Source of the DNA: Vibrio taketomensis
GTDB lineage: Bacteria > Pseudomonadota > Gammaproteobacteria > Enterobacterales > Vibrionaceae
Assembly: GCF_009938165.1 (NCBI RefSeq)
Contig: NZ_AP019649.1
Coordinates: forward strand, 1,798,001-1,862,000
Length of the DNA: 64,000 bases
Reading direction: 5' to 3'
Shown here: in pieces, positions 1-64,000 of the stretch
How the letters are laid out: the number at the start of each line of letters is the position of its first letter
Position numbering within the stretch: position 1 is the first letter of the stretch
Program-made: the position numbers and the translations under genes
Notes under the pieces: generated by a model
What the model saw: only the letters and a program-made list of their open reading frames with translations
Database searches by the model: none
Told to the model about the DNA's origin: nothing

Positions 1-2684
1 TTTAAGATCGGCAATGGCAGGTGTACCGTGACACCATCACTATCTTCACCTGGTTCAAATTGGTAGCTCAACTTAAGTTTCAAACCGTTTTGATGCCAGA
101 AGTTCGGATAATCCAAATCAGTTACATGGCTAGCATCGTTTCTAAACAGCATCTCTTTTTCAAAGTTCAGCAGTTCAGGGGTCGCTTTAGAGGCTTTCTT
201 CCACCACGTATCAAAGTGTTTACCCGACACCACTTCGGTGCCAACACGTTGATCGTAGAAATCAAACAGCTCGTCATCATCCACCAAAATATCGCGGCGA
301 CGTGATTTGTGCTCAAGCTCTTCAACTTCCTGTAGTAGCTTACGGTTTTGTTTGAAGAAAGCGTGTTTGGTTTCCCACTCACCTTCCACCAGCGCACTGC
401 GGATGAACAGTTCACGACTCACGTTCGCGTCGATGTTACCGTAGTTCACTAAACGTTTTGCAACAATCGGCACTCCGTACAGCATCACTTTTTCGTACGC
501 CATTACCGCCGCGCGTTTTTTCGACCAGTGAGGCTCACTGTAACTGCGCTTGATAAGATGCTTAGCAAGTGGCTCAATCCATTCTGGTTGGATCTTGGCG
601 ATAATACGGCCCCAAAGCTTTGAGGTTTCGACCAATTCCGCCGACATGACCCACTTAGGCTGCTTCTTAAATAAGCCCGATGCAGGGAAGATATGAAAAC
701 GTGCGTTACGTGCACCTTGGTACTCGTTCTTCTCTTGGTCTTTGATACCAAGATGAGATAGCAAACCGACTAAAATCGCCGTGTGAACGCCTTGGTAGCT
801 CGCCGCTTCTGTATTGAGCTTGAATTCCATCTCACGCATTGATTGGTGAATTTGGAAGTACACATCTTGCCACTCACGGACACGCAAGTAGTTGAGGTAA
901 TCGAGCTTACACTGTTTGCGGAATTGGTTACTGCTCAGCTCTTTTTGTTGTTTCTGAATGTAATCCCACAAATTAACAAAGGTTAAGAAGTCGGAATCTT
1001 CATGGAAGAAACGGCGATGCTTATCATCTGAAGACTGCTGCTTATCACTTGGACGTTCGCGTGGATCTTGAATAGACAACGCCGCCGCAACAATCATCAC
1101 TTCTTTGAGTGCACCATATTTTGGTGCTTCAAGCACCATACGCGCTAGGCGTGGGTCAATCGGCAGACGCGCTAACTGACGGCCAACCGGTGTTAAACGT
1201 TTCTTCGGATCTTTCGCTTCAGCGTTAATCGCACCTAACTCTTCAAGCAGGCGCACACCATCTTGGATATTGCGTTTATCTGGCGCTTCAACAAATGGGA
1301 AGGCTTCGATATCACCCAAACCCAATGCTGTCATCTGCAAAATAACCGAAGCTAAGTTGGTACGCAGAATTTCTGGATCGGTAAACTCAGGGCGAGAATT
1401 GAAATCAGCCTCTGAGTAAAGACGAATACAGATACCCTCTTCAACACGACCACAACGGCCTTTACGTTGATTCGCACTCGCTTGTGATACTGGCTCGATT
1501 GGCAGACGTTGTACCTTAGTACGGTAGCTGTAGCGACTAATGCGCGCGGTACCTGGGTCAATGACATATTTGATGCCTGGTACCGTTAGTGAGGTTTCCG
1601 CTACGTTCGTTGCCAGTACAATGCGACGCCCTGCATGAGGTTGGAAAATCTTGTTCTGCTCGCCGGCTGAGAGTCGAGCGTACAGCGGCACAATTTCCGT
1701 ACTCTTAAGGTTACGTTTCGCTAATGCATCGGCAGTATCACGAATCTCGCGCTCACCGTTCATAAAGATCAGGATATCGCCGTAACCTTCATCACACAGC
1801 TCATCTACCGCCTCAAAGATGCCTTCTAGCTGATCACGATCGTCATCGCCTTCTCCGCTAAGCGGACGATAGCGAGTTTCAACCGGATAAGTACGACCAG
1901 ACACTTCAATGATTGGTGCATTGTTGAAGTGCTTAGAGAAACGTTCTGGGTCAATAGTTGCCGAAGTGATGATCACTTTTAGGTCTGGACGACGTGGCAA
2001 CAACTCTTTTAGGTAACCAAGAATAAAGTCGATGTTGAGGCTACGTTCATGCGCCTCATCGATAATGATAGTGTCGTATTGATTCAGAAAACGGTCGTGC
2101 TGAATTTCAGCCAGTAGGATACCGTCTGTCATCAACTTGATTTGCGTGTTTTCGGAGATCTGATCGTTGAATCGAACCTTGTAACCAACAAATTCACCAA
2201 GCTGAGTGCGCATCTCTTCGGCAATACGGCTGGCAACAGAGCGAGCCGCAAGACGGCGAGGCTGCGTGTGACCAATCAGACCAAATTTGCCACGGCCAAG
2301 CTCTGCACAAATTTTTGGCAACTGCGTAGTTTTACCTGAACCCGTTTCACCCGCAACGATCACTACTTGGTGCTCTTCAATTGCTTTAGCAATATCGTCT
2401 TTTTTCTGGCTAACCGGTAACAGTTCTGGATATTCAATCGTGATTGGCTGCGCACTGCGCTGCTCGACTTCCATCATCGATTGAGCGATATCTAATGCGA
2501 TCTCATCAAACACGGCATTACGTGCCGCATCTTTCTTAATTTTACTTGCGCCGGCAATGCGCTTACTCAAACGGAAGCGGTCGCGCAGCATGCATTGTTC
2601 TAATGCCTTACGCAAAGAAGCCGCACTGTTTGCTTGTGCTTTTTGCGTTGGCAGAGAATCTTTATTCGGCTGTGACGAAGTCAA
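1..2684 (-). CDS. hrpA: ATP-dependent RNA helicase HrpA (C-terminus beyond window)
   Basis: DEAH-box RNA helicase of the HrpA family, linked in E. coli to mRNA processing and ribosome rescue. I translated the frame by hand: the P-loop GETGSGKTT lies at about residue 112, the DEAH box (DEAHERS) at residue 209, and HrpA-type sequence continues without frameshift to the window edge. Some 894 residues are present; the family is usually about 1300, so roughly 400 C-terminal residues lie outside. The start is a TTG at 2684, chosen because AGGA sits 6 bases upstream and the frame is open from there; the next in-frame ATG is inside the N-terminal region. It is transcribed leftward. Very sure of the family, moderately sure of the TTG start. 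Confidence 0.95.
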   Translation of the reverse strand, partial: MTSSQPNKDSLPTQKAQANSAASLRKALEQCMLRDRFRLSKRIAGASKIKKDAARNAVFDEIALDIAQSMMEVEQRSAQPITIEYPELLPVSQKKDDIAKAIEEHQVVIVAGETGSGKTTQLPKICAELGRGKFGLIGHTQPRRLAARSVASRIAEEMRTQLGEFVGYKVRFNDQISENTQIKLMTDGILLAEIQHDRFLNQYDTIIIDEAHERSLNIDFILGYLKELLPRRPDLKVIITSATIDPERFSKHFNNAPIIEVSGRTYPVETRYRPLSGEGDDDRDQLEGIFEAVDELCDEGYGDILIFMNGEREIRDTADALAKRNLKSTEIVPLYARLSAGEQNKIFQPHAGRRIVLATNVAETSLTVPGIKYVIDPGTARISRYSYRTKVQRLPIEPVSQASANQRKGRCGRVEEGICIRLYSEADFNSRPEFTDPEILRTNLASVILQMTALGLGDIEAFPFVEAPDKRNIQDGVRLLEELGAINAEAKDPKKRLTPVGRQLARLPIDPRLARMVLEAPKYGALKEVMIVAAALSIQDPRERPSDKQQSSDDKHRRFFHEDSDFLTFVNLWDYIQKQQKELSSNQFRKQCKLDYLNYLRVREWQDVYFQIHQSMREMEFKLNTEAASYQGVHTAILVGLLSHLGIKDQEKNEYQGARNARFHIFPASGLFKKQPKWVMSAELVETSKLWGRIIAKIQPEWIEPLAKHLIKRSYSEPHWSKKRAAVMAYEKVMLYGVPIVAKRLVNYGNIDANVSRELFIRSALVEGEWETKHAFFKQNRKLLQEVEELEHKSRRRDILVDDDELFDFYDQRVGTEVVSGKHFDTWWKKASKATPELLNFEKEMLFRNDASHVTDLDYPNFWHQNGLKLKLSYQFEPGEDSDGVTVHLPLPIL

Positions 2685-2792
2685 AGCGTGTCCTATTATT
2701 TTTTCTTATCAAAACTACGAAGATTGTATCACAACTTCGCCTATCAACATGCGTTGATGCTATGGATATCTCATCAAGCAGCAACTTGTTGG

Positions 2793-4112
2793 TTAAAAAT
2801 CAAACTGAAGGTAAAGCGTGTTGTAATTACTGCCACCTTTAATTCGGCCAAATTGTGAGGCTTTCTCAAATATCGCACTGCGATGGTGAAGTGAATAACC
2901 AAACCAAACATGTTGCCAATCAGATTGATTGAACAAATCACCAACGTTGACATCCAGCGAGAAGTCCAAGTAATTCAATAGATGGCTTGGTGTATAGCCT
3001 TTGCGCTCCATTTCACTCGCTTCGATATAAGTGATCCGGTCGATATAAGATAACCCTTCCGCAACACCAAAACGCCAGCGTATTGGCCAATCAAAATTAA
3101 AATACGCCTTAATTGCCGCGATATATTCGGTGCTCGAATCTTGCACCTGAGATGACCAATGATGTGCGATGCCCGGTGTGAAATAGATGTCAACAGGATA
3201 ACCAAATAACTCATCGGTTAACGGGTGACCATAAAACAGTGAGGTCATCTGGTTATTGAAAGGATCTTTCTCACGAGCGAAAGAAAAGATATCGCCGATA
3301 TTAGAAGGCGTCGCCCAACCATGTGCGATACGAACATAACGTTGATTAGTTAGTTCAGATTTACGTGGTTGCGATTTATCAGGAAAGAAACCAAAACCAA
3401 ACATCACTTCCGCTTCGTAGCGATCATCGACTCCGACGGCTCTATATGCATTATCATCTAGGCGTGTCACACTCGTTGAACCAAGCAGATAGAGATTTGA
3501 AGTGACATGGTAACGAGCTTCCACCCCTAGATTGACATCCACCCCCGCACCTATATTTTGCCCGCTGAACTGGTCAAAAGCGTAGTAGCGACTGTTAAAA
3601 TCGGCATCCTTGTAGCGCAACGTCATTTGGGGTTCCAGTTGCCAGTCGCCAAATTCGTATTCTGCGGTAGCACGCAAATTGGCGTGCATCCTAAAGGCTT
3701 CATCAGCCATCAATTCCCAATCAAGGTGCCAAGTGTCATTGAGTTTCTGGCGTAATTGCAGACCAAAATCGGCTGTGTCCCCTTGATTAGCATTTTGCAC
3801 CGATGCAGGCAGGTCAACAAAGCGCATGCGCGTTAATGCATTCAACTCCAAGCGCTTATCTTCCCATGCCGCAACATGAATGCCTCCTTCGAGACCATCG
3901 ATAAACACATAATCATTGCCGAAATACATCATTGGCACGAAAGTCGAAACGCGTTGATCACCAATCGTGGTGTCAAAAGGTACCGACGCGACTCTATACA
4001 TGGCCGCAATTCCCCACTCCTGCTCCGCTTGAGCGGCATAAGCAGTGAAAGAAAAAGTGCTCCAAGCACAGATAGCAAGACGAAAAATTGGAGGCGAGTA
4101 GAAATTTGTCAT
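2793..4112 (-). CDS. MipA/OmpV-like outer-membrane protein with a second barrel-like half
   Basis: Predicted outer-membrane beta-barrel protein of 439 residues. A signal peptide covers about residues 1-27, ending near TAYAAQA. The first ~225 mature residues show the MipA/OmpV pattern (surface and periplasmic turns such as MMYFGNDYVF, YEFGDWQLEPQ, EAEVMFGFGFF). The rest is a second stretch of alternating aromatic strands ending in LYLQFDF, a typical barrel C-terminus with terminal Phe, and containing a His-x-Ser pair (HHRS) in a position that recalls PagL-type lipid A deacylases; that resemblance is inference. The single-domain OmpV at 39707 is only 259 residues. An upstream TTG at 4136 is possible; ATG 4112 was preferred because it places the signal peptide at the N-terminus. 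No good ribosome site is visible. Confidence 0.7.
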   Translation of the reverse strand: MTNFYSPPIFRLAICAWSTFSFTAYAAQAEQEWGIAAMYRVASVPFDTTIGDQRVSTFVPMMYFGNDYVFIDGLEGGIHVAAWEDKRLELNALTRMRFVDLPASVQNANQGDTADFGLQLRQKLNDTWHLDWELMADEAFRMHANLRATAEYEFGDWQLEPQMTLRYKDADFNSRYYAFDQFSGQNIGAGVDVNLGVEARYHVTSNLYLLGSTSVTRLDDNAYRAVGVDDRYEAEVMFGFGFFPDKSQPRKSELTNQRYVRIAHGWATPSNIGDIFSFAREKDPFNNQMTSLFYGHPLTDELFGYPVDIYFTPGIAHHWSSQVQDSSTEYIAAIKAYFNFDWPIRWRFGVAEGLSYIDRITYIEASEMERKGYTPSHLLNYLDFSLDVNVGDLFNQSDWQHVWFGYSLHHRSAIFEKASQFGRIKGGSNYNTLYLQFDF

Positions 4113-4221
4113 TTTTTTAATCAAAACAGGCAGCAATTTATTGAATCAGCGACTTTGTTCTTATGTTTCCAACAGATACGACGTTATTATACAAGTATAC
4201 AATCTCTGCTTACTAAAAAAC

Positions 4222-4641
4222 GTGAAAATTTCTGAACTAAAGAATTTGCTTGAAACTCTTCCCAATACTGATGACTTAAACGTCGTCACTGGTGATGAGT
4301 GGTTACCAGAGCAACTGATTTCGACGTCGGTCGTTGATGACATGCTGTTTCTCGAATTTGATAACGCCCCTGATGAGATCCAAGGTGAAGAAGCGCGAGG
4401 CTTCGTTGAGCACGAGATTGACGTCATTCGAAACACGCTAACGCGGATTATGCTGGCCGAGATTGAAGATAATGACAAAATCGATGCGTTACTTAATCTC
4501 TTTTTGCTCGGTCATGAACTGGGCAGTTGTGAATTTATCGAAGCGCTTGATGAAAGCGAACAACTCACCATCGCTGAAGAAGAAAAACAATACCAAAGTG
4601 ACGTCAAAATTCAGGATTCTGAACCCTTATCATTGACCTAA
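4222..4641 (+). CDS. Small acidic protein of unknown function
   Basis: About 139 residues, strongly acidic, predicted soluble and mostly helical; no signal peptide or membrane segment. I do not recognise a named family. The frame is open from 4141, but the first 27 codons look non-coding (mixed, hydrophobic, overlapping the divergent promoter region), so I place the start at the GTG at 4222, giving an N-terminus MKISELKNLL. The ribosome site is weak. The residues GHELGSCEFIEAL near the C-terminal third may be a conserved core. Its divergent neighbour is the MipA/OmpV-like gene; the PhoD-like gene follows after about 100 bases. Confidence 0.55.
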   Translation: MKISELKNLLETLPNTDDLNVVTGDEWLPEQLISTSVVDDMLFLEFDNAPDEIQGEEARGFVEHEIDVIRNTLTRIMLAEIEDNDKIDALLNLFLLGHELGSCEFIEALDESEQLTIAEEEKQYQSDVKIQDSEPLSLT

Positions 4642-4738
4642 GTTCATGCACAGCCACGGTTAACAACTGCAAGCTTCTTGAGGTTACTTGGGTATATGAC
4701 ATAATCGGCTGATATAATTGATTGAATTTGAGTCAATA

Positions 4739-6664
4739 ATGAGCGACACCTCCCAACTTCCGCTGGTTTTAGCTGGCCCGCTACTTAGAAAAACCACAAC
4801 CAAACAATTAGTATTTTGGCTCGTAACTCGCGAGCCCTTGCACGGTGATTTTAATCTTTATGCGGAAGCCGACAATGCGGTGATTTTTACGGCATCGCTG
4901 GCTAAATGCCAGCAATTACGCTTGGGTCAACATGCCTATCTCGTACTAGCCCAATTTTGCGGTCAGTTTCCAGCTAACGTAGCCCTAAGTTACGATTTCA
5001 CCACACAATACGGCAACCTCTCAGCGCTGCAGTCAGAATTGCTCTATGCCGGTGAGTCAAGGCCGACTTTTAGAATCTCTACTCAAGCCGATTACGTACT
5101 GCATGGCTCTTGTCGCAATCCACATCACCCATCCAAAGACGCTTTGGTTCAAGCCGATCTCAACGTCTCACAGCAAGAGCTGTCCCAACGTCCAGATATG
5201 CTCATTATGAGTGGCGATCAAATTTATGCCGATCATGTGGCAGGACCAATGCTTGATGCCATCCATCAAGTATGTCAATTGCTCTGCTTAAGAGACGAAG
5301 TTTTTGATCAAGCGCCAATCCGTTCAAGCCAAGAGTTACGGAATCATCCCTATTGTTATTATCTCCGTGATAAATTGCTGCCAAGCTACAACGACACCAG
5401 CCACTGGCTCAATCGTGTATTCATGCCCAAATACACACCTATTTTTAGTTCGCGAGAATGTGAAAATCATCTGATTAGCTTTAGCGAATTCATTGCTATG
5501 TACCTGCTGGTTTGGTCACCAGCACTCTGGCAATGCATCAATGTGTCAAGACTCGAGCAGCAAGGGTTTATTCATGCAGGGCAATCTCTGTCAAAGGCTG
5601 CCATTCATCAGTGGCACCAAGAAAAACCGCAGATCGATAACTTTGTTGATGGACTAACCGCTACCGCACGCTTAATGGCACATATTCCGACTTACATGAT
5701 CTTTGATGACCATGACATTACGGATGATTGGAATCTCACGGTTGGATGGGAGCACGCTGCTTACAATAACCCATTTGCCTCTCGAATTATCGGCAACGGG
5801 CTCATCGCCTATTGGTTATGTCAAGGCTGGGGAAATGAGCCTGATAATTTCCCAAATGAAATATGGCAGTTGGCTCAACAATACCTAGATGCTCCTGAGT
5901 TGGAGCCAAATTCCCTGACTCACCATGATAATTTGATTCAATATTTGTATCGGTTTGAGCATTGGCACTACACCATCGAAAGCTCACCAAAAGTGGTGGT
6001 ACTGGATACACGCACACGCCGCTGGCGCTCAGAATCTCGAATGAATAAGCCTTCAGGATTAATGGATTGGGAAGCCTTAATTGAGTTTCAGCAAGAGCTC
6101 ATGCATCAAGACAAAGTGATTGTGGTTTCGGCAGCACCAATGTTTGGGGTGAAGTTTATCGAGGCATTACAAAAAAGTATGACCGTACTCGGTCAGCCAC
6201 TTTTGATCGATGCAGAAAACTGGATGGCTCATCCCGGCAGTGCTAACACACTACTCAGTATTTTCACCCACACCAAAACGCCAAGCAATTTTGTTATATT
6301 GTCTGGCGATGTGCATTATTCCTTCGCTTACGACATCAAACTAAGATTCAGAAAATCGAGCCCTAATATTTATCAAATCACATGCAGTGGATTTAAAAAC
6401 CAATTCCCCGAACCGCTATTGGCGATATGTGATCATGTTGACCGCGCACTTTATTCACCGCGATCACCACTCAACTACCTCACCAAACGCAAGCGTTTAA
6501 AAGTATTCAAACGCGATCCTGACTTAGCAGGTAAACGCCGCTTAGTGAACCGTAGTGCAATCGGTGAACTCAAATTAGATAGCCACGGTAAACCCAGTCA
6601 AATATCCATTTTGACAGGTGAAGGAGAGCGAGTCTCTTTCCCTCCTATTGATCAGGACTTGTGA
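4739..6664 (+). CDS. PhoD-like metallophosphatase
   Basis: 641-residue protein of the PhoD-like (alkaline phosphatase D) metallophosphoesterase superfamily. Metal-site motifs appear in order: GSCR at about residue 123, SGDQIYAD at 158, FDDHDITDDWN at about 322, VVLDTRTRRW at about 422 and SGDVHYSF at about 522. The active site should hold two metals. Unlike PhoD itself there is no Tat or Sec signal peptide, so it is probably cytoplasmic; substrate unknown. The frame opens at a TTG (4718), but the ATG at 4739 with GAG upstream starts the conserved sequence. It precedes the TerB-like gene by about 60 bases and may be co-transcribed with it. Confidence 0.8.
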   Translation: MSDTSQLPLVLAGPLLRKTTTKQLVFWLVTREPLHGDFNLYAEADNAVIFTASLAKCQQLRLGQHAYLVLAQFCGQFPANVALSYDFTTQYGNLSALQSELLYAGESRPTFRISTQADYVLHGSCRNPHHPSKDALVQADLNVSQQELSQRPDMLIMSGDQIYADHVAGPMLDAIHQVCQLLCLRDEVFDQAPIRSSQELRNHPYCYYLRDKLLPSYNDTSHWLNRVFMPKYTPIFSSRECENHLISFSEFIAMYLLVWSPALWQCINVSRLEQQGFIHAGQSLSKAAIHQWHQEKPQIDNFVDGLTATARLMAHIPTYMIFDDHDITDDWNLTVGWEHAAYNNPFASRIIGNGLIAYWLCQGWGNEPDNFPNEIWQLAQQYLDAPELEPNSLTHHDNLIQYLYRFEHWHYTIESSPKVVVLDTRTRRWRSESRMNKPSGLMDWEALIEFQQELMHQDKVIVVSAAPMFGVKFIEALQKSMTVLGQPLLIDAENWMAHPGSANTLLSIFTHTKTPSNFVILSGDVHYSFAYDIKLRFRKSSPNIYQITCSGFKNQFPEPLLAICDHVDRALYSPRSPLNYLTKRKRLKVFKRDPDLAGKRRLVNRSAIGELKLDSHGKPSQISILTGEGERVSFPPIDQDL

Positions 6665-6722
6665 TCTGAATCAAATACCACTATCTATAACACTATGAAG
6701 CAACTAGTTAGTGACAGGAATC

Positions 6723-7181
6723 ATGCTCAATTCGATTACCAAACTGTTTAAACAACTGCTGGAAGGACAAGACCTTAGCGACCAGCATAAATCTGACCCC
6801 AACTTGGCAATTGCGTGTTTGCTGTGCGAAGTAGCAGGTGCCGATCATCAAATTGATGCCACCGAAGAGGCAGCAAAACACAAACTTATCGGGCGATTAC
6901 TTGGATTAGATGCCAGTCAAACTGAGGTGCTATTAAGCCGCGCGCAGGCGAAAGCTAAACAGTCAGCATCGCTTTACGAGTTTACCTCGCAGCTGCGTGA
7001 ATTGAGCCAAGAAACGCGTTATGCCTTGATTCAGGCGATGTGGGAAGTTGCGCACGCTGATGGTGAAATTGACCCTTTGGAAGACGCGGTGATTCGTAAA
7101 AGCGCTGAACTTTTGTACGTCGACCATAGTGAGTTCATTCGAGCCAAGTTGTCCGTTACTGATAGCAAAAGTAACCAGTAA
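6723..7181 (+). CDS. TerB-fold (tellurite-resistance-like) protein
   Basis: 152-residue soluble all-helical protein with the duplicated TerB/DjlA-N pattern: a first acidic helix-turn-helix around EVAGADHQIDATEE and a second around EVAHADGEIDPLED, the two likely metal-binding or acidic sites of the family. TerB-like domains occur in tellurite resistance, DnaJ-like co-chaperones and stand-alone proteins of unknown role; this is a stand-alone case without other ter genes nearby. The start is ATG 6723 behind AGGAA; a GTG at 6711 is in frame but less well placed. A terminator follows directly. Confidence 0.75.
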   Translation: MLNSITKLFKQLLEGQDLSDQHKSDPNLAIACLLCEVAGADHQIDATEEAAKHKLIGRLLGLDASQTEVLLSRAQAKAKQSASLYEFTSQLRELSQETRYALIQAMWEVAHADGEIDPLEDAVIRKSAELLYVDHSEFIRAKLSVTDSKSNQ

Positions 7182-7206
7182 CAACACAAACACTCAATAT
7201 TGATTA

Positions 7207-7236
7207 AAAGTCTCATTGCGATGGGACTTTTATTTT
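7207..7236 (+). terminator. Rho-independent terminator after the TerB-like gene
   Basis: Stem AAAAGTCTCAT / ATGGGACTTTT (one G-T pair) around a TGCG loop, followed by TATTTTT. It sits 25 bases after the TerB-like stop codon. Confidence 0.8.
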
Positions 7237-7432
7237 TGCTCATTGATTAACCACCAATTAAGCTGTGTCTCAATAGAATCAATTATCTAGTGACAAGCCA
7301 TCCATTCAAATCAGCAACACCAAAATCTTTTTGTCATTACTATCAATAGTCATTGTGTTGTTATTCTGACAAACCTAACAATAACCTGCCCTGCAGGTAT
7401 TTCTTTGTTTATCACCAACTTAAATTCTATTG

Positions 7433-7464
7433 CAAAATGTAATCTATAAAACCATTACATTTTG
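7433..7464. promoter_or_regulatory. 11-base inverted repeat upstream of chemoreceptor gene
   Basis: CAAAATGTAAT at 7433-7443 and its exact reverse complement at 7454-7464 flank a 10-base spacer, so the two half-sites are two helical turns apart centre to centre. No T-tract follows, so it is not a terminator. It looks like an operator for a dimeric regulator, which cannot be named from the sequence. Confidence 0.45.
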
Positions 7465-7542
7465 TTTGTAGGTACATCACATACAGCTCCGACAACTCAC
7501 TCTATTATGTTGCCAATCAATCACATACGGATATAGGCCACA

Positions 7543-9282
7543 ATGAAATCAGTGTCGTTTAAGGCAAAACTCTACAGTATGGTAATAAGTATTATCACTG
7601 TTACCATCATCACCAGTTATATTAGTGCCAACCACTTTATCGAAAACTATATCGAAACAAGTGAAAGCCAAACGATCAATGCTCAGATGCGACTGATCGA
7701 CCGTGGTATTTCACAAAATATTGCCGACACGATACGACTGGCGGAATCCCTAGACGTCAGTCTACTTCAAGTCGCAAACACAATTAGCAAAACTGATTTC
7801 AACAACATTATCAAAATCTCTTTCGGAATCATTTTTGACAAAAACGGCATGAATGAAGACGAGGCAGCGGCAAAGCGTTATAAAGACATGTTTAACGCAA
7901 CCAATGGTAAGTTAGTCATTAGTGATGTGTTTTATCACGACAATAAACCTATGGTGCGAATCATCGTGCCTCAAGATGCGGAAACTGGCACCATTTATGA
8001 ACTTAACCTTCAGTTCCTCACCGATTCGTTAAACAGTGCTGCAATTCCAGGCACTTACATGGAATTGTATGATGCGAGTAATAACCAAGTCTTCTCCAAT
8101 CTGCAGCCAGGTGACTTAATTGAGCAATCTATTCCTATTAAAGTGCTTGATAAAAACTGGACACTCAAAGCTTATATTAACCAAGAATATACTGAACAAA
8201 ACGCCGCGGCTGTCAGCCAAAAAATTACTTATGCACTGCTCATCGCGGCGATAGCTTTGGTTCCACTAAGCATGCTATTAATTCAGCTTCTATTTAAACC
8301 AATCGCATCGTTAACCCGCGTCGTGCGTGATCTAGCTAGCGGTGAAGCCGATTTGACGCAGAGACTGAATGTTGAATCTCAAGATGAATTTGGCGCAATT
8401 TCTAAAGATATCAATACCTTTATTGCTCAGTTGCAACAATTGGTCGGAAATGTCGTTCAATCGTGTCATGAGACCAGCAGCTCAATCGATCACTTAGAAA
8501 AACAAACCACGGAAAACAAACGTTTATTCCAATCGCATCAAGCTGAGATGGATCAGATGGTGACATCGATACATCAAATGAGCGCATCGTCCGATACGGT
8601 GACGAATGATGCACAGCTTGCAGCTGAACACACGGAAACGGCAAATAATGCAAGTAATCAGTCAAAGCGTGTTATGCAAGAGGCACTCACGAGCTTAAAA
8701 GCGTTAGTTGCTGAAGTAGAGAATACTTCTGAAGCCATCATCGCAATGAGCAAAGATACTCAGAAAATTGGCGATACATTGGTCGTTATCGGTGACATTG
8801 CCGAGCAAACTAACCTATTAGCCCTCAACGCCGCTATCGAAGCCGCCCGAGCAGGTGAACAAGGCCGAGGATTTGCTGTAGTGGCAGACGAAGTGCGTGC
8901 CTTAGCCTCTCGCACACGACAAAGCACCTCGGAAATCAACGAGATGCTGGCGAAATTACAAGCTGGTAATGCGGCTGTGGTAGCGAATATGGAAAATACC
9001 AAGCATCGCTGTAAGATTTACGAAGAACAGACCCATGACGTTAATGGCTCTCTAGACTCAATGATGCAATTTACCAATGACATCAACAATCTAGTAGCAC
9101 AAATCGCGTCATCAGCTAAAGAGCAAAGTACGGTTTCTGAAGAGATAAACAAAAATATGCTGCGCATTCAAGATATGGTGCATACCTTGGTCAGTAACGG
9201 TGAACAAACCTCTGAAAATGCGAACGAACTTAAAGGTCGTAACTTTGATCTACTGAAAACCGTACAACAATTTAAAGTGTGA
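7543..9282 (+). CDS. Methyl-accepting chemotaxis protein
   Basis: 579-residue chemoreceptor. Order of parts: first membrane helix at about 9-29, a periplasmic Cache-type sensor of about 200 residues, second membrane helix at about 229-252, HAMP linker to about 305, then the methylation helices and the highly conserved hairpin tip (around [19 protein letters not shown], about residues 423-441). It would signal through CheW/CheA to the flagellar motor; no ligand can be deduced. It is monocistronic, with its own long leader and a strong terminator. No C-terminal CheR-tethering pentapeptide is present (ends VQQFKV). Confidence 0.95.
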
Positions 9283-9312
9283 AGCACCGCTTAACTACAA
9301 ACCTTCTATAAA

Positions 9313-9346
9313 AAAGAACCCCACGTAAATGTGGGGTTCTTTCTGT
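9313..9346. terminator. Strong terminator between chemoreceptor and exonuclease
   Basis: Perfect 12-base stem AAAGAACCCCAC / GTGGGGTTCTTT with a GTAAAT loop at 9313-9342. A-rich and T-rich flanks suit both strands, so it may end the convergent exonuclease gene too. Confidence 0.85.
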
Positions 9347-9380
9347 CTGATGTTATTGCTTCTATGGTAGGAAATATAAT

Positions 9381-9911
9381 TTAAAGCATCGTTAGCGCTA
9401 GTTTGGCAAGATTATAAGCATCCACGTAGCCTGAATGCTGACGCCCTTCCCACTCGATATTCTTCGCTTCTTGCGCCGCTTTATGCCCAATTCGTTTATC
9501 TTTAAGACGGTTCTGAATACGGTACAAGGTGGCAAGATTAACGTATTCGTTGAATGGCATTTCCAAGCCTTTGGCGGCACACTCTTGCGCTAGAATTTGG
9601 TCGTCACGTCCCCATGCCGCGTAAATTTTATTGGCACCACCGAAGTTTTTAATCATTGATTTGATCACTTCGGCTAAAGGACGACCCTGCTTCTCGATTT
9701 TGCGCGGGGTAATTCCAGTCAATTCCGCACAGAACAGAGAAACTTCGTCTTGCTCTGGTTTTACATAGTATTGGGCGCGTTTAACAATTTCACCTTTGAC
9801 TAGATCGATCTCTGCCAAGCCGATTTCAATGATTTCGCCGGTCGTACCAACACCATTTTCATTCCAGCAGCACATTTCTAGATCGAAACAAACGATTCGG
9901 TTGTGATTCAT
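9381..9911 (-). CDS. DEDDh 3'-5' exonuclease family protein (KapD/ERI-1-like)
   Basis: 176-residue protein of the RNase T/DnaQ exonuclease superfamily, close to the KapD (inhibitor of KinA pathway) and ERI-1-like group. Exo I motif FDLEMCCW with catalytic Asp and Glu lies at residues 9-16; ExoII lies around AAWGRDDQILAQ; ExoIII is HSGYVDAYNLAKL near the C-terminus with the His-x4-Asp signature. The protein is a bare exonuclease domain without polymerase or other fusion. The substrate is probably RNA or DNA 3' ends, not determinable here. It is transcribed leftward and convergent to the chemoreceptor. Confidence 0.85.
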   Translation of the reverse strand: MNHNRIVCFDLEMCCWNENGVGTTGEIIEIGLAEIDLVKGEIVKRAQYYVKPEQDEVSLFCAELTGITPRKIEKQGRPLAEVIKSMIKNFGGANKIYAAWGRDDQILAQECAAKGLEMPFNEYVNLATLYRIQNRLKDKRIGHKAAQEAKNIEWEGRQHSGYVDAYNLAKLALTML

Positions 9912-10011
9912 GACTCGCCCGATAAGGTTGTAACTAAAGAGTGAAATTCTAGCCTAAAGCCGCTGACAACCCAAGTCTGGACGCACCATGACAATACTGT
10001 TCGCGCAGTTG

Positions 10012-11536
10012 TTAGGCGATTGATACTCTATTTCGCCCAGCATTCTTACTCATGTATAGCTGGGCATCAGCAAGTTGCATGATCTGTTCTGCGTCTTCTT
10101 GATCCCTAATTGCAGCACCAATACTAATACTGCATGTTGCGGCTTCACCATTAAGACATATCGTATTTTGCATCATCGCAAGACGAATAACTTCAAGATA
10201 TTCCTCTAATTGCCCTCTATCGGTTATGGCGGTGATGATACAGAACTCATCACCACCTAAACGAGCGACGATATCATCACCAATTAGGCAATTTTTAACC
10301 GTATTCGCTACATGACATAGCATTTGGTCGCCGCCAAGATGCCCGAAACTATCATTAACTTGTTTAAATTCATCGATATCAAAGCCAATCAGCGAAAACT
10401 TCTATCATCGATAATGGCTTGCGAGATAAATTGGTTAAACGCTCGGCGGTTGTAAATTGACGTCAAGGAATCATGTTCAACTAAGAAACTGATTTCTTCT
10501 GTACAATTTTCAATGAATCGGCGAGATGGGAATGTGCGCGAATTTGTAGAAAAACAATGTAACTCAGCAGAATGGCAATGACGACACCACCAGAGGCAAT
10601 TGCGGCGAGAATGAACTCATCGTTAGCGGTGATATTTTTGTTTGAACGAAACTCAACCGCCCACTGACGGTTAGGCAGATCGATGATCGTCTGCACGGAA
10701 AAGCCATAACTATCCTTCCAGTTCGCACTCTCAAATAGCACCGGATCATCTTCAGCATCAAAGCCAAGATCTCTCACTTGAACCTCTAACTGATTACTAG
10801 AAACCGTACGTTTTACCAAGTTCTCAAAGTAATACGATGTACGAATCACACCGATTACGACTCCGAGCAACTCCTGATTATTTTCGGAATCAAATACTGG
10901 GTGATAAACCAAGATACCATCTTTTTTGCCAGTCTTTTCTAAACTGTCTTGCAACAAGCGAACTTTATCAGAAACGGAAACTTGCTGATGGACACGAATA
11001 TTGTCCAATACCAATTGGAATCTCAAGCGTGCATCATAAAAACCTAGGGTATGACGCGTTTGAGCGGTGATTGGATAAACGTAACGAGCAACAAAAATAG
11101 GTTCATTGTTTTCTAGGACGTAACCATCAACTCGAGGTTTATCTTTGGGAATGGTGTAAATCTGATAGTCTGGATATTGCTGGCGAACTTCAGCCACAAA
11201 CTGGTCAATATCACGCTTCTCAACTCTTTGCATCCACTGCATGGTAATCAAGGTATTGGACGATCTCACCAATTGTTGAGCAAAGGTGGGGAATTTTGGC
11301 CACTCGCTCGGATCAACTGAGTAGAAGAAGTTAGCCCCTGCGCCGATTTGGTCTAAATCATTATCAACAAACTCTTTAAGAATCTCTGTTTGTCGCTGAG
11401 CCATACCAGTGAACCAACGCTCACTGTAGTTGTTTTGCAGCTGGTACGCGTAAAAGGTGATGCTAAACGTCACTAAAATGGTAGTGATAAAGGTTAAACC
11501 TGCGTATAGATACTTTTTGTCAATTGTCGTTTTCAT
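10012..11536 (-). pseudogene. CHASE-domain diguanylate cyclase, two frameshifts
   Basis: Membrane cyclase that would make cyclic di-GMP. A membrane helix at about residues 9-31, a periplasmic CHASE sensor (about 45-290), a second membrane helix (about 305-330) and a C-terminal GGDEF domain with intact GGDEF at about 10254-10268. The frame breaks twice: about 10490-10500 (just after the second helix) and at the A-run 10395-10398. Reading the right frames gives HDSLTSIYNRRAF, then IGFDIDEFKQVND, then RLGGDEFCII, so both breaks behave as one-base deletions. Repaired length is 508 codons. The allosteric RxxD site before GGDEF is absent (IGDD). Either a sequencing artefact or a recent pseudogene; I favour the artefact. 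Confidence 0.85.
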
Positions 11537-11848
11537 GCTCGCGCACTGAAGTGCATGTTCTTATTGTTCTAGAGCAATCATTCTACTCTCTCCCTATCGA
11601 GGACTACATCACTTATTGTGTAAACTTCATCCAAAAGTTGCAATCAAACAACGTTTTCTTACTCAGTGAGAAAATTCATTGTTTAAAAACAAACCAACCA
11701 GTGCTGTCTATACTGTTTCTTATGCGTTTTCCACGAGATTCCTCGCTTGAATATGATACCATCCACCCCAATTTACTTATGATTACTGGCTTAATGCCCA
11801 AATTTCGCTCAAGCCAAATTTGCACTCTAACCTAGAAAGAGAATTGTC
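11537..11848. other. Divergent intergenic region, cyclase / DUF2760 operon
   Basis: 312 bases between two divergent genes. An open frame at 11524-11835 exists but shows no recognisable protein. The region contains a 21-base near-perfect palindrome at 11654-11674 and should hold both promoters. No sigma-32-type heat-shock promoter could be identified with confidence. Confidence 0.55.
11654..11674. promoter_or_regulatory. 21-base near-perfect palindrome in divergent promoter region
   Basis: TTTTCTTACT and AGTGAGAAAA flank a central C at 11664; only one base pair per arm fails to match. Central placement between divergent promoters suggests an operator, with an unknown regulator. A simple cruciform-prone AT-rich patch is an alternative. 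Confidence 0.4.
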
Positions 11849-12481
11849 ATGACGTTCGATCTACATACGTTTCCTTCAACCTTCGACATGTTGCACGTTA
11901 TTCTTGCAGCGACCACTGCTCTATTCCTTATCGTTGCTCTTTCGCGCAAAACGAAAGTGATCGAGAAAGTGGTTGAAAAGCCAGTTGAAAAAATCGTTGA
12001 GGTTGAAAAACCAGTCGAGAAGATTGTTGAAGTAGAAAAAGTAGTCGAAGTTGAAAAAGTGATCGAGAAGGTAGTTGAAGTTGAATCAAAACTTGCAACA
12101 GCTACCACTGACTCTGCGATGCAACTATTGTCTATCATGCAACAAGAAGCGCGCCTAATTGACTTCCTAAAAGAAGATCTAACTGCATTTTCTGATGAAG
12201 AAGTGGGTGCAGCAGCTCGCGTGATCCACACTGGTGGCCAAAAAGTACTGGCTGATTACGTAACGCTAGAGCACATTCGCAACGAAGACGAAGAGACTCG
12301 CATTACCGTAGAAGCAGGCTTTAACCCACAACAAATTCGCCTAACCGGCAACGTGACTGGTCAAGCGCCATTTAACGGCACGCTAGTACACAAAGGCTGG
12401 AAAGCAACAGACATGAAGTTGCCAAAACTGGCTGAGAATTACGACGCTTCTGTTATCGCTCCGGCTGAGGTCGAGCTTTAA
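11849..12481 (+). CDS. DUF2760 protein, membrane-anchored with VEK-repeat stalk
   Basis: 210 residues. A membrane helix spans about residues 17-34, followed by a highly repetitive stretch (about 37-78) built from VEK/IVEVE/PVEK units that should form a charged extended or coiled stalk, then the DUF2760 domain to the C-terminus. The function is unknown. Its stop codon overlaps the start of the next gene (TAATG), so it is translationally coupled to an Hsp70-type ATPase, and together with the next two genes it forms one operon. The arrangement suggests a membrane adaptor or anchor for the Hsp70 pair; that is inference from gene order. Confidence 0.85.
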   Translation: MTFDLHTFPSTFDMLHVILAATTALFLIVALSRKTKVIEKVVEKPVEKIVEVEKPVEKIVEVEKVVEVEKVIEKVVEVESKLATATTDSAMQLLSIMQQEARLIDFLKEDLTAFSDEEVGAAARVIHTGGQKVLADYVTLEHIRNEDEETRITVEAGFNPQQIRLTGNVTGQAPFNGTLVHKGWKATDMKLPKLAENYDASVIAPAEVEL

Positions 12482-14421
12482 TGGAATACCAACAAGCAAG
12501 TGTTGCAAATACTATGAATACTGAAAATACCCAACCTGCATTTAGCGTTGGTATCGACTTAGGTACTACGCATTGTGTGATGTCTTTCCTAGATACTCGT
12601 GATGAAGAAGCGAAAGTTGAGGTGATGCCAATCCCTCAGCTAACGGCACCGGGTACGGTTGAGACACGCAGTCAACTGGGTTCTTTCCTATACCAGCCGC
12701 ATGAGCATGAGATGGACCCTTCATCACGCGTTCTGCCTTGGTCTACTGAACCAAAAGCGTTAGTCGGTGCGATTGCCCGTAACCTTGGTTCAAAAACGCC
12801 AATCCGTTTGGTAGCGAGTGCGAAATCATGGTTATGCCATGGCGGCGTCAATCGTCGTGATGCATTCCTACCAGCTGGTAGCCCAGAAGAAGTGGAAAAA
12901 GTATCGCCACTGCGTGCAACTGAGTTATACCTTGAGCACTTAACGGCGGCTTGGAACCATGCACATCCAAACGATCCGCTACAAGAGCAAGATGTAACTA
13001 TCACTGTACCGGCATCATTCGACCCTGCCGCCCGTGATTTAACCGCAGAAGCGGCGCGCAATATCGGTCTTACGCACTTAACTCTACTTGAAGAGCCACA
13101 AGCGGCACTTTACAACTGGATCGATAACAGCGGCGACAAATGGCGTGACCAAGTCACCGTTGGTGACATCGTATTGGTAGTCGATATCGGTGGTGGTACT
13201 ACTGACCTTTCTTTGGTTGAAGTAACAGAAGAAGACGGCAACCTAACACTGAACCGCATCGCCGTAGGTGAACATATCCTACTTGGTGGTGACAACATGG
13301 ATCTCGCCCTTGCTTACCGCCTAAAAATGAAATTGGCGCAAGAAGGCAAAGAGCTGCAACCATGGCAAGTGCAAGCAATGACTCACGCTTGTCGTGACGC
13401 TAAAGAAGCCTTGCTAAATGACGCAGAGCTCCACTCTGTGCCTATCGTCGTACCAAGCCGTGGCTCTAAACTGCTTGGCGCAACGCTAAAGACTGAATTG
13501 ACTCAAGCAGAAGTACAGCAAACATTAGTCGATGGTTTCTTCCCAATCGTGGCGATCACTGAGCATCCAGTACAACGTAGTCGCGGTGCATTGACTCAAA
13601 TGGGTCTACCTTATGCGCAAGATGCGGGCATTACTCGTCATATTGCGGCTTTCTTGTCTAAACAAGCGAACGCTCTATCAGGCGATAGTGCGCCAGCACA
13701 AGAATACAACCCATTTGCGGGCATGCCAGGCATGGGCGGTGACACGCCTACAGCAGATTTCATCAAACCAACGGCGATTTTATTTAACGGTGGTGTCCTG
13801 AAATCAACGCTACTGTCTAACCGTCTAGAAGAGACGATTGGTGAATGGCTAATCAATGCTGACGCTGAGCTACCGAAACGTCTAACTGGTACCGATTTGG
13901 ATCTTGCGGTTGCGAGCGGCGCTTCATACTACGGCTCAGTGCGTCGTGGCCAAGGCGTGCGTATTCGTGGTGGTATCGCATCAAGCTACTACGTGGGTAT
14001 TGAAAGTGCGATGCCAGCGATTCCGGGTATGGCTCCACCAATGGAAGCACTATGTGTGGCTCCGTTTGGTATGGAAGAAGGCTCAAGTGTTGACGTTCCA
14101 AGCCAAGAATTTGGTTTGATCATCGGTCAGCCAGTGAACTTCCAATTCTTCGGTTCAACTGTACGTCGCGACGATTTAGCCGGTACACATCTTGATTACT
14201 GGGCGCCAGAAGAGCTTGAAGAGCTACCTGAAATTCAAGTAACGCTGCCAGTATCTGAAGGTCGCCGTGAAGGTGAAGTGGTACCGGTTACTCTAGCATC
14301 TCGCGTAACCGAACTCGGTACTTTGTACCTAGAGGCTATCGCCGCTGACAATGGTCAGAAATGGCACGTTGAATTCGACGTGCGTGAAGATGCGAAAAGC
14401 GACTCAAACGAAGAACAATAA
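12481..14421 (+). CDS. Hsp70 family ATPase (DnaK-like, non-canonical)
   Basis: 646-residue protein with an actin-fold ATPase domain: phosphate loop 1 GIDLGTTHC at about residue 24, phosphate loop 2 DIGGGTTDLSL at about 234, and adenosine motif FNGGVLKS at about 439. The C-terminal part is a beta domain without the long helical lid of DnaK, and no EEVD-like tail is present. The start ATG overlaps the DUF2760 stop; a second ATG at 12514 is also possible. It is distinct from DnaK, HscA and YegD; client unknown. A terminator-like hairpin separates it from the second Hsp70 gene. Confidence 0.88.
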   Translation: MEYQQASVANTMNTENTQPAFSVGIDLGTTHCVMSFLDTRDEEAKVEVMPIPQLTAPGTVETRSQLGSFLYQPHEHEMDPSSRVLPWSTEPKALVGAIARNLGSKTPIRLVASAKSWLCHGGVNRRDAFLPAGSPEEVEKVSPLRATELYLEHLTAAWNHAHPNDPLQEQDVTITVPASFDPAARDLTAEAARNIGLTHLTLLEEPQAALYNWIDNSGDKWRDQVTVGDIVLVVDIGGGTTDLSLVEVTEEDGNLTLNRIAVGEHILLGGDNMDLALAYRLKMKLAQEGKELQPWQVQAMTHACRDAKEALLNDAELHSVPIVVPSRGSKLLGATLKTELTQAEVQQTLVDGFFPIVAITEHPVQRSRGALTQMGLPYAQDAGITRHIAAFLSKQANALSGDSAPAQEYNPFAGMPGMGGDTPTADFIKPTAILFNGGVLKSTLLSNRLEETIGEWLINADAELPKRLTGTDLDLAVASGASYYGSVRRGQGVRIRGGIASSYYVGIESAMPAIPGMAPPMEALCVAPFGMEEGSSVDVPSQEFGLIIGQPVNFQFFGSTVRRDDLAGTHLDYWAPEELEELPEIQVTLPVSEGRREGEVVPVTLASRVTELGTLYLEAIAADNGQKWHVEFDVREDAKSDSNEEQ

Positions 14422-14429
14422 TTAAATCT

Positions 14430-14457
14430 AACGGCATCCAACTGGGTGCCGTTTTTC
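14430..14457 (+). terminator. Terminator-like hairpin inside the Hsp70 operon
   Basis: AACGGCATCC / GGGTGCCGTT stem (one G-T pair), loop AACT, then TTTTT... It lies between the two Hsp70 genes with only 55 bases between stop and next start, so it probably attenuates rather than ends transcription. Confidence 0.7.
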
Positions 14458-14476
14458 GAATACACGAAGGTTTGTA

Positions 14477-17282
14477 ATGGCATCTCCTCGTTTTCTCGTC
14501 GGCATTGACCTTGGCACCACCAACACTGTGGTCGCCTACTGTGAAATCACCGACGACCTACAACAATCTCCAGTATCCTTATTTGACATCGACCAACTAA
14601 TTGGCGCCGGCGAAGTGGTTCGTAAACCGCTGCTGCCTTCATTTCGCTACCATCCCGCCATTGGTCAAATCTCACCCAATGACTTAACTCTACCGTGGCA
14701 AAATCAGCCCGTTGCTGGTGATATTGAACACGTCATTATCGGTGAATGGGCCCGTGAACTTGGTGCCAAAGTCGAAGGTAGACAAGTCTCCAGTGCTAAA
14801 AGCTGGTTGTCACACAAACCGTTGACCGTAACTCAGAGATTCTGCCGTGGGCAGGTGCGACTGACGTTGACAAAGTATCACCGGTAATTGCCAGCGCAAG
14901 CTATCTCAACCACATTCGCCAAGCATGGAACTACCGTAACCCAAGCAACAAATTAGAAAATCAAGATGTGGTGGTCACCGTGCCAGCTTCATTTGACGAA
15001 ACCGCACGTAAACTGACTTTGGAAGCAGCGAAACTGGCGGGGCTTGAGCGTATTGTGTTGCTCGAAGAGCCACAGGCAGTATGTTACGACTGGTATGCTC
15101 GCCACCAGCAAACCGCTGCGGACGAGCTTAAGCAGCTGCCACTGATTTTGGTCTGTGACGTCGGCGGTGGTACCACTGACTTGAGTTTGATTGAAGCCAG
15201 TTTTGCTACCGATAATGGTGAAGAACTTGCCCTAAACCGCATTGGCGTGGGTGAACACTTAATGCTCGGGGGCGATAACCTCGACTTGGCCCTAGCTCAC
15301 CTTGCGGAAAGTCGCTTCAATCAAAACAAGAAGCTCAATGCGGCGAGCTTAACCAAGCTTATTCAGCAAACGCGCAAAGCAAAAGAAAACCTGCTTTCAG
15401 CCAACGCACCAGAGCAAGTTAAGATCACGATGCTCGGCAGTGGCTCTAAGCTGCTTGGCGGCACCAAAAGTATTGATTTGTACAAAGCCGAAGTGCACCA
15501 AATCGCACTGGATGGCTTTTTCCCAATCAGTGAGTTTACGGAACTGCCTGACAAACGTCGCAGCGCTGTGGTCGAGTTTGGTCTGCCTTACGTCGCAGAC
15601 CCAGCAGTCAGTAAACATGTGGCGGAGTTCTTAACTCAGCATCAGCAAGTTTCTCGCTCGGCATTAGGAATTGAAGGCGATAATCAAACCGCTATTCCGG
15701 TTGGTTTGCTGCTTAACGGTGGTGTATTTAACAGTGAATTGATCACTGAGCGAGTCACCACCTTGCTCGAAAACTGGCGCGGTGGTGAGATCACTGTACT
15801 CGATAACCCACATCCAGATTGGTCGGTAGCACTTGGCGCTGTCGCTTTTGGTAAAGCTCGCCGTGGTGCTCAGCTAAAAATTGGTGGCGGAGCAGCACGT
15901 TCGTACTTCTTGCATCTGCAAGAGAAAAACAAGCTTGGTAAAGCACTATGTTTGCTGGCTAAAGGCACCGAAGAGGGGCAAGAAATTCGCTTAAGTGGCC
16001 GCCGTTTTTCACTCACGCTTGGCGAACCAGTACGCTTTAATCTGCTGACATCAACCCATGACACGCTGACTAATCAAACCGCAATTCAAAACGGCGTGAT
16101 GGTCAATGTCGATCCTGACCTTTTCCAACCGCTACCACCGTATATCGCCACACTCGATAGCGAAGGTGTCGAGCTGCAAGCCAACCAAAAAGAGCGGGTT
16201 GAAGTGTTGCTGGCGTGTCAGTTAACAGAAGTCGGTACACTTAAGATGGAATGTGTTTCGACTCAGAATGACAGCAAACGTTGGGCGTTAGAATTTGAAG
16301 TGCGCAATCAACAAGCAGTTGAAGAAGAACAAAACCTTCACCCACGCCTAGGAGAGTAAGAGCGATCACCCGCATCACAGTGGTAACAGAAAGCGGTGAC
16401 AATAGCGAAATCAAAACTCTGGCCAAAGATCTTGAAAAACGCCTTGGTCAGCGTGATGAATGGGACTTCACTACTCTACGCCAACTGTTTGATGCGTTTG
16501 CCGGCGGCCGTAAGCGTCGTCGTCGCTCAGAGCAGCATGAGAAAAACTGGCTTCGCTTAGCTGGTTTTGCGCTGCGCCCTGGTTTTGGCGATGCCACCGA
16601 TGCTTGGCGTATTGAGCAAGTTTGGAGTCTCTATCAACAAGGGATTCAATTTAAGAACCACCAAGGTTGGACTGACTGGTGGGTATTTTGGCGACGTATC
16701 GCTGGCGGTTTAAATCAAGAGCAGCAAGAAACTATTCTGGCTGATATCGCTAAATACCTGCACCCGGGTGCGATGAAAAGCCCACAAAGCGCAAAAGCGG
16801 CGCAAGATATGGGTTACGAATCGATGGTTCGCCTTTCTGCGTCACTTGAACATCTGGATGTAGAAGATAAAGTGCTACTAAGCAGTTGGTTCTTAAGCAA
16901 AGCGATCAACCACAATCAGTTCCAACAAGCACACTGGTGGGCACTCGGCCGCCTAGCCTCTCGTACGCCGTTGTACGGAAGCCAGCATAATGTCGTAAGT
17001 CGTGAACAAGCTGAGCAATGGTTACCAAAACTGCTGGAGCAAAATTGGCAAAAAGAACCAATGATTGCCTTTGCTGCAGTAATGATCTGCCGCAAAACGG
17101 GTGATCGCCTGTTTGATATTTCCGATGATTACCGCCAACAAGTACTCGAAAAACTAAAACTAAGCAAAGTTCCAGAGACTTGGATTGAACTCGTTGCGGA
17201 AGTGAAAGCGCTGTCTGCCAATGAGTCTAAACGTATCTTTGGTGACGCATTGCCAAGCGGTTTAACCCTAGTTCATCAGTAA
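14477..17282 (+). pseudogene. Hsp70 family protein with C-terminal DUF3731 domain, two frameshifts
   Basis: Second Hsp70-type ATPase of the operon, repaired length about 935 residues. Phosphate loop 1 GIDLGTTNTVVAY at about residue 9, phosphate loop 2 DVGGGTTDLSL near 15160, adenosine motif LNGGVFNS near 15713, then the C-terminal DUF3731-type helical region (around GRKRRRRSEQHEKNWLRLAG). Breaks lie at about 14819-14822, where HK changes frame and the next frame resumes as DRNSEILPWAGATDVDKVSP, and at about 16353-16358, where the ATPase part meets a stop and the DUF3731 part continues in another frame. Both act as one-base deletions. The second break could instead be a true split into two genes, but the fused form is the usual one in the family. 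Confidence 0.85.
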
Positions 17283-17293
17283 CCATACGTTAG

Positions 17294-17334
17294 TCTCAAA
17301 GTCACCAACAACAATGGGGGTGGCTTTTGAGATT
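17294..17334 (+). terminator. Possible terminator of the Hsp70 operon
   Basis: Imperfect inverted repeat: TCTCAAAG-TCACC pairs with GGTGGCTTTTGAGA across about 12 bases, with one bulge and one mismatch, 10 bases after the stop codon. The T-tract is short, so confidence is modest. Confidence 0.45.
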
Positions 17335-17378
17335 TCATCAGGTAAGATAAAAAGGAATGGGAACAAGGTAGTGCTTTG

Positions 17379-17786
17379 ATGCTAAAAGCAAATCGACAGT
17401 TATTGATCGCTCTATTTAGTGCGTTTTGCCTATTATGGCTAAGCGCGACTAAGAGCGTGCAAGCCAACACTGCGCTACCTATTCACGATGCAGCAAAGCA
17501 ACACACTTCGCTACCAACGCCAAATGCAGCCTCAGATTGCCCTACTCACTCTGAACCTAGCCAAGTGCCCAGCCCAATAAAACATCATGCTAAAGTCGAG
17601 CATCAAAGTTGCTCGTCGGTATGCGTCATGAAAATGCCGTTTGAGCCGATGCAATATGCGCTGCAAATTGCGCCTTCTTCAATCGCACCCATCGGTCAAG
17701 ACCAAGCAGCTAAAGCGGTCAGTCGTATTCAAACCCTATTTCGACCTCCAATTGGTAACGCCCTAACTCCTTCACTTCGTGCCTAA
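17379..17786 (+). CDS. Small secreted protein with Cys/His cluster
   Basis: 135 residues, family not recognised. Signal peptide about residues 1-29 (MLKANRQLLIALFSAFCLLW, cleavage near VQA). The mature part is Pro/Gln/His rich with CPTH, a HH pair and SCSSVCVMKMPF, so three cysteines plus histidines and methionines in a short span. This resembles small periplasmic metal-handling proteins such as the DUF2946/CopL type, but that is a guess from composition. The start is ATG 17379; a TTG just before it is in frame. dsbA follows after 47 bases on the same strand, and an oxidase partner would fit a Cys-containing periplasmic protein. Confidence 0.6.
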   Translation: MLKANRQLLIALFSAFCLLWLSATKSVQANTALPIHDAAKQHTSLPTPNAASDCPTHSEPSQVPSPIKHHAKVEHQSCSSVCVMKMPFEPMQYALQIAPSSIAPIGQDQAAKAVSRIQTLFRPPIGNALTPSLRA

Positions 17787-17833
17787 CGCACGTATTCACG
17801 AATAAAATAAGTAAAAGATTAGGAACTCTATCC

Positions 17834-18433
17834 ATGAAGAAAATTTTTGCCTTTTTCGCCACTATGATGATGGCACTGTCTGCCCATGCAACCACATTTA
17901 CTGAGGGTGATTACTACACAGTAATCGACCAGCCGAAAGCGAAAACACCCACCGTTACCGAGTATTTTTCATTTTATTGTCCACACTGTTTTCAGTTTGA
18001 ATCGATTGTGAAAAATCTCAAGCCTGCGCTACCGAAAGATGTGACATTTGAGAAGGTTCACGTTGGCTTTATGGGTGGCCCAATGGGCGAATCAATGATG
18101 AAAGCTTATGCCACGATGGTTGAACTCCAAGTGCAAGATAAGTTAGTGCCTCTGATGTTTGAACAGATTCATGTTCTACGTCAGCCTCCTCGTAATGATG
18201 AAGAGCTACGTCAATGGTTTATCGACAACGGTGTCGGCGCTAACGCGTTTGATCTTGCTTTCAATAGCAACGCAGTGAAATCTAAAGTTGAACAATACAA
18301 CCAACGTTTTACCGACAGCGCACTACGTGGTGTTCCTGCAGTAGTAGTTAATGACAAATATGTTGTTGTAGCGAGCAAAATCCGCAGTTTTGATGAATAT
18401 AATCAGCTGGTTAATTACTTACTTACACTGTAA
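17834..18433 (+). CDS. dsbA: Thiol:disulfide interchange protein DsbA family
   Basis: 199-residue periplasmic oxidoreductase. Signal peptide about 1-19 (ends AHA), thioredoxin-fold active site CPHC at residues 49-52, helical insertion in the middle, and the cis-Pro loop RGVPAVVV at about 166. It introduces disulfides into exported proteins, being reoxidised by DsbB. CPHC is the strongly oxidising DsbA-type dipeptide. Whether it is the main DsbA or a second copy cannot be told from one window. It ends at a strong terminator. Confidence 0.93.
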   Translation: MKKIFAFFATMMMALSAHATTFTEGDYYTVIDQPKAKTPTVTEYFSFYCPHCFQFESIVKNLKPALPKDVTFEKVHVGFMGGPMGESMMKAYATMVELQVQDKLVPLMFEQIHVLRQPPRNDEELRQWFIDNGVGANAFDLAFNSNAVKSKVEQYNQRFTDSALRGVPAVVVNDKYVVVASKIRSFDEYNQLVNYLLTL

Positions 18434-18448
18434 TTGCACCACACAACA

Positions 18449-18474
18449 AGCCAGAGCCTAGCTCTGGCTTTTTT
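18449..18474 (+). terminator. Terminator after dsbA
   Basis: Perfect stem AGCCAGAGC / GCTCTGGCT with a CTA loop followed by TTTTT. Confidence 0.9.
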
Positions 18475-18485
18475 AGGAATAAAAC

Positions 18486-19171
18486 ATGAACCTAGAACAT
18501 TTTGATGCCATATATCAACGGGCTATCGAGCGCAAGGTGGTGCAGAACAACTAGAAGCCATGCTTTCCCCTTCACTAAGCAAACAACAAATTGCTGAGAT
18601 ACCTGATGACCGGTGGCTCTCTGCCTTTTCAATGAAGGTGTTTCAAAGTGGCATGAGTTGGAAGGTAGTTCGCAATAAGTGGCCAAATTTCGAAGAGTTG
18701 TTCTTTGGCTTTAAAGTCGGCCCACTATTAATGCTCTCGGATGAACAATGGGAATTAAAATCGACCGACCAACGTATTATCCGCCACCATGGTAAAGTGA
18801 TGTCGATTGCTGCCAATGCACAAATGATTTATGAAGCGAGCATCGAACACGGCTCATTCGGAAACATGGTGGCAGACTGGCCGCAAGAGGACATCACAGG
18901 GCTTTGGCTTTACTTAAAGAAACACGGTCAGCGCCTTGGCGGCAATACTGGCCCCTACTCACTACGCCAAATGGGCGTCGATACCTTTATTCTATCAACG
19001 GATGTCGAAGCCTATTTACGCAGTTATCAGATTATTGAAGGTGGTCGAGATACCAAACGCTCGCTCGGTGCCTGTAATCAGGCTTTTGCTCACTGGCAGC
19101 AACAAAGTGGTCGTAGCCTTACTCATATCAGCCAAATTATTGCCTATAGCAGTGGCGATAACCGCCTCTAA
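18486..19171 (+). pseudogene. tag: DNA-3-methyladenine glycosylase I, one frameshift
   Basis: Base-excision repair glycosylase of the Tag/Adenine_glyco family that removes 3-methyladenine. From ATG 18486 the frame reads MNLEHFDAIYQRAIERK and then breaks at the GG at 18536-18537; with one more G it continues GGAEQLEAMLSP into the long open frame (KVFQSGMSWKVVRNKWP, HHGKVMSIAANAQMIYE, LGGNTGPYSLRQMGVDTF). Repaired length 228 residues. A GGG-to-GG base loss in a homopolymer is the simplest explanation. It lies 52 bases after dsbA, beyond that gene's terminator. Confidence 0.82.
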
Positions 19172-19183
19172 GTTGCTCATTTC

Positions 19184-19210
19184 AATTCCCGCAAAAGCGG
19201 GAATTTTATT
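19184..19210 (+). terminator. Terminator after tag
   Basis: Perfect 9-base stem AATTCCCGC / GCGGGAATT, loop AAAA, followed by TTATT. Confidence 0.85.
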
Positions 19211-19374
19211 ATCCGTCTAGAGAGAAAGTGCGTTGCATCACTATAACGCAACGCCTGATTGATAAATTTGTAAAGTAGATTAGTTGCTTCAATCTATGTT
19301 TTCATCACTTCCACACTGCGCTACGAGGTATACATTCGACCTGCTCAAAACATTTCACGAGTGTAGGTATTAAA

Positions 19375-20397
19375 ATGAAAACAAAAACAAGAAATTATGC
19401 CACTGTTGGCCTTCTAAGTGCGGTTGCAATTTTCGTTAGCGGTTGTTCGCAAACACCGGCGCAGCCTGAGTTGTACGACTTTACAATTTCAGACTCAACC
19501 ATTAACCAAAATCTGCCATCTGGTTCTGCAATGGTTGTCAATGATGACGACATCATCGTATCTGGCGACGATTCGCCATGGCTATTCGGTGTCGATCAAG
19601 ACTTCACCATTGATAGCACCATGCTTATCGATAATTTCCCTGTGAATAATGACAATCGCATTGACCACAAAACCAAACCTGATTTTGAGGCAATGACGCT
19701 GTTAAATTACAACAATCAGCCTTACTACTTCGTTGTCGGCTCAGGTAGCAAAAAAAATCTGCGTGAAAATGCTTACCTAATCCCAGCGAATGGTGGTGAT
19801 AACATCAAACTATCACTATCTAAATTCTATGCAGACTTGCACCAAGCGGCAGGCTTCACGGCAAACGAAAAAATCAATATTGAAGGTATCGCTAACTCAG
19901 ACGATGAAACCTATATCTTCAACCGTGGTAACGAAGGTAAAAATGCTATCTTCATGATGAAAACTGCGGATATGTTGAACTACCTACAAGGTAAAGCGAC
20001 CACCATTCCTTCTTTGGATGTGGTGCAAGCGCAACTACCAACCATCAATGGCGTTCAGGCATGCTTCTCTGGCGCTGACTTCTGGCAAGATGGCAATAGC
20101 CTAATTTATACAGCGTCAGTGGAAGGTAACAACCAAAGCAGCATCAATGATGGTGCTATTCAAGGCAGCTTTGTTGGCGTATTACCAATCGATGCATTAG
20201 CGAACCAAGATAATATCGATCTAACTCAATACAGCCAATTGATGCAAAATGGCGACCAACCTTTGATCACTAAAGCAGAATCCATTGCTATTGATGAACA
20301 AGATGGCGATCAAGTCTCTGGTTACGTGGTAAGTGATAATGATAACGGCACCAGCCAGTTCTTTACCTTCACCATTGACCAACCAGCAGCTAACTAA
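19375..20397 (+). CDS. DUF6929-like lipoprotein
   Basis: 340-residue predicted lipoprotein: signal peptide with lipobox VSGC, lipidated Cys at about residue 24. The mature chain is rich in Asp/Asn and short repeated strands (GDDSPWLFGVD, KPDFEAMTLL, NIEGIANSDDETYIFNRGNEG), consistent with a beta-propeller of the DUF6929 type. Asp at position +2 is absent (CSQ), so outer-membrane sorting by Lol is expected. The function is unknown. It has its own promoter region and terminator. Confidence 0.7.
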   Translation: MKTKTRNYATVGLLSAVAIFVSGCSQTPAQPELYDFTISDSTINQNLPSGSAMVVNDDDIIVSGDDSPWLFGVDQDFTIDSTMLIDNFPVNNDNRIDHKTKPDFEAMTLLNYNNQPYYFVVGSGSKKNLRENAYLIPANGGDNIKLSLSKFYADLHQAAGFTANEKINIEGIANSDDETYIFNRGNEGKNAIFMMKTADMLNYLQGKATTIPSLDVVQAQLPTINGVQACFSGADFWQDGNSLIYTASVEGNNQSSINDGAIQGSFVGVLPIDALANQDNIDLTQYSQLMQNGDQPLITKAESIAIDEQDGDQVSGYVVSDNDNGTSQFFTFTIDQPAAN

Positions 20398-20427
20398 GCT
20401 ATGACTGACTAAACCAGCCTATCTAAC

Positions 20428-20460
20428 AATCCCTTGGGGTAACTCAAGGGATTTTCTTTA
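20428..20460 (+). terminator. Terminator after the DUF6929-like gene
   Basis: Stem AATCCCTTG / CAAGGGATT with an 8-base loop, then TTTCTTTATTTT. Confidence 0.85.
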
Positions 20461-20593
20461 TTTTCTAACACTCGCCAATTATCCAACTAAAACACCGTTT
20501 ATCCCCATCTACGACCGTTTGTCTCATCATGCAAACTCTATGACGTGAGTTCTTTATTCTGCTTACATCGAAATAGCAGCAAGGATCTCAACC

Positions 20594-21241
20594 ATGACCT
20601 TAAATCGTTTATCTATAGTGATGGCACTCACGACAGCGCTATCGAGCTTTTATCTCGCGGCGAATCCAACTCCAGACATTCTGAACAACTATTACTCAGC
20701 GGCTGAAGGCAATGAAGAGATGGTCGATACCGTCTATAGCCAATTGAAACAGTTGGTGGATGAACAAGGAGCAAAACCTGTCACTATGGTCTATCTCGGC
20801 AGTACGCAAACATTTCAAGGTCGAGATGCCTTATTGCCATGGAATCAAATGAAATATGTTGAAAAGGGACTGGCTACGATCGCAAAAGGTGTAAACATGA
20901 TCGATAGCTTACCCATCGACATCAATGAGCAAGAACGTATTCAAGGATTACCAGAAGCCTACCTTACTCAAGCCATTGCTGCGATTACCTACACGTCTCT
21001 ACCAGACATGTTTAATCACTTCGAACGAGGTTACGACCTCTATTTAGAACTGCTCAACGATCCGCAGTTTTCGGACCAACCATTTGCCGCCAGTTCATGG
21101 ATTTACCTAAACGCCATTCAAGCGGCGATTAGAGCGAAAGATTTGACCCAAGCTCAAACATGGTTAGCCACCATGCAAAGTTTGGATGCCAACAATGCCG
21201 AAACTCAAACCGCGCAACAACTACTCGCAGATCTTAGCTAA
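20594..21241 (+). CDS. Secreted helical protein, first gene of ABC/LolA-like operon
   Basis: 215 residues, family not recognised. Signal peptide about 1-22 (ends FYLAA). The mature part is all-helical with TPR-like periodicity (PDMFNHFERGYDLYLELLND, AIQAAIRAKDLTQAQTWLA). It starts the operon: the ABC ATPase begins 9 bases after its stop. A periplasmic accessory or substrate-recruiting role for the transporter is inferred from position only. Confidence 0.65.
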   Translation: MTLNRLSIVMALTTALSSFYLAANPTPDILNNYYSAAEGNEEMVDTVYSQLKQLVDEQGAKPVTMVYLGSTQTFQGRDALLPWNQMKYVEKGLATIAKGVNMIDSLPIDINEQERIQGLPEAYLTQAIAAITYTSLPDMFNHFERGYDLYLELLNDPQFSDQPFAASSWIYLNAIQAAIRAKDLTQAQTWLATMQSLDANNAETQTAQQLLADLS

Positions 21242-21250
21242 GGAATCATC

Positions 21251-21949
21251 ATGCTTGAATTTAATAATATTCAACGTCATTACCAACTTGGTAACCAGTC
21301 AGTGCCTGCGTTAGCGGATGTTTCAGGCTCAATTGTATCGGGAGAAATGGTGGCGCTTTGCGGCCCTTCTGGCAGTGGCAAAAGCACCTTGCTCAATGTG
21401 CTGGGCCTACTCGATATGCAATATCAAGGCGAGATCCGTTTGTTTGGCACTCCTCTATCAAAAGCACCAAAACAGGCTGCATTTTTGCGCCGAACTCAAC
21501 TTGGATTCATCTTTCAACGTTTCAATCTGGTACCTGTGATGAATGCGCTGGAGAATGTGGCATACCCGCTTCTACTAAATGGTGAGAGTAAAAAACAACA
21601 GCGCTATCAAGCGGAAAAAATGCTGGATCTCGTTGGCTTGAGAGACTTTGCTAATCACCGTCCAGATACCTTATCCGGCGGTCAGCAGCAACGCGTCGCT
21701 ATCGCTCGTGCTCTCGTACACAAACCTAATCTCGTCATCGCTGACGAACCTACCGCAAGTTTAGACAGCCAAACGGCAAAATTGGTGGTCGATATCATGC
21801 GTAATCTAGGCCATGAAATGAACACTACCTTTGTGGTCGCAACTCACGATGCTCGTATGGCATCGCGCTGTGACAGAACCATTGAGCTACTTGATGGCAA
21901 ACTCAATCAATACGCGGACACAAATGAGGTGATCTCATGGGCAAGCTAA
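21251..21949 (+). CDS. ABC transporter ATP-binding protein (MacB/LolD type)
   Basis: 232-residue nucleotide-binding subunit of the MacB/LolD/FtsE class, which powers mechanotransmission permeases rather than classic import. Walker A GPSGSGKST at about residues 38-46, signature LSGGQQQR at about 142, Walker B LVIADEPT at about 161, and the H-loop ATHD at about 198. Its end overlaps the permease start by 13 bases. The usual partner is a four-helix FtsX-fold permease, found next door. Confidence 0.92.
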   Translation: MLEFNNIQRHYQLGNQSVPALADVSGSIVSGEMVALCGPSGSGKSTLLNVLGLLDMQYQGEIRLFGTPLSKAPKQAAFLRRTQLGFIFQRFNLVPVMNALENVAYPLLLNGESKKQQRYQAEKMLDLVGLRDFANHRPDTLSGGQQQRVAIARALVHKPNLVIADEPTASLDSQTAKLVVDIMRNLGHEMNTTFVVATHDARMASRCDRTIELLDGKLNQYADTNEVISWAS

Positions 21950-23201
21950 TCGGATTCCTTACGCCTGACTCAATCAGACTGGCGTGGTTAAACCTAAGAC
22001 GCAATCAACGCCGTAGTGCACTTTCGGTTTTGATCGTGACAATCACCGTATTTGCGTTAACCAGTGCTGGCGGGTTTGGCTTACAAACCTACCACAGCCT
22101 TGAAGAAGCAACGGCTCGTGATATTGGTCACTTAATATTATCAACCCCTGGATACTTCGAGAAAGAGGAAGAAGAACCGCTAGAAAATGGTTTAGCGCAA
22201 ACTCAACAGCTCACTCGACAAATTATGGGATTAGATGAAGTTCGTGGGGTTCAACCAAGTATCGACTTTACTGGACTCATTTCTAATGGCACCAAATCTT
22301 CTATCTACATTGGTCGCGGTGTCAACGATCAAGAATTCGATATGAAAGGACCTTTCCTCGACGTTAAACAAGGTAAAACGCTTTCCAGCCTTCGATCTTC
22401 ACGTTATGACCCAGCCGAGCCAGAGGTAATGCTAGGCGTCGATCTAGCACGCAATCTTAACGTGACGATTGGTGATTGGGTCACATTACTGGCTACTACC
22501 ACGGATGGCGCTTTGAACGCGTATGACTTTAAAGTGCGAGGCATCTATTCCACTGGTGTACCTGAAGTGGATAAACGTCAGTTGTACGTGCACATTGATA
22601 GTGCACAAAGTCTGCTCTACACCGATAAAGTCAGCACCATTTCTATTTTTTTGTTTGATCTAGCCAGCACTGAGCTCGTGCGCCAACAAGTGACACAATT
22701 AATTGCCCAGTCAGGTCTAGAGCTGCAACTGACACCTTGGTATGACCGAGCGTTCTACTACCAAAATGTAAAAAACATCTACAACCGAATTTTCGGCATG
22801 ATTGGCAGCATTATGGCATTGGTGGTTTTGTCTCTCTATTTAACACCATGTCGATGTCAGTGACTGAGCGAACCCGAGAAATTGGCACCCTATCCGCCTT
22901 GGGTAGCTACCCGAATGAAATCATCTCTGGTTTTCTACGTGAAGCAGGCTTACTCGCTCTTATTGGCAGTTTACTTGGCGCGGTGTCTGCAGGCTTACTA
23001 ACCATCTTCTTGATGTTTGCCGATATTCAAATGCCACCACCACCAGGGATGACACAAGGCTATCCATTAACGATCTATTTCTCTCTACCACTAGCTCTTT
23101 CAGCATCTGTCGGTGTGATTTTTATTTGCTTAGTTGCGGCCTTTTTCTCTGCTCGCAAAGGCGTGAACAAACCTATTACCGAGGCACTTATCCATGTCTA
23201 A
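21937..23201 (+). pseudogene. MacB/LolC-type FtsX permease, one frameshift
   Basis: ABC permease with the MacB topology: first membrane helix at about residues 22-45, a periplasmic domain of some 220 residues, then three helices in the C-terminal FtsX domain (SVTERTREIGTLSALGSYPNEI and onward). The frame breaks at the TTTT at 22826-22829; one more T gives VVFVSLFNTMSMSVTERTREIG, joining the two halves into 421 residues. It overlaps the ATPase gene at its start and the LolA-like gene at its end. With that company it probably moves a lipidated or hydrophobic envelope substrate, not proven. Confidence 0.85.
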
Positions 23202-23967
23202 ATTCATTCAATTATTCGCTATCTCATTACTTATCATCGGTGTTCATAATGTAGCGAGCGCAGAGTTATTGCCTCAACAAGTCACTGACTATATACAACG
23301 CGCAGACGATTTCCGCTTAGGCGAAGAATCATCGCAAGTGATTTCGCATGTCGCCATGTATGAAGACAATGTGTTGGACAAAACCCGTCAATACAACGTT
23401 TACACCAGACCAAATCGCGAATCTCTCGTGGTATTTAAGTCTTCTGTAGAAGCTGGGCAAAAAATGCTGATGTTGCAAGATAACTTCTGGCTACAAATGC
23501 CAAAAAGTCGCCGTCCAATTCGGATTACAGCGATGCAAAAACTGCTCGGTGAGGCTTCAGTGGGCGACATTAGCTCACTCACTTGGAGCGAAGACTATCA
23601 AGGCGCATGGATCGCAAGTGAAGCGGTGCAAGACGAGCAGCAAAAGAGTATTGCTAGCCATCATATTCAGTTGACCGCTAAAACAAGCAGCGCCAGTTAT
23701 CAAACCATCGATTTATGGCTGGATGAGCGAAATGGCTTCCCAATCAAAGCCGATTTGTACTTACGTTCAGGTAAACTCGCCAAAAAAGCGTTTTTTACTC
23801 GTGGTGAGCGCAATGGCGATATAGCGGTAACGGCAATGACGTTGTTTGACGCCATTCAAGCCAATAAAAAAACCGTGATTGAATATCGCTCTATCACCCC
23901 ATGGCAATTGGACGATAAATACTACAATCCGAGCTTCCTTGCTCGCAATAACACCACGGAGTTGTGA
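23194..23967 (+). CDS. Outer membrane lipoprotein-sorting (LolA-like) protein
   Basis: 257-residue periplasmic protein of the LolA-like superfamily annotated as outer membrane lipoprotein-sorting protein. Signal peptide about 1-23 (ends ASA), then an open half-barrel type pattern (VYTRPNRESLVVFK, QKMLMLQDNFWLQMPKSRRPIRI, TIDLWLDERNGFPIKADLY). Such proteins carry a lipidic ligand across the periplasm; many are found next to MacB- or RND-type exporters. It overlaps both neighbours, which argues that it is the carrier for this ABC transporter. Confidence 0.8.
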   Translation: MSKFIQLFAISLLIIGVHNVASAELLPQQVTDYIQRADDFRLGEESSQVISHVAMYEDNVLDKTRQYNVYTRPNRESLVVFKSSVEAGQKMLMLQDNFWLQMPKSRRPIRITAMQKLLGEASVGDISSLTWSEDYQGAWIASEAVQDEQQKSIASHHIQLTAKTSSASYQTIDLWLDERNGFPIKADLYLRSGKLAKKAFFTRGERNGDIAVTAMTLFDAIQANKKTVIEYRSITPWQLDDKYYNPSFLARNNTTEL

Positions 23968-23969
23968 TC

Positions 23970-25247
23970 ATGCAGCGTTTGGCTTTACTCGTCTTACTCG
24001 CCAGTGGCTCTTGTGTAAGTCAAGCGCAGCAGTGGCAATTTGATTGGGACTGGGCAGTATCCGGTTATCAGACGGAACGTAGAGACAGCGATTTTATTAC
24101 CCCTGAAACCGACAAGTATGCGCACATAGACAGTCTACTGGACTTGCAAATTCGATCCGGACAATGGAACGGTCTATTTGCGTTATACAGCCAAAACCTT
24201 TACCAAAACCACCCTCAAGCATGGTGGACTGAGAGTGACCATCAGTGGATTGTGCGTGAACTTGCATGGCAAGGTAGCCTTGAAATTGGTGAACAAAATA
24301 TCGATCTCACTCTTGGCAAAATTCGACTCGACTACGGTGTCAGTTATGCCTATCGCCCACTTGATATGTTTAAACCTTATCGACAAAACCCCATTGGTCT
24401 CAGTGTCGAAGAAGGCTCTCTCGTCGCCACTGCATCTTCATTTGATATGGATGGTGAATGGACATTGCTTTATACCAACTCACACTGGACGGACAGTGAC
24501 GTTGATGCGTTCGACCGAGCTAATCAACAGCATGGTGCAGGCATTCGCCGTTATGGTTTGTTGGGTCAACATGAATATCAGTTGATCGGCTACTACGATG
24601 ACGTACGACATGCCTCATTGGGAGGGAGTTGGGTCACGGTGCCAAATCAAGCGTGGGAATTCCACACCGAGGCATTGTGGCAACAACAAAGCATTGGTTA
24701 TCAACTACCAACTCACCCGTTGCAGCCTGTAATGCTTGCAGAAAATGGGCCTGCTTGGCAGGTTTTGGCAGGCTTTACCTACAGCACAGAATCTGGACAT
24801 AGTTTTATTGGCGAATATTGGTTTGATGAGCGCGCATGGAGCAAAACTGATTGGCAGCAAGCACAACGACGAGCACAGCCGCTTAATGTTCAATCAAACA
24901 CTCAACCACTCGCGAGCTCTTATGCCCAAGGGCTCAATCATTACAATCTAACGCAGCACAATATTATGTTGCATTGGAGTTGGGACACAAATTCTTGGTT
25001 GCAATGGCAAAATAATACCGATTGGGAATGGCTGAGAGATATTACTCCAACACTCGATTTACTTATCTCACCGCAAGATGGCGGCGTAATTGCGACGCAA
25101 TGGTTCAATTATCAGTGGATTGATACTGGTAACGCCTCCGTCGATTTGGAATTTACAGCACGCTTTTTAACCGGAGATGCGGATTCTGCTTACGCCCAAA
25201 TTAACGATCGCCGTACACTGGTGTTTATGATCAGAGGTAAATTCTAA
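23970..25247 (+). CDS. Predicted outer-membrane beta-barrel protein of the same operon
   Basis: 425 residues, family not recognised. Signal peptide about 1-20 (ends SQAQ). The mature chain is full of alternating aromatic strands (WQFDWDWAVSGYQ, NGLFALYSQNLYQ, WNYQWIDTG-like segments) and ends RRTLVFMIRGKF with a terminal Phe, typical of barrels inserted by BamA. The start ATG 23970 was chosen over the GTG at 23964, which overlaps the previous stop. The stop overlaps the histidine kinase start. It could be the outer-membrane end of the export route. Confidence 0.65.
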   Translation: MQRLALLVLLASGSCVSQAQQWQFDWDWAVSGYQTERRDSDFITPETDKYAHIDSLLDLQIRSGQWNGLFALYSQNLYQNHPQAWWTESDHQWIVRELAWQGSLEIGEQNIDLTLGKIRLDYGVSYAYRPLDMFKPYRQNPIGLSVEEGSLVATASSFDMDGEWTLLYTNSHWTDSDVDAFDRANQQHGAGIRRYGLLGQHEYQLIGYYDDVRHASLGGSWVTVPNQAWEFHTEALWQQQSIGYQLPTHPLQPVMLAENGPAWQVLAGFTYSTESGHSFIGEYWFDERAWSKTDWQQAQRRAQPLNVQSNTQPLASSYAQGLNHYNLTQHNIMLHWSWDTNSWLQWQNNTDWEWLRDITPTLDLLISPQDGGVIATQWFNYQWIDTGNASVDLEFTARFLTGDADSAYAQINDRRTLVFMIRGKF

Positions 25248-26302
25248 TGAGATCCCGTTACACATCAAAAGATGTCGCTTGGCGAAACTTTATCGCCACG
25301 ACCCTTTTTTGCTTGTTTGTATCCTGCGTCACCTACTCAGTATGGGGTGGGCACGCCTATGTGCACGTCACCACCAGCTTTGGTTACGGTTACGCAGCGA
25401 TCCTCTCTTCTGTCGTTTTAACTCGGCTATTTCCCAATATTCATACTGGAATTGAGACCATTTTTTCACTCTCATTGGGTGTTATTTTTGGCTCTATCAA
25501 CGCGTGGTTTTGGCTCAACAGCTACATGGGGAGTAACTTCTCAGACCTACTGCCTGTGATACTGCTGGGTATTATCTTTTCTGCCATGTGCTTTTATTAC
25601 TTCTATAACCGCGAGCAACAAGCCATCGCTGGCAAACTTTTAGAAGAAACCAAGCGAAAACAAGCAGAACAAGAGAAAGCATTAATTTTGAGCCAATTAA
25701 AGCAGATGCAAAGTCAGATTGAGCCTCATTTTCTGTTCAATACTTTAGCCAATATCAGTGCGTTGATGAGCGACGATGTCGCTAAAGCACGCATGATGCT
25801 AGATAAGTTAACCGAACTGCTACGCACGACACTCACCAACTCTCGTTCAGCAGAAACCGTGGTACAAAATGAAGTGCGCTTGTTGGAAGCGTATTTCGCC
25901 ATACAAAAAGTTCGTTTAGATACTCGCCTTGAATATCAAATCCAAGTCGCGCCGAATGCAATGCATGCGGTTATTCCACCGATGTTAATCCAACCTTTGG
26001 TCGAAAACGCCATCCGTCATGGTATCGAGCCCAAAAGCGCCGGGGGTAACATTGATGTCGAGATCGCTTATCAAGCCGATCAACTCGTGATTAAAGTTCA
26101 AGATAACGGCATTGGTTTGGATGAAAATGCGCAAACCAAAGGGCACGGCATGGGGTTAAGTAATATTAGACAGCGAATTAAAGGGCTTTATCACGACGCT
26201 GCCACTATGAGTGTGACCCAACCTGATTCCGGTGGGTTTTGTGTCACGATTGCCTTACCCACTCAAGTTCCTAGGGTAAATCAGCCAGCGATCAGTGCCT
26301 AA
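25247..26302 (+). CDS. LytS/YehU-type sensor histidine kinase
   Basis: 351-residue membrane kinase. Three to four membrane helices in the first ~115 residues, without a large periplasmic domain, then a short coiled linker (EETKRKQAEQEK) and the His_kinase core with phospho-accepting His at residue 161 (QIEPHFLFNTL) and an ATP-binding domain (PPMLIQPLVENAIRHGI, DNGIGL, GMGLSNIRQRI). The small membrane sensor suggests detection of a signal within the inner membrane. It is coupled to the barrel gene by a TAATG overlap and followed by its regulator. Confidence 0.9.
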   Translation: MRSRYTSKDVAWRNFIATTLFCLFVSCVTYSVWGGHAYVHVTTSFGYGYAAILSSVVLTRLFPNIHTGIETIFSLSLGVIFGSINAWFWLNSYMGSNFSDLLPVILLGIIFSAMCFYYFYNREQQAIAGKLLEETKRKQAEQEKALILSQLKQMQSQIEPHFLFNTLANISALMSDDVAKARMMLDKLTELLRTTLTNSRSAETVVQNEVRLLEAYFAIQKVRLDTRLEYQIQVAPNAMHAVIPPMLIQPLVENAIRHGIEPKSAGGNIDVEIAYQADQLVIKVQDNGIGLDENAQTKGHGMGLSNIRQRIKGLYHDAATMSVTQPDSGGFCVTIALPTQVPRVNQPAISA

Positions 26303-26340
26303 GCATACTCTTGGCTATATTTTTCAAGTAAGGATACTTA

Positions 26341-27114
26341 ATGAATACCATTACGGCCATTATCGCCGATGACGAACCCTTGTTACGTCACCACCTTGAT
26401 CGAAGCTTAGGAGAAGTCTGGCCTGATCTAGAAATAATCGCTTCATGCAGTGATGGTGCTCAGGCCCTACAGCAAATTGAAACTTTGCAGCCTGATGTGG
26501 TCTTTCTAGATATTCGTATGCCTGAACTCGATGGTATGGCGGTCGCTAAAGCATTAAAACAGCTCGAAGTTGTACCACTGATCGTGTTTGTTACCGCTTA
26601 TGACGAATACGCAATTAGTGCTTTTGAACAAAACGCAGCAGACTATCTATTAAAACCGCTCAACGAAACACGACTAGAGAGTTGTTGCGCTAAAATAAAA
26701 CAGCAGTTAGCGAGTAGAAAACCGCAATCCTCCTTGCCTGACATGACCAAACTGCTGCAACAGATTAGCCAACTTGGTCCCGCGGTTCCGCATTATTTGT
26801 CTTGGCTTAAAGCGAGCCGAGGTGAAGACATTCATCTTATATCCGTTGATGATGTACTCTACTTTCGAGCCGAAGAAAAATACGTTTCTATCTATACTGA
26901 CGATCATCGTGAGTACTTAATTCGTACACCACTCAAAGAATTACTCACCCAGCTCGATCCTGACCAGTTTTGGAAAATTCATCGCTCAACCGTCGTGCGA
27001 GTGGCTGCTATTGATAAAGTGAGCAAAGACTTCACTGGACGGATGTTTGTCACTATGCAACAACAAACGCTTCCAGTCAGCCGCGCGCAACAGGCGCTGT
27101 TTAAATCCATGTAG
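26341..27114 (+). CDS. LytR/AlgR-type response regulator with LytTR DNA-binding domain
   Basis: 257 residues: receiver domain with Asp57 as phosphorylation site ([11 protein letters not shown]), acidic pocket DDEP near residue 11, and a C-terminal LytTR domain ([20 protein letters not shown] onward, [17 protein letters not shown]). The pair of this gene with the kinase makes a complete two-component system, and its position at the end of the transporter operon suggests it controls the operon. The segment 20461-20593 upstream of the first gene is where a LytTR direct repeat would be expected; I did not find a convincing one by eye. Confidence 0.9.
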
Positions 27115-27122
27115 CTGGCAAT

Positions 27123-27154
27123 AAAAACGTCCCAATAAAGGGACGTTTTTATTC
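27123..27154. terminator. Terminator between the LytR-type gene and the ABC importer
   Basis: Perfect 11-base stem AAAAACGTCCC / GGGACGTTTTT around AATAAA. A- and T-tracts on both sides suit both converging operons. Confidence 0.9.
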
Positions 27155-27168
27155 ATTGAAATACCACT

Positions 27169-27845
27169 CTAGGAAAGCGGCTTTAGATACGCGAGATACT
27201 TCTTCTCTGCATTTTTAAATATCCACAGAATCAAAAATGTCGCATCATATAGAATAGGCCTGCGGTCAAAAACGACTCAAACGGCGCATAGTAGCGCGAG
27301 TTAACTAATCGGGCGGCACCGGTCAAATCAAGAATCGTGACAATACCGGCCACCGCACTGCCATGAAGCATAAATATCACTTCATTACTATAAGCAGGCA
27401 ATGCTCGGCGTAACGCGCTTGGCAAAATAATTCGGCGATAGGTCATAAAGCGGCCCATTCCGTATGCTTTGGCAGCTTCTACTTCACCTTTTGGTAAGCC
27501 ATTAATTGCACCGCGAATAATTTCCGCCGTGTAAGCGGAGGTATTCAAAACAAATGCGACCAAGGCACAAAACCACGCGTTTTCCCACAATGTGTCTTTA
27601 ACCGGAAAGAACTGGTCCATACCGTAGTAAATCAAATAAAGCTGGATCAATAACGGTGTCCCACGAAAGAAGTAAATATACGCCCAACATGGTGCCATCA
27701 GCAGATAGTTATGGCTATTACGAGCTATCGCCAATGGAATCGCCACCATTAACCCAAGAATAAGCGCTAATCCAACCAGCCAAAACGTTGTCCATAAGCC
27801 TTCAAAATAGATAGGCAAGCTGTCAATAATCAGAGAGAAATCCAT
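27169..27845 (-). pseudogene. Polar amino-acid ABC permease (HisM type), one frameshift near C-terminus
   Basis: Inner-membrane permease of the HisM/ArtM class with the EAA loop (GEVEAAKAYGMGRFMTYRRIILP). The direct frame stops early at 27231 after FYMMRHF. Losing the frame at about 27241-27248 and resuming one base off gives ATFLILWIFKNAEKKYLAYL, the normal ending of the family, with stop at 27169 and total 225 residues. So the gene is almost certainly complete apart from a one-base deletion in the sequence. Last gene of the importer operon, 3 bases after its sister permease. Confidence 0.87.
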
Positions 27846-27848
27846 CTT

Positions 27849-28589
27849 CTACCTCGCATGAATACTGAACTTGCGCTCAACCAACTTAAGCAATCCGGTC
27901 GAGACACTGGTAAAAAATAGAAAGATCACGGCTACCGACATATAGAAGGTAAATGGCATCTTGGTAGAACCCGCCGCAAGCGCACTCACCCGCACCATAT
28001 CTTCCAAACCGATAATTGAAACTAAGGCCGTCGTTTTAAGAAGCACCAACCAGTTATTACCAAAACCGGGTAGCGCATGGCGAATCATCTGCGGCAGCAA
28101 AATACGACGAAAACTCATCAGTGAACTCATACCATAAGCTTTCGCAGCTTCGAGTTCCCCTTTATCCACGGCCATAATCGCGCCCCGAAACGTCTCCGCC
28201 ATGTAAGCACCGAAAATAAAACCAATGGTTAATACACCGGCAATAAAGGGGCTGACATCAATATAATCTGGTAGATAAGAGACCCATTCATGATCTGGAT
28301 TACGTGAGGTAAACCATTCGTTCAACCATTCATTAGTGGCGTACAAACTGTTATTGAGCAGGATCTGACCACCGAAAAAAATCAGCATCATCAGAACTAA
28401 ATCGGGAATACCACGAATAATAGTGGTGTAAAGCGTTGCAATCGCACGAGCGGGTCGATAAGGGGCGAGTTTTGCTAAAGCACCTAACATGCCAAGCACC
28501 ACCGCCAGTAATAAAGATAAGAGTGCAACCTCAATTGTGACGAGGGCCCCCTTTAAAATTGAGGCTTCATATCCTTGAAGATCCAGCAT
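27849..28589 (-). CDS. Polar amino-acid ABC permease (HisQ type)
   Basis: 246-residue inner-membrane permease with five to six helices and the EAA loop GELEAAKAYGMSSLMSFRRILLP at about residues 145-167. It forms the membrane channel with the HisM-type partner in histidine/arginine/lysine/ornithine importers. A longer insertion between helices 2 and 3 (around NEWLNEWFTSRNPDHEWVSY) faces the periplasm. It is intact. Confidence 0.9.
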   Translation of the reverse strand: MLDLQGYEASILKGALVTIEVALLSLLLAVVLGMLGALAKLAPYRPARAIATLYTTIIRGIPDLVLMMLIFFGGQILLNNSLYATNEWLNEWFTSRNPDHEWVSYLPDYIDVSPFIAGVLTIGFIFGAYMAETFRGAIMAVDKGELEAAKAYGMSSLMSFRRILLPQMIRHALPGFGNNWLVLLKTTALVSIIGLEDMVRVSALAAGSTKMPFTFYMSVAVIFLFFTSVSTGLLKLVERKFSIHAR

Positions 28590-28669
28590 AAGAGAGTTCC
28601 TGTCCCTAAACTTAAATCCGACCGTTGACTACCACAAGGAACAAGCCAACGGTCGTTAATCACAATGCT

Positions 28670-29437
28670 TTACTCACCGTAAACATCGTAGTTGAAGTAT
28701 TTAGCGGCAATCTCTTGGTAAATGCCTTTCTCACGTAGAGACAGAATCGCTGCATCTAACTTTTTGGTTAGGTCTTTATCTTGCTTGCGTACAGCAATAC
28801 CAAAACCTTCACCAAACCATTGCGGATCAGTCAGTGATGGACCCACAAATTCATAACCTTCACCGCCTGCAGCGTTAAGTACCCCCTCTTCAAGAGCCGA
28901 AGCATCACCCAGCACTGCCGCGATGCGACCATTAGCAAGATCAAGGTAAGCTTCGTCAAACGAGCCATAACGAACTATTTCTACATCTTCATAATTGTCA
29001 GTTAAGTACTTATCGTGAGTCGTTGCGCGTTGCACACCAATTTTCACGCCATCAAGGTTATCAAAATTCAAACCTGCGTCTTTTTTAGCGATAAATTTAT
29101 TTGGGATCAGTGCATATTTACCGGTGAAATCGATTTTCTTTTTGCGTTCTTCAGTAATCGACATTGCTGCGATAATGGCATCGTATTTACGCGCTAGCAG
29201 CGAAGGAATAATACCGTCCCAATCTTGCGGAACGATCTTACATTTCACGTCCATTTCTTTACACAGTGCATTAGCCATATCCACATCAAAACCTTTCAGT
29301 GAACCGTCGGCCTCAGTCCAACTAAATGGAGGGTATGCGCCCTCAATGCCAAAGCGAACTGTCTTCCACTCTTTCGCTTGCGCCATACCTGTTACGGCTG
29401 TAGCCGCCAATGCTGCTACCACTAACCACTTTTTCAT
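28670..29437 (-). CDS. Periplasmic amino-acid binding protein (HisJ/ArgT type)
   Basis: 255 residues, signal peptide about 1-21 (ends GMAQA), then a type II periplasmic binding fold: RFGIEGAYPPFSW, GFDVDMANALCKEM, DAIIAAMSITEERKKKIDFT, GVQRATTHDKYL. These motifs are those of lysine/arginine/ornithine and histidine binders. Two cysteines near DVKC and ALC may form the disulfide seen in several HisJ-type proteins. It delivers the amino acid to the two permeases downstream. Confidence 0.9.
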   Translation of the reverse strand: MKKWLVVAALAATAVTGMAQAKEWKTVRFGIEGAYPPFSWTEADGSLKGFDVDMANALCKEMDVKCKIVPQDWDGIIPSLLARKYDAIIAAMSITEERKKKIDFTGKYALIPNKFIAKKDAGLNFDNLDGVKIGVQRATTHDKYLTDNYEDVEIVRYGSFDEAYLDLANGRIAAVLGDASALEEGVLNAAGGEGYEFVGPSLTDPQWFGEGFGIAVRKQDKDLTKKLDAAILSLREKGIYQEIAAKYFNYDVYGE

Positions 29438-29506
29438 TTCCTTCTCCTGTGATTGGTTTGTTTTATCGCTGTTGTGTTGCTGTCCCCGCTTTATCGAGCA
29501 GGAATC

Positions 29507-30277
29507 TTAATAAATTGAAGAGATAAACTGCTGTAATCTTTCTGATTCGGGATTGGTGAACAGTTTTGCTGGATCGCCTTGCTCTTCAACCAATCCTTGA
29601 TGAAGAAACATGACATGGTTAGAAACGTCTCGTGCAAATGCCATCTCATGGGTCACAACCAACATAGTGCGCCCTTCTTCAGCTAAATCACGCATTACGC
29701 CTAAAACCTCCCCCACCAATTCCGGATCTAATGCGGAAGTCGGTTCATCAAAAAGCATAACTTCCGGATCGACAGCTAAAGCACGAGCAATCGCGGCACG
29801 TTGTTGTTGCCCTCCAGAAAGATGACCAGGATAGTAATCTTTGCGTTCATACAAACCGACTTTCTTTAAAAGTAGCTCTGCATTTTCAATCGCTTGAGCT
29901 TTCGGCACACCTAATACGTGAACTGGGGCTTCAATCACATTTTCCAAGACAGTTAAATGTGACCAGAGGTTAAAACCCTGAAATACCATTGCTAAGCGAG
30001 AACGAATGCGTTGGACCTGTTTCTCATTGGCGGGAATAGGCTCACCTTGGCGATTGTTTTTCATCTCAATCAATTCGCCATTGACCCAGATTTCGCCTGC
30101 GGTTGGAGTTTCTAATAAGTTGATACAACGGAGAAAAGTACTTTTACCGGATCCTGAAGAGCCAATAATTGAAATTACGTCACCTTTGTGGGCTTCTAAT
30201 GAAATACCTTTAAGTACTTCATTCTGGCCAAAAGACTTGTGTAAATTGTTGATATTAAGCGCGGCTACATCATTCAT
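29507..30277 (-). CDS. Polar amino-acid ABC importer ATPase (HisP type)
   Basis: 256-residue ATPase. Walker A IIGSSGSGKST, signature HLSGGQQQRAAIARAL, Walker B VMLFDEPTSALDPE, and the HisP-family insertion after the Walker A strand (MKNNRQGEPIPANEKQVQRI). First gene of the importer operon. The frame extends up to 30319, but ATG 30277 (MNDVAALNIN) with GGAG nine bases before it is the better start. An inverted repeat sits about 70 bases upstream. Confidence 0.92.
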   Translation of the reverse strand: MNDVAALNINNLHKSFGQNEVLKGISLEAHKGDVISIIGSSGSGKSTFLRCINLLETPTAGEIWVNGELIEMKNNRQGEPIPANEKQVQRIRSRLAMVFQGFNLWSHLTVLENVIEAPVHVLGVPKAQAIENAELLLKKVGLYERKDYYPGHLSGGQQQRAAIARALAVDPEVMLFDEPTSALDPELVGEVLGVMRDLAEEGRTMLVVTHEMAFARDVSNHVMFLHQGLVEEQGDPAKLFTNPESERLQQFISSIY

Positions 30278-30337
30278 CCGCTGAAACTCCCTGTCGTAAA
30301 CTGCAAACAAAACGCTCAAATAACCAGCATTTTTAAA

Positions 30338-30358
30338 AGTATGCTATCCATGCATACT
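30338..30358. promoter_or_regulatory. Inverted repeat upstream of amino-acid importer
   Basis: AGTATGC and GCATACT, exact complements, are separated by 7 bases; the centre lies 71 bases before the ATPase start. It could be an operator for an amino-acid-responsive regulator. It does not match the E. coli ArgR box closely. Confidence 0.4.
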
Positions 30359-30692
30359 GGCTCAAACTAGCACTAAGGCCTAAAACATGCAACAACTTAT
30401 TAACCTATGGCAATTACATAAATATACCTAATATTTGGAATACAATTCATTAAGTAGAGATTTAAACTCAATTCAGTTATATATCAATCAATTATCCACC
30501 ACTAAAACTTGAGCATAAAATCAAAAAGCAACAAATCCATTACTGCCATTTTCAGAACTTTTTATGGTTATTGAGCGAAAAACAGCTTATTTTTCTAATT
30601 TTGGTTACATTTTGAAATGTTTTTCAGTTAAACTAAGATCTGAGTGTCACAAGTGCATAATTAGGCGTAATTTTATTTCATTATTTCCTAAA

Positions 30693-30706
30693 ATGATCTA
30701 CATCAA
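30693..30706 (+). promoter_or_regulatory. FNR-like binding site upstream of DUF3360 gene
   Basis: ATGAT-CTAC-ATCAA matches nine of ten positions of the FNR consensus TTGAT-N4-ATCAA. It lies about 217 bases before the DUF3360 start, in front of a block ending in pyruvate formate-lyase, which is FNR-controlled in enteric bacteria. Confidence 0.55.
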
Positions 30707-30922
30707 TCACTGTAAAAGCACTGCAAGTTACACTTCCCACGGATAAAAGACTCAATACGAATTTTTGTCCAATTTACTGTCTGTCTTAATACACGTATCA
30801 GCCTAACCAATTGATACTGTAGCTACCATTGCTCAATCCGTTTGACAGATAAATACCCAAGTCGCTGACTTGTTCACAAGTTGAGCGACATTAAATAATC
30901 ACTACATATAAATGAGGAATCT

Positions 30923-32470
30923 ATGTCAGACGCAGTTAATAAGCCGCACTCTGATTCGGATATCGAAAACAAGAGCTATCGCGAGCTGCATCGCCCGTCA
31001 TCGGAATTTGCAAGCCGTTCCGATTACCTAGATCACGAACTTCAAATCATGAAGCCACGTCGCTTTGGTCTAAACCTACCAGGCCGTGACTTCCGTTTCG
31101 AGCTAGAGGACTTAGTTCCTGCTCTAGCGGGTACTATCGGCATCATCGCGATGTACTCAGCAGTAATGATGTCTTGGGCAGAAGGTCTGACAGCTGCTTG
31201 GGATCACGTAAACCTTGGCAAAGAGTTTGCGATTGAAGTTGCACGTGTAGAGATGCTGATTCCTGCATTCCTATTCTGTGTGCTTGCATCTGGCTTTATT
31301 AACCCGAAAGCAAACCTTGCGGGTAACCATGGCCCTATGATTCCACTGATCGCGACTATCGCACTAGCGGGTGCTCACCCTCTTGCACTAGCGATCCTAA
31401 TCGGTATCTTTGGTCTAATTTTGAGTGCCCTAAAAGGCGGTTCAAAACTGGTAAACCTCACCTCAGAAGGTACAGCAGGTGGCTTGCTGATCTTCCTAGG
31501 TTTGACTGGTACCATGAGTCAGATCACATCGATCCAAGAGTGGGCTGTTGGTCTACAATCTGACACTGTGCCTGCAGGTAGCATGGGCTACGTGGGTCTA
31601 ATCGTACTAGCAGTAACTATCGTGCTTTACGCATACCTTGCAAAAGTGAACAAGCGCTGGCTAGCTATTCCAGTGTGTGCATTCACTGGTCTTGCAATCG
31701 CGTTAGCATTTGGTGCAGGTTTTGACATTAAATTCGTTACTGAAACAGGTCTACCTAACCTAAACCCAGTTTACTGGTGGGGCAGCACTGAAGAAGGTTG
31801 GATGCTTGGTCTACCAAACATGCAACACTTCATCGCGTCACTACCATTTGCAATCCTTGCAGTAGCGATGTGGTCTCCTGACTTCCTAGGTCACCGTATT
31901 TTCCAAGAGCTAAACTACCCACGTAAGACTGAAAAAGTACTTATGGACGTAGATGACACTATGACTATGTGTTCTATCCGTCAGATGGTAGGTACTGCCG
32001 TTGGTGGTGGTAACATCACTTCTTCTTGGGGTACTTACATGATTCCAGCAGCGATTGCTAAGCGCCCTATTCCAGGTGGTGCAATCCTTCTTGGTCTGAT
32101 CGTAATGGCAGTTGCAATCCTTGGTTTCCCAATGGACGTAGCTGTATGGCCTCCAGTAATGCGTGTTGCGCTACTAGTGGGTGTATCGCTACCTCTACTA
32201 GAAGCGGGTATGCAGATGGTGAAAGACTCTAAAGATTCTCAAGCTGCGGGTATCTGTATCTTCGGTTCTGCGGTCGTTAACCCAGTACTAGCATGGGCAC
32301 TAACCATGCTTCTAGATAACAACGGTCTAATCGGCGACAAAGAGCGTGCATCACGCCTAGGTTTCGTAGACAAGATTGTAATCCCAGTTGGCGTACTAGT
32401 AATCTGTCTAGTAGCAATGCTGGCTGTAGGTATGCTTGAAGACCAATTTGGTATCCCTGCATTCCTATAA
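30923..32470 (+). CDS. DUF3360 family multi-pass membrane protein
   Basis: 515-residue membrane protein with a cytoplasmic N-terminus of about 60 residues and some 12-14 hydrophobic helices. Helix pairs with Gly/Pro-rich ends (FINPKANLAGNHGPMIPLIA, GTAVGGGNITSSWGTYMIPAA) resemble the repeat structure of NCS2/SulP-type carriers, to which DUF3360 is thought related. The substrate is unknown. Codon use is strongly biased like that of pflB. It ends at a strong terminator and pflB starts 290 bases on, so the two have separate promoters or share them by readthrough. A role in anaerobic anion transport is inference from place. Confidence 0.85.
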   Translation: MSDAVNKPHSDSDIENKSYRELHRPSSEFASRSDYLDHELQIMKPRRFGLNLPGRDFRFELEDLVPALAGTIGIIAMYSAVMMSWAEGLTAAWDHVNLGKEFAIEVARVEMLIPAFLFCVLASGFINPKANLAGNHGPMIPLIATIALAGAHPLALAILIGIFGLILSALKGGSKLVNLTSEGTAGGLLIFLGLTGTMSQITSIQEWAVGLQSDTVPAGSMGYVGLIVLAVTIVLYAYLAKVNKRWLAIPVCAFTGLAIALAFGAGFDIKFVTETGLPNLNPVYWWGSTEEGWMLGLPNMQHFIASLPFAILAVAMWSPDFLGHRIFQELNYPRKTEKVLMDVDDTMTMCSIRQMVGTAVGGGNITSSWGTYMIPAAIAKRPIPGGAILLGLIVMAVAILGFPMDVAVWPPVMRVALLVGVSLPLLEAGMQMVKDSKDSQAAGICIFGSAVVNPVLAWALTMLLDNNGLIGDKERASRLGFVDKIVIPVGVLVICLVAMLAVGMLEDQFGIPAFL

Positions 32471-32487
32471 TTTTTGAGTTATAAATG

Positions 32488-32516
32488 AAAGGGGAGTCGT
32501 TTACGCTCCCCTTTTG
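32488..32516 (+). terminator. Terminator after DUF3360 gene
   Basis: Stem AAAGGGGAG / CTCCCCTTT with a 9-base loop, followed by TTG. Confidence 0.85.
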
Positions 32517-32763
32517 TCAAAATTTTAGGATTTATTGATTTAGTTTAAGGTTTGCAAAATTTTTTAGTGTAACCGAAATCAAACTGGTAGAATCCATATA
32601 AAGTAATGACAATATATAGAATTTTGGCTGTTCTGTATAACAGCACTAAAAGCTATACATATTGTTATTTAAATAAGAGTGTACTGTTACTCATCATAGG
32701 GGCAACATTCGCCCTTCACAGTAACCAGTACTTGTTTTTTCTACTAATAAAGGTAGGTATGTC

Positions 32764-35040
32764 ATGGCAGAGCAATTTGCTAAAGCTTGGGAAGGTTTTG
32801 CACAAGGTGATTGGCAAAACGAAGTAAACGTTCGCGACTTCATTCAGAAGAACTACACTCCTTACGAGGGTGACGGCACTTTCCTAGAAACAGAAGCTAC
32901 TCCTGCTACAGCTAAACTTTGGGAAGCTGTAATGGAAGGTATCAAACAGGAAAACGCGACTCACGCACCTGTTGACTTCGATACTGACGTTGTGTCTACC
33001 ATCACTGCACACGATGCAGGTTACATCAACAAAGAACTTGAAACTATCGTAGGTCTTCAAACTGACGCTCCTCTAAAGCGCGCTTTGATCCCTAACGGTG
33101 GTATCCGCATGATCGAGGGTTCTTGCAAAGTTTACGGCCGTGAACTAGACCCAACAATCAAAAAAGTTTACTCAGAACTACGCAAAACGCACAACCAAGG
33201 CGTATTCGATATCTACACTCCAGATATCCTAGCATGTCGTAAATCTGGCGTTCTAACTGGTCTTCCAGATGCTTACGGCCGTGGTCGTATCATCGGTGAC
33301 TACCGTCGCGTTGCTCTATACGGTATCGACTTCCTAATGAAGGACAAACTAGCTCAATTCACGTCTCTACAAGAGCGTTTTGAGAAAGGTGAAGACCTTC
33401 AGATGACTATGCAACTTCGCGAAGAGATCTGCGAACAGCACCGTGCTCTAGGCCAAATCAAACAAATGGCTGCGAAATACGGTTTCGATATCTCTAACCC
33501 AGCGACTAACGCACAAGAAGCTATCCAATGGACTTACTTCGGCTACCTAGCTGCTGTTAAGTCTCAAAACGGTGCAGCAATGTCTCTAGGCCGTACTTCT
33601 ACATTCCTAGACGTGTACATCGAGCGTGATATCGCAAACGGCGTGATCACTGAAACTCAAGCTCAAGAAATGATCGACCACTTCGTAATGAAACTACGTA
33701 TGGTTCGTTTCCTACGTACTCCTGAGTACGATGAGCTATTCTCTGGCGACCCAATCTGGGCTACAGAATCAATGGGTGGTATGGGTCTTGACGGTCGTAC
33801 GCTAGTAACTCGTACTAACTTCCGTTTCCTAAACAGCCTATACACTATGGGTCCTTCTCCAGAGCCAAACATCACTGTTCTTTGGTCTGAGCAACTACCT
33901 GTAGGCTTCAAGAAGTTCTGTGCAAAAGTATCTATCGATACTTCTTCTATCCAGTACGAAAACGACGACCTAATGCGTCCAGACATGGATTCAGACGACT
34001 ACGCAATCGCATGTTGTGTATCTCCAATGGTTGTTGGTAAACAAATGCAGTTCTTCGGTGCACGTGCTAACCTTGCGAAAACTATGCTTTACGCAATCAA
34101 CGGCGGTGTGGACGAGAAACTTAAGATGCAAGTTGGTCCTAAGACTGCTCCAATCGAATCTGAGTACCTAGACTACGCAGACGTTATGGATCGCCTAGAC
34201 CACTTCATGGACTGGCTAGCAACACAATACGTGACTGCGCTAAACGCAATCCACTACTCTCACGACAAGTACAGCTACGAAGCATCGCTAATGGCTCTAC
34301 ACGATCGTGACGTTAAGCGTACAATGGCATGTGGTATCGCAGGTCTATCTGTTGCAGCTGACTCTCTATCTGCAATCAAGTTCGCTAAAGTTAAACCAGT
34401 TCGTGACGAAGACGGCATCGCGATCGATTTCGAAATCGAAGGCGACTACCCTAAATTTGGTAACAACGATTCTCGCGTAGATGACATCGCTTGTGACCTA
34501 GTAGAGCGCTTCATGAACAAGATCCGTACTCACAAAATGTACCGTGATGCGATCCCAACTCAGTCTATCCTAACTATCACTTCAAACGTGGTATACGGTA
34601 AGAAAACTGGTAACACACCTGACGGTCGTCGCGCAGGCGCTCCATTCGCACCAGGTGCTAACCCAATGCACGGTCGCGATGAGAAAGGTGCTGTAGCTTC
34701 ACTTACTTCTGTAGGTAAACTACCATTTGCACACGCTAAAGACGGTATCTCTTACACGTTCTCTATCGTTCCAAATGCACTAGGTAAAGATCTTGACGCT
34801 CAAGAAACTAACCTAGCAGGCCTAATGGATGGTTACTTCCACCACGAAGCTGGCATTGAAGGTGGTCAACACCTAAACGTGAACGTTCTTAACCGCGAAA
34901 CTCTAGAAGACGCAGTTAAACACCCTGAGAAATACCCTCAGCTAACAATCCGCGTTTCTGGTTACGCTGTACGCTTCAACTCTCTAACTGCAGAGCAACA
35001 AGCTGACGTAATCGCACGTACTTTCACTGAGTCTCTATAA
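32764..35040 (+). CDS. pflB: Formate C-acetyltransferase (pyruvate formate-lyase)
   Basis: 758-residue glycyl-radical enzyme converting pyruvate and CoA to acetyl-CoA and formate in anaerobic growth. The catalytic cysteine pair is Cys417-Cys418 (IACCVSPM) and the radical glycine is Gly733 in [12 protein letters not shown], both where expected for E. coli PflB (760 residues). Codon use is that of a very highly expressed gene. The start is ATG 32764 behind AAAGGTAGG. It needs PflA (36301), separated here by a lipid A deacylase gene. The upstream 293 bases hold the DUF3360 terminator and an AT-rich leader. Confidence 0.98.
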
Positions 35041-35061
35041 TTCTCAGTTGAATGATTGATG

Positions 35062-35090
35062 AAAGCCTCGCGTAAGCGGGGCTTTTTTTT
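35062..35090 (+). terminator. Terminator after pflB
   Basis: Stem AAAGCCTCGC / GCGGGGCTTT (one G-T pair), loop GTAA, then a run of T. Confidence 0.9.
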
Positions 35091-35216
35091 ATCTCGAAAT
35101 TCCCCTCAGTTTTAGACAATATTTTCCGTTTATTCCTATACTTAAATTTCATCGCGAAAAACGCTTTGTTTCAATATCGAGCAAGGATTGCCCGAATCTA
35201 ACTCAGCAGAGGTAGA

Positions 35217-36171
35217 ATGAAGACACAAATAGGGATAACCATGTCACTCCTCTTAGGGTTCGGCGCTCAAGCGTCAGACAAGAGTACACTCTTTTTCAAT
35301 CTCGATAACGATGGGTTATTTGGCACCGACTATGACTACACTAGCGGTATATTTCTTGGCTATACCAGTGGGTCTTTGAGTAAAAGCCATCGCCTTGAAG
35401 CATTAAGTTTATCCTCCTCTTCGACAGACAAATGGGAGTTTGTCCTCGGGCAAAAAATGTACACCCCCGAAGACATCTACGCAGACACACCGATCGCCAA
35501 TGACCGTCCCTATGCAGGAATACTTTTCTGAGATTAACTATTTATCGATAGAGAGTCGTCAAGTGACTCGCTATAACTTCACCATCGGCACCGTGGGCGA
35601 AAACTCTTATACAAGCCAAGCACAAGAATTTGTTCATGAATTAACTGGATCAATGTTTCCAAATGGTTGGGAATACCAGATTGATGAAGGACTTGTCGCA
35701 AGTATCGGTTACCAAAGGCATGCGACTCTTTATCGAAACAGTCACTGGGAAATTGCCAATATTTCTGAAGCCAATGGCGGCAATTTTCGCAGCGATATTA
35801 CCACTGGGTTTATGTTTCGTTGGGGAAATACTCTAAATAACAATCTTGGGGCCGCCAACATTGATACGGAGCGAGTATTTCGGCCAGGCTTACTAACACC
35901 TGATAATCATGCATGGTTCATGTTTGTGGGAGCCAAAGGTGGGTATCGCTTTAACGATGTCACCATTGAAGGAGACCGCCCTGCGATTGAGGATCCCCAT
36001 AACTACCCTATTACCCTGCAGCATTGGCAAGCGAGTGCCGTCACTGGCGTTGTTTGGTACAACCAAAATTATGGGGTTAGTTTAAGTTTGGCATTGAAAA
36101 GTAAAGAATATCAGCAAGCACCTAGAGCAACCTATGGTAATGCCTCCTTTGCTATGTTCTATTTTTTGTAG
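35217..36171 (+). pseudogene. LpxR-type lipid A deacylase, one frameshift
   Basis: Outer-membrane beta-barrel of the LpxR (DUF2219) family, which removes the 3'-acyloxyacyl group of lipid A. Signal peptide about 1-19 (ends GAQA); family motifs FFNLDNDGLFGTDYDYTSG with conserved Asn-Asp and ANDRPYAG follow. The frame breaks right after RPYAG at 35519-35520; with one A fewer it reads GYFSEINYLSIE and continues to the C-terminal Leu (FAMFYFL), total 317 residues. This is the only break in the window that behaves as an insertion. It sits between pflB and pflA. Confidence 0.82.
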
Positions 36172-36300
36172 CATAAGCCTACGTATTGACCAAACGATAC
36201 TGACGCTAATATTTATTCGGCTTGAAGCACGCTTAAGCCTATTTAATCCCTACATTTTGTAATAAAATGACTAGTAAATTATTGCTATAGAGATTTACTC

Positions 36301-37041
36301 ATGTCAAAGACTGGTCGTATACACTCCTTTGAATCATGTGGCACCGTGGATGGCCCTGGCATTCGCTTTATCGTATTTTTGCAAGGCTGTTTAATGCGCT
36401 GCATGTATTGCCATAACCGCGATACATGGGATACCCATGATGGTAAAGAAGTGACCGTCGATGAGTTGATTCAAGAAGCAAAATCATATCGTCATTTTAT
36501 GAATGCTTCTGGCGGCGGCATTACTTGTTCAGGTGGTGAAGCAATGCTACAACCTGAATTTGTGCGTGATTTTTTCCGTGCAGCACAAGCAGAAGGCATT
36601 CATACTTGCCTGGATACCAATGGCTACATTCGCAAGCACACCGACGTTATCGATGAAGTACTCGAAGCGACAGACCTTGTAATGCTTGACCTCAAGCATA
36701 TGAAAGATGAGATTCACCAAGAGTTTATTGGTGTTTCTAACCGTCGCGTACTCGATTTTGCTCGCTACTTACACAAAATCGGTCAGAAAACATGGATTCG
36801 CTACGTAGTGGTTCCAGGCTACACTGACGAAGATGAAGCGGCACACATGCTGGGTGAGTTCATTAAAGATATGGATAATATCGAGAAAATTGAACTACTA
36901 CCGTACCATAAACTTGGTGCACACAAATGGGAAGCACTTGGCTTCGACTACCCGCTGGAAGGTGTAAATCCACCACCAAAAGAGACGATGGAAAACATCA
37001 AGTCGATTCTTGAGCAATACCATTCAAACGTGAAGTACTAA
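36301..37041 (+). CDS. pflA: Pyruvate formate-lyase activating enzyme
   Basis: 246-residue radical-SAM enzyme that abstracts the Gly733 hydrogen of PflB. The cluster motif is Cys30-x3-Cys34-x2-Cys37 ([10 protein letters not shown]); SAM-binding [17 protein letters not shown] follows at about 77-93. Same strand as pflB, about 1260 bases downstream and with its own short leader. Intact. Confidence 0.97.
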
Positions 37042-37065
37042 CTGAAACGTAATCAGAGAATAATA

Positions 37066-37090
37066 AAGGGGACGATAACGTCCCCCTTCT
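37066..37090. terminator. Terminator between pflA and Ntn hydrolase gene
   Basis: Stem AAGGGGAC / GTCCCCCTT with loop GATAAC, usable in both directions between converging genes. Confidence 0.7.
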
Positions 37091-37126
37091 CTATTTTACA
37101 ATCTCAATCACTCATGCTTATCAACA

Positions 37127-38212
37127 TTATTGAACCTTCACTTCTTGATAGTGAAAACGTCCACTATCCAATGGTTGTTTATGTTCTGATTTGGCATTGA
37201 AATCTAATGTATTTAAATCAACTCGACGGATGGTGCTGTCATGCATCGTTTTATAAAATAGCAAACCATTGTTTTGGTCGATAACCGACGTCCATTGCGT
37301 CGCACTTGGCAAATCAGGGATATGTGCTTTATCGTTGAATTCACTGCCAATTGGAATGTCGAAGTTATTCAAAATATGGAATGCTTGTGACACAGCTTGT
37401 TCACCAGTTTTCATCTCAGGCGCACTATTGACATAAAAAGCAGCACGAACGAAACGAGACGGCGGTGAAATATCACCCGGTAAACCAACGAATGCGGAAC
37501 CAACCCCAAACGATTGAGCGGTTACACCATTAATTTGTTGTTCACCACTGCTGCCTGGGTGCAAATTAATATAGTTGTTTAAGTTTGTTACCTGCCAAGA
37601 ATAATCAGGCGAGTTTGTCAGCACTTTAGCGACATTTTTATGAATATGGATTTCACCTTGATTCATAATTTCGATCACTATGCTGTTACCATTTTTATCA
37701 GACACACGCCAATGAGCGGTTGGAGAAGGGTTACCTTGCTGATCAAAATATACTGTAACGATCTTAATTTTATATAAAGCGGCCTCGACCTGCTCAACCG
37801 TCTCAAACTGGCTGAGCATCCAGCGTACAAAATCCATATCGGTAATATTGTTTGCGCGATCACTAGGTTCATACTTAGCCAATGAACCGTAATTGCGGAA
37901 ATAGAACAGACCTGCGCTAAGGCCTTTCTCATTTACCCCTTCGGCAATAAATTTATCATCGCTAACAGAAATACCTGCAAACCCATATTTACTCTTCCAT
38001 TCTAAGCCTTGCTTTTGATCTGGCATGGTTGATGTGTAAGAGTAGTCCCGCGGTGAAATAATCAGTTTACTGTTTAAGTCACTATGACCCCATTCAATCG
38101 TACGAGCTTGAATGTGATCATTATTGGTTGTAGTCAGCGAAATGCCTGTACAGGCATTAGCGGTGTAGCTAAACATAGCAGCGCAAGCGAGCGCCAATAT
38201 CGATTTTTTCAT
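37127..38212 (-). CDS. Linear amide C-N hydrolase, choloylglycine hydrolase family
   Basis: 361-residue Ntn-hydrolase related to bile salt hydrolase and penicillin V acylase. Signal peptide 1-20 (ends TANA); cleavage exposes Cys21 (CTGISL), the N-terminal nucleophile of this family, so secretion and activation coincide. Further family features are RTIEWG, KYGFAGIS, FVNEKGLSAGLFYF-type sequence and the C-terminal LYDKTM-like FYKTMHDSTIRRVDL. Gram-negative members can hydrolyse bile salts, penicillin V or acyl-homoserine lactones; which applies here cannot be told. Confidence 0.88.
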   Translation of the reverse strand: MKKSILALACAAMFSYTANACTGISLTTTNNDHIQARTIEWGHSDLNSKLIISPRDYSYTSTMPDQKQGLEWKSKYGFAGISVSDDKFIAEGVNEKGLSAGLFYFRNYGSLAKYEPSDRANNITDMDFVRWMLSQFETVEQVEAALYKIKIVTVYFDQQGNPSPTAHWRVSDKNGNSIVIEIMNQGEIHIHKNVAKVLTNSPDYSWQVTNLNNYINLHPGSSGEQQINGVTAQSFGVGSAFVGLPGDISPPSRFVRAAFYVNSAPEMKTGEQAVSQAFHILNNFDIPIGSEFNDKAHIPDLPSATQWTSVIDQNNGLLFYKTMHDSTIRRVDLNTLDFNAKSEHKQPLDSGRFHYQEVKVQ

Positions 38213-38352
38213 TATTAGACCATACTCGTTATTGTATCTATACCCAACGACGGGCTACATATTCAAACTTACGCTTATCGATGCGGATAAACAACTGGAT
38301 ACACGAGAAATCAATCATAAATTACTGAAAAGGTGGAACTCAAGGAGGCGTG

Positions 38353-39017
38353 GTGCAACTCAGCTATTTGTCGATGTGGATAGTCGCTATCATCGTAAGC
38401 GCATTGTGCGTTAGAGATGCTCGGGTCAACTTTCTTCCCAAACTGTCTGCCGAACCACGTTTTCAACATCTTACTATCGCTGTCTGCTTCGCACTCTTTA
38501 TGCTGTGGTCTGCTGAAGCTGGAATATTACCAGGTCTGAGCATTCACTTTCTTGCTCTAACGAGTTTGACTTTAATGTATGGGTGGCCCGTCGCCTATCT
38601 GATGTGCTGGCCAATCTCACTGGCGCTAGTAATCTTTGGGAACTTAAGCTTAGAAAGCATGGGACAGTTCATTGTACTGTCGTGTTTAGTCCCAATTTTA
38701 ACAAGTTATGGCATATTCTTAATAACTTACCGCTATTTACCACGCAATATATTTGTCTATATTTTTATTGCTGGTTTTTTCAATGGGGCACTTGCTGGCT
38801 CCCTACAACTATTTGCGACGTCACTATTTTACTATTTCAGCAATCTGCATGACTGGAAACAAATCGTTGATAATTATCTTATATTTTCCATCTTACTGGC
38901 CTTCCAGAAGGTATGCTGAATGGAATGGTCATTGCAATTTTAACCGTCTTTAAACCAGAGTGGTTGAGGACCTTCTCTGACCGTGATTATATCTATAGCC
39001 ACTACCATAAAAAATAA
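38353..39017 (+). pseudogene. CbiM-like (energy-coupling-factor permease type) membrane protein, one frameshift
   Basis: About 221-residue hydrophobic protein with six to seven helices resembling the CbiM-type/COG3235 membrane proteins linked to cobalt or nickel transport. Start: GTG at 38353 with AAGGAGG at 38343-38349; a GTG at 38350 is too close to it. The frame ends at 38919, but a one-base loss at about 38898-38901 hides the real ending LPEGMLNGMVIAILTVFKPEW and on to the stop at 39015. No ATPase or other subunit lies next to it, so the transporter role is uncertain. Confidence 0.65.
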
Positions 39018-39130
39018 TGTAAAAAGTTTTCATTTTTGCTCACAAACCCGTGTTGAGATCATGTTTCAGAACGTAGCAACAAGTTAACCTAAGCACATTA
39101 AAGATGTACTAGATTATAGAGGTCACCTCG

Positions 39131-39631
39131 ATGGAAATGACAAACGCTCAACGCCTAATTCTGTCAAACCAATACTACCTAATGTCACAAATGGACCCTG
39201 AAAACGCACAAAAATACAAGCGCTTACAGACCATTGTAGAACGTGGTTACGTATTACAAATGCGTGAGTTAAACAAAGATTTTGGTTGTCTTGAAGACCA
39301 AGAATGTCGTGAAATTATCGACATCATGGAGATGTATCATGCGATGCAAGAATCAAACAACATGCTGGAAGATCATGAACGTAAAGACGTAGACCAACGT
39401 CGTTTGCAGTTCCTTGGCTTTGATTGTGGCACTGAATGTCGCCTTGTCCATTACGTGCGCTTCTTAGTCGATTCTGAGGGTCTTTACCCACAATTTAGCC
39501 GTGGCGAACACAACTTTAATGCGCAAACACCAATGCTAGAAAAATACCGTCGTATGTTAACTGTTTGGCGTAAATGCCCACGCCAATACCACCTATGTCA
39601 AAATGAATTAAAGCAAATTTTTAACGCTTAA
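39131..39631 (+). CDS. yfbU: YfbU family protein (UPF0304)
   Basis: 166-residue soluble helical protein matching the YfbU/UPF0304 family end to end ([52 protein letters not shown]). The function is not established; overexpression in E. coli is toxic. Length is typical. It is monocistronic with its own terminator. Confidence 0.93.
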
Positions 39632-39649
39632 CTCTCATCCATAGATATC

Positions 39650-39678
39650 AAAGGCTGCACCGATGCAGCCTTTTTTAT
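39650..39678 (+). terminator. Terminator after yfbU
   Basis: Perfect stem AAAGGCTGCA / TGCAGCCTTT, loop CCGA, followed by TTT. It also lies downstream of the convergent ompV-type gene. Confidence 0.88.
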
Positions 39679-39706
39679 TGGTTCGTGTATCATTCAAACC
39701 ATATCG

Positions 39707-40486
39707 CTAAAAAATATAAGTGACGGTAAAGGTCGTCGCGGTGTTAATCCCTGACTCGATCAAAGGGCTCTTTTCAATATCCCCTTCCAGATTGATATAT
39801 CGCACACCCCCTCCTAAGCGAAATTGAGGCGTTAAATGGAAGTAACCCGACAAACCAATAAAGTATTGACCATCCCAATCAGCATCAAACTCTTCAATTC
39901 CTGCTCGCGCCGCTTCAGCTTGGCTAACACCATACAAATGGTTGTTTATTTTATCGCTATTATAGGAGTAGCCGATTGATGGGGTAATTCCCCATCCGCG
40001 TCCGCGATAAGGCAAGCGCCAAGCAACTTCTCCATATAATCCATTATGTTTTCCGCCAATATCCGTACCCGCTGTCGTCTCAAACATGCCAACTCGCGTC
40101 ATTAATTGATAGCTCACACCACCAAATACTGTCGCTTCGCGTTTATCCATTTTACTTACCACTGGATCATCGGAATCGCTCGGTTTAAGTGTCCGTGGGT
40201 CATAAGCGAGACGAAATACCACATTGTGCGTTGAGCGAATTGGATAAAGGCGATAACCCGCAGTAAAACCGCGCATAAAGAAGTGTTCACCTTCGTAACC
40301 CACAATCGGTATCACCGCTTTATTGGACGGAGTGTCTTTATAAACCGCGGGTGAGTACGAGACCCCGGCACCGAGTGACCATTGACTAATATTGGCAAGA
40401 GCATTCCCACTCACACAACCCAATATCAGACCACCAGCCACCAACACTCCTATTGGAAAAAACTTATTGTTCACATCGACTTCCAT
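39707..40486 (-). CDS. ompV: MipA/OmpV family outer-membrane protein
   Basis: 259-residue barrel protein. Signal peptide about 1-31 (ends GNALA); strands such as SLGAGVSYSPAVYKD, VIPIVGYEGEHFFMRG, GLYGEVAWRLPYRGRGWGITPSIGYSY are characteristic of MipA/OmpV, and the C-terminus TFTVTYIF ends in Phe. Known roles in the family range from scaffold for MltA to osmotic-stress porin; the role here is not determined. The 318-base divergent region with prkA shows no clear operator. Confidence 0.88.
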   Translation of the reverse strand: MEVDVNNKFFPIGVLVAGGLILGCVSGNALANISQWSLGAGVSYSPAVYKDTPSNKAVIPIVGYEGEHFFMRGFTAGYRLYPIRSTHNVVFRLAYDPRTLKPSDSDDPVVSKMDKREATVFGGVSYQLMTRVGMFETTAGTDIGGKHNGLYGEVAWRLPYRGRGWGITPSIGYSYNSDKINNHLYGVSQAEAARAGIEEFDADWDGQYFIGLSGYFHLTPQFRLGGGVRYINLEGDIEKSPLIESGINTATTFTVTYIF

Positions 40487-40804
40487 ACTTTGCGATTAAA
40501 TTTTCGCCGAATGATAACGAACAGCATACCAATTAGCAATAAACTTTATACCGTACGGAAACAAATGAGATAATGACCTAATCCCTTATAAACTCAAAAA
40601 TAAATCTTTTCATCGTCGTAGCTCGTATAACAAGTTGTCCCAAGACTTACGGTACGTTGCTTGAATAGGCTTAAACAATAATTTTGCAAATAAACACATA
40701 TTTTTTAAGCAAAAGTAGAAAAGCCCACTAGTCTTAATTAATGAGGGAAGCGTTAATTTTTGCGAGTTGAATGTCAGTTTGACAGGTTCAGAGGGGAAAT
40801 CATT
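40487..40804. other. Divergent region, ompV-type gene / prkA
   Basis: 318 AT-rich bases. A frame at 40610-40828 on the minus strand is not a convincing protein. It presumably holds the two promoters, with prkA likely stress- or stationary-phase-controlled, but I saw no operator or terminator. Confidence 0.5.
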
Positions 40805-42739
40805 ATGAGCATTTTCGACCATTTCCAAGCGCGCTATGAAGCGTCCAAGGATGAGGAGTTATCTTTACAAGATTTCTTAGCACTGTGTAAAGACGACAAA
40901 AGCGCCTATGCCAATGCGGCGGAGCGTTTATTGATGGCGATTGGAGAGCCTGAGGTGATCGACACCGCTCAGGACCCTCGCCTAAGCCGAATTTTTTCTA
41001 ACCGTGTGATATCACGTTATGAAACATTCAAAGACTTCTATGGTATGGAAGAAGCGATTGAACAAATCGTCTCCTACCTAAAGCATGCCGCACAGGGCTT
41101 AGAAGAACGTAAACAGATCTTATACTTACTCGGCCCAGTGGGTGGTGGTAAATCATCACTTGCTGAAAAGTTAAAAGCATTGATGCAACAACAACCGATT
41201 TACGTACTGTCCGCTAACGGTGAGCGCAGTCCAGTGAATGACCATCCATTCTGCTTATTTGATTCGAATGAAGATGGTGAATTACTAAAACAAGAATACG
41301 GCATTGAAACTCGTTACCTTCGCTCAATCATGTCGCCATGGGCAGCAAAACGCTTACACGAATTTGGCGGTGATATTTCTAAGTTTAAAGTAGTTAAGGT
41401 GCGTCCTTCCATTCTTGACCAACTTGCGGTGGCGAAAACAGAGCCAGGTGATGAAAACAACCAAGACATCTCATCACTTGTTGGTAAAGTCGACATTCGC
41501 ATGCTGGAGCACTATTCACAAGACGACCCTGATGCGTATAGCTACTCAGGTGCGTTGTGTAAAGCCAACCAAGGCTTGATGGAGTTCGTTGAGATGTTTA
41601 AAGCACCGATTAAAGTGCTGCATCCATTGTTGACCGCGACTCAAGAAGGCAACTATAACGGTACTGAAGGTCTCTCCGCGCTACCGTTTGATGGCATGAT
41701 TCTCGCGCACTCAAATGAATCTGAATGGCAAACCTTCCGCAACAATAAGAACAACGAAGCATTCTTAGACCGTGTTTACATCGTCAAAGTACCTTACTGT
41801 TTGCGTGTATCAGAAGAAGTGAAGATCTACCAGAAGCTGCTTGACCATTCAGAGCTATCAAAAGCACCTTGCTCACCAAGCACGCTCGATTTGCTCGCAC
41901 AGTTCAGTATTCTTTCACGTTTGAAAGAGCCAGAAAACTCGTCCATTTTCTCTAAAATGCGTGTCTATGATGGTGAAACACTGAAAGATACCGATCCGAA
42001 AGCCAAGAGCTATCAAGAATATCGCGATTATGCAGGTGTGGATGAAGGGATGGCCGGTCTATCGACTCGTTTTGCCTTTAAGATCCTATCGCGCGTATTC
42101 AACTTCGATCAAACAGAAGTCGCAGCAAACCCAGTGCACTTGTTCTACGTTATAGAACAGCAGGTCGAGCGTGAACAGTTCCCGCAAGACGTCTCTGATC
42201 GTTATCTTGAGTTTTTAAAAGGCTACCTAGTTCCGCGTTACGTAGAGTTTATCGGTAAAGAAATTCAGACTGCGTATCTAGAATCATACTCAGAGTACGG
42301 CCAAAACATTTTCGACCGTTACGTCACTTATGCTGACTTCTGGATTCAGGATCAAGAGTACCGCGATCCAGAGACAGGTCAATTGTTCGACCGTTCCGCA
42401 TTGAACAACGAACTGGAAAAAATAGAGAAAACCGCAGGCATCAGCAATCCGAAAGATTTCCGTAATGAAATCGTGAACTTTGTATTGCGTGCCCGTGCCA
42501 ACAACAATGGCTCAAACCCAGTTTGGACCAGCTACGAAAAACTACGCACCGTGATCGAGAAGAAAATGTTCTCCAATACTGAAGAGCTACTTCCGGTTAT
42601 CTCTTTCAATGCGAAAACCTCTTCTGAAGATCAGAAGAAACACGACGACTTTGTCGCTCGCATGATGGAGAAAGGTTACACAGAGAAACAAGTCCGCTTG
42701 CTATCTGAATGGTACCTACGCGTTCGTAAATCATCTTAA
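40805..42739 (+). CDS. prkA: PrkA family serine protein kinase (YeaG)
   Basis: 644 residues. AAA-type N-terminal domain with Walker A GPVGGGKSS at about residue 111, then the PrkA C-terminal kinase-like domain (about 390 onward, FAFKILSRVFNFDQTEV, KEIQTAYLESYSEYGQNIFDRYV). YeaG in E. coli is a stress and nitrogen-starvation factor. The start is ATG 40805 behind AGAGGGGAAATC; the longer frame from 40760 is upstream leader. It is followed by yeaH and spoVR, the standard triplet; a stable hairpin lies in the gap to yeaH. Confidence 0.96.
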   Translation: MSIFDHFQARYEASKDEELSLQDFLALCKDDKSAYANAAERLLMAIGEPEVIDTAQDPRLSRIFSNRVISRYETFKDFYGMEEAIEQIVSYLKHAAQGLEERKQILYLLGPVGGGKSSLAEKLKALMQQQPIYVLSANGERSPVNDHPFCLFDSNEDGELLKQEYGIETRYLRSIMSPWAAKRLHEFGGDISKFKVVKVRPSILDQLAVAKTEPGDENNQDISSLVGKVDIRMLEHYSQDDPDAYSYSGALCKANQGLMEFVEMFKAPIKVLHPLLTATQEGNYNGTEGLSALPFDGMILAHSNESEWQTFRNNKNNEAFLDRVYIVKVPYCLRVSEEVKIYQKLLDHSELSKAPCSPSTLDLLAQFSILSRLKEPENSSIFSKMRVYDGETLKDTDPKAKSYQEYRDYAGVDEGMAGLSTRFAFKILSRVFNFDQTEVAANPVHLFYVIEQQVEREQFPQDVSDRYLEFLKGYLVPRYVEFIGKEIQTAYLESYSEYGQNIFDRYVTYADFWIQDQEYRDPETGQLFDRSALNNELEKIEKTAGISNPKDFRNEIVNFVLRARANNNGSNPVWTSYEKLRTVIEKKMFSNTEELLPVISFNAKTSSEDQKKHDDFVARMMEKGYTEKQVRLLSEWYLRVRKSS

Positions 42740-42782
42740 TCGCAACGAAATCCTCTCGCTACAGAGGATTGCCCATCGAGTA

Positions 42783-42807
42783 CCTGCCAGAGCTTGTCTC
42801 TGGCAGG
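42783..42807 (+). promoter_or_regulatory. Stable intercistronic hairpin between prkA and yeaH
   Basis: Perfect 10-base arms CCTGCCAGAG / CTCTGGCAGG around CTTGT, without a following T-tract. Likely an mRNA processing or stabilising element rather than a terminator. Confidence 0.6.
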
Positions 42808-42864
42808 AGATTGGATGCAATTTGCGTGTAGTGGTTTCTGGCACGTATTTATAAGGGGTGACTC

Positions 42865-44136
42865 ATGGCGCAATTTATTGACAGGCGACTAAATGGTAAG
42901 AATAAAAGTGCTGTAAATAGACAGCGTTTTATTCGTCGCCATAAAGAAAAAATCAAAGAGTCGGTGGCAGATGCGGTTAATCGCCGTTCCATTACCAATA
43001 CTGAAACTGGCGAAGACGTTTCTATTCCGCACAAAGACATTACCGAACCCGTTTTCCATCAAGGAAAAGGGGGACTAAGAGAACGCGTTCATCCTGGCAA
43101 TGATCAATTTATCCAGGGTGACAAAATTGAGCGACCAAAAGGCGGCGGTGGCGGTGGCGGCACTGGTGACGGTGACGCAAGCCCAGACGGTGAAGGTCAA
43201 GATGACTTTGTGTTTCAAATTTCAAAAGATGAATATTTGGACATTCTTTTTGAAGATCTCGCACTACCCAATCTTGAGAAGACTCAAGTCAACAAGATCA
43301 CCGAATGGAAAACCCATCGAGCCGGTTACCAAACCGCTGGCGTACCCGCTAATATCGCGATCGTAAAATCTTTGCAGCAATCACTTGCTCGCCGTACAGC
43401 AATGACCGCGGGTAAACGTCGTATGATGCATGAGCTTGAAGAAGAGTTGCAACGCATTCAAAACCAAGAGCCTGCACAGTTAATTGAAGAGCGCCGTTTA
43501 AAAGAAGAAATTGATGCGCTTCGCAAGAAGATCGATCGTGTGCCATTTATCGATACCTTCGACCTCCGCTTTAAAAACTATGAGCGACGCCCTATTCCAT
43601 CAAGCCAAGCGGTAATGTTCTGCTTAATGGATGTATCCGGCTCTATGGATCAAGCGACCAAGGACATCGCCAAACGTTTCTACGTACTGCTTTATTTGTT
43701 CTTAACTCGTACCTATGAAAATGTTGAAGTGGTCTTTATTCGTCACCACACTCAAGCTAAAGAAGTCGATGAACATGAATTCTTCTACTCGCAAGAGACG
43801 GGTGGCACGATTGTTTCAAGTGCACTCAAGTTGATGAACGAAATCGTGGCAGACCGCTTCCCTATCGGCCAATGGAATATTTATGCAGCACAAGCTTCCG
43901 ATGGTGATAATTGGGCCGATGACTCACCTCGCTGCAGAGAAATTCTGCAAGAAGGTTTACTGCCTAAATGTCAGTACTATTCCTATATAGAGATTACTCG
44001 TCGTTCACATCAAACCTTGTGGCATGAGTATGAAAAACTAGAGAGTGCGTTTAGTAACTTTGCGATGAAGAACATTCGTAGCGTCGATGACATTTTTCCG
44101 GTGTTTAGGGAATTGTTCAAAAAGGAAAACGCTTAG
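42865..44136 (+). CDS. yeaH: YeaH/YhbH family protein (DUF444)
   Basis: 423 residues, cytoplasmic. A basic N-terminus ([19 protein letters not shown]), a glycine-rich linker at about residues 92-110, and a C-terminal von Willebrand A-like domain with the metal-ion site DVSGS at residues 256-260. The family always sits with PrkA and SpoVR homologues and is thought to work in the same stress pathway. The gap to spoVR is only 9 bases with a GGAGG ribosome site, so both are translated together. Confidence 0.95.
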
Positions 44137-44145
44137 GGAGGCAGC

Positions 44146-45681
44146 ATGACAACATCAACGACGAAAAACAAACATAAGCTGTTGCCTGATGGACCAGACT
44201 GGACTTTTGGCTTATTGGAGCGCTATCACGTAGAAATCAAGCGAGTAGCACAGCACTACAAATTGGATACCTACCCTAACCAAATTGAAGTGATCACTTC
44301 AGAACAAATGATGGATGCCTACTCCAGTATCGGCATGCCAATCAACTACAATCACTGGTCGTTCGGTAAGAAGTTTATTCAAACGGAACAGGGCTACAAG
44401 CACGGTCAGATGGGGCTTGCCTATGAGATCGTGATTAACTCCAATCCATGTATCGCGTATTTAATGGAAGAGAATACCGTCACCATGCAAGCGCTTGTGA
44501 TGGCGCATGCGTGTTACGGCCATAACTCATTTTTCAAGGGTAACTACCTGTTCCAAGCATGGACTGATGCCGGGTCTATTATTGACTACTTACTCTTTGC
44601 CAAGAAATACATCGCCGAATGTGAACAAAAGTACGGCGAGAAAGAAGTCGAAGAGCTTCTAGACTCTTGCCACGCTTTAATGAACTACGGCGTAGACCGC
44701 TACAAACGTCCAGAGAAAATCTCGATTGCAGAAGAGAAAAGCCGCCAAGAAGAACGTGAGGCCTATTTGCAATCTCAAGTGAACGACTTGTGGCGCACCG
44801 TTCCTAAATCAACCGAGAAAGAGCAGAATGAGAAAGTGCGCTTCCCAAGTGAACCGCAAGAAAATATTCTCTACTTTATTGAAAAACATGCACCACTGTT
44901 AGAATCTTGGCAGCGAGAAATCGTACGTATCGTGCGAAAAGTCAGCCAATATTTCTACCCGCAAAAACAAACCCAAGTAATGAACGAAGGTTGGGCAACC
45001 TTCTGGCACTACACCATTTTGAACCATCTTTATGATGAGGGTGTCGTATCAGAGCGCTTCATCTTGGAGTTTTTACATAGCCATACAGCGGTTGTTGCTC
45101 AACCTGCTTACAACAGCCCATATTTTAGCGGTATCAACCCATACGCGCTTGGCTTTGCCATGTTCCGAGATATTCGCCGAATCTGTGAAGAGCCTACTGA
45201 TGAAGACAAAGAGTGGTTCCCTGAGTTGGCAGGTAGCGACTGGTTAGAAGCCGTGCATTTTGCAATGCACAACTTCAAAGACGAAAGTTTTATCAGCCAA
45301 TATCTATCGCCTAAATTGATTCGTGATTTCAAGCTATTTTCAGTGCTTGATGATGACCGACGTAACTATATTGAGGTCAGCCATATTCACGATGATATGG
45401 GTTATCGTGCAATCCGAGAAAAACTCGCTGCACAATATAATCTCAGCAACCTAGAACCAAATATTCAGGTGTTTAATGTTGATGTGCGTGGTGATCGGTC
45501 TATGACGCTGCAATACGTTCCTCAAGACCGTATTCCACTACACGAGAGCTTTAGTGAGGTACTAAAACATCTCTACCGTTTGTGGGGCTTTGATGTCATC
45601 TTAGAAGAAGTCAAAGAGTCTGGACGCAGAGAAATCATCGGTACCTGTCCACAGCGTAATCACTACGACTCGGGTATCTAG
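44146..45681 (+). CDS. ycgB: SpoVR family protein (YcgB)
   Basis: 511-residue SpoVR-family protein. Conserved regions include LPDGPDWTF near the N-terminus, HACYGHNSFFKGNYLF, VMNEGWATFWHY with HExxH-like surroundings, and the C-terminal IPLHESFSEVLKHLYRLWGF. SpoVR works in cortex formation in Bacillus, but proteobacterial YcgB belongs to a non-sporulation stress module with PrkA and YeaH. Full length, ends at a bidirectional terminator. Confidence 0.95.
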   Translation: MTTSTTKNKHKLLPDGPDWTFGLLERYHVEIKRVAQHYKLDTYPNQIEVITSEQMMDAYSSIGMPINYNHWSFGKKFIQTEQGYKHGQMGLAYEIVINSNPCIAYLMEENTVTMQALVMAHACYGHNSFFKGNYLFQAWTDAGSIIDYLLFAKKYIAECEQKYGEKEVEELLDSCHALMNYGVDRYKRPEKISIAEEKSRQEEREAYLQSQVNDLWRTVPKSTEKEQNEKVRFPSEPQENILYFIEKHAPLLESWQREIVRIVRKVSQYFYPQKQTQVMNEGWATFWHYTILNHLYDEGVVSERFILEFLHSHTAVVAQPAYNSPYFSGINPYALGFAMFRDIRRICEEPTDEDKEWFPELAGSDWLEAVHFAMHNFKDESFISQYLSPKLIRDFKLFSVLDDDRRNYIEVSHIHDDMGYRAIREKLAAQYNLSNLEPNIQVFNVDVRGDRSMTLQYVPQDRIPLHESFSEVLKHLYRLWGFDVILEEVKESGRREIIGTCPQRNHYDSGI

Positions 45682-45703
45682 CACTAACCACTCTCCGGAA
45701 AGT

Positions 45704-45736
45704 AAAAAGGTTCATCACGACAATGAACCTTTTTAA
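45704..45736. terminator. Bidirectional terminator between ycgB and narP
   Basis: Stem AAAAAGGTTCAT / ATGAACCTTTTT with loop CACGACA; it serves both converging genes. Confidence 0.88.
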
Positions 45737-45762
45737 ATTTAAATAGTGTTGGTTTAGATAGT

Positions 45763-46392
45763 TTAGCGATCGCCAAATCGTTCTAAATACATGACTGTCG
45801 CCGCGGTGCGCGACGGCACGCTGAGTTTTTTCAATAAACTCTTCATATGCACTTTTACCGTAGACTCGGAAATAAAGAGATTGTCTGCTATCTGCTTATT
45901 GCGTAACCCTTTGGCCACTTGGCGAAGGATCTGCATTTCTCGGTCAGTCAACGCATCAAATACGTCGTTTTGATGCTCTCTTTCCGCTAGATACTGAGAC
46001 ACTTCTTTACTGTAGGCCTTATCACCGCTAAGGCTCGTTTTGAGTACTTCAATTAACTCATCTGGTTCAGTGTCTTTCAGCAGGTAGCCGTCCGCACCAG
46101 CTTTAACTAACGCATCAATATCTGCCGGGCTGTCTGACACCGTCAGTATCACAATACTCGCGTCGCTGCCGTCCGCACGCAGTGCATTGAGTGTGTCTAA
46201 CCCCGACATACCCTTCATATTAAGATCGAGCAAAATCAAGTCTGGTTCGACTTCATGGGCAATAGCAACCGCTTCTGCACCAGAAGATGCTTCAGCGATA
46301 ACCTGAAATTCATCTTCAAAGCTCAACAACTGATTAAGCCCTCGACGCATGAGTGGGTGATCATCCACTAGCATTACTTTACATTGAGTCAA
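45763..46392 (-). CDS. narP: Nitrate/nitrite response regulator NarP
   Basis: 209 residues, NarL/FixJ family. Receiver domain with Asp56 (LILLDLNMKG) and Asp10-Asp11, then a LuxR-type helix-turn-helix (LTDREMQILRQVAKGLRNKQIA, ISESTVKVHMKSLLKKL). Its start overlaps the narQ stop by 14 bases, so kinase and regulator are co-translated. It should control the divergent nap operon in response to nitrate or nitrite. Confidence 0.93.
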   Translation of the reverse strand: MTQCKVMLVDDHPLMRRGLNQLLSFEDEFQVIAEASSGAEAVAIAHEVEPDLILLDLNMKGMSGLDTLNALRADGSDASIVILTVSDSPADIDALVKAGADGYLLKDTEPDELIEVLKTSLSGDKAYSKEVSQYLAEREHQNDVFDALTDREMQILRQVAKGLRNKQIADNLFISESTVKVHMKSLLKKLSVPSRTAATVMYLERFGDR

Positions 46393-48101
46393 AGTTTTGG
46401 TCCTTTATTCTTGGATAGGTCAACACTACCTCGCAGCCTTTTTGCTTAGCACTATTAATCGAGAGTTGTCCATTAAGACGACTGGCGCGCTCATGCATAA
46501 TTGATAAGCCATAGTGGTTAATTTTATCTTGTTGATTTTCGATGCCAATACCATCATCTTTGACGATTATCGTCACTGTATCGACATTTTCGCTGCAACT
46601 TATTTCAATTTTAGTTGCTTCAGAATGTTTAATCGCATTAATCGTTGCCTCACGAATTAACTGTAGCAAATGTACTTGTTCATGTGCGTCCAAATCCGCA
46701 GAAGGTAATTGATTATTTAGAACAATCGTTGCGCTAGTTTGCTCTTGTAACTCATGTAAAGTTTGCTGCAAACTCGCACCAAAACTCCCTTCTTTAATCG
46801 ACAAACGAAACGTCGTCAGCAATTCCCTTAAATGGGTGTAAGCCCCCGATAATGCCGAGTCTAAATCGCTGACCACAGAGCTTGCTTTATCCAAAGAAGA
46901 TGATTGCTCAAGCTTTGACATCACACGCTTTAACAGAGATACCTGAATTTTCAGATAAGACAGCGATTGTGCTAACGAGTCATGCAGTTCACGAGCTATC
47001 GTGGCGCGCTCTTCCAGCAAAAGCAATTGTTCTGATTGACGCTGTGCTTGGTTGTAATAAACCGCTCGCGACAGGATTCGTACAAAGTTATCAATTAGAT
47101 CTTGATCGGGACATGGCAACTGCCAATTCCAATATAGCCGCCCTAATTCCACACCATCTAATGTCAATTTCTGGCTGGATAAATTGTGTTCGGACAATTC
47201 CCCATTAAACAATAACAATGGATTTTCATCACCATCACCAACTTCTAATTTAACCGCAGTTACCCCCTCAATATTCATAATATACTGCAAGATCGCCGCA
47301 AAGTTATCAGGTGTAATCCGAGAAGCTGTTAACTCTATGGAAGACTTATACAGCAGTTGTAACGACTGGTTAGCATGCTGCAATTTATGAGTTTTTTCGT
47401 TTACTGCACTTTCAAGTCCTCGGTATAACTCACCTAACTCTTTAGCAGTAGCATTAAACGTCTTGGTCAAAATCCCCATTTCATTGTCGCTGACAACCCG
47501 CAATTCCACATCAAACGACCTTGATTGTATCTGCTCACTTGCCACCACCATCGCTTTCAATGGCTGAACAATTTCTCTGCGCACAAACAGCACCACAAAT
47601 ATGCTGGTGAACAAAATACCACCTAAACCAATCGCGCCAGCCCAAGCAAGGTTCTCCATTTTTTTCTCGGAAAACTGTTGTAACTTAGATACAAAGCCAT
47701 CAATTTGCCTGACAAATTCCGGCACTAACTGTAAATATAAGCTTCGGTTCTCGCTCTGAAGCACCTCTTTTAACTCATACCAGCGCACGATCAATTGATA
47801 ATAATCTTGCGTGATGTCTTCAGGCACATCCCAATTTTGCAACGCTTTCATTGATGGCGAGTAAATCGAGTTTTCAAATAAAAAATATGTGAAGAAAAAT
47901 TATCAGATTGCGATTGGATATCATGAGCAAGTCGATAGCTTTGCATACGCATTGAACCCGCAACGTTAAGGCTTCTGCATCATTCAAGCTCGAGGCCATT
48001 AATACAAATGCGTAACCAATAGTGGTTACTGATAGCAGTACAATCAGAGATAACGCTTTAGCAATGGTGCTCGTTACTGATTTATTGATAGTTTTAATCA
48101 A
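46379..48101 (-). pseudogene. narQ: Nitrate/nitrite sensor kinase NarQ, two frameshifts
   Basis: Membrane sensor kinase with repaired length 574 residues. First membrane helix about 15-36, then the nitrate-binding P-box helix, recovered only after restoring a base near 47967-47972 (NVAGSMRMQSYRL, with the conserved Gly-Ser-x-Arg-Met-Gln). The frame is lost again in the T-run at 47880-47885 and resumes FENSIYSPSMKALQNW. Downstream are the second helix (about 47600), HAMP, and a HisKA_3 domain (ARELHDSLAQSL with phospho-His) and HATPase motif (DDGIGI). Both breaks act as one-base deletions. A sensor with an intact partner NarP and nap operon is expected to be functional. Confidence 0.88.
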
Positions 48102-48196
48102 CCCAACCTCTTCTTAGCTTGCGTGTACGCAATAGTCGCAATTTTTTCACAAGCTTATCCGCAGCGCTAATTTTCATTTAAATCTAATTCACCAAT

Positions 48197-48210
48197 TTGA
48201 TCTAGAACAA
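48197..48210 (+). promoter_or_regulatory. FNR-like site in the narQ-napF divergent region
   Basis: TTGAT-CTAG-AACAA matches nine of ten FNR consensus positions and lies about 130 bases before napF. Next to it at 48222-48240 is an imperfect palindrome (TACCCCT ... GGAGGTA) loosely like NarP heptamers but with off spacing. Confidence 0.45.
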
Positions 48211-48337
48211 TTCCTACCCTAAATACCCCTTGGAGGTATTTATACAAATATTACAAAACCTACAATTTAAATATTGATAAATGAAAGGTTGTTAACAAGC
48301 GCCTGACTCTGTGACCACGGTAGGAAAGATAATTTTC

Positions 48338-48823
48338 ATGGTTGATCTTGCAAGAAGACGACTTTTTACCCGTAAAGCGAATAGCGAAGATTCACTTTTT
48401 CTACCATGGTTAAGTGAGCCTGCGCGATTTACCGATCTTTGCACACAATGCGGTAAGTGTGTCACAGCCTGCGAAACACAGATTATCGTCAAAGGCGATG
48501 GTGGGTTTCCACAAGTAGATTTCTCTATCGACGAATGCACGTTTTGTTACCAATGTGCGCAAAGCTGTCCCGAGCACTTGTTCGTCGCACAAGATCGATC
48601 TCCTTGGCAAGCCAGAGCAAGTATTAACAATCAATGTTTAGCAGAACAGAACGTCGAGTGTCGCGCATGTGGTGAGAGTTGCGAACAAATGGCCATCACA
48701 TTTGAGCTTGCTGTTGGCCGAGTTGCGCAGCCTAGACTGTCACTTGAACAATGCAACGGCTGTGGAGCCTGCGTTTCTATCTGTCCGACGGCATCTATCA
48801 AAGTGAGCAATGTCAGCGCATGA
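48338..48823 (+). CDS. napF: Ferredoxin-type protein NapF
   Basis: 161 residues with four cysteine clusters: CTQCGKCVTAC, CTFCYQCAQSCP, CRACGESC and CNGCGACVSICP, which bind 4Fe-4S centres. NapF interacts with NapA in the cytoplasm before export. The start ATG 48338 (MVDLARRRLF) is preferred to the frame start at 48311. Its stop overlaps an ATG (48820) of the napD frame. Confidence 0.92.
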   Translation: MVDLARRRLFTRKANSEDSLFLPWLSEPARFTDLCTQCGKCVTACETQIIVKGDGGFPQVDFSIDECTFCYQCAQSCPEHLFVAQDRSPWQARASINNQCLAEQNVECRACGESCEQMAITFELAVGRVAQPRLSLEQCNGCGACVSICPTASIKVSNVSA

Positions 48824-48846
48824 CACGTAAAACAAGAGAGCAACTA

Positions 48847-49152
48847 ATGCCAAATAAAGAAGTTCATATATCAAGTTTGATTGTCCACGCAGCACCGCAA
48901 CATTTGGATAGCGTTAAAGCCCAAATCACTCTACTCGACAGCACCGAAATATATGGCGATAGCCCTGAGGGAAAAATTGTGGTGGTTTTAGAAACCCACA
49001 CTCACGGCTTTATTACCGACATCATCGATAAAATCAACAATTTTGAGCATGTCATCAGCACGGTCATGGTTTACCACCAGATCGAAACCGAACTCGATGA
49101 CGAGCAAACACACACTGGAACACAACAATCCCACGTAGAGGGTGAAGTATGA
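48847..49152 (+). CDS. napD: NapA signal-peptide chaperone NapD
   Basis: 101 residues, NapD family ([40 protein letters not shown]). It binds the Tat signal of NapA until cofactor loading is complete. ATG 48847 was taken because the family begins just before EVHISSL; ATG 48820 is possible. The stop overlaps the napA start by four bases (ATGA). Confidence 0.92.
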
Positions 49153-51638
49153 AAATGACAAGACGCGCGTTTGTGAAAGCAAACGCAGCAGTATCAGCAG
49201 CCGCGGTAGCAGGGATCACACTACCAGCGTCCGCTACCAACCTGATTGCTAGCTCTGACCAAACCAAAATCACGTGGGACAAAGCGCCTTGTCGTTTCTG
49301 TGGTACAGGTTGCTCCGTTTTAGTTGGTACACAAAATGGTAAAGTGGTTGCGACACAAGGCGACCCTGAAGCACCGGTCAACAAAGGCTTGAACTGTATC
49401 AAAGGTTACTTCCTGTCGAAAATCATGTACGGCCACGACCGCTTGACGCAACCTTTATTGCGCATGAAAGACGGCAAGTATCACAAAGACGGTGAATTTG
49501 CACCGATCACATGGGATGCTGCTTTTGACATCATGGCCGAAAAATGGAAAGACTCATTAGCGAAAAAAGGGCCAACCAGTGTCGGCATGTTTGGCTCTGG
49601 TCAGTGGACCGTAATGGAAGGCTATGCAGCATCAAAGCTGATGAAAGCAGGTTTCCGTTCAAATAACATTGACCCTAATGCACGCCACTGTATGGCTTCT
49701 GCGGTAGTGGGCTTTATGCGTGCATTTGGCATTGATGAACCAATGGGCTGTTATGACGACTTTGAAAACGCCGATGCCTTCGTGCTTTGGGGTTCAAACA
49801 TGGCAGAAATGCACCCTGTACTATGGACTCGTATTGCTGACCGTCGTCTTAGCCACCCACACGTTAAAGTAAACGTCCTTTCTACTTACTACCATCGCTC
49901 TTTTGAGCTCGCTGATCACGGTTACATTTTTACACCGCAATCAGACTTAGCGATTGCAAACTTTATTGCTAACTACATCATCGAAAATGATGCGGTTAAC
50001 TGGGATTTCGTTAATAAGCATACCAACTTTACTCAAGCAGACGTCGATATCGGCTACGGTCTGCGTGACGATGACCCTCTGCAGGTTAAAGCGAAAAATC
50101 CTAACTCAGGCAAACTAACTAATATCTCTTTTGAAGAGTATAAAGCATCTGTTGCGCCATACACGGTTGAGAAGGCATCAGAAATCTCTGGTGTAGAACC
50201 AGAAAAACTGATTGAGCTTGCGAAACAGTACGCCGATCCAAATACCAAAGTGATGTCTCTTTGGACCATGGGTATGAACCAGCACACTCGTGGCGTGTGG
50301 ATGAACAACTTGGTTTATAACATTCACCTGCTAACAGGTAAGATTGCGACTCCAGGTAACAGCCCATTCTCACTCACCGGCCAGCCATCAGCGTGTGGTA
50401 CGGCTCGCGAAGTCGGAACATTTGCGCATCGCTTGCCTGCTGACATGGTGGTCGCAAACCCGAAACATCGCGCTATCGCTGAGAAGATTTGGAAACTACC
50501 TGAGGGAACAATTCCACCAAAACCAGGCTTTCACGCCGTGTTGCAAGACCGCATGCTCCATGATGGTGTGTTGAACTGTTACTGGGTGCAATGTAATAAC
50601 AACCTGCAAGCAGGTCCAAACATTAACACTGAGCGTTTACCTGGCTATCGCAACCCGGAAAACTTTATCGTTGTGTCAGACCCATACCCAACAGCAACAG
50701 CGCAAGCAGCCGACTTGATCCTACCAACTGCGATGTGGATTGAGAAAGAAGGTGCTTACGGTAACGCGGAGCGTCGTACACAAGCATGGTATCAACAAGT
50801 GGGAACGGTTGGTGAAGCCAAGTCTGACTTGTGGCAGCTAATGGAATTCTCAAAACGCTTCAAAATTGAAGAAGTATGGCCTGAAGAATTACTTGCTAAA
50901 GCGCCTGAACTACGTGGGAAAACCATGTACGAGGTTCTGTACCGCAACGGCAATGTCGACAAATTCCCAGTAGAAGAAGCGCGTGAACTAAACGACGACG
51001 CCCACCACTTTGGCTTCTACGTACAAAAAGGTCTGTTTGAAGAATACGCGACCTTTGGTCGTGGTCATGGTCATGATTTGGCGCCATACGACGTGTACCA
51101 CACTGTACGAGGCCTACGCTGGCCAGTGGTTGATGGCAAAGAAACACTGCGTCGCTTCAAAGAAGGTTCAGACCCATACGCGAAAGAAGGCTCAGATTGG
51201 GATTTCTACGGCAACAAAGATGGTAAAGCGAAGATTATTTCAGCCCCATACGAAGCGCCACCAGAAGTGCCTGATAGCGAGTTTGATATGTGGCTATGTA
51301 CCGGTCGTGTTCTTGAACACTGGCACACCGGCACCATGACACGTCGCGTACCTGAGCTCTACAAAGCCGTGCCTGATGCTGTTTGCTACATGCACCCAGA
51401 TGATGCCAAAGCACGTAACGTTCGCCGTGGTGAAGAAGTATTAATGTCGAACAAGCGTGGTGAAGTGCGAGTACGTGTAGAAACTCGTGGTCGTAACAAG
51501 CCACCGCAAGGACTGGTTTTTGTCCCATTCTTTGACGCTCGAATTCTGATCAACAAACTGATCTTAGATGCGACTGACCCACTGTCTAAACAGACAGACT
51601 TTAAGAAATGTCCGGTCAAAATCACCAAGATCGTTTAG
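49149..51638 (+). CDS. napA: Periplasmic nitrate reductase large subunit NapA
   Basis: 829-residue molybdopterin enzyme. Twin-arginine signal TRRAFVK at residues 4-10; 4Fe-4S cysteines 48, 51, 55 and 83; molybdenum ligand Cys181 ([10 protein letters not shown]). The C-terminal region [19 protein letters not shown] is typical. It reduces nitrate to nitrite in the periplasm with electrons from NapB/NapC. Full length, no frameshift. Confidence 0.98.
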
Positions 51639-51702
51639 TCCATTTCCGGTCGCGCATAGCGCGGCCGACATCAGAATTTAGCCATACGGCGGAGAAGTTA
51701 AA

Positions 51703-52158
51703 ATGAAAAAATTAATGCTTGCCCTATTCGCAATCGGTGCTGTTATCAGCGGCAGCGTATTTGCGGAATTAGACAACCCTGGTGGCACAGGCGGTGTAGA
51801 TTCACTGCGCGGCGATACCCTTCTTGAAGATACTCGCCCAGCAGATGCGTTTAAAGATTTTCCAAAAGAGCATGAAGTAGACAGTAGCTATGTGTATCAA
51901 CCACCATTGATTCCGCATGCGATTCGTAACTACGAAGTATCACTAAATGCCAATAAATGTCTGGCTTGTCATAGCTGGAAAAATGCTAAAGAGATGGGCG
52001 CGACTAAAATTAGCGTAACCCACTATGTTAACCGCGAAGACGCCGTTCTTGCGGACATGTCCCCACGACGTTACTTCTGCTTGCAATGCCATGTTCCTCA
52101 AACGGATGCGGCACCGCTAGTAGGCAATGATTTCGAACGTGTTCAATCGCTGAAATAG
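51703..52158 (+). CDS. napB: Periplasmic nitrate reductase diheme cytochrome NapB
   Basis: 151 residues. Signal peptide about 1-21 (ends SVFA), two c-type heme sites CLACH and CLQCH, and the distal His ligands in YVYQPPLIPHAI and KISVTHY. It passes electrons from NapC to NapA. Confidence 0.95.
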   Translation: MKKLMLALFAIGAVISGSVFAELDNPGGTGGVDSLRGDTLLEDTRPADAFKDFPKEHEVDSSYVYQPPLIPHAIRNYEVSLNANKCLACHSWKNAKEMGATKISVTHYVNREDAVLADMSPRRYFCLQCHVPQTDAAPLVGNDFERVQSLK

Positions 52159-52187
52159 ACCGAACACTAAGTTAACGAGGTTACTTT

Positions 52188-52766
52188 ATGAAATTATTAA
52201 AAGCGTTTTGGAAGCGACTAACTCGCCCAAGTAAAGCTGCTGTTGGTGTAGTGCTATTTATGGGCTTTGCAGGCGGTCTTCTATTCTGGGGCGCGTTCAA
52301 CACTGGGATGGAAGCGACAAACACCGAAGAGTTTTGCTCAGGTTGTCATGCACCTATCGTGGAAGAAATCAAACCAACCATTCACTACGCTAACCGCTCT
52401 GGTGTGCGCGCTATCTGTTCAGATTGTCACGTACCGCATGAATGGACCGACAAAATCGTACGTAAAGTGCAAGCATCAAAAGAGCTGTTCGCTCACTATG
52501 TACTGCGCACCATCGATACACCTGAAAAATTTGCAGAACGACGTGGTCATCTAGCCGAACGTGAGTGGGCTCGAATGAAAGCGAATGACTCTCTTGAGTG
52601 TCGTAACTGTCATGAGTTTGAATATATGGACTTTTCAGAACAAGGGTCACGTGGCGCTAAGCAACATTCTACTGCACTAGCTAACGGCGATAAGACTTGT
52701 ATCGATTGTCACAAAGGCATCTCACACCACCTGCCTGATATGGAAGGCGTAGAAGGCTGGCAGTAA
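52188..52766 (+). CDS. napC: Membrane tetraheme cytochrome NapC
   Basis: 192 residues, NapC/NirT family. N-terminal membrane anchor at about 19-40, then four heme sites CSGCH, CSDCH, CRNCH and CIDCH. It oxidises quinol and feeds NapB. Lack of napGH means quinol oxidation depends on this protein. A small membrane protein gene follows after 13 bases. Confidence 0.95.
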
Positions 52767-52779
52767 TAAGGAGCGATGA

Positions 52780-52917
52780 ATGAGCACACTTGAATCCGTT
52801 ATTTGGCACATTCTCGGCTACAGTGCAATGCCAGTGATTATTCTTTCTGGTTTTGCAGTGGTCGCAGTAATCTGCGTTTGGATTTTATCTTTAGGTAAAG
52901 ATAAAGAATTGGAATAA
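52780..52917 (+). CDS. 45-residue membrane microprotein at end of nap operon (TIGR02808-like)
   Basis: Short frame MSTLESVIWHILGYSAMPVI then a single hydrophobic helix (about residues 17-37) and a charged tail KDKELE. AAGGAGCGATGA gives a strong ribosome site 13 bases after napC. Length and form match the short TIGR02808 family, which I recall as a nap-associated protein of Vibrio and Shewanella; the family name is from memory. It may stabilise the NapC-NapB complex, which is inference. Confidence 0.75.
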   Translation: MSTLESVIWHILGYSAMPVIILSGFAVVAVICVWILSLGKDKELE

Positions 52918-52939
52918 GCCTATCTATTCCAATTAAGCA

Positions 52940-52968
52940 AAAGCCAGCCGATTAAGGCTGGCTTTTGT
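52940..52968 (+). terminator. Terminator of the nap operon
   Basis: Perfect 10-base stem AAAGCCAGCC / GGCTGGCTTT, loop GATTAA, then TGTTT. Confidence 0.9.
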
Positions 52969-53028
52969 TTATTCATCATTTATCCACCCAAACACTTTTC
53001 GATGATTTGGGTACGACAAGCATGATGA

Positions 53029-53772
53029 CTAAGACAAGATACTGCGTACCAAATCTAAATCTTCTTGCGTATCAACACCTGCCGCCGGTGCTTCTTTTGC
53101 TACTGCAACATGGATTTTTTCACCATACCAAAGTACACGCAACTGCTCCAAACACTCGATTTTTTCTAGAGCACTTGGTTCCCAGTTAATGTAGGTATTG
53201 ATAAATCCTGCGCGGTACGCATATATACCAATATGGCGCAGCAGTGGCTGAGCGATAGTGTTGTTATTAGCAAAGTTGTCACGATCCCACGGAATCGTCG
53301 CACGACTAAAATACATTGCGTAGCCATCTTTATCAGTCAGCACCTTGACCGCATTCGGATTGAATACTTCGGCTTCGTCACTGATTTCAACCGCCAATGT
53401 AGCCATTGGAGCTTGACTATTTGCCAAGTTATCCGCCACTTGTGCGATGATTGAAGGCGGAATTAGTGGCTCATCACCTTGAACATTAACGATGATATGA
53501 TCATCCGCAATGCCCATTTTCTCAACCACTTCAGCCAAACGCTCAGTGCCTGACTCATGATTTGGTGAAGTCATACAAACCTGTGCACCAAAACCAAGTG
53601 CTGCTTGCTCTACTCGTTCATCATCGGTTGCGATAATCACATTATCCGCACCCGCCTGAATAGCCTGCTCGTATACCCATTGAATCATTGGTTTACCTGC
53701 AATGTCCGCTAATGGCTTGCCTGGTAAACGGGTTGATTGATAGCGAGCTGGAATAACGACAGTAAATGACAT
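53029..53772 (-). CDS. kdsB: 3-deoxy-manno-octulosonate cytidylyltransferase
   Basis: 247-residue CMP-KDO synthetase: nucleotide-binding [21 protein letters not shown] at residues 8-28, [10 protein letters not shown] and [18 protein letters not shown]. It activates KDO for the lipopolysaccharide inner core. The start overlaps the ycaR stop (TAATG), and it is the last gene of the msbA-lpxK-ycaR-kdsB run. Confidence 0.97.
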
Positions 53773-53951
53773 TATCGGCCCTCATCCATACTCATAGTGC
53801 GCGCTTCTGGCTCTAAAAGCACTGGAATACCTTCTTTAATAGGATATGCAAGGCGATCGGCCTTACAAATCAGCTCTTGTTTATCTTTGTCATAAGTCAG
53901 TTTGCTTTTGCACACTGGGCACGCAACGATTTCAAGCAGACGGTGATCCAT
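53772..53951 (-). CDS. ycaR: Trm112-like zinc-site protein YcaR
   Basis: 59 residues: [18 protein letters not shown] with CPVC, a later Cys ([20 protein letters not shown]), and an acidic tail. It matches the short YcaR/Trm112-like family between lpxK and kdsB in many gammaproteobacteria. The start at 53951 overlaps the lpxK end by 20 bases and the stop overlaps kdsB by one. Confidence 0.88.
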
Positions 53952-54939
53952 AATGTTCCTTTGTTTGTTTAATTCGTTCTAAGATACGACTCTCATCCTG
54001 GTCTGAGAAGCTCGCTGAAACTGGCAAGTACCACCAATTATCTGCCGCATACTCTGAGCATTTCACCGCATCTTTTTCAGTCATAATAAGGTGTGTACCA
54101 CGACCAGCAAGTTCTGCCAATTGTGGTGGTTGGAAATCTTGGTGATCAGCAAATCCTTGGCTATAAACTAAATCCGCACCCAATTGCTCAAGAGTATGAA
54201 AAAAACGGGGCGGATGACCGATTCCAGCCATCGCAACCAAGTTTCTCAATTGGCTAACTGGCATTTGCTTACCTGTTTTCAGGTTCACGGCTAAGCTTGG
54301 CTGCAACATCATTGCGGCTTCGTTAGTTTGGGCCTCACCACCATTAGTAATAATAAAGTCGACTTCAGCTAAGCGCTCTACGCCTTCACGCAAAGGCCCG
54401 AGAGGAATTAACTGCTCATTACCAAAACGACGTTTACCATCGACAACGACTAACTCAATATCACGCTCCAGTGCGTAATGCTGAAGACCATCATCAGTAA
54501 TAATGATATCAACCTCTAGAGGGAGCAATGCTTGCACTGCATTAGCACGAATTGGGTCTACCGCCACTGGTGCTTGGGTGCGCTTGTAAATCAGTTTGGG
54601 TTCGTCGCCACAATGTGACGTTGACGTATCGTCTGCAACAAGCAATGGATAACTCGGCGCTTTGGCCCCATAACCACGTGAAACCACTCCAGGGTTGAAA
54701 CCCATTGCTTGTAGTTTTTCAACCAACCAGATCACCACCGGAGTCTTACCATTACCACCAGCGGTAATATTACCAACCACAATCACTGGTACAGGTGCTC
54801 GGTAAGCAGCCTTTTCACCACGCTGATAGCTTTGACGACGTGAGCGACTAATCAAGCCAAACACTTTGCTTAGCGGCCACAACAGTGGCCACAGTAGGTA
54901 TTTTAGTGGGTGATTTTCAAACCAGATCTTTTCAATCAC
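53932..54939 (-). CDS. lpxK: Tetraacyldisaccharide 4'-kinase LpxK
   Basis: 335 residues. N-terminal membrane-associated segment, P-loop [13 protein letters not shown] at about 56-68, and [12 protein letters not shown] at about 143. It phosphorylates the lipid A precursor at 4'. It begins 3 bases after msbA ends, so both are translated from one transcript; the pairing is standard. Confidence 0.96.
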
Positions 54940-54942
54940 GGC

Positions 54943-56694
54943 TTAGCCACCAAACTGAATATGATGAAGTTGCTGATAAGCACCATTCTCAATCGCAATC
55001 AATTCTTGATGACTGCCACGTTCAACGATCTCACCTTCATCGACCACTAAAATTTGGTCTGCTTTTTCAATGGTTGATAGACGGTGAGCAATCACAAGGA
55101 CGGTCTTATCTTTTTGCAGTTCATCCAGCGCAGCTTGAATCGCTTTTTCAGATTCTGTATCGAGTGCAGACGTTGCTTCATCAAGAATCAATACTGGCGC
55201 ATCACGCAGCAACGCACGCGCGATAGCGATACGTTGACGTTGACCACCGGACAAGCTCGCGCCATTTTCGCCAATCATAGTATCGAGACCATCGTCCATC
55301 TTATCGATGAAGTCCATCGCATGAGCCAAACGCGCAGCGTGCTCAATTTGTTCACGGCTGTACTGATCTGTTGCCGCATACGCGATGTTATTCGCGATGG
55401 TATCGTTAAATAGATGCACATTTTGCGAAACCAAAGCAAAGTGGCTTCGTAAGTTAGCTAATGTATAGTCTCGTACATCATGCCCGTCCAAGCAGATTGA
55501 GCCTGAATCAACATCGTAAAAACGGTTGAATAGGTTAGCAATGGTACTTTTACCAGAACCAGAACGTCCGACTAATGCCACCGTTTTACCTTGCGGAATA
55601 GTAAATGACACATTACGTAGCGCTGGCTTTTCTTGACCTTGGTAGGTAAATGTCACGTCCTTAACGTCAACCACACCACGCACGTCTTGTGTTTCATACT
55701 TGCCTTTGTCTTGTTCAGTTTCAAGATCCATCAAAGCAAACAAGGTTTGGCTTGCCGCCATACCACGTTGGAACTCTGACGTCACGTTGGTTAACGCTTT
55801 AAGCGGGCGCATCAAACCAAACATTGCCGAAAATACTACGGTAAAAGTACCCGGAGTTAGCGTATTACGAATATCGTCAACACTGGCCAAAAACAGAACC
55901 GTTACCAATGCGATAGACGCGATCAACTGAATCACTGGATTTGCGACTGCTTGCGCGGCAACCAATTTCATTGACTGCTGACGCATTTTATTGCTGACCG
56001 CATCAAAGCGTTCACTTTCGACATCTTGGCCACCGTAGCTCAGCACGACTTTATGACCTTTAAGCATTTGTTCTGCTGATGTAGTGACATGGCCCATAGC
56101 GCTTTGCATGTTCTTCGACACTTTTCTAAAGCGCTTAGAAACGAAGCCAATAGCCCACGCGACAACTGGCGCCACAACAATAAGAACTAATGATAATTCC
56201 CAGCTGTTCCAGAACATCAACGTTAGCAGGCCAATAATACTTGCACCTTCGCGCACGATACTAACTAGTGCTCGGCTGGTCGCACCTGCTACCTGCTCTG
56301 AGTCATAAGTAATACGAGACAACAAACCACCTGTAGACTCTTTGTCAAAGTAAGCTACTGGCATATGCATAAAGTGGTTAAAGACGGCACGGCGCATGTG
56401 CATGACCACATTACCGGAAACCCAACTTAAGCAGTAAGCGGATACAAAGCTACTCAAACCACGAATAATCATCATACCGAAGATGATAAAAGGAAGAATT
56501 TGGAGAAAATCAGATTCTGTATTGCCAAAACCCTCGTCCAACAGTGGCTTTAACAATGACACCATATAGGTATCAGTAACAGCGTTAATAATAAGTGCGA
56601 CAACAGCAGCGGCGAGGCCTAATTTATATAAGCGAATGTACTTCCATAAACGTTTAAAGGTTTGCAGCGTAGTTTCATCTTGATTAACAGACAT
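54943..56694 (-). CDS. msbA: Lipid A export permease/ATP-binding protein MsbA
   Basis: 583-residue half-transporter: six membrane helices in the first ~320 residues, Walker [10 protein letters not shown] at about 379, signature [15 protein letters not shown] at about 482 and [12 protein letters not shown]. As a homodimer it flips core-lipid A across the inner membrane, the step before transport to the surface. Full length. Confidence 0.97.
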
Positions 56695-56727
56695 AGAATA
56701 GCTTTATTTTTCTTTACGATATTCCTT

Positions 56728-58992
56728 CTATTCTACTCGCTTACGCAGCATCTGCCTATACCAAGCCTGCCCTTTCGCACCTCGCATCGTATCTATCTCG
56801 ATATTTTCTGCTGTAAAGGTCAGAGTTATTTGACCATCAAAACCCGTTTCAAGCCAATTCGCGCCAGTCGCGATGTAGCGTTCTTTTACTTGCGGATTTG
56901 GCAATTTCCATCGACCTTGGTATGCACTAGAGACCAAAGCAATGTCGGCATTAACGGCGTGAACAAATGCTCGCCGCGAAGAACTGCGACTACCATGATG
57001 AGGCACAACCACCACGTCGCTTTTTAATACCTCTGGCGTTCTTAATAGCAACCATTCTGCTACGGCATCGATGTCTCCGGTTAATAATACGCTACGGCGC
57101 TGCGCATCCGTCACTTTAAGCACGCAAGAATGAGGATTATAAGGTCGAGATACCTTTTGCTGTGGCCAAAGCACAGCAAAGTTCAAACCTTGCCATTGCC
57201 ATGAGTTCCCTGCGATACAATCAGGCCAAACCACTTTCGACTGTTCCGCATTTGGTTGAACATCAATTTGACTGCTGATAAGAGAAAGTTGAGGATAAGT
57301 TCGAAGTAGCGGATTCACCCCGCCAGCATGATCATTATCAAAATGACTGATCACTAACTTATCTAACTCAAGCTTTCGATAACTTAGGTATGGCAAAAGC
57401 AACTGCTCAGCGTAGCTGCTTGAATCCCAACTGGCTCCGGTATCATACAGAGTCACTCGACCTTGTTTTTCAATCATGATTGCCAAGCCATGCCCAACAT
57501 CAAACATAGTCAAATGCCAAGACGAAGAATCTCGACGATTGGCAAACACAAACAACAACGCGGCAATTGCAACACATAAAAATTTGGCTTGAACTGTTTT
57601 GAACAACAGAATGAGAATGAGTAGCGCGACCAGATACAATGCCTGTTCGTGCGATGTCGGAAGCCATAGGTCATCACCCCATGCAATACTATGGCTAACA
57701 GGAGATAAGCCTTGATCCACCCACTTAAGTAGAACGTGACTCGCATTGGGCCAAATTGGCAAAAGCGCGACACTCGCTAAGGTTACAGGAATCAAAACCA
57801 AACTAAACCAAGGCACAAACACTGCGTTATACAACACACTGGCGAAACCAACCCCATGAAATAACAGCGCGATAAGCGGAGTAATCAACATAACCAAACT
57901 TATTTGATTAACTAGCGCGTGCTTTAAACGTGACCTTCCTTTCGGTAGAAAAGAAAGACAAAGAAACACCGCCCCGACTGCGTAAATTGATAGCCAAAAA
58001 CTCAACGAATAAGCGGCAAACGGATCGTACAACAGCAGGCCTGCAACCATTAACAGCCATTTATAGCGATAACTGGTATGTATTCGACTGAAACGAAAAT
58101 ACAGTAAAATGACCATCAAGATTAAAGCGCGTTGCGTAGGTAAAGAAAAACCAGATAACCAGGCATAACCAACAGCAAAACACAACGCGGCAACCATAGA
58201 GGCACTCACAGAGACGACACCACAGCGCACCACTTGAAAGCCCAATAACCAACCGAACCCAAAGGCGATACCAATATGCAGACCAGATATCGCAATCAAA
58301 TGATTTAGCCCGCTTCGTTGCAAATGCTGCCACTGGGTGTTGTCAATGAGCTCGCGCTCACCAAAACTCAGCGCAAGCAACAACCCTTGATGACGAAAGT
58401 TCTGCGTCAAAGCGAACATTTGTTGATAGAGAGACTCTCGCCAAGAAAAATGACTACTTACCCACATCGATTGATTTGGCTTAATCGTCGCCTGCCCAAC
58501 AATTTGCTGACTTACTGCCCATTGTTCTTTATCAAAACCGATTTGATTCAACACACCAATAATGGGTTTTAATTTGATATCTGCGTTAACAATTGCATTC
58601 AATTCAAGAGGAACAGGTGAAATCAGCACAATCTTAGGGCGTGAAAAATAGCCGATTTTTTTGCCATTAATTGATCTAACTATCGCTATACCGCGAAAGC
58701 CATGACTAATTGGAGTAAAAAGGCTGTCAACCTCAGCATTTATGGTAAGATTCGTGCCGGCACTGAACAGGGTGTTCGTTCGATGGTGGATAAGCTCACC
58801 GCTTGCAATTATCACAAGCATTGCAGTAATTATTCCGCAGCCCCACCTAAGCCATCTAAACTTAAAACACAGCAAGAGCCAAACTAGGCATGGAACCGAC
58901 CAGTACCACGATGGCATATATGTCCACAACGGCGTGGTTACTATCAGTATTGCGAATGACGACAAGGTCCAATAATTAACAAAGAGAGTCAT
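56728..58992 (-). CDS. comEC: DNA internalization competence protein ComEC/Rec2
   Basis: 754 residues. N-terminal helices and OB-like DUF4131 region, a central competence domain of multiple helices (ISGLHIGIAFGFGWLLG, SGFSLPTQRALILM), and a C-terminal beta-lactamase-like domain with SHFDNDHAGG at about residue 547 and HHGSRSSS. It is the inner-membrane channel for single-stranded DNA during natural transformation. ATG 58992 chosen over TTG 59007. Divergent from the DUF2062 gene with almost no space between them. Confidence 0.94.
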   Translation of the reverse strand: MTLFVNYWTLSSFAILIVTTPLWTYMPSWYWSVPCLVWLLLCFKFRWLRWGCGIITAMLVIIASGELIHHRTNTLFSAGTNLTINAEVDSLFTPISHGFRGIAIVRSINGKKIGYFSRPKIVLISPVPLELNAIVNADIKLKPIIGVLNQIGFDKEQWAVSQQIVGQATIKPNQSMWVSSHFSWRESLYQQMFALTQNFRHQGLLLALSFGERELIDNTQWQHLQRSGLNHLIAISGLHIGIAFGFGWLLGFQVVRCGVVSVSASMVAALCFAVGYAWLSGFSLPTQRALILMVILLYFRFSRIHTSYRYKWLLMVAGLLLYDPFAAYSLSFWLSIYAVGAVFLCLSFLPKGRSRLKHALVNQISLVMLITPLIALLFHGVGFASVLYNAVFVPWFSLVLIPVTLASVALLPIWPNASHVLLKWVDQGLSPVSHSIAWGDDLWLPTSHEQALYLVALLILILLFKTVQAKFLCVAIAALLFVFANRRDSSSWHLTMFDVGHGLAIMIEKQGRVTLYDTGASWDSSSYAEQLLLPYLSYRKLELDKLVISHFDNDHAGGVNPLLRTYPQLSLISSQIDVQPNAEQSKVVWPDCIAGNSWQWQGLNFAVLWPQQKVSRPYNPHSCVLKVTDAQRRSVLLTGDIDAVAEWLLLRTPEVLKSDVVVVPHHGSRSSSRRAFVHAVNADIALVSSAYQGRWKLPNPQVKERYIATGANWLETGFDGQITLTFTAENIEIDTMRGAKGQAWYRQMLRKRVE

Positions 58993-59000
58993 ATCCCCAT

Positions 59001-59537
59001 ATGCCAAGAAAATTTATCAAACGCTTTATGCCTAATCACGAGGTGATAAAAAAACAAAAGGCGCTCAGAGTGTTTGGCAACGTGCTTTACAATCCTAATC
59101 TGTGGTGTCTTAACCGCCGTTCAGCTGCTGGGGCTTTTGCGGTCGGTCTGTTTATGGCATTCGTACCGTTACCAAGTCAGATGATTATGTCAGCAGGTTT
59201 GGCGATTTTGTGCGGTGTAAACCTTCCCCTGTCCGTTGCGCTTGTTTGGGTCAGTAACCCAATTACCATGCCCGTATTGTTCTATTTTGCGTACAAAATT
59301 GGCGCTTGGGTGATGCACGTTCCACCACAACCTTTTCACTTTGAATTGTCTTGGGACTTCATCATCGACCAAATGAGCACCATTGGCCCTCCATTTTTGC
59401 TCGGCTGTATGATTTGCGGCGTTACCTCTGCAATGGTCGGTTATTTCGGTATCAAAGGCTTATGGCGTTATTCAGTGGTTCGAAGCTGGCAAAAACGCCG
59501 CTTGCGTCCACGTATCTTCAAGAATAAACAGAGTTAA
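59001..59537 (+). CDS. DUF2062 membrane protein
   Basis: 178 residues with two or three hydrophobic hairpins (GAFAVGLFMAFVPLPSQM, LPLSVALVWVSNPITMPVLF) and basic ends, the DUF2062 pattern. Unknown function; the family often sits beside comEC as here. The start lies inside the comEC leader, so the two promoters must overlap. Confidence 0.9.
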   Translation: MPRKFIKRFMPNHEVIKKQKALRVFGNVLYNPNLWCLNRRSAAGAFAVGLFMAFVPLPSQMIMSAGLAILCGVNLPLSVALVWVSNPITMPVLFYFAYKIGAWVMHVPPQPFHFELSWDFIIDQMSTIGPPFLLGCMICGVTSAMVGYFGIKGLWRYSVVRSWQKRRLRPRIFKNKQS

Positions 59538-59612
59538 AACGCAAAACGAATCACAACCTTCAGCTTGGTATATGCTTCGAAATAAACAGTAAATCCACTG
59601 AATGACAGTATG

Positions 59613-59640
59613 AAAAAAGGACCTATCGGTCCTTTTTTTG
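59613..59640. terminator. Bidirectional terminator, DUF2062 gene / lolE
   Basis: Stem AAAAAAGGACC / GGTCCTTTTTT with loop TATC and T- and A-tracts on both sides. Confidence 0.88.
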
Positions 59641-59652
59641 TTCAATCAACAG

Positions 59653-60897
59653 CTATTTTGAACTTAATACTGCCGCTGGGTTTAATTGACTAGCCCTTGA
59701 CGCAGGATACCAAGTCGCCAGCAGACTCAAAATAATTGCGGTCAGAGAGACTAATGCGACATCTCCCATCATCACTTGTGATGGCAAAAAGTCGACGAAA
59801 TAGATGTCGCCAGATAAAAACTGGTGATCGATTAACTTCTCAAGCCCTTTGATAATCGTGGTGAGATTCAATGCAACTAAAACGCCGATAATGCTGCCAA
59901 CAATACTGCCTAGCACACCAGAAAATACGCCTTGCCAAACAAATATGCGCTTAATCAATCCATCCGTCGCACCCATGGTTCGCAAGATTGCGATTTCCGC
60001 GGCACGGTCTTTAACCGCCATCATCAATGTCGATACGATATTAAAACTCGCCACACCGATGACCAGCACCATAACCAAATACATAATAGTGCGAACCAAC
60101 TGAATATCGCGGTACAAATACCCGTACTTTTGCTGCCAACTGCGCAGATACACCGAGATGTTAAGTGTATTTCCCGCTTCACGAATAATTTGACGAGCAT
60201 CGAGAACATCACTCACTCGTAATGAAATGCCGGTCACACCTTTACCTAATCGGGTATAGCTCTGCGCATCTTGCAGCGGTACCAACGCTAAGTTATGGTC
60301 AATTTGTCCATTCAGTTTCAGTAAACCTGAAACCTTTACTCGCACGCGCTTCGGTGTTTGCACTTGGCTGGTTGAACCCGTTGATGGGATCATTAGAGTG
60401 ATATAGTCGCCCGGCTTAACTTTCAGGAGATCTGCAACCCCTTGCCCGAGAATGACTTGCTTCTCTCCTGGGCGGAAGTTACTCCAACTTTGCTTACCAA
60501 TAAATTGCGCCATATTGGAAACTGACGACTCTTTATCTGGGTCAATACCACGCACTTCAATCGCTTTTAGTTGCTGCCCACGCTCTGCGAGCGCGGTAAA
60601 CTTCACGTATGGTGCAGCCGCTTCAATTTTTGGGTGTTGCTCGACACGGTTAATGACACCTTGCCAATCTTGGATCGGACCTCGAACCCCTTCATATTCA
60701 CCATGCGCAATCACGGACAACACGCGATCTTTCAGCTCACGCTCAAAGCCATTCATTGCCGAAAGGCCAATGATGATCACAGCGACACCCACCGCAATGC
60801 CAATCGTTGAAGAAAGTGAGATAAACGACACCATCTTATTGCGTTGTTTTGCGCGGCTAAAACGCCCACCAATAAACAGTGACAAGGAAGAAAACAC
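59653..60897 (-). CDS. lolE: Lipoprotein-releasing ABC permease LolE
   Basis: 414-residue FtsX-fold permease with four helices: first at about 22-48, large periplasmic domain, and three C-terminal helices. N-terminal SLFIGGRFSRAKQRNKMVSF is the family signature region. With LolC and LolD it releases lipoproteins to LolA. It starts at a GTG whose G is shared with the lolD stop codon. Confidence 0.94.
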   Translation of the reverse strand: MFSSLSLFIGGRFSRAKQRNKMVSFISLSSTIGIAVGVAVIIIGLSAMNGFERELKDRVLSVIAHGEYEGVRGPIQDWQGVINRVEQHPKIEAAAPYVKFTALAERGQQLKAIEVRGIDPDKESSVSNMAQFIGKQSWSNFRPGEKQVILGQGVADLLKVKPGDYITLMIPSTGSTSQVQTPKRVRVKVSGLLKLNGQIDHNLALVPLQDAQSYTRLGKGVTGISLRVSDVLDARQIIREAGNTLNISVYLRSWQQKYGYLYRDIQLVRTIMYLVMVLVIGVASFNIVSTLMMAVKDRAAEIAILRTMGATDGLIKRIFVWQGVFSGVLGSIVGSIIGVLVALNLTTIIKGLEKLIDHQFLSGDIYFVDFLPSQVMMGDVALVSLTAIILSLLATWYPASRASQLNPAAVLSSK

Positions 60898-61583
60898 TAA
60901 GCTTCCTCCACATTGATCAACAAACCATCTTGCATATGTAACGTGCGGTCCATTTTCGCCGCCAGCGAGCCATCATGCGTGACAACCAAAAATGCCGTGC
61001 CAGATTCACGATTGAGTTCGCGCATCAAATCGTAAATAGCTAAAGCGGTTTTATGGTCTAAATTACCGGTAGGCTCATCCGCTAACACCAAGTCAGGACT
61101 ATTAACCAACGCGCGCGCAATCGCCACACGTTGACGCTCACCACCTGAGAGTTCAGATGGTCGATGATCAACACGGTGAGCAAGACCTACTTTTTCTAAT
61201 AACGCCTGAGCCTTCTGCTTCGCCTCTGACACTTTTACTCCACCAATTAAAAGTGGCATCGCGACATTTTCTAATGCGCTAAAATCGGCGAGAAGATGAT
61301 GGAACTGGTAAACAAAACCCAAATGGCGATTGCGTAATTTGGCTTGTTTGTTCGAGCTTAATTTCGCCAACTCTTGACCTAAAAAGGTGACGTGACCAGA
61401 TGTCGCATCATCCAATGCACCTAGTACGTGCAACAAGGTACTTTTACCTGAGCCTGAAGTACCAATAATCGACACCAACTCCCCTGCTTTCAAATCAAAG
61501 CTTACGCCTTTTAATACTTGAGTTTCTAGGGTGCCTTCATGGTAAGTTTTTGTCACATCACGACACTGTAGTAGATTACTCAT
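60897..61583 (-). CDS. lolD: Lipoprotein-releasing ABC ATPase LolD
   Basis: 228 residues: Walker [10 protein letters not shown] at about 41, signature [16 protein letters not shown] at about 143, Walker [13 protein letters not shown]. It drives LolCE. It overlaps lolC by 8 bases and lolE by one base. Confidence 0.96.
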
Positions 61584-62784
61584 ATCTTAATGCCTCAGCA
61601 GGTTTTACAGACGATGCTCGATAAGAAGGAAACAAGGTTGCTAATAGGCTGAGCATCACAGCTAAGGTTACAACCACCAAAATTTGGATAGGATTAATCA
61701 TTACTGGCAAAGAGCCACCAAAAGAAAACAGCTCTACACCCGCCGCTTTTAAGAGCGGATTGAGATTGTCAGCCATCAGCACACCAAGTACACCACCAAT
61801 ACAAGCACCAACTACGCCACTACTTGCACCTTGCACCATGAAAATACTCATCACTTGGCGATCGGTCATTCCTTGGGTTTTAAGAATCGCAACCTCAGCT
61901 TGTTTTTCCATCACCACCATGATTAATGCTGAAATAATATTGAATGCGGCAACACCCACTATCAGACCAAGCATTAAGCCCATCATGTTCTTCTCCATAC
62001 GTACGGCTTGGAATAGCTCGCCACGTTGGTCACGCCAGTCCTGCCACTTCCAACCTTCAGGTAATGGCTGTTGACTCAACTCACCGACAACAAATGGGTC
62101 CTCGAAAAAAAGACGCCAACCTGTGACCGTTTCAGAATTGAAACGTAATAAACGCGCGGCGTCTTCAATGTTGGTCAACATTAATTGGCCATCAACGTCT
62201 GAACCAGTATTGTAAATACCACCCACGGTAAAAATGCGCTGGCTAGGAATGCGCCCTAGCGGAGTAAACTGGCTCGCACTGGTCACCATTAGGCGAACCT
62301 TGTCACCCGGGCCGATATCCATAGAGCGCGCTAATGTGCTACCCACGAGCACCTGATACGAACCTGGTTTTAAATTCGATACGCGCCCTGCGATCATGTG
62401 TTGCCCAATAGGGTCATGTTCGTCCGGGTCGATCCCGATCAGTAACCCGGCACTCAATTGCTTTGAACTTTGGATGACGGCTTCACTTTGCACAATCGGT
62501 TCAGGATGCCCTGCGGTCGACATCGCTTGAATAAAGTCTGGTGCTTGTTCTGAACGCGGGGTTTTCCCATCATGTTGCGATATGATGGCCTGAGGTAATA
62601 CACCGAGAATACGGCCTTTTAATTGCGATTCAAAACCGTTCATCACCGAAAGAACGGTAATAAGAGACATCACACCAATGGTGATACCTGCCGTCGACAT
62701 ATAAGAGACAAAACGGCTAAACCTATCCCCGGAGCGTCCTCGCAAATAGCGCAAACCGATGAAGGTTGAGACTGGATGAAACAT
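61576..62784 (-). CDS. lolC: Lipoprotein-releasing ABC permease LolC
   Basis: 402-residue FtsX-fold permease, same topology as LolE ([27 protein letters not shown] at the N-terminus; [19 protein letters not shown] before the C-terminal helices). The LolC periplasmic domain contains the hook that contacts LolA. ATG 62784 chosen over a TTG at 62796. First gene of lolCDE. Confidence 0.94.
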
Positions 62785-62948
62785 AAATAAAACCAATACC
62801 TATCAATGGCGAATACTGTAACGGTTAATTTGTCTGGCTGATAGCCCTAAATTGCCATTTCTCGGTTAAAATTAGTAATTAACAATGACATACCTTGATT
62901 AGTTGTAGCTTATGACGATAATCAGAGCATCAATAGAAGGAAAAGTTC

Positions 62949-63515
62949 ATGTCGGACCAAGAATACTTTACTGTTCATCACCAAATGACCGTCAATGTCG
63001 AACCCTTGGCAGACGATTTTAGCTTTCCAAGTTTTGAACAATTTGAAACTGAAATTCCCGCACCATTTCTTGTTGCAAGTGAATTCAGTAACCTTGACCA
63101 ACTAAATGATGCGGCGCGCGCTGAGCTAAAGAGTAATGACTTTAAACATGTGATTAATTTACTCGATACGCAGAATGCAAAGTTGAATCTTCTGCTAACC
63201 TTTATGCTGTCACAACAGGATGAAGCAAGCTTCCGTCACCAAACGACGGCCTTTGGTGCCAGTCAATTTAGCTATCACGCCCAAAAGCCACTCAATATCG
63301 GTCAAAAAGTCTGTTGTAAGCTTTTCCTTGATCATCCTGCTGCTGCAATTTATTGCTACGGTTCCGTAGTTAACTGTAGCCAAGAAAACGAACAAGCTAC
63401 GATTACAGTCAAATATGAGCGCCTACGAGACTTAGACCAAGACTTATTGATCAAAGCAGCGCTTTATCAGCAACAAAAGCTCTTACGTCAACGCTCACTG
63501 AATCGCGAAAACTAA
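62949..63515 (+). CDS. PilZ domain protein
   Basis: 188 residues, cytoplasmic. An N-terminal YcgR-like or regulatory part and a PilZ-like beta-barrel in the second half (SQFSYHAQKPLNIGQKVCCKLFL, AIYCYGSVVNC). The usual RxxxR and DxSxxG cyclic di-GMP contacts are not clearly present, so binding is uncertain. It lies just before mfd, as in other vibrios. Confidence 0.75.
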   Translation: MSDQEYFTVHHQMTVNVEPLADDFSFPSFEQFETEIPAPFLVASEFSNLDQLNDAARAELKSNDFKHVINLLDTQNAKLNLLLTFMLSQQDEASFRHQTTAFGASQFSYHAQKPLNIGQKVCCKLFLDHPAAAIYCYGSVVNCSQENEQATITVKYERLRDLDQDLLIKAALYQQQKLLRQRSLNREN

Positions 63516-63523
63516 ATTTAGTT

Positions 63524-64000
63524 ATGTCAAAACCATATTTACTTAACCTTGTTAACCCACAAGGTGCTGGCGACAAAAAATACGTCGGCAATCTTCCAGG
63601 TTCGGCGTTAGCACTCGCTATCGCTGAACTGGCAGAGCAACACAAGGGTCATACCCTGCTTGCTACGCCTGATCCACAAACAGCCCTGAAACTGCAACAA
63701 GAGTTAGAGCAGTTTTGCGCACAAGACGTGACGCTGTTCCCTGATTGGGAAACTCTGCCATACGATAACTTTTCACCACACCAAGAAATCATTTCCGAAC
63801 GCATCGCGCGACTTTACCAACTGCCTACGCAAAGCCAAGGCATTACGATCGTACCGATAAGCACCCTACTACAGCGTCAATCACCACGTGAGTTCTTGAT
63901 GCAGCACACCTTGATGGTAAAAACGGGTGACCTATTTTCACTGGAAAAACTGCGCCTGCAACTGGAAAAATCCGGTTATCGACATACCGACCAAGTTTTT
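63524..64000 (+). CDS. mfd: Transcription-repair coupling factor Mfd (N-terminus only)
   Basis: The first 159 residues of Mfd: UvrB-homology domain D1/D2 sequence (NLPGSALALAIAELAEQHKG, LLATPDPQTALKLQQELEQF, LFPDWETLPYDNFSPHQEII) with no stop to the window edge. Mfd removes stalled RNA polymerase at lesions and recruits UvrA; the full protein is about 1150 residues. The start ATG lies 8 bases after the PilZ gene stop. Confidence 0.96.
   Translation, partial: MSKPYLLNLVNPQGAGDKKYVGNLPGSALALAIAELAEQHKGHTLLATPDPQTALKLQQELEQFCAQDVTLFPDWETLPYDNFSPHQEIISERIARLYQLPTQSQGITIVPISTLLQRQSPREFLMQHTLMVKTGDLFSLEKLRLQLEKSGYRHTDQVF

Follow-up and report, generated by a model that had tools for sequence, protein, structure and literature searches.

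A seven-gene operon lies on the plus strand at 20594-27114 of the window, the whole 64,000-nucleotide stretch of Vibrio taketomensis DNA that was analysed (Table 1). Median spacings between the genes were +9, -13, -8, +3, -1 and +13 bp across 77-80 relatives. An earlier note on this DNA had described seven overlapping or nearly touching genes; position, strand and spacing agree with that description, but the permease is carried here by two ORFs in different frames, which the note had missed. The ATG at 23970 was taken as the start of the barrel, with a GTG at 23964 as the alternative.

Table 1. Features of the operon and its upstream region, in window coordinates
Feature	Position	Strand	Basis
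Candidate LytTR/AlgR-type operator, direct repeat	20474-20523	+	motif match
TPR-like protein, predicted secreted, all-helical, 215 aa	20594-21241	+	profile/structure matches
ABC ATPase, LolD/DevA/MacB type, 232 aa	21251-21949	+	domain matches
Permease N-terminal ORF: predicted TM1, MacB_PCD periplasmic domain, predicted TM2	21937-22863	+	
Permease C-terminal ORF, FtsX domain	22848-23201	+	
LolA-like carrier, PF17131, 257 aa, kin of NE2245 (3BUU)	23194-23967	+	
Outer-membrane beta-barrel, 425 aa, C-terminal Phe, distant DUF1302-like	23970-25247	+	
PF06580 histidine kinase, four predicted TM helices, 351 aa	25247-26302	+	
LytTR response regulator, 257 aa	26341-27114	+	

Families of the transporter parts

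The first protein, previously described as having no recognisable family, is TPR-like; it is an accessory part, not found in some members. The ABC_tran, MacB_PCD and FtsX domains were all present, giving the LolD-type ATPase and FtsX permease of Lol exporters, and domain matches bore out the MacB/LolD-type ATPase, LolA-like carrier and LytTR regulator named in the earlier note. The ATPase scored 225 bits, below the curated LolD cut-off of 307.75, and three intact permeases (L003, L093 and P0241) scored 108-112 bits, below the LolC/E cut-off of 362.45. The canonical LolE-LolD-LolC genes, already placed at 59.6-62.8 kb in the window, were confirmed at 59653-62796 on the minus strand and pass curated TIGR or PRK cut-offs.

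The permease halves are joined in a single ORF in 77 of 78 named loci, with only L082 split; a split was also found at locus L104 of genome G018. An intact 421-aa relative (P0241, 4 member sequences) shares 99% identity with the N-terminal permease ORF across 97% of that ORF, and because this near-identical protein is known the frameshift in the window is strain-specific or a sequencing error. With the distant intact homologue L093 as query, the best PDB match was LolF (6e-18), followed by YtrF (6.5e-12), LolC/E (1e-11) and MacB (4e-8). When 13 permeases were aligned with LolC and LolE of the window, all 13 lacked the LolC-type loop QFTPLGRIP, taken to be the LolA-binding hook, and had a shorter TTxDGALNA-like loop in its place.

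The carrier passed the curated cut-off of PF17131 LolA_like (124.3 bits, cut-off 30), had no hit to the LolA family proper (E ≤ 0.1), and matched the LolA-superfamily structures 3BUU, 4Z48 and 3BK5. A second PF17131 match in the same genome lies behind sigma-factor-like and anti-sigma-like ORFs; it is presumably RseB-like and was set aside as a member of the system on its appearance and neighbours.

The barrel, likewise without a recognised family in the earlier note, was predicted to have 18 strands, and its model matched OprD/AlgE-type barrels; Omp85 was absent among the matches listed for the model. Five of 63 barrel members matched DUF1302 (PF06980; best E 1.2e-4) and the window barrel itself gave no match to this family. 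On these predictions it is probably a distant DUF1302-like protein of OprD/AlgE type. A search of its own genome for DUF1302 gave no match at E ≤ 0.001, with the controls equally silent.

The families of the parts support the set of inner-membrane ABC transporter, LolA-like carrier and outer-membrane barrel previously put forward. The set resembles LolCDE and LolDF in its FtsX-type permease with a separate ATPase and in its LolA-fold carrier, and differs in scoring below the curated cut-offs, in the PF17131 carrier, in the missing LolC-type loop and in the added barrel and TPR protein. A second Lol pathway that sorts special lipoproteins, possibly to the surface via the barrel, would account for a permease nearest LolF and LolC/E and for the LolA-like carrier, with the canonical LolCDE covering the ordinary job. 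It is considered improbable in view of a carrier that belongs to PF17131 and lacks a LolA-family match at E ≤ 0.1, the exchanged loop in the 13 permeases, the want of a further conserved neighbour gene and the occurrence of related cassettes in acyl clusters.

Conservation of the seven genes

Clustering of the seven genes is far above chance. All seven were found together in 76/80 named loci, which bears out the conserved neighbourhood that the earlier note had proposed to survey. Barrel and carrier occur in the identical 71/118 Vibrio genomes, one of which holds a relic, and lie 3-208 bp apart in 70 of the 71. The ATPase, permease, carrier and barrel were together in 7/10 stretches from 8 other gammaproteobacterial genomes, these stretches having been chosen for their barrel match; the loci L098 and L099 were uninformative. 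Vibrio natriegens and Aliivibrio fischeri are among the species in which the barrel occurs. No neighbouring gene was conserved enough to point to a cargo, the commonest flanking family being present in 13/87 loci.

The kinase was present in 70/71 of the Vibrio genomes with barrel and carrier and in 2/47 of the others (72 in all). PF06580 and four predicted TM helices agree with the LytS-type kinase described before, with almost no periplasmic sensor. This near one-to-one tracking, together with the small periplasmic part, would suit a transporter that serves mainly as the sensor subunit of the kinase, as in Bce modules, with flux secondary. We hold this to be very improbable: in genome G047 a kinase and its regulator have the same operator but no transporter genes adjoining (no barrel or carrier was found in that genome), G056 has the kinase without barrel and carrier, the distant cassettes L092 and L100 have no adjoining kinase, and the carrier and barrel would be superfluous.

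A candidate AlgR-type operator

The earlier note had suggested a self-regulated operon and a search for a LytTR direct repeat upstream of 20594. Such a repeat was located at 20494-20523, with half-sites ACCGTTTATC (20494) and ACCGTTTGTC (20514) in direct orientation at a period of 20 and a weaker third half-site one period upstream, at 20474. The two half-sites carry 0 and 2 mismatches, and 2 matches were found in the window against 0.10 expected. The operator precedes the operon in the window and in most relatives. In a test whose consensus came from the window plus two relatives, with one shuffle each, 65/78 upstream regions outscored the highest of 78 shuffled controls and 13/78 did not. 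An operator matrix matched 78/78 upstream regions, a biased figure since it was trained on the same 78; matches in Plesiomonas (L140, E 1.7e-6), at the distant L093 and in the whole-genome scans described below are the better tests. A period of 21 bp was rejected (0/77), and a chance origin of the repeat was rejected on the shuffled controls, the expected number of matches and the conservation in relatives. Self-regulation of the operon is well supported by this candidate operator ahead of the first gene.

In its own genome the operator at the operon head was the only match found, with 150 of 2180 candidates scored. Under strict filters the model was found at the operon head in 16/37 carriers among 61 genomes; of the matches in whole genomes 16/20 lay at the operon head and 4/20 elsewhere. 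The operator also stands before a signal-peptide-bearing catalase, with ankyrin and SodC genes downstream, in 2/10 of the genomes that encode a close orthologue of this enzyme (79-100% identity). The catalase site could have arisen by local duplication of a promoter, and with the site in only 2/10 close orthologues an oxidative-stress regulon is no more than a lead.

The window has the features of an AlgZR-like system, namely a four-TM PF06580 kinase, a LytTR regulator and, by sequence match, an AlgR-type half-site at the promoter. AlgR half-sites in P. aeruginosa are given as CCGTTCGTC, CCGTTTGTC and CCGTTCATC in the available passages of PMC4064291, and the window-type half-site CCRTTYRTC fits them. 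Because the operator resembles these published sites, AlgZR replaces the Bce and VraSR-type systems of the earlier note as the closer regulatory analogy. According to the same passages AlgZ lacks G boxes (PMC4064291); the window kinase, unlike AlgZ, has kept them, drives a transporter operon and is paired with two half-sites at a fixed 20-bp period.

VPA0021 is likely the V. parahaemolyticus regulator of this operon; the assignment of VPA0015, VPA0018 and VPA0021 to it is by annotation alone. PMC10469919 counts VPA0021 as one of 21 two-component genes reported as changed when THP-1 cells are infected. VP1503/VP1502, also in that source, were rejected as counterparts, being other two-component genes. 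Apart from this listing, no experimental study of the operon was recognised in the open-access listings searched.

Related exporters, cargo and proposed mechanism

The type of system is already known, mostly by prediction. Permeases encoded on Borrelia plasmids are homologues of the window's permease (about 23% over 96%), with E 3e-14 for the B31 record NC_001856.1 (lp38), and they fit the published BBJ23-29 cluster; the window carrier gave no match in Borrelia at E ≤ 0.01. The passages of PMC13078400 describe Borrelia BBJ23-29 with the same types of part, namely TPR proteins, a separate ABC ATPase, a LolE-like homodimeric permease, a LolA-like carrier and an outer-membrane barrel. The Borrelia cluster has an Omp85 barrel, two TPR proteins and another gene order, and these passages describe no two-component system (PMC13078400). 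As far as set out in the parts of PMC6394551 available, AmeABCD of Castellaniella defragrans is a hydrophobe exporter with a LolA-superfamily (DUF1329) protein, AmeB; the paper cites the LolA-superfamily structures that the window carrier matches (3BUU, 4Z48 and 3BK5). Its outer-membrane barrel is of DUF1302, the family that the window barrel probably resembles at a distance. It shares with the window a periplasmic LolA-superfamily protein and a dedicated inner-membrane pump, and differs in an RND/HAE3 pump instead of ABC and FtsX, a COG4447 protein and the DUF1329 carrier; the window system would work like AmeABCD and is not a member. In the aryl polyene cluster a LolA-like protein of ApeLMN is proposed, in the passages of PMC8253772, as the carrier that brings an acyl-type molecule to the outer membrane, there with an RND pump and a LolB-like protein in place of ABC and barrel.

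Kin of the permease-carrier pair were found in Enterobacteriaceae plasmid clusters with ketosynthases and, in E. coli, a FeeM-type N-acyl synthase. The E. coli plasmid acyl cluster has TPR, ATPase, permease, carrier and barrel in the order of the window; the gene set in Enterobacter is similar, that in Klebsiella weaker. The E. coli and Enterobacter clusters appear to make fatty-acid-like compounds. By hhalign the Vibrio barrel was weakly linked to the acyl-cluster barrels (probability 19 and 45), reached a probability of 4 with the Aliiroseovarius barrel and showed no link to Bdellovibrio. FeeM did not track with the cassette (carriers were 9/16 among genomes with FeeM over the cut-off vs 71/118 overall) and none over the cut-off was found in the window's own genome. 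Because related cassettes lie in acyl natural-product-like clusters, a lipid-like small molecule is favoured by analogy over lipoproteins as the cargo.

A role in tolerance of amphiphiles, rather than export of a self-made compound, would be consistent with the two-component control, the intramembrane-type kinase, a setting free of conserved biosynthetic genes and the absence from 47/118 Vibrio genomes. The AmeABCD precedent (PMC6394551, in part), the operator at the catalase with ankyrin and SodC (2/10 genomes) and the change of the likely regulator VPA0021 in THP-1 infection (PMC10469919, in part) point the same way. The related cassettes in biosynthetic clusters argue instead for export of a made compound, and the catalase site may be a promoter duplication; the tolerance role is rated unlikely.

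On balance we lean towards an ATP-driven trans-envelope exporter that controls its own expression and has an acylated amphiphile as its cargo. We read an AlgZR-like system as controlling it, and a second lipoprotein Lol pathway is not the preferred reading. Several results speak against the exporter reading: the weak link to the acyl-cluster barrels, the lack of a conserved biosynthetic neighbour, the failure of FeeM to track the cassette, the operator matches at only 16/37 operon heads, the 13/78 upstream regions that did not outscore the controls, and the broken permease of the window. The four-helix kinase would respond to a change within or close to the inner membrane by phosphorylating the LytTR regulator, which would bind the AlgR-type direct repeat and thereby activate its own operon. 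Cargo would be extracted from the inner membrane by the ATPase together with a LolF-like homodimeric permease, shielded in the periplasm by the LolA-like carrier and released into or through the outer membrane by the DUF1302-like barrel, with the TPR protein as an optional periplasmic helper. Sequence itself shows which parts are present, that they are inherited together, and where the operator lies; the direction of transport, the roles of carrier and barrel and the homodimer are suggested by protein families, and an acyl small molecule as cargo only by the related cassettes.

More tentatively, and with less confidence than for the exporter itself, the operon may belong to a single, widespread class of lipid exporters that are driven by an ABC transporter, use a LolA-type carrier and exist alongside Lol, Lpt and Mla. 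Their fixed core would be a LolF-like ABC transporter and a PF17131-type carrier, often with a TPR helper, and would bring acylated small molecules to the outer membrane or through it. Barrels would be exchangeable, DUF1302-like in Vibrio and Omp85 in Borrelia, and so would control (AlgR-type, other two-component systems or a biosynthetic cluster); the Vibrio branch would be a dedicated AlgR-type regulon with essentially one operon in it.

For greasy molecules beyond lipoproteins and LPS, the passage across the periplasm is incompletely understood. The seven co-travelling genes probably build, and switch on, a machine that takes such a molecule from the inner to the outer membrane, as a compact, co-inherited pump, carrier, barrel, helper and sensor in 71/118 sampled Vibrio genomes, and one that should be simple to delete in laboratory strains. 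The acyl natural-product-like clusters that hold its relatives offer a first testable guess at the cargo, and its own operator offers a ready reporter for the signal.

Gene content and co-inheritance of the proposed export operon

The operon was located in a genome of 4.3 Mb in two contigs, for which Vibrio species are the closest named relatives, with seven genes on the plus strand within window 20594-27114. The make-up proposed in the earlier note stood in that all seven genes were present; the split in the permease had been overlooked.

Genes of the export operon and the related plasmid cluster
Feature	Position or family	Strand	Remarks
TPR-like protein, 215 aa	first gene	+	signal peptide predicted; TPR match weak
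ABC ATPase	second gene	+	
Permease	21937-23201	+	MacB_PCD and FtsX domains; two ORFs in window sequence
LolA-like protein	PF17131	+	124 bits vs cut-off 30
Barrel protein, 425 aa	23970-25247	+	no family match of its own
Kinase	PF06580	+	
Regulator	LytTR	+	
E. coli acyl cluster + cassette (L146)	NZ_CP060058.1 10978-25180		

The permease ORFs lie in different frames with a frameshift between them. Of 78 named loci with both parts, 77 have them joined in a single ORF (exception L082), and a known intact 421-aa protein matches 97% of the N-terminal ORF at 99% identity, so the break in the window is a recent event or a sequencing error. The permease of Vibrio genome G018 (locus L104) was likewise split. 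Several database entries for barrel orthologues (P0006, P0008 and others) carry the name 'Beta-lactamase', which is probably wrong because sequence and model indicate a barrel.

Named genomes were scanned with the barrel alignment; 98 matched and 80 were kept, from Vibrio, Photobacterium, Aliivibrio, Ferrimonas, Moritella and Microbulbifer. All seven genes were present in 76/80 loci, and inspection of the tblastn table by eye gave a single order on a single strand. Three incomplete loci (L011, L043, L070) run out near a contig edge and the fourth (L038) had no TPR match. Barrel and LolA-like gene occurred in an identical set of 71/118 Vibrio genomes, spaced by 3-208 bp in 70 of them and on separate contigs in G001; carrier G004 held relics only. 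The gene-neighbourhood survey suggested in the earlier note supports a conserved unit. The kinase was found in 72/118 Vibrio genomes (70 of the 71 carriers, G047 and G056), and the TPR gene in 62 of the 71 carriers and none of the remaining Vibrio genomes. Pairwise protein distances over 76 loci correlated at r = 0.78-0.90, to which shared species history contributes.

Across the class, 9/370 genomes matched the barrel, own genome included. Twelve stretches were retrieved, ten of them from the 8 other genomes; L098 and L099 were uninformative. ATPase, permease, carrier and barrel stood together in 7 of these ten, and the 3-kb contig L094 retained permease, carrier and barrel; a TPR match was seen in 6 of the ten and the kinase in 5. 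The cassette is free-standing, since the commonest flanking family reached just 13/87 loci. No tblastn match to the DUF6929 family protein directly 5' of the operon (window 19375-20397) was seen in the 80 loci. The anatomy and co-inheritance of the cassette are well supported.

Operator and two-component system

A LytTR direct repeat, which the earlier note suggested looking for upstream of 20594, was found as a perfect ACCRTTYRTC-N10-ACCRTTYRTC at window 20494-20523, and a further, weaker half-site lies one period 5' of it; the pattern had 2 matches in the window vs 0.10 expected. All shuffled controls were beaten by 65 of 78 upstream regions and not by the other 13. A matrix trained on these regions placed sites in 78/78, mostly ~100 bp 5' of the start codon, a count biased by use of the same regions for training. 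Over 1.33 Mb of named loci, two weak matches only lay beyond operon heads. A 34-site model gave a single match in the own genome, at this operon (150/2180 candidates scored), and 20 matches in 19 of 61 Vibrio genomes, 16 at the operon head and 4 elsewhere; 37 of the 61 carry the barrel, and many carriers were therefore missed under the strict filters. The operator also precedes the cassette in Plesiomonas (L140) and distant stretch L093. Five genomes without a TPR match have it ~2.9-3.0 kb 5' of the barrel; in the single one inspected (G039, locus L102) this position is 5' of the ATPase. From these sites, self-regulation of the operon is well supported.

Among the AlgR sites described are CCGTTCGTC, CCGTTTGTC and CCGTTCATC, and four TM helices are predicted for AlgZ (PMC4064291). 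The window half-site CCGTTTGTC is identical to AlgR site algD-RB3 (PMC4064291). LytTR sites are generally 9-11-nt repeats with spacers of 11-13 nt, a format that the window operator fits when the half-site is taken as 9 nt (PMC4847170). We conclude from sequence that kinase and regulator would form an AlgZR-like system.

Operators were also seen beside other genes. In two Vibrio genomes (L103:4625-4654, L104:5136-5165) one lies 5' of a catalase-ankyrin-SodC run adjoining the export operon; it was not found at 8/10 close catalase orthologues. In G047, where no barrel or carrier was found, one precedes a kinase-regulator pair (L106:8699-8728, minus strand). Another (L105:9668-9697, minus strand) precedes a 158-aa membrane protein with a HELGH motif, M50-like by eye with no Pfam match, on a different contig from the export operon.

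Relatives, classification and candidate cargo

Outward export would follow from the protein families, and the cassette appears to be a variant within ABC/LolA-like trans-envelope exporters. A Lol system was rejected because the LolC loop is absent and the curated LolD and LolC/E cut-offs were not reached. AmeABCD pairs a DUF1302 barrel with a protein of the LolA superfamily, and its deletion lowers monoterpene tolerance and raises Nile Red accumulation (PMC6394551); membership was rejected because its RND pump is missing from the window cassette, which has an ABC ATPase and permease instead.

A tblastn search of plasmids found permease kin in 55 records, and Borreliella or Borrelia account for 23. 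Borrelia BBJ23-29 is described as encoding two TPR proteins, Omp85, ATPase, permease, a LolA-like protein and one unknown protein, with a ligand proposed to be non-polar (PMC13078400). E. coli plasmid NZ_CP060058 repeats the order TPR-ATPase-permease-LolA-like-barrel (profile E 2.8e-12, 4e-76, 1e-65, 2e-33 and 2e-7; 23 proteins searched) as part of a cluster that also encodes ACP, ketosynthase, SDR, PfkB kinase and crotonase, together with a FeeM-type N-acyl synthase (PF21926, E 4e-8); 2/5426 E. coli genomes have this cluster, with only near matches counted. In Enterobacter bugandensis a similar set (ATPase, TPR-like protein, permease, LolA-like protein, candidate barrel) lies between ketosynthase, acpS, FabZ-type, ACP and malonyltransferase genes. 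In Klebsiella aerogenes, ATPase and permease adjoin ketosynthases and a malonyltransferase, and the LolA-like match there is weak (E 2e-3). Aliiroseovarius has ATPase-permease-carrier, a hypothetical protein at the barrel position and a HAMP-kinase two-component system; Plesiomonas has a Vibrio-type cassette, the TPR gene not being listed. Barrel similarity among these is weak, with hhalign probabilities to the Vibrio barrel of 45 (Enterobacter), 19 (E. coli), 4 (Aliiroseovarius) and 0.4 (Bdellovibrio), compared with 93 for the distant L100 barrel.

FeeM genes do not track the cassette across the 118 Vibrio genomes, which counts against an acyl cargo; that reading is a reasoned guess. Taken together, these relatives and AmeABCD point to a cargo that may be a small molecule, acylated or greasy in some other way.
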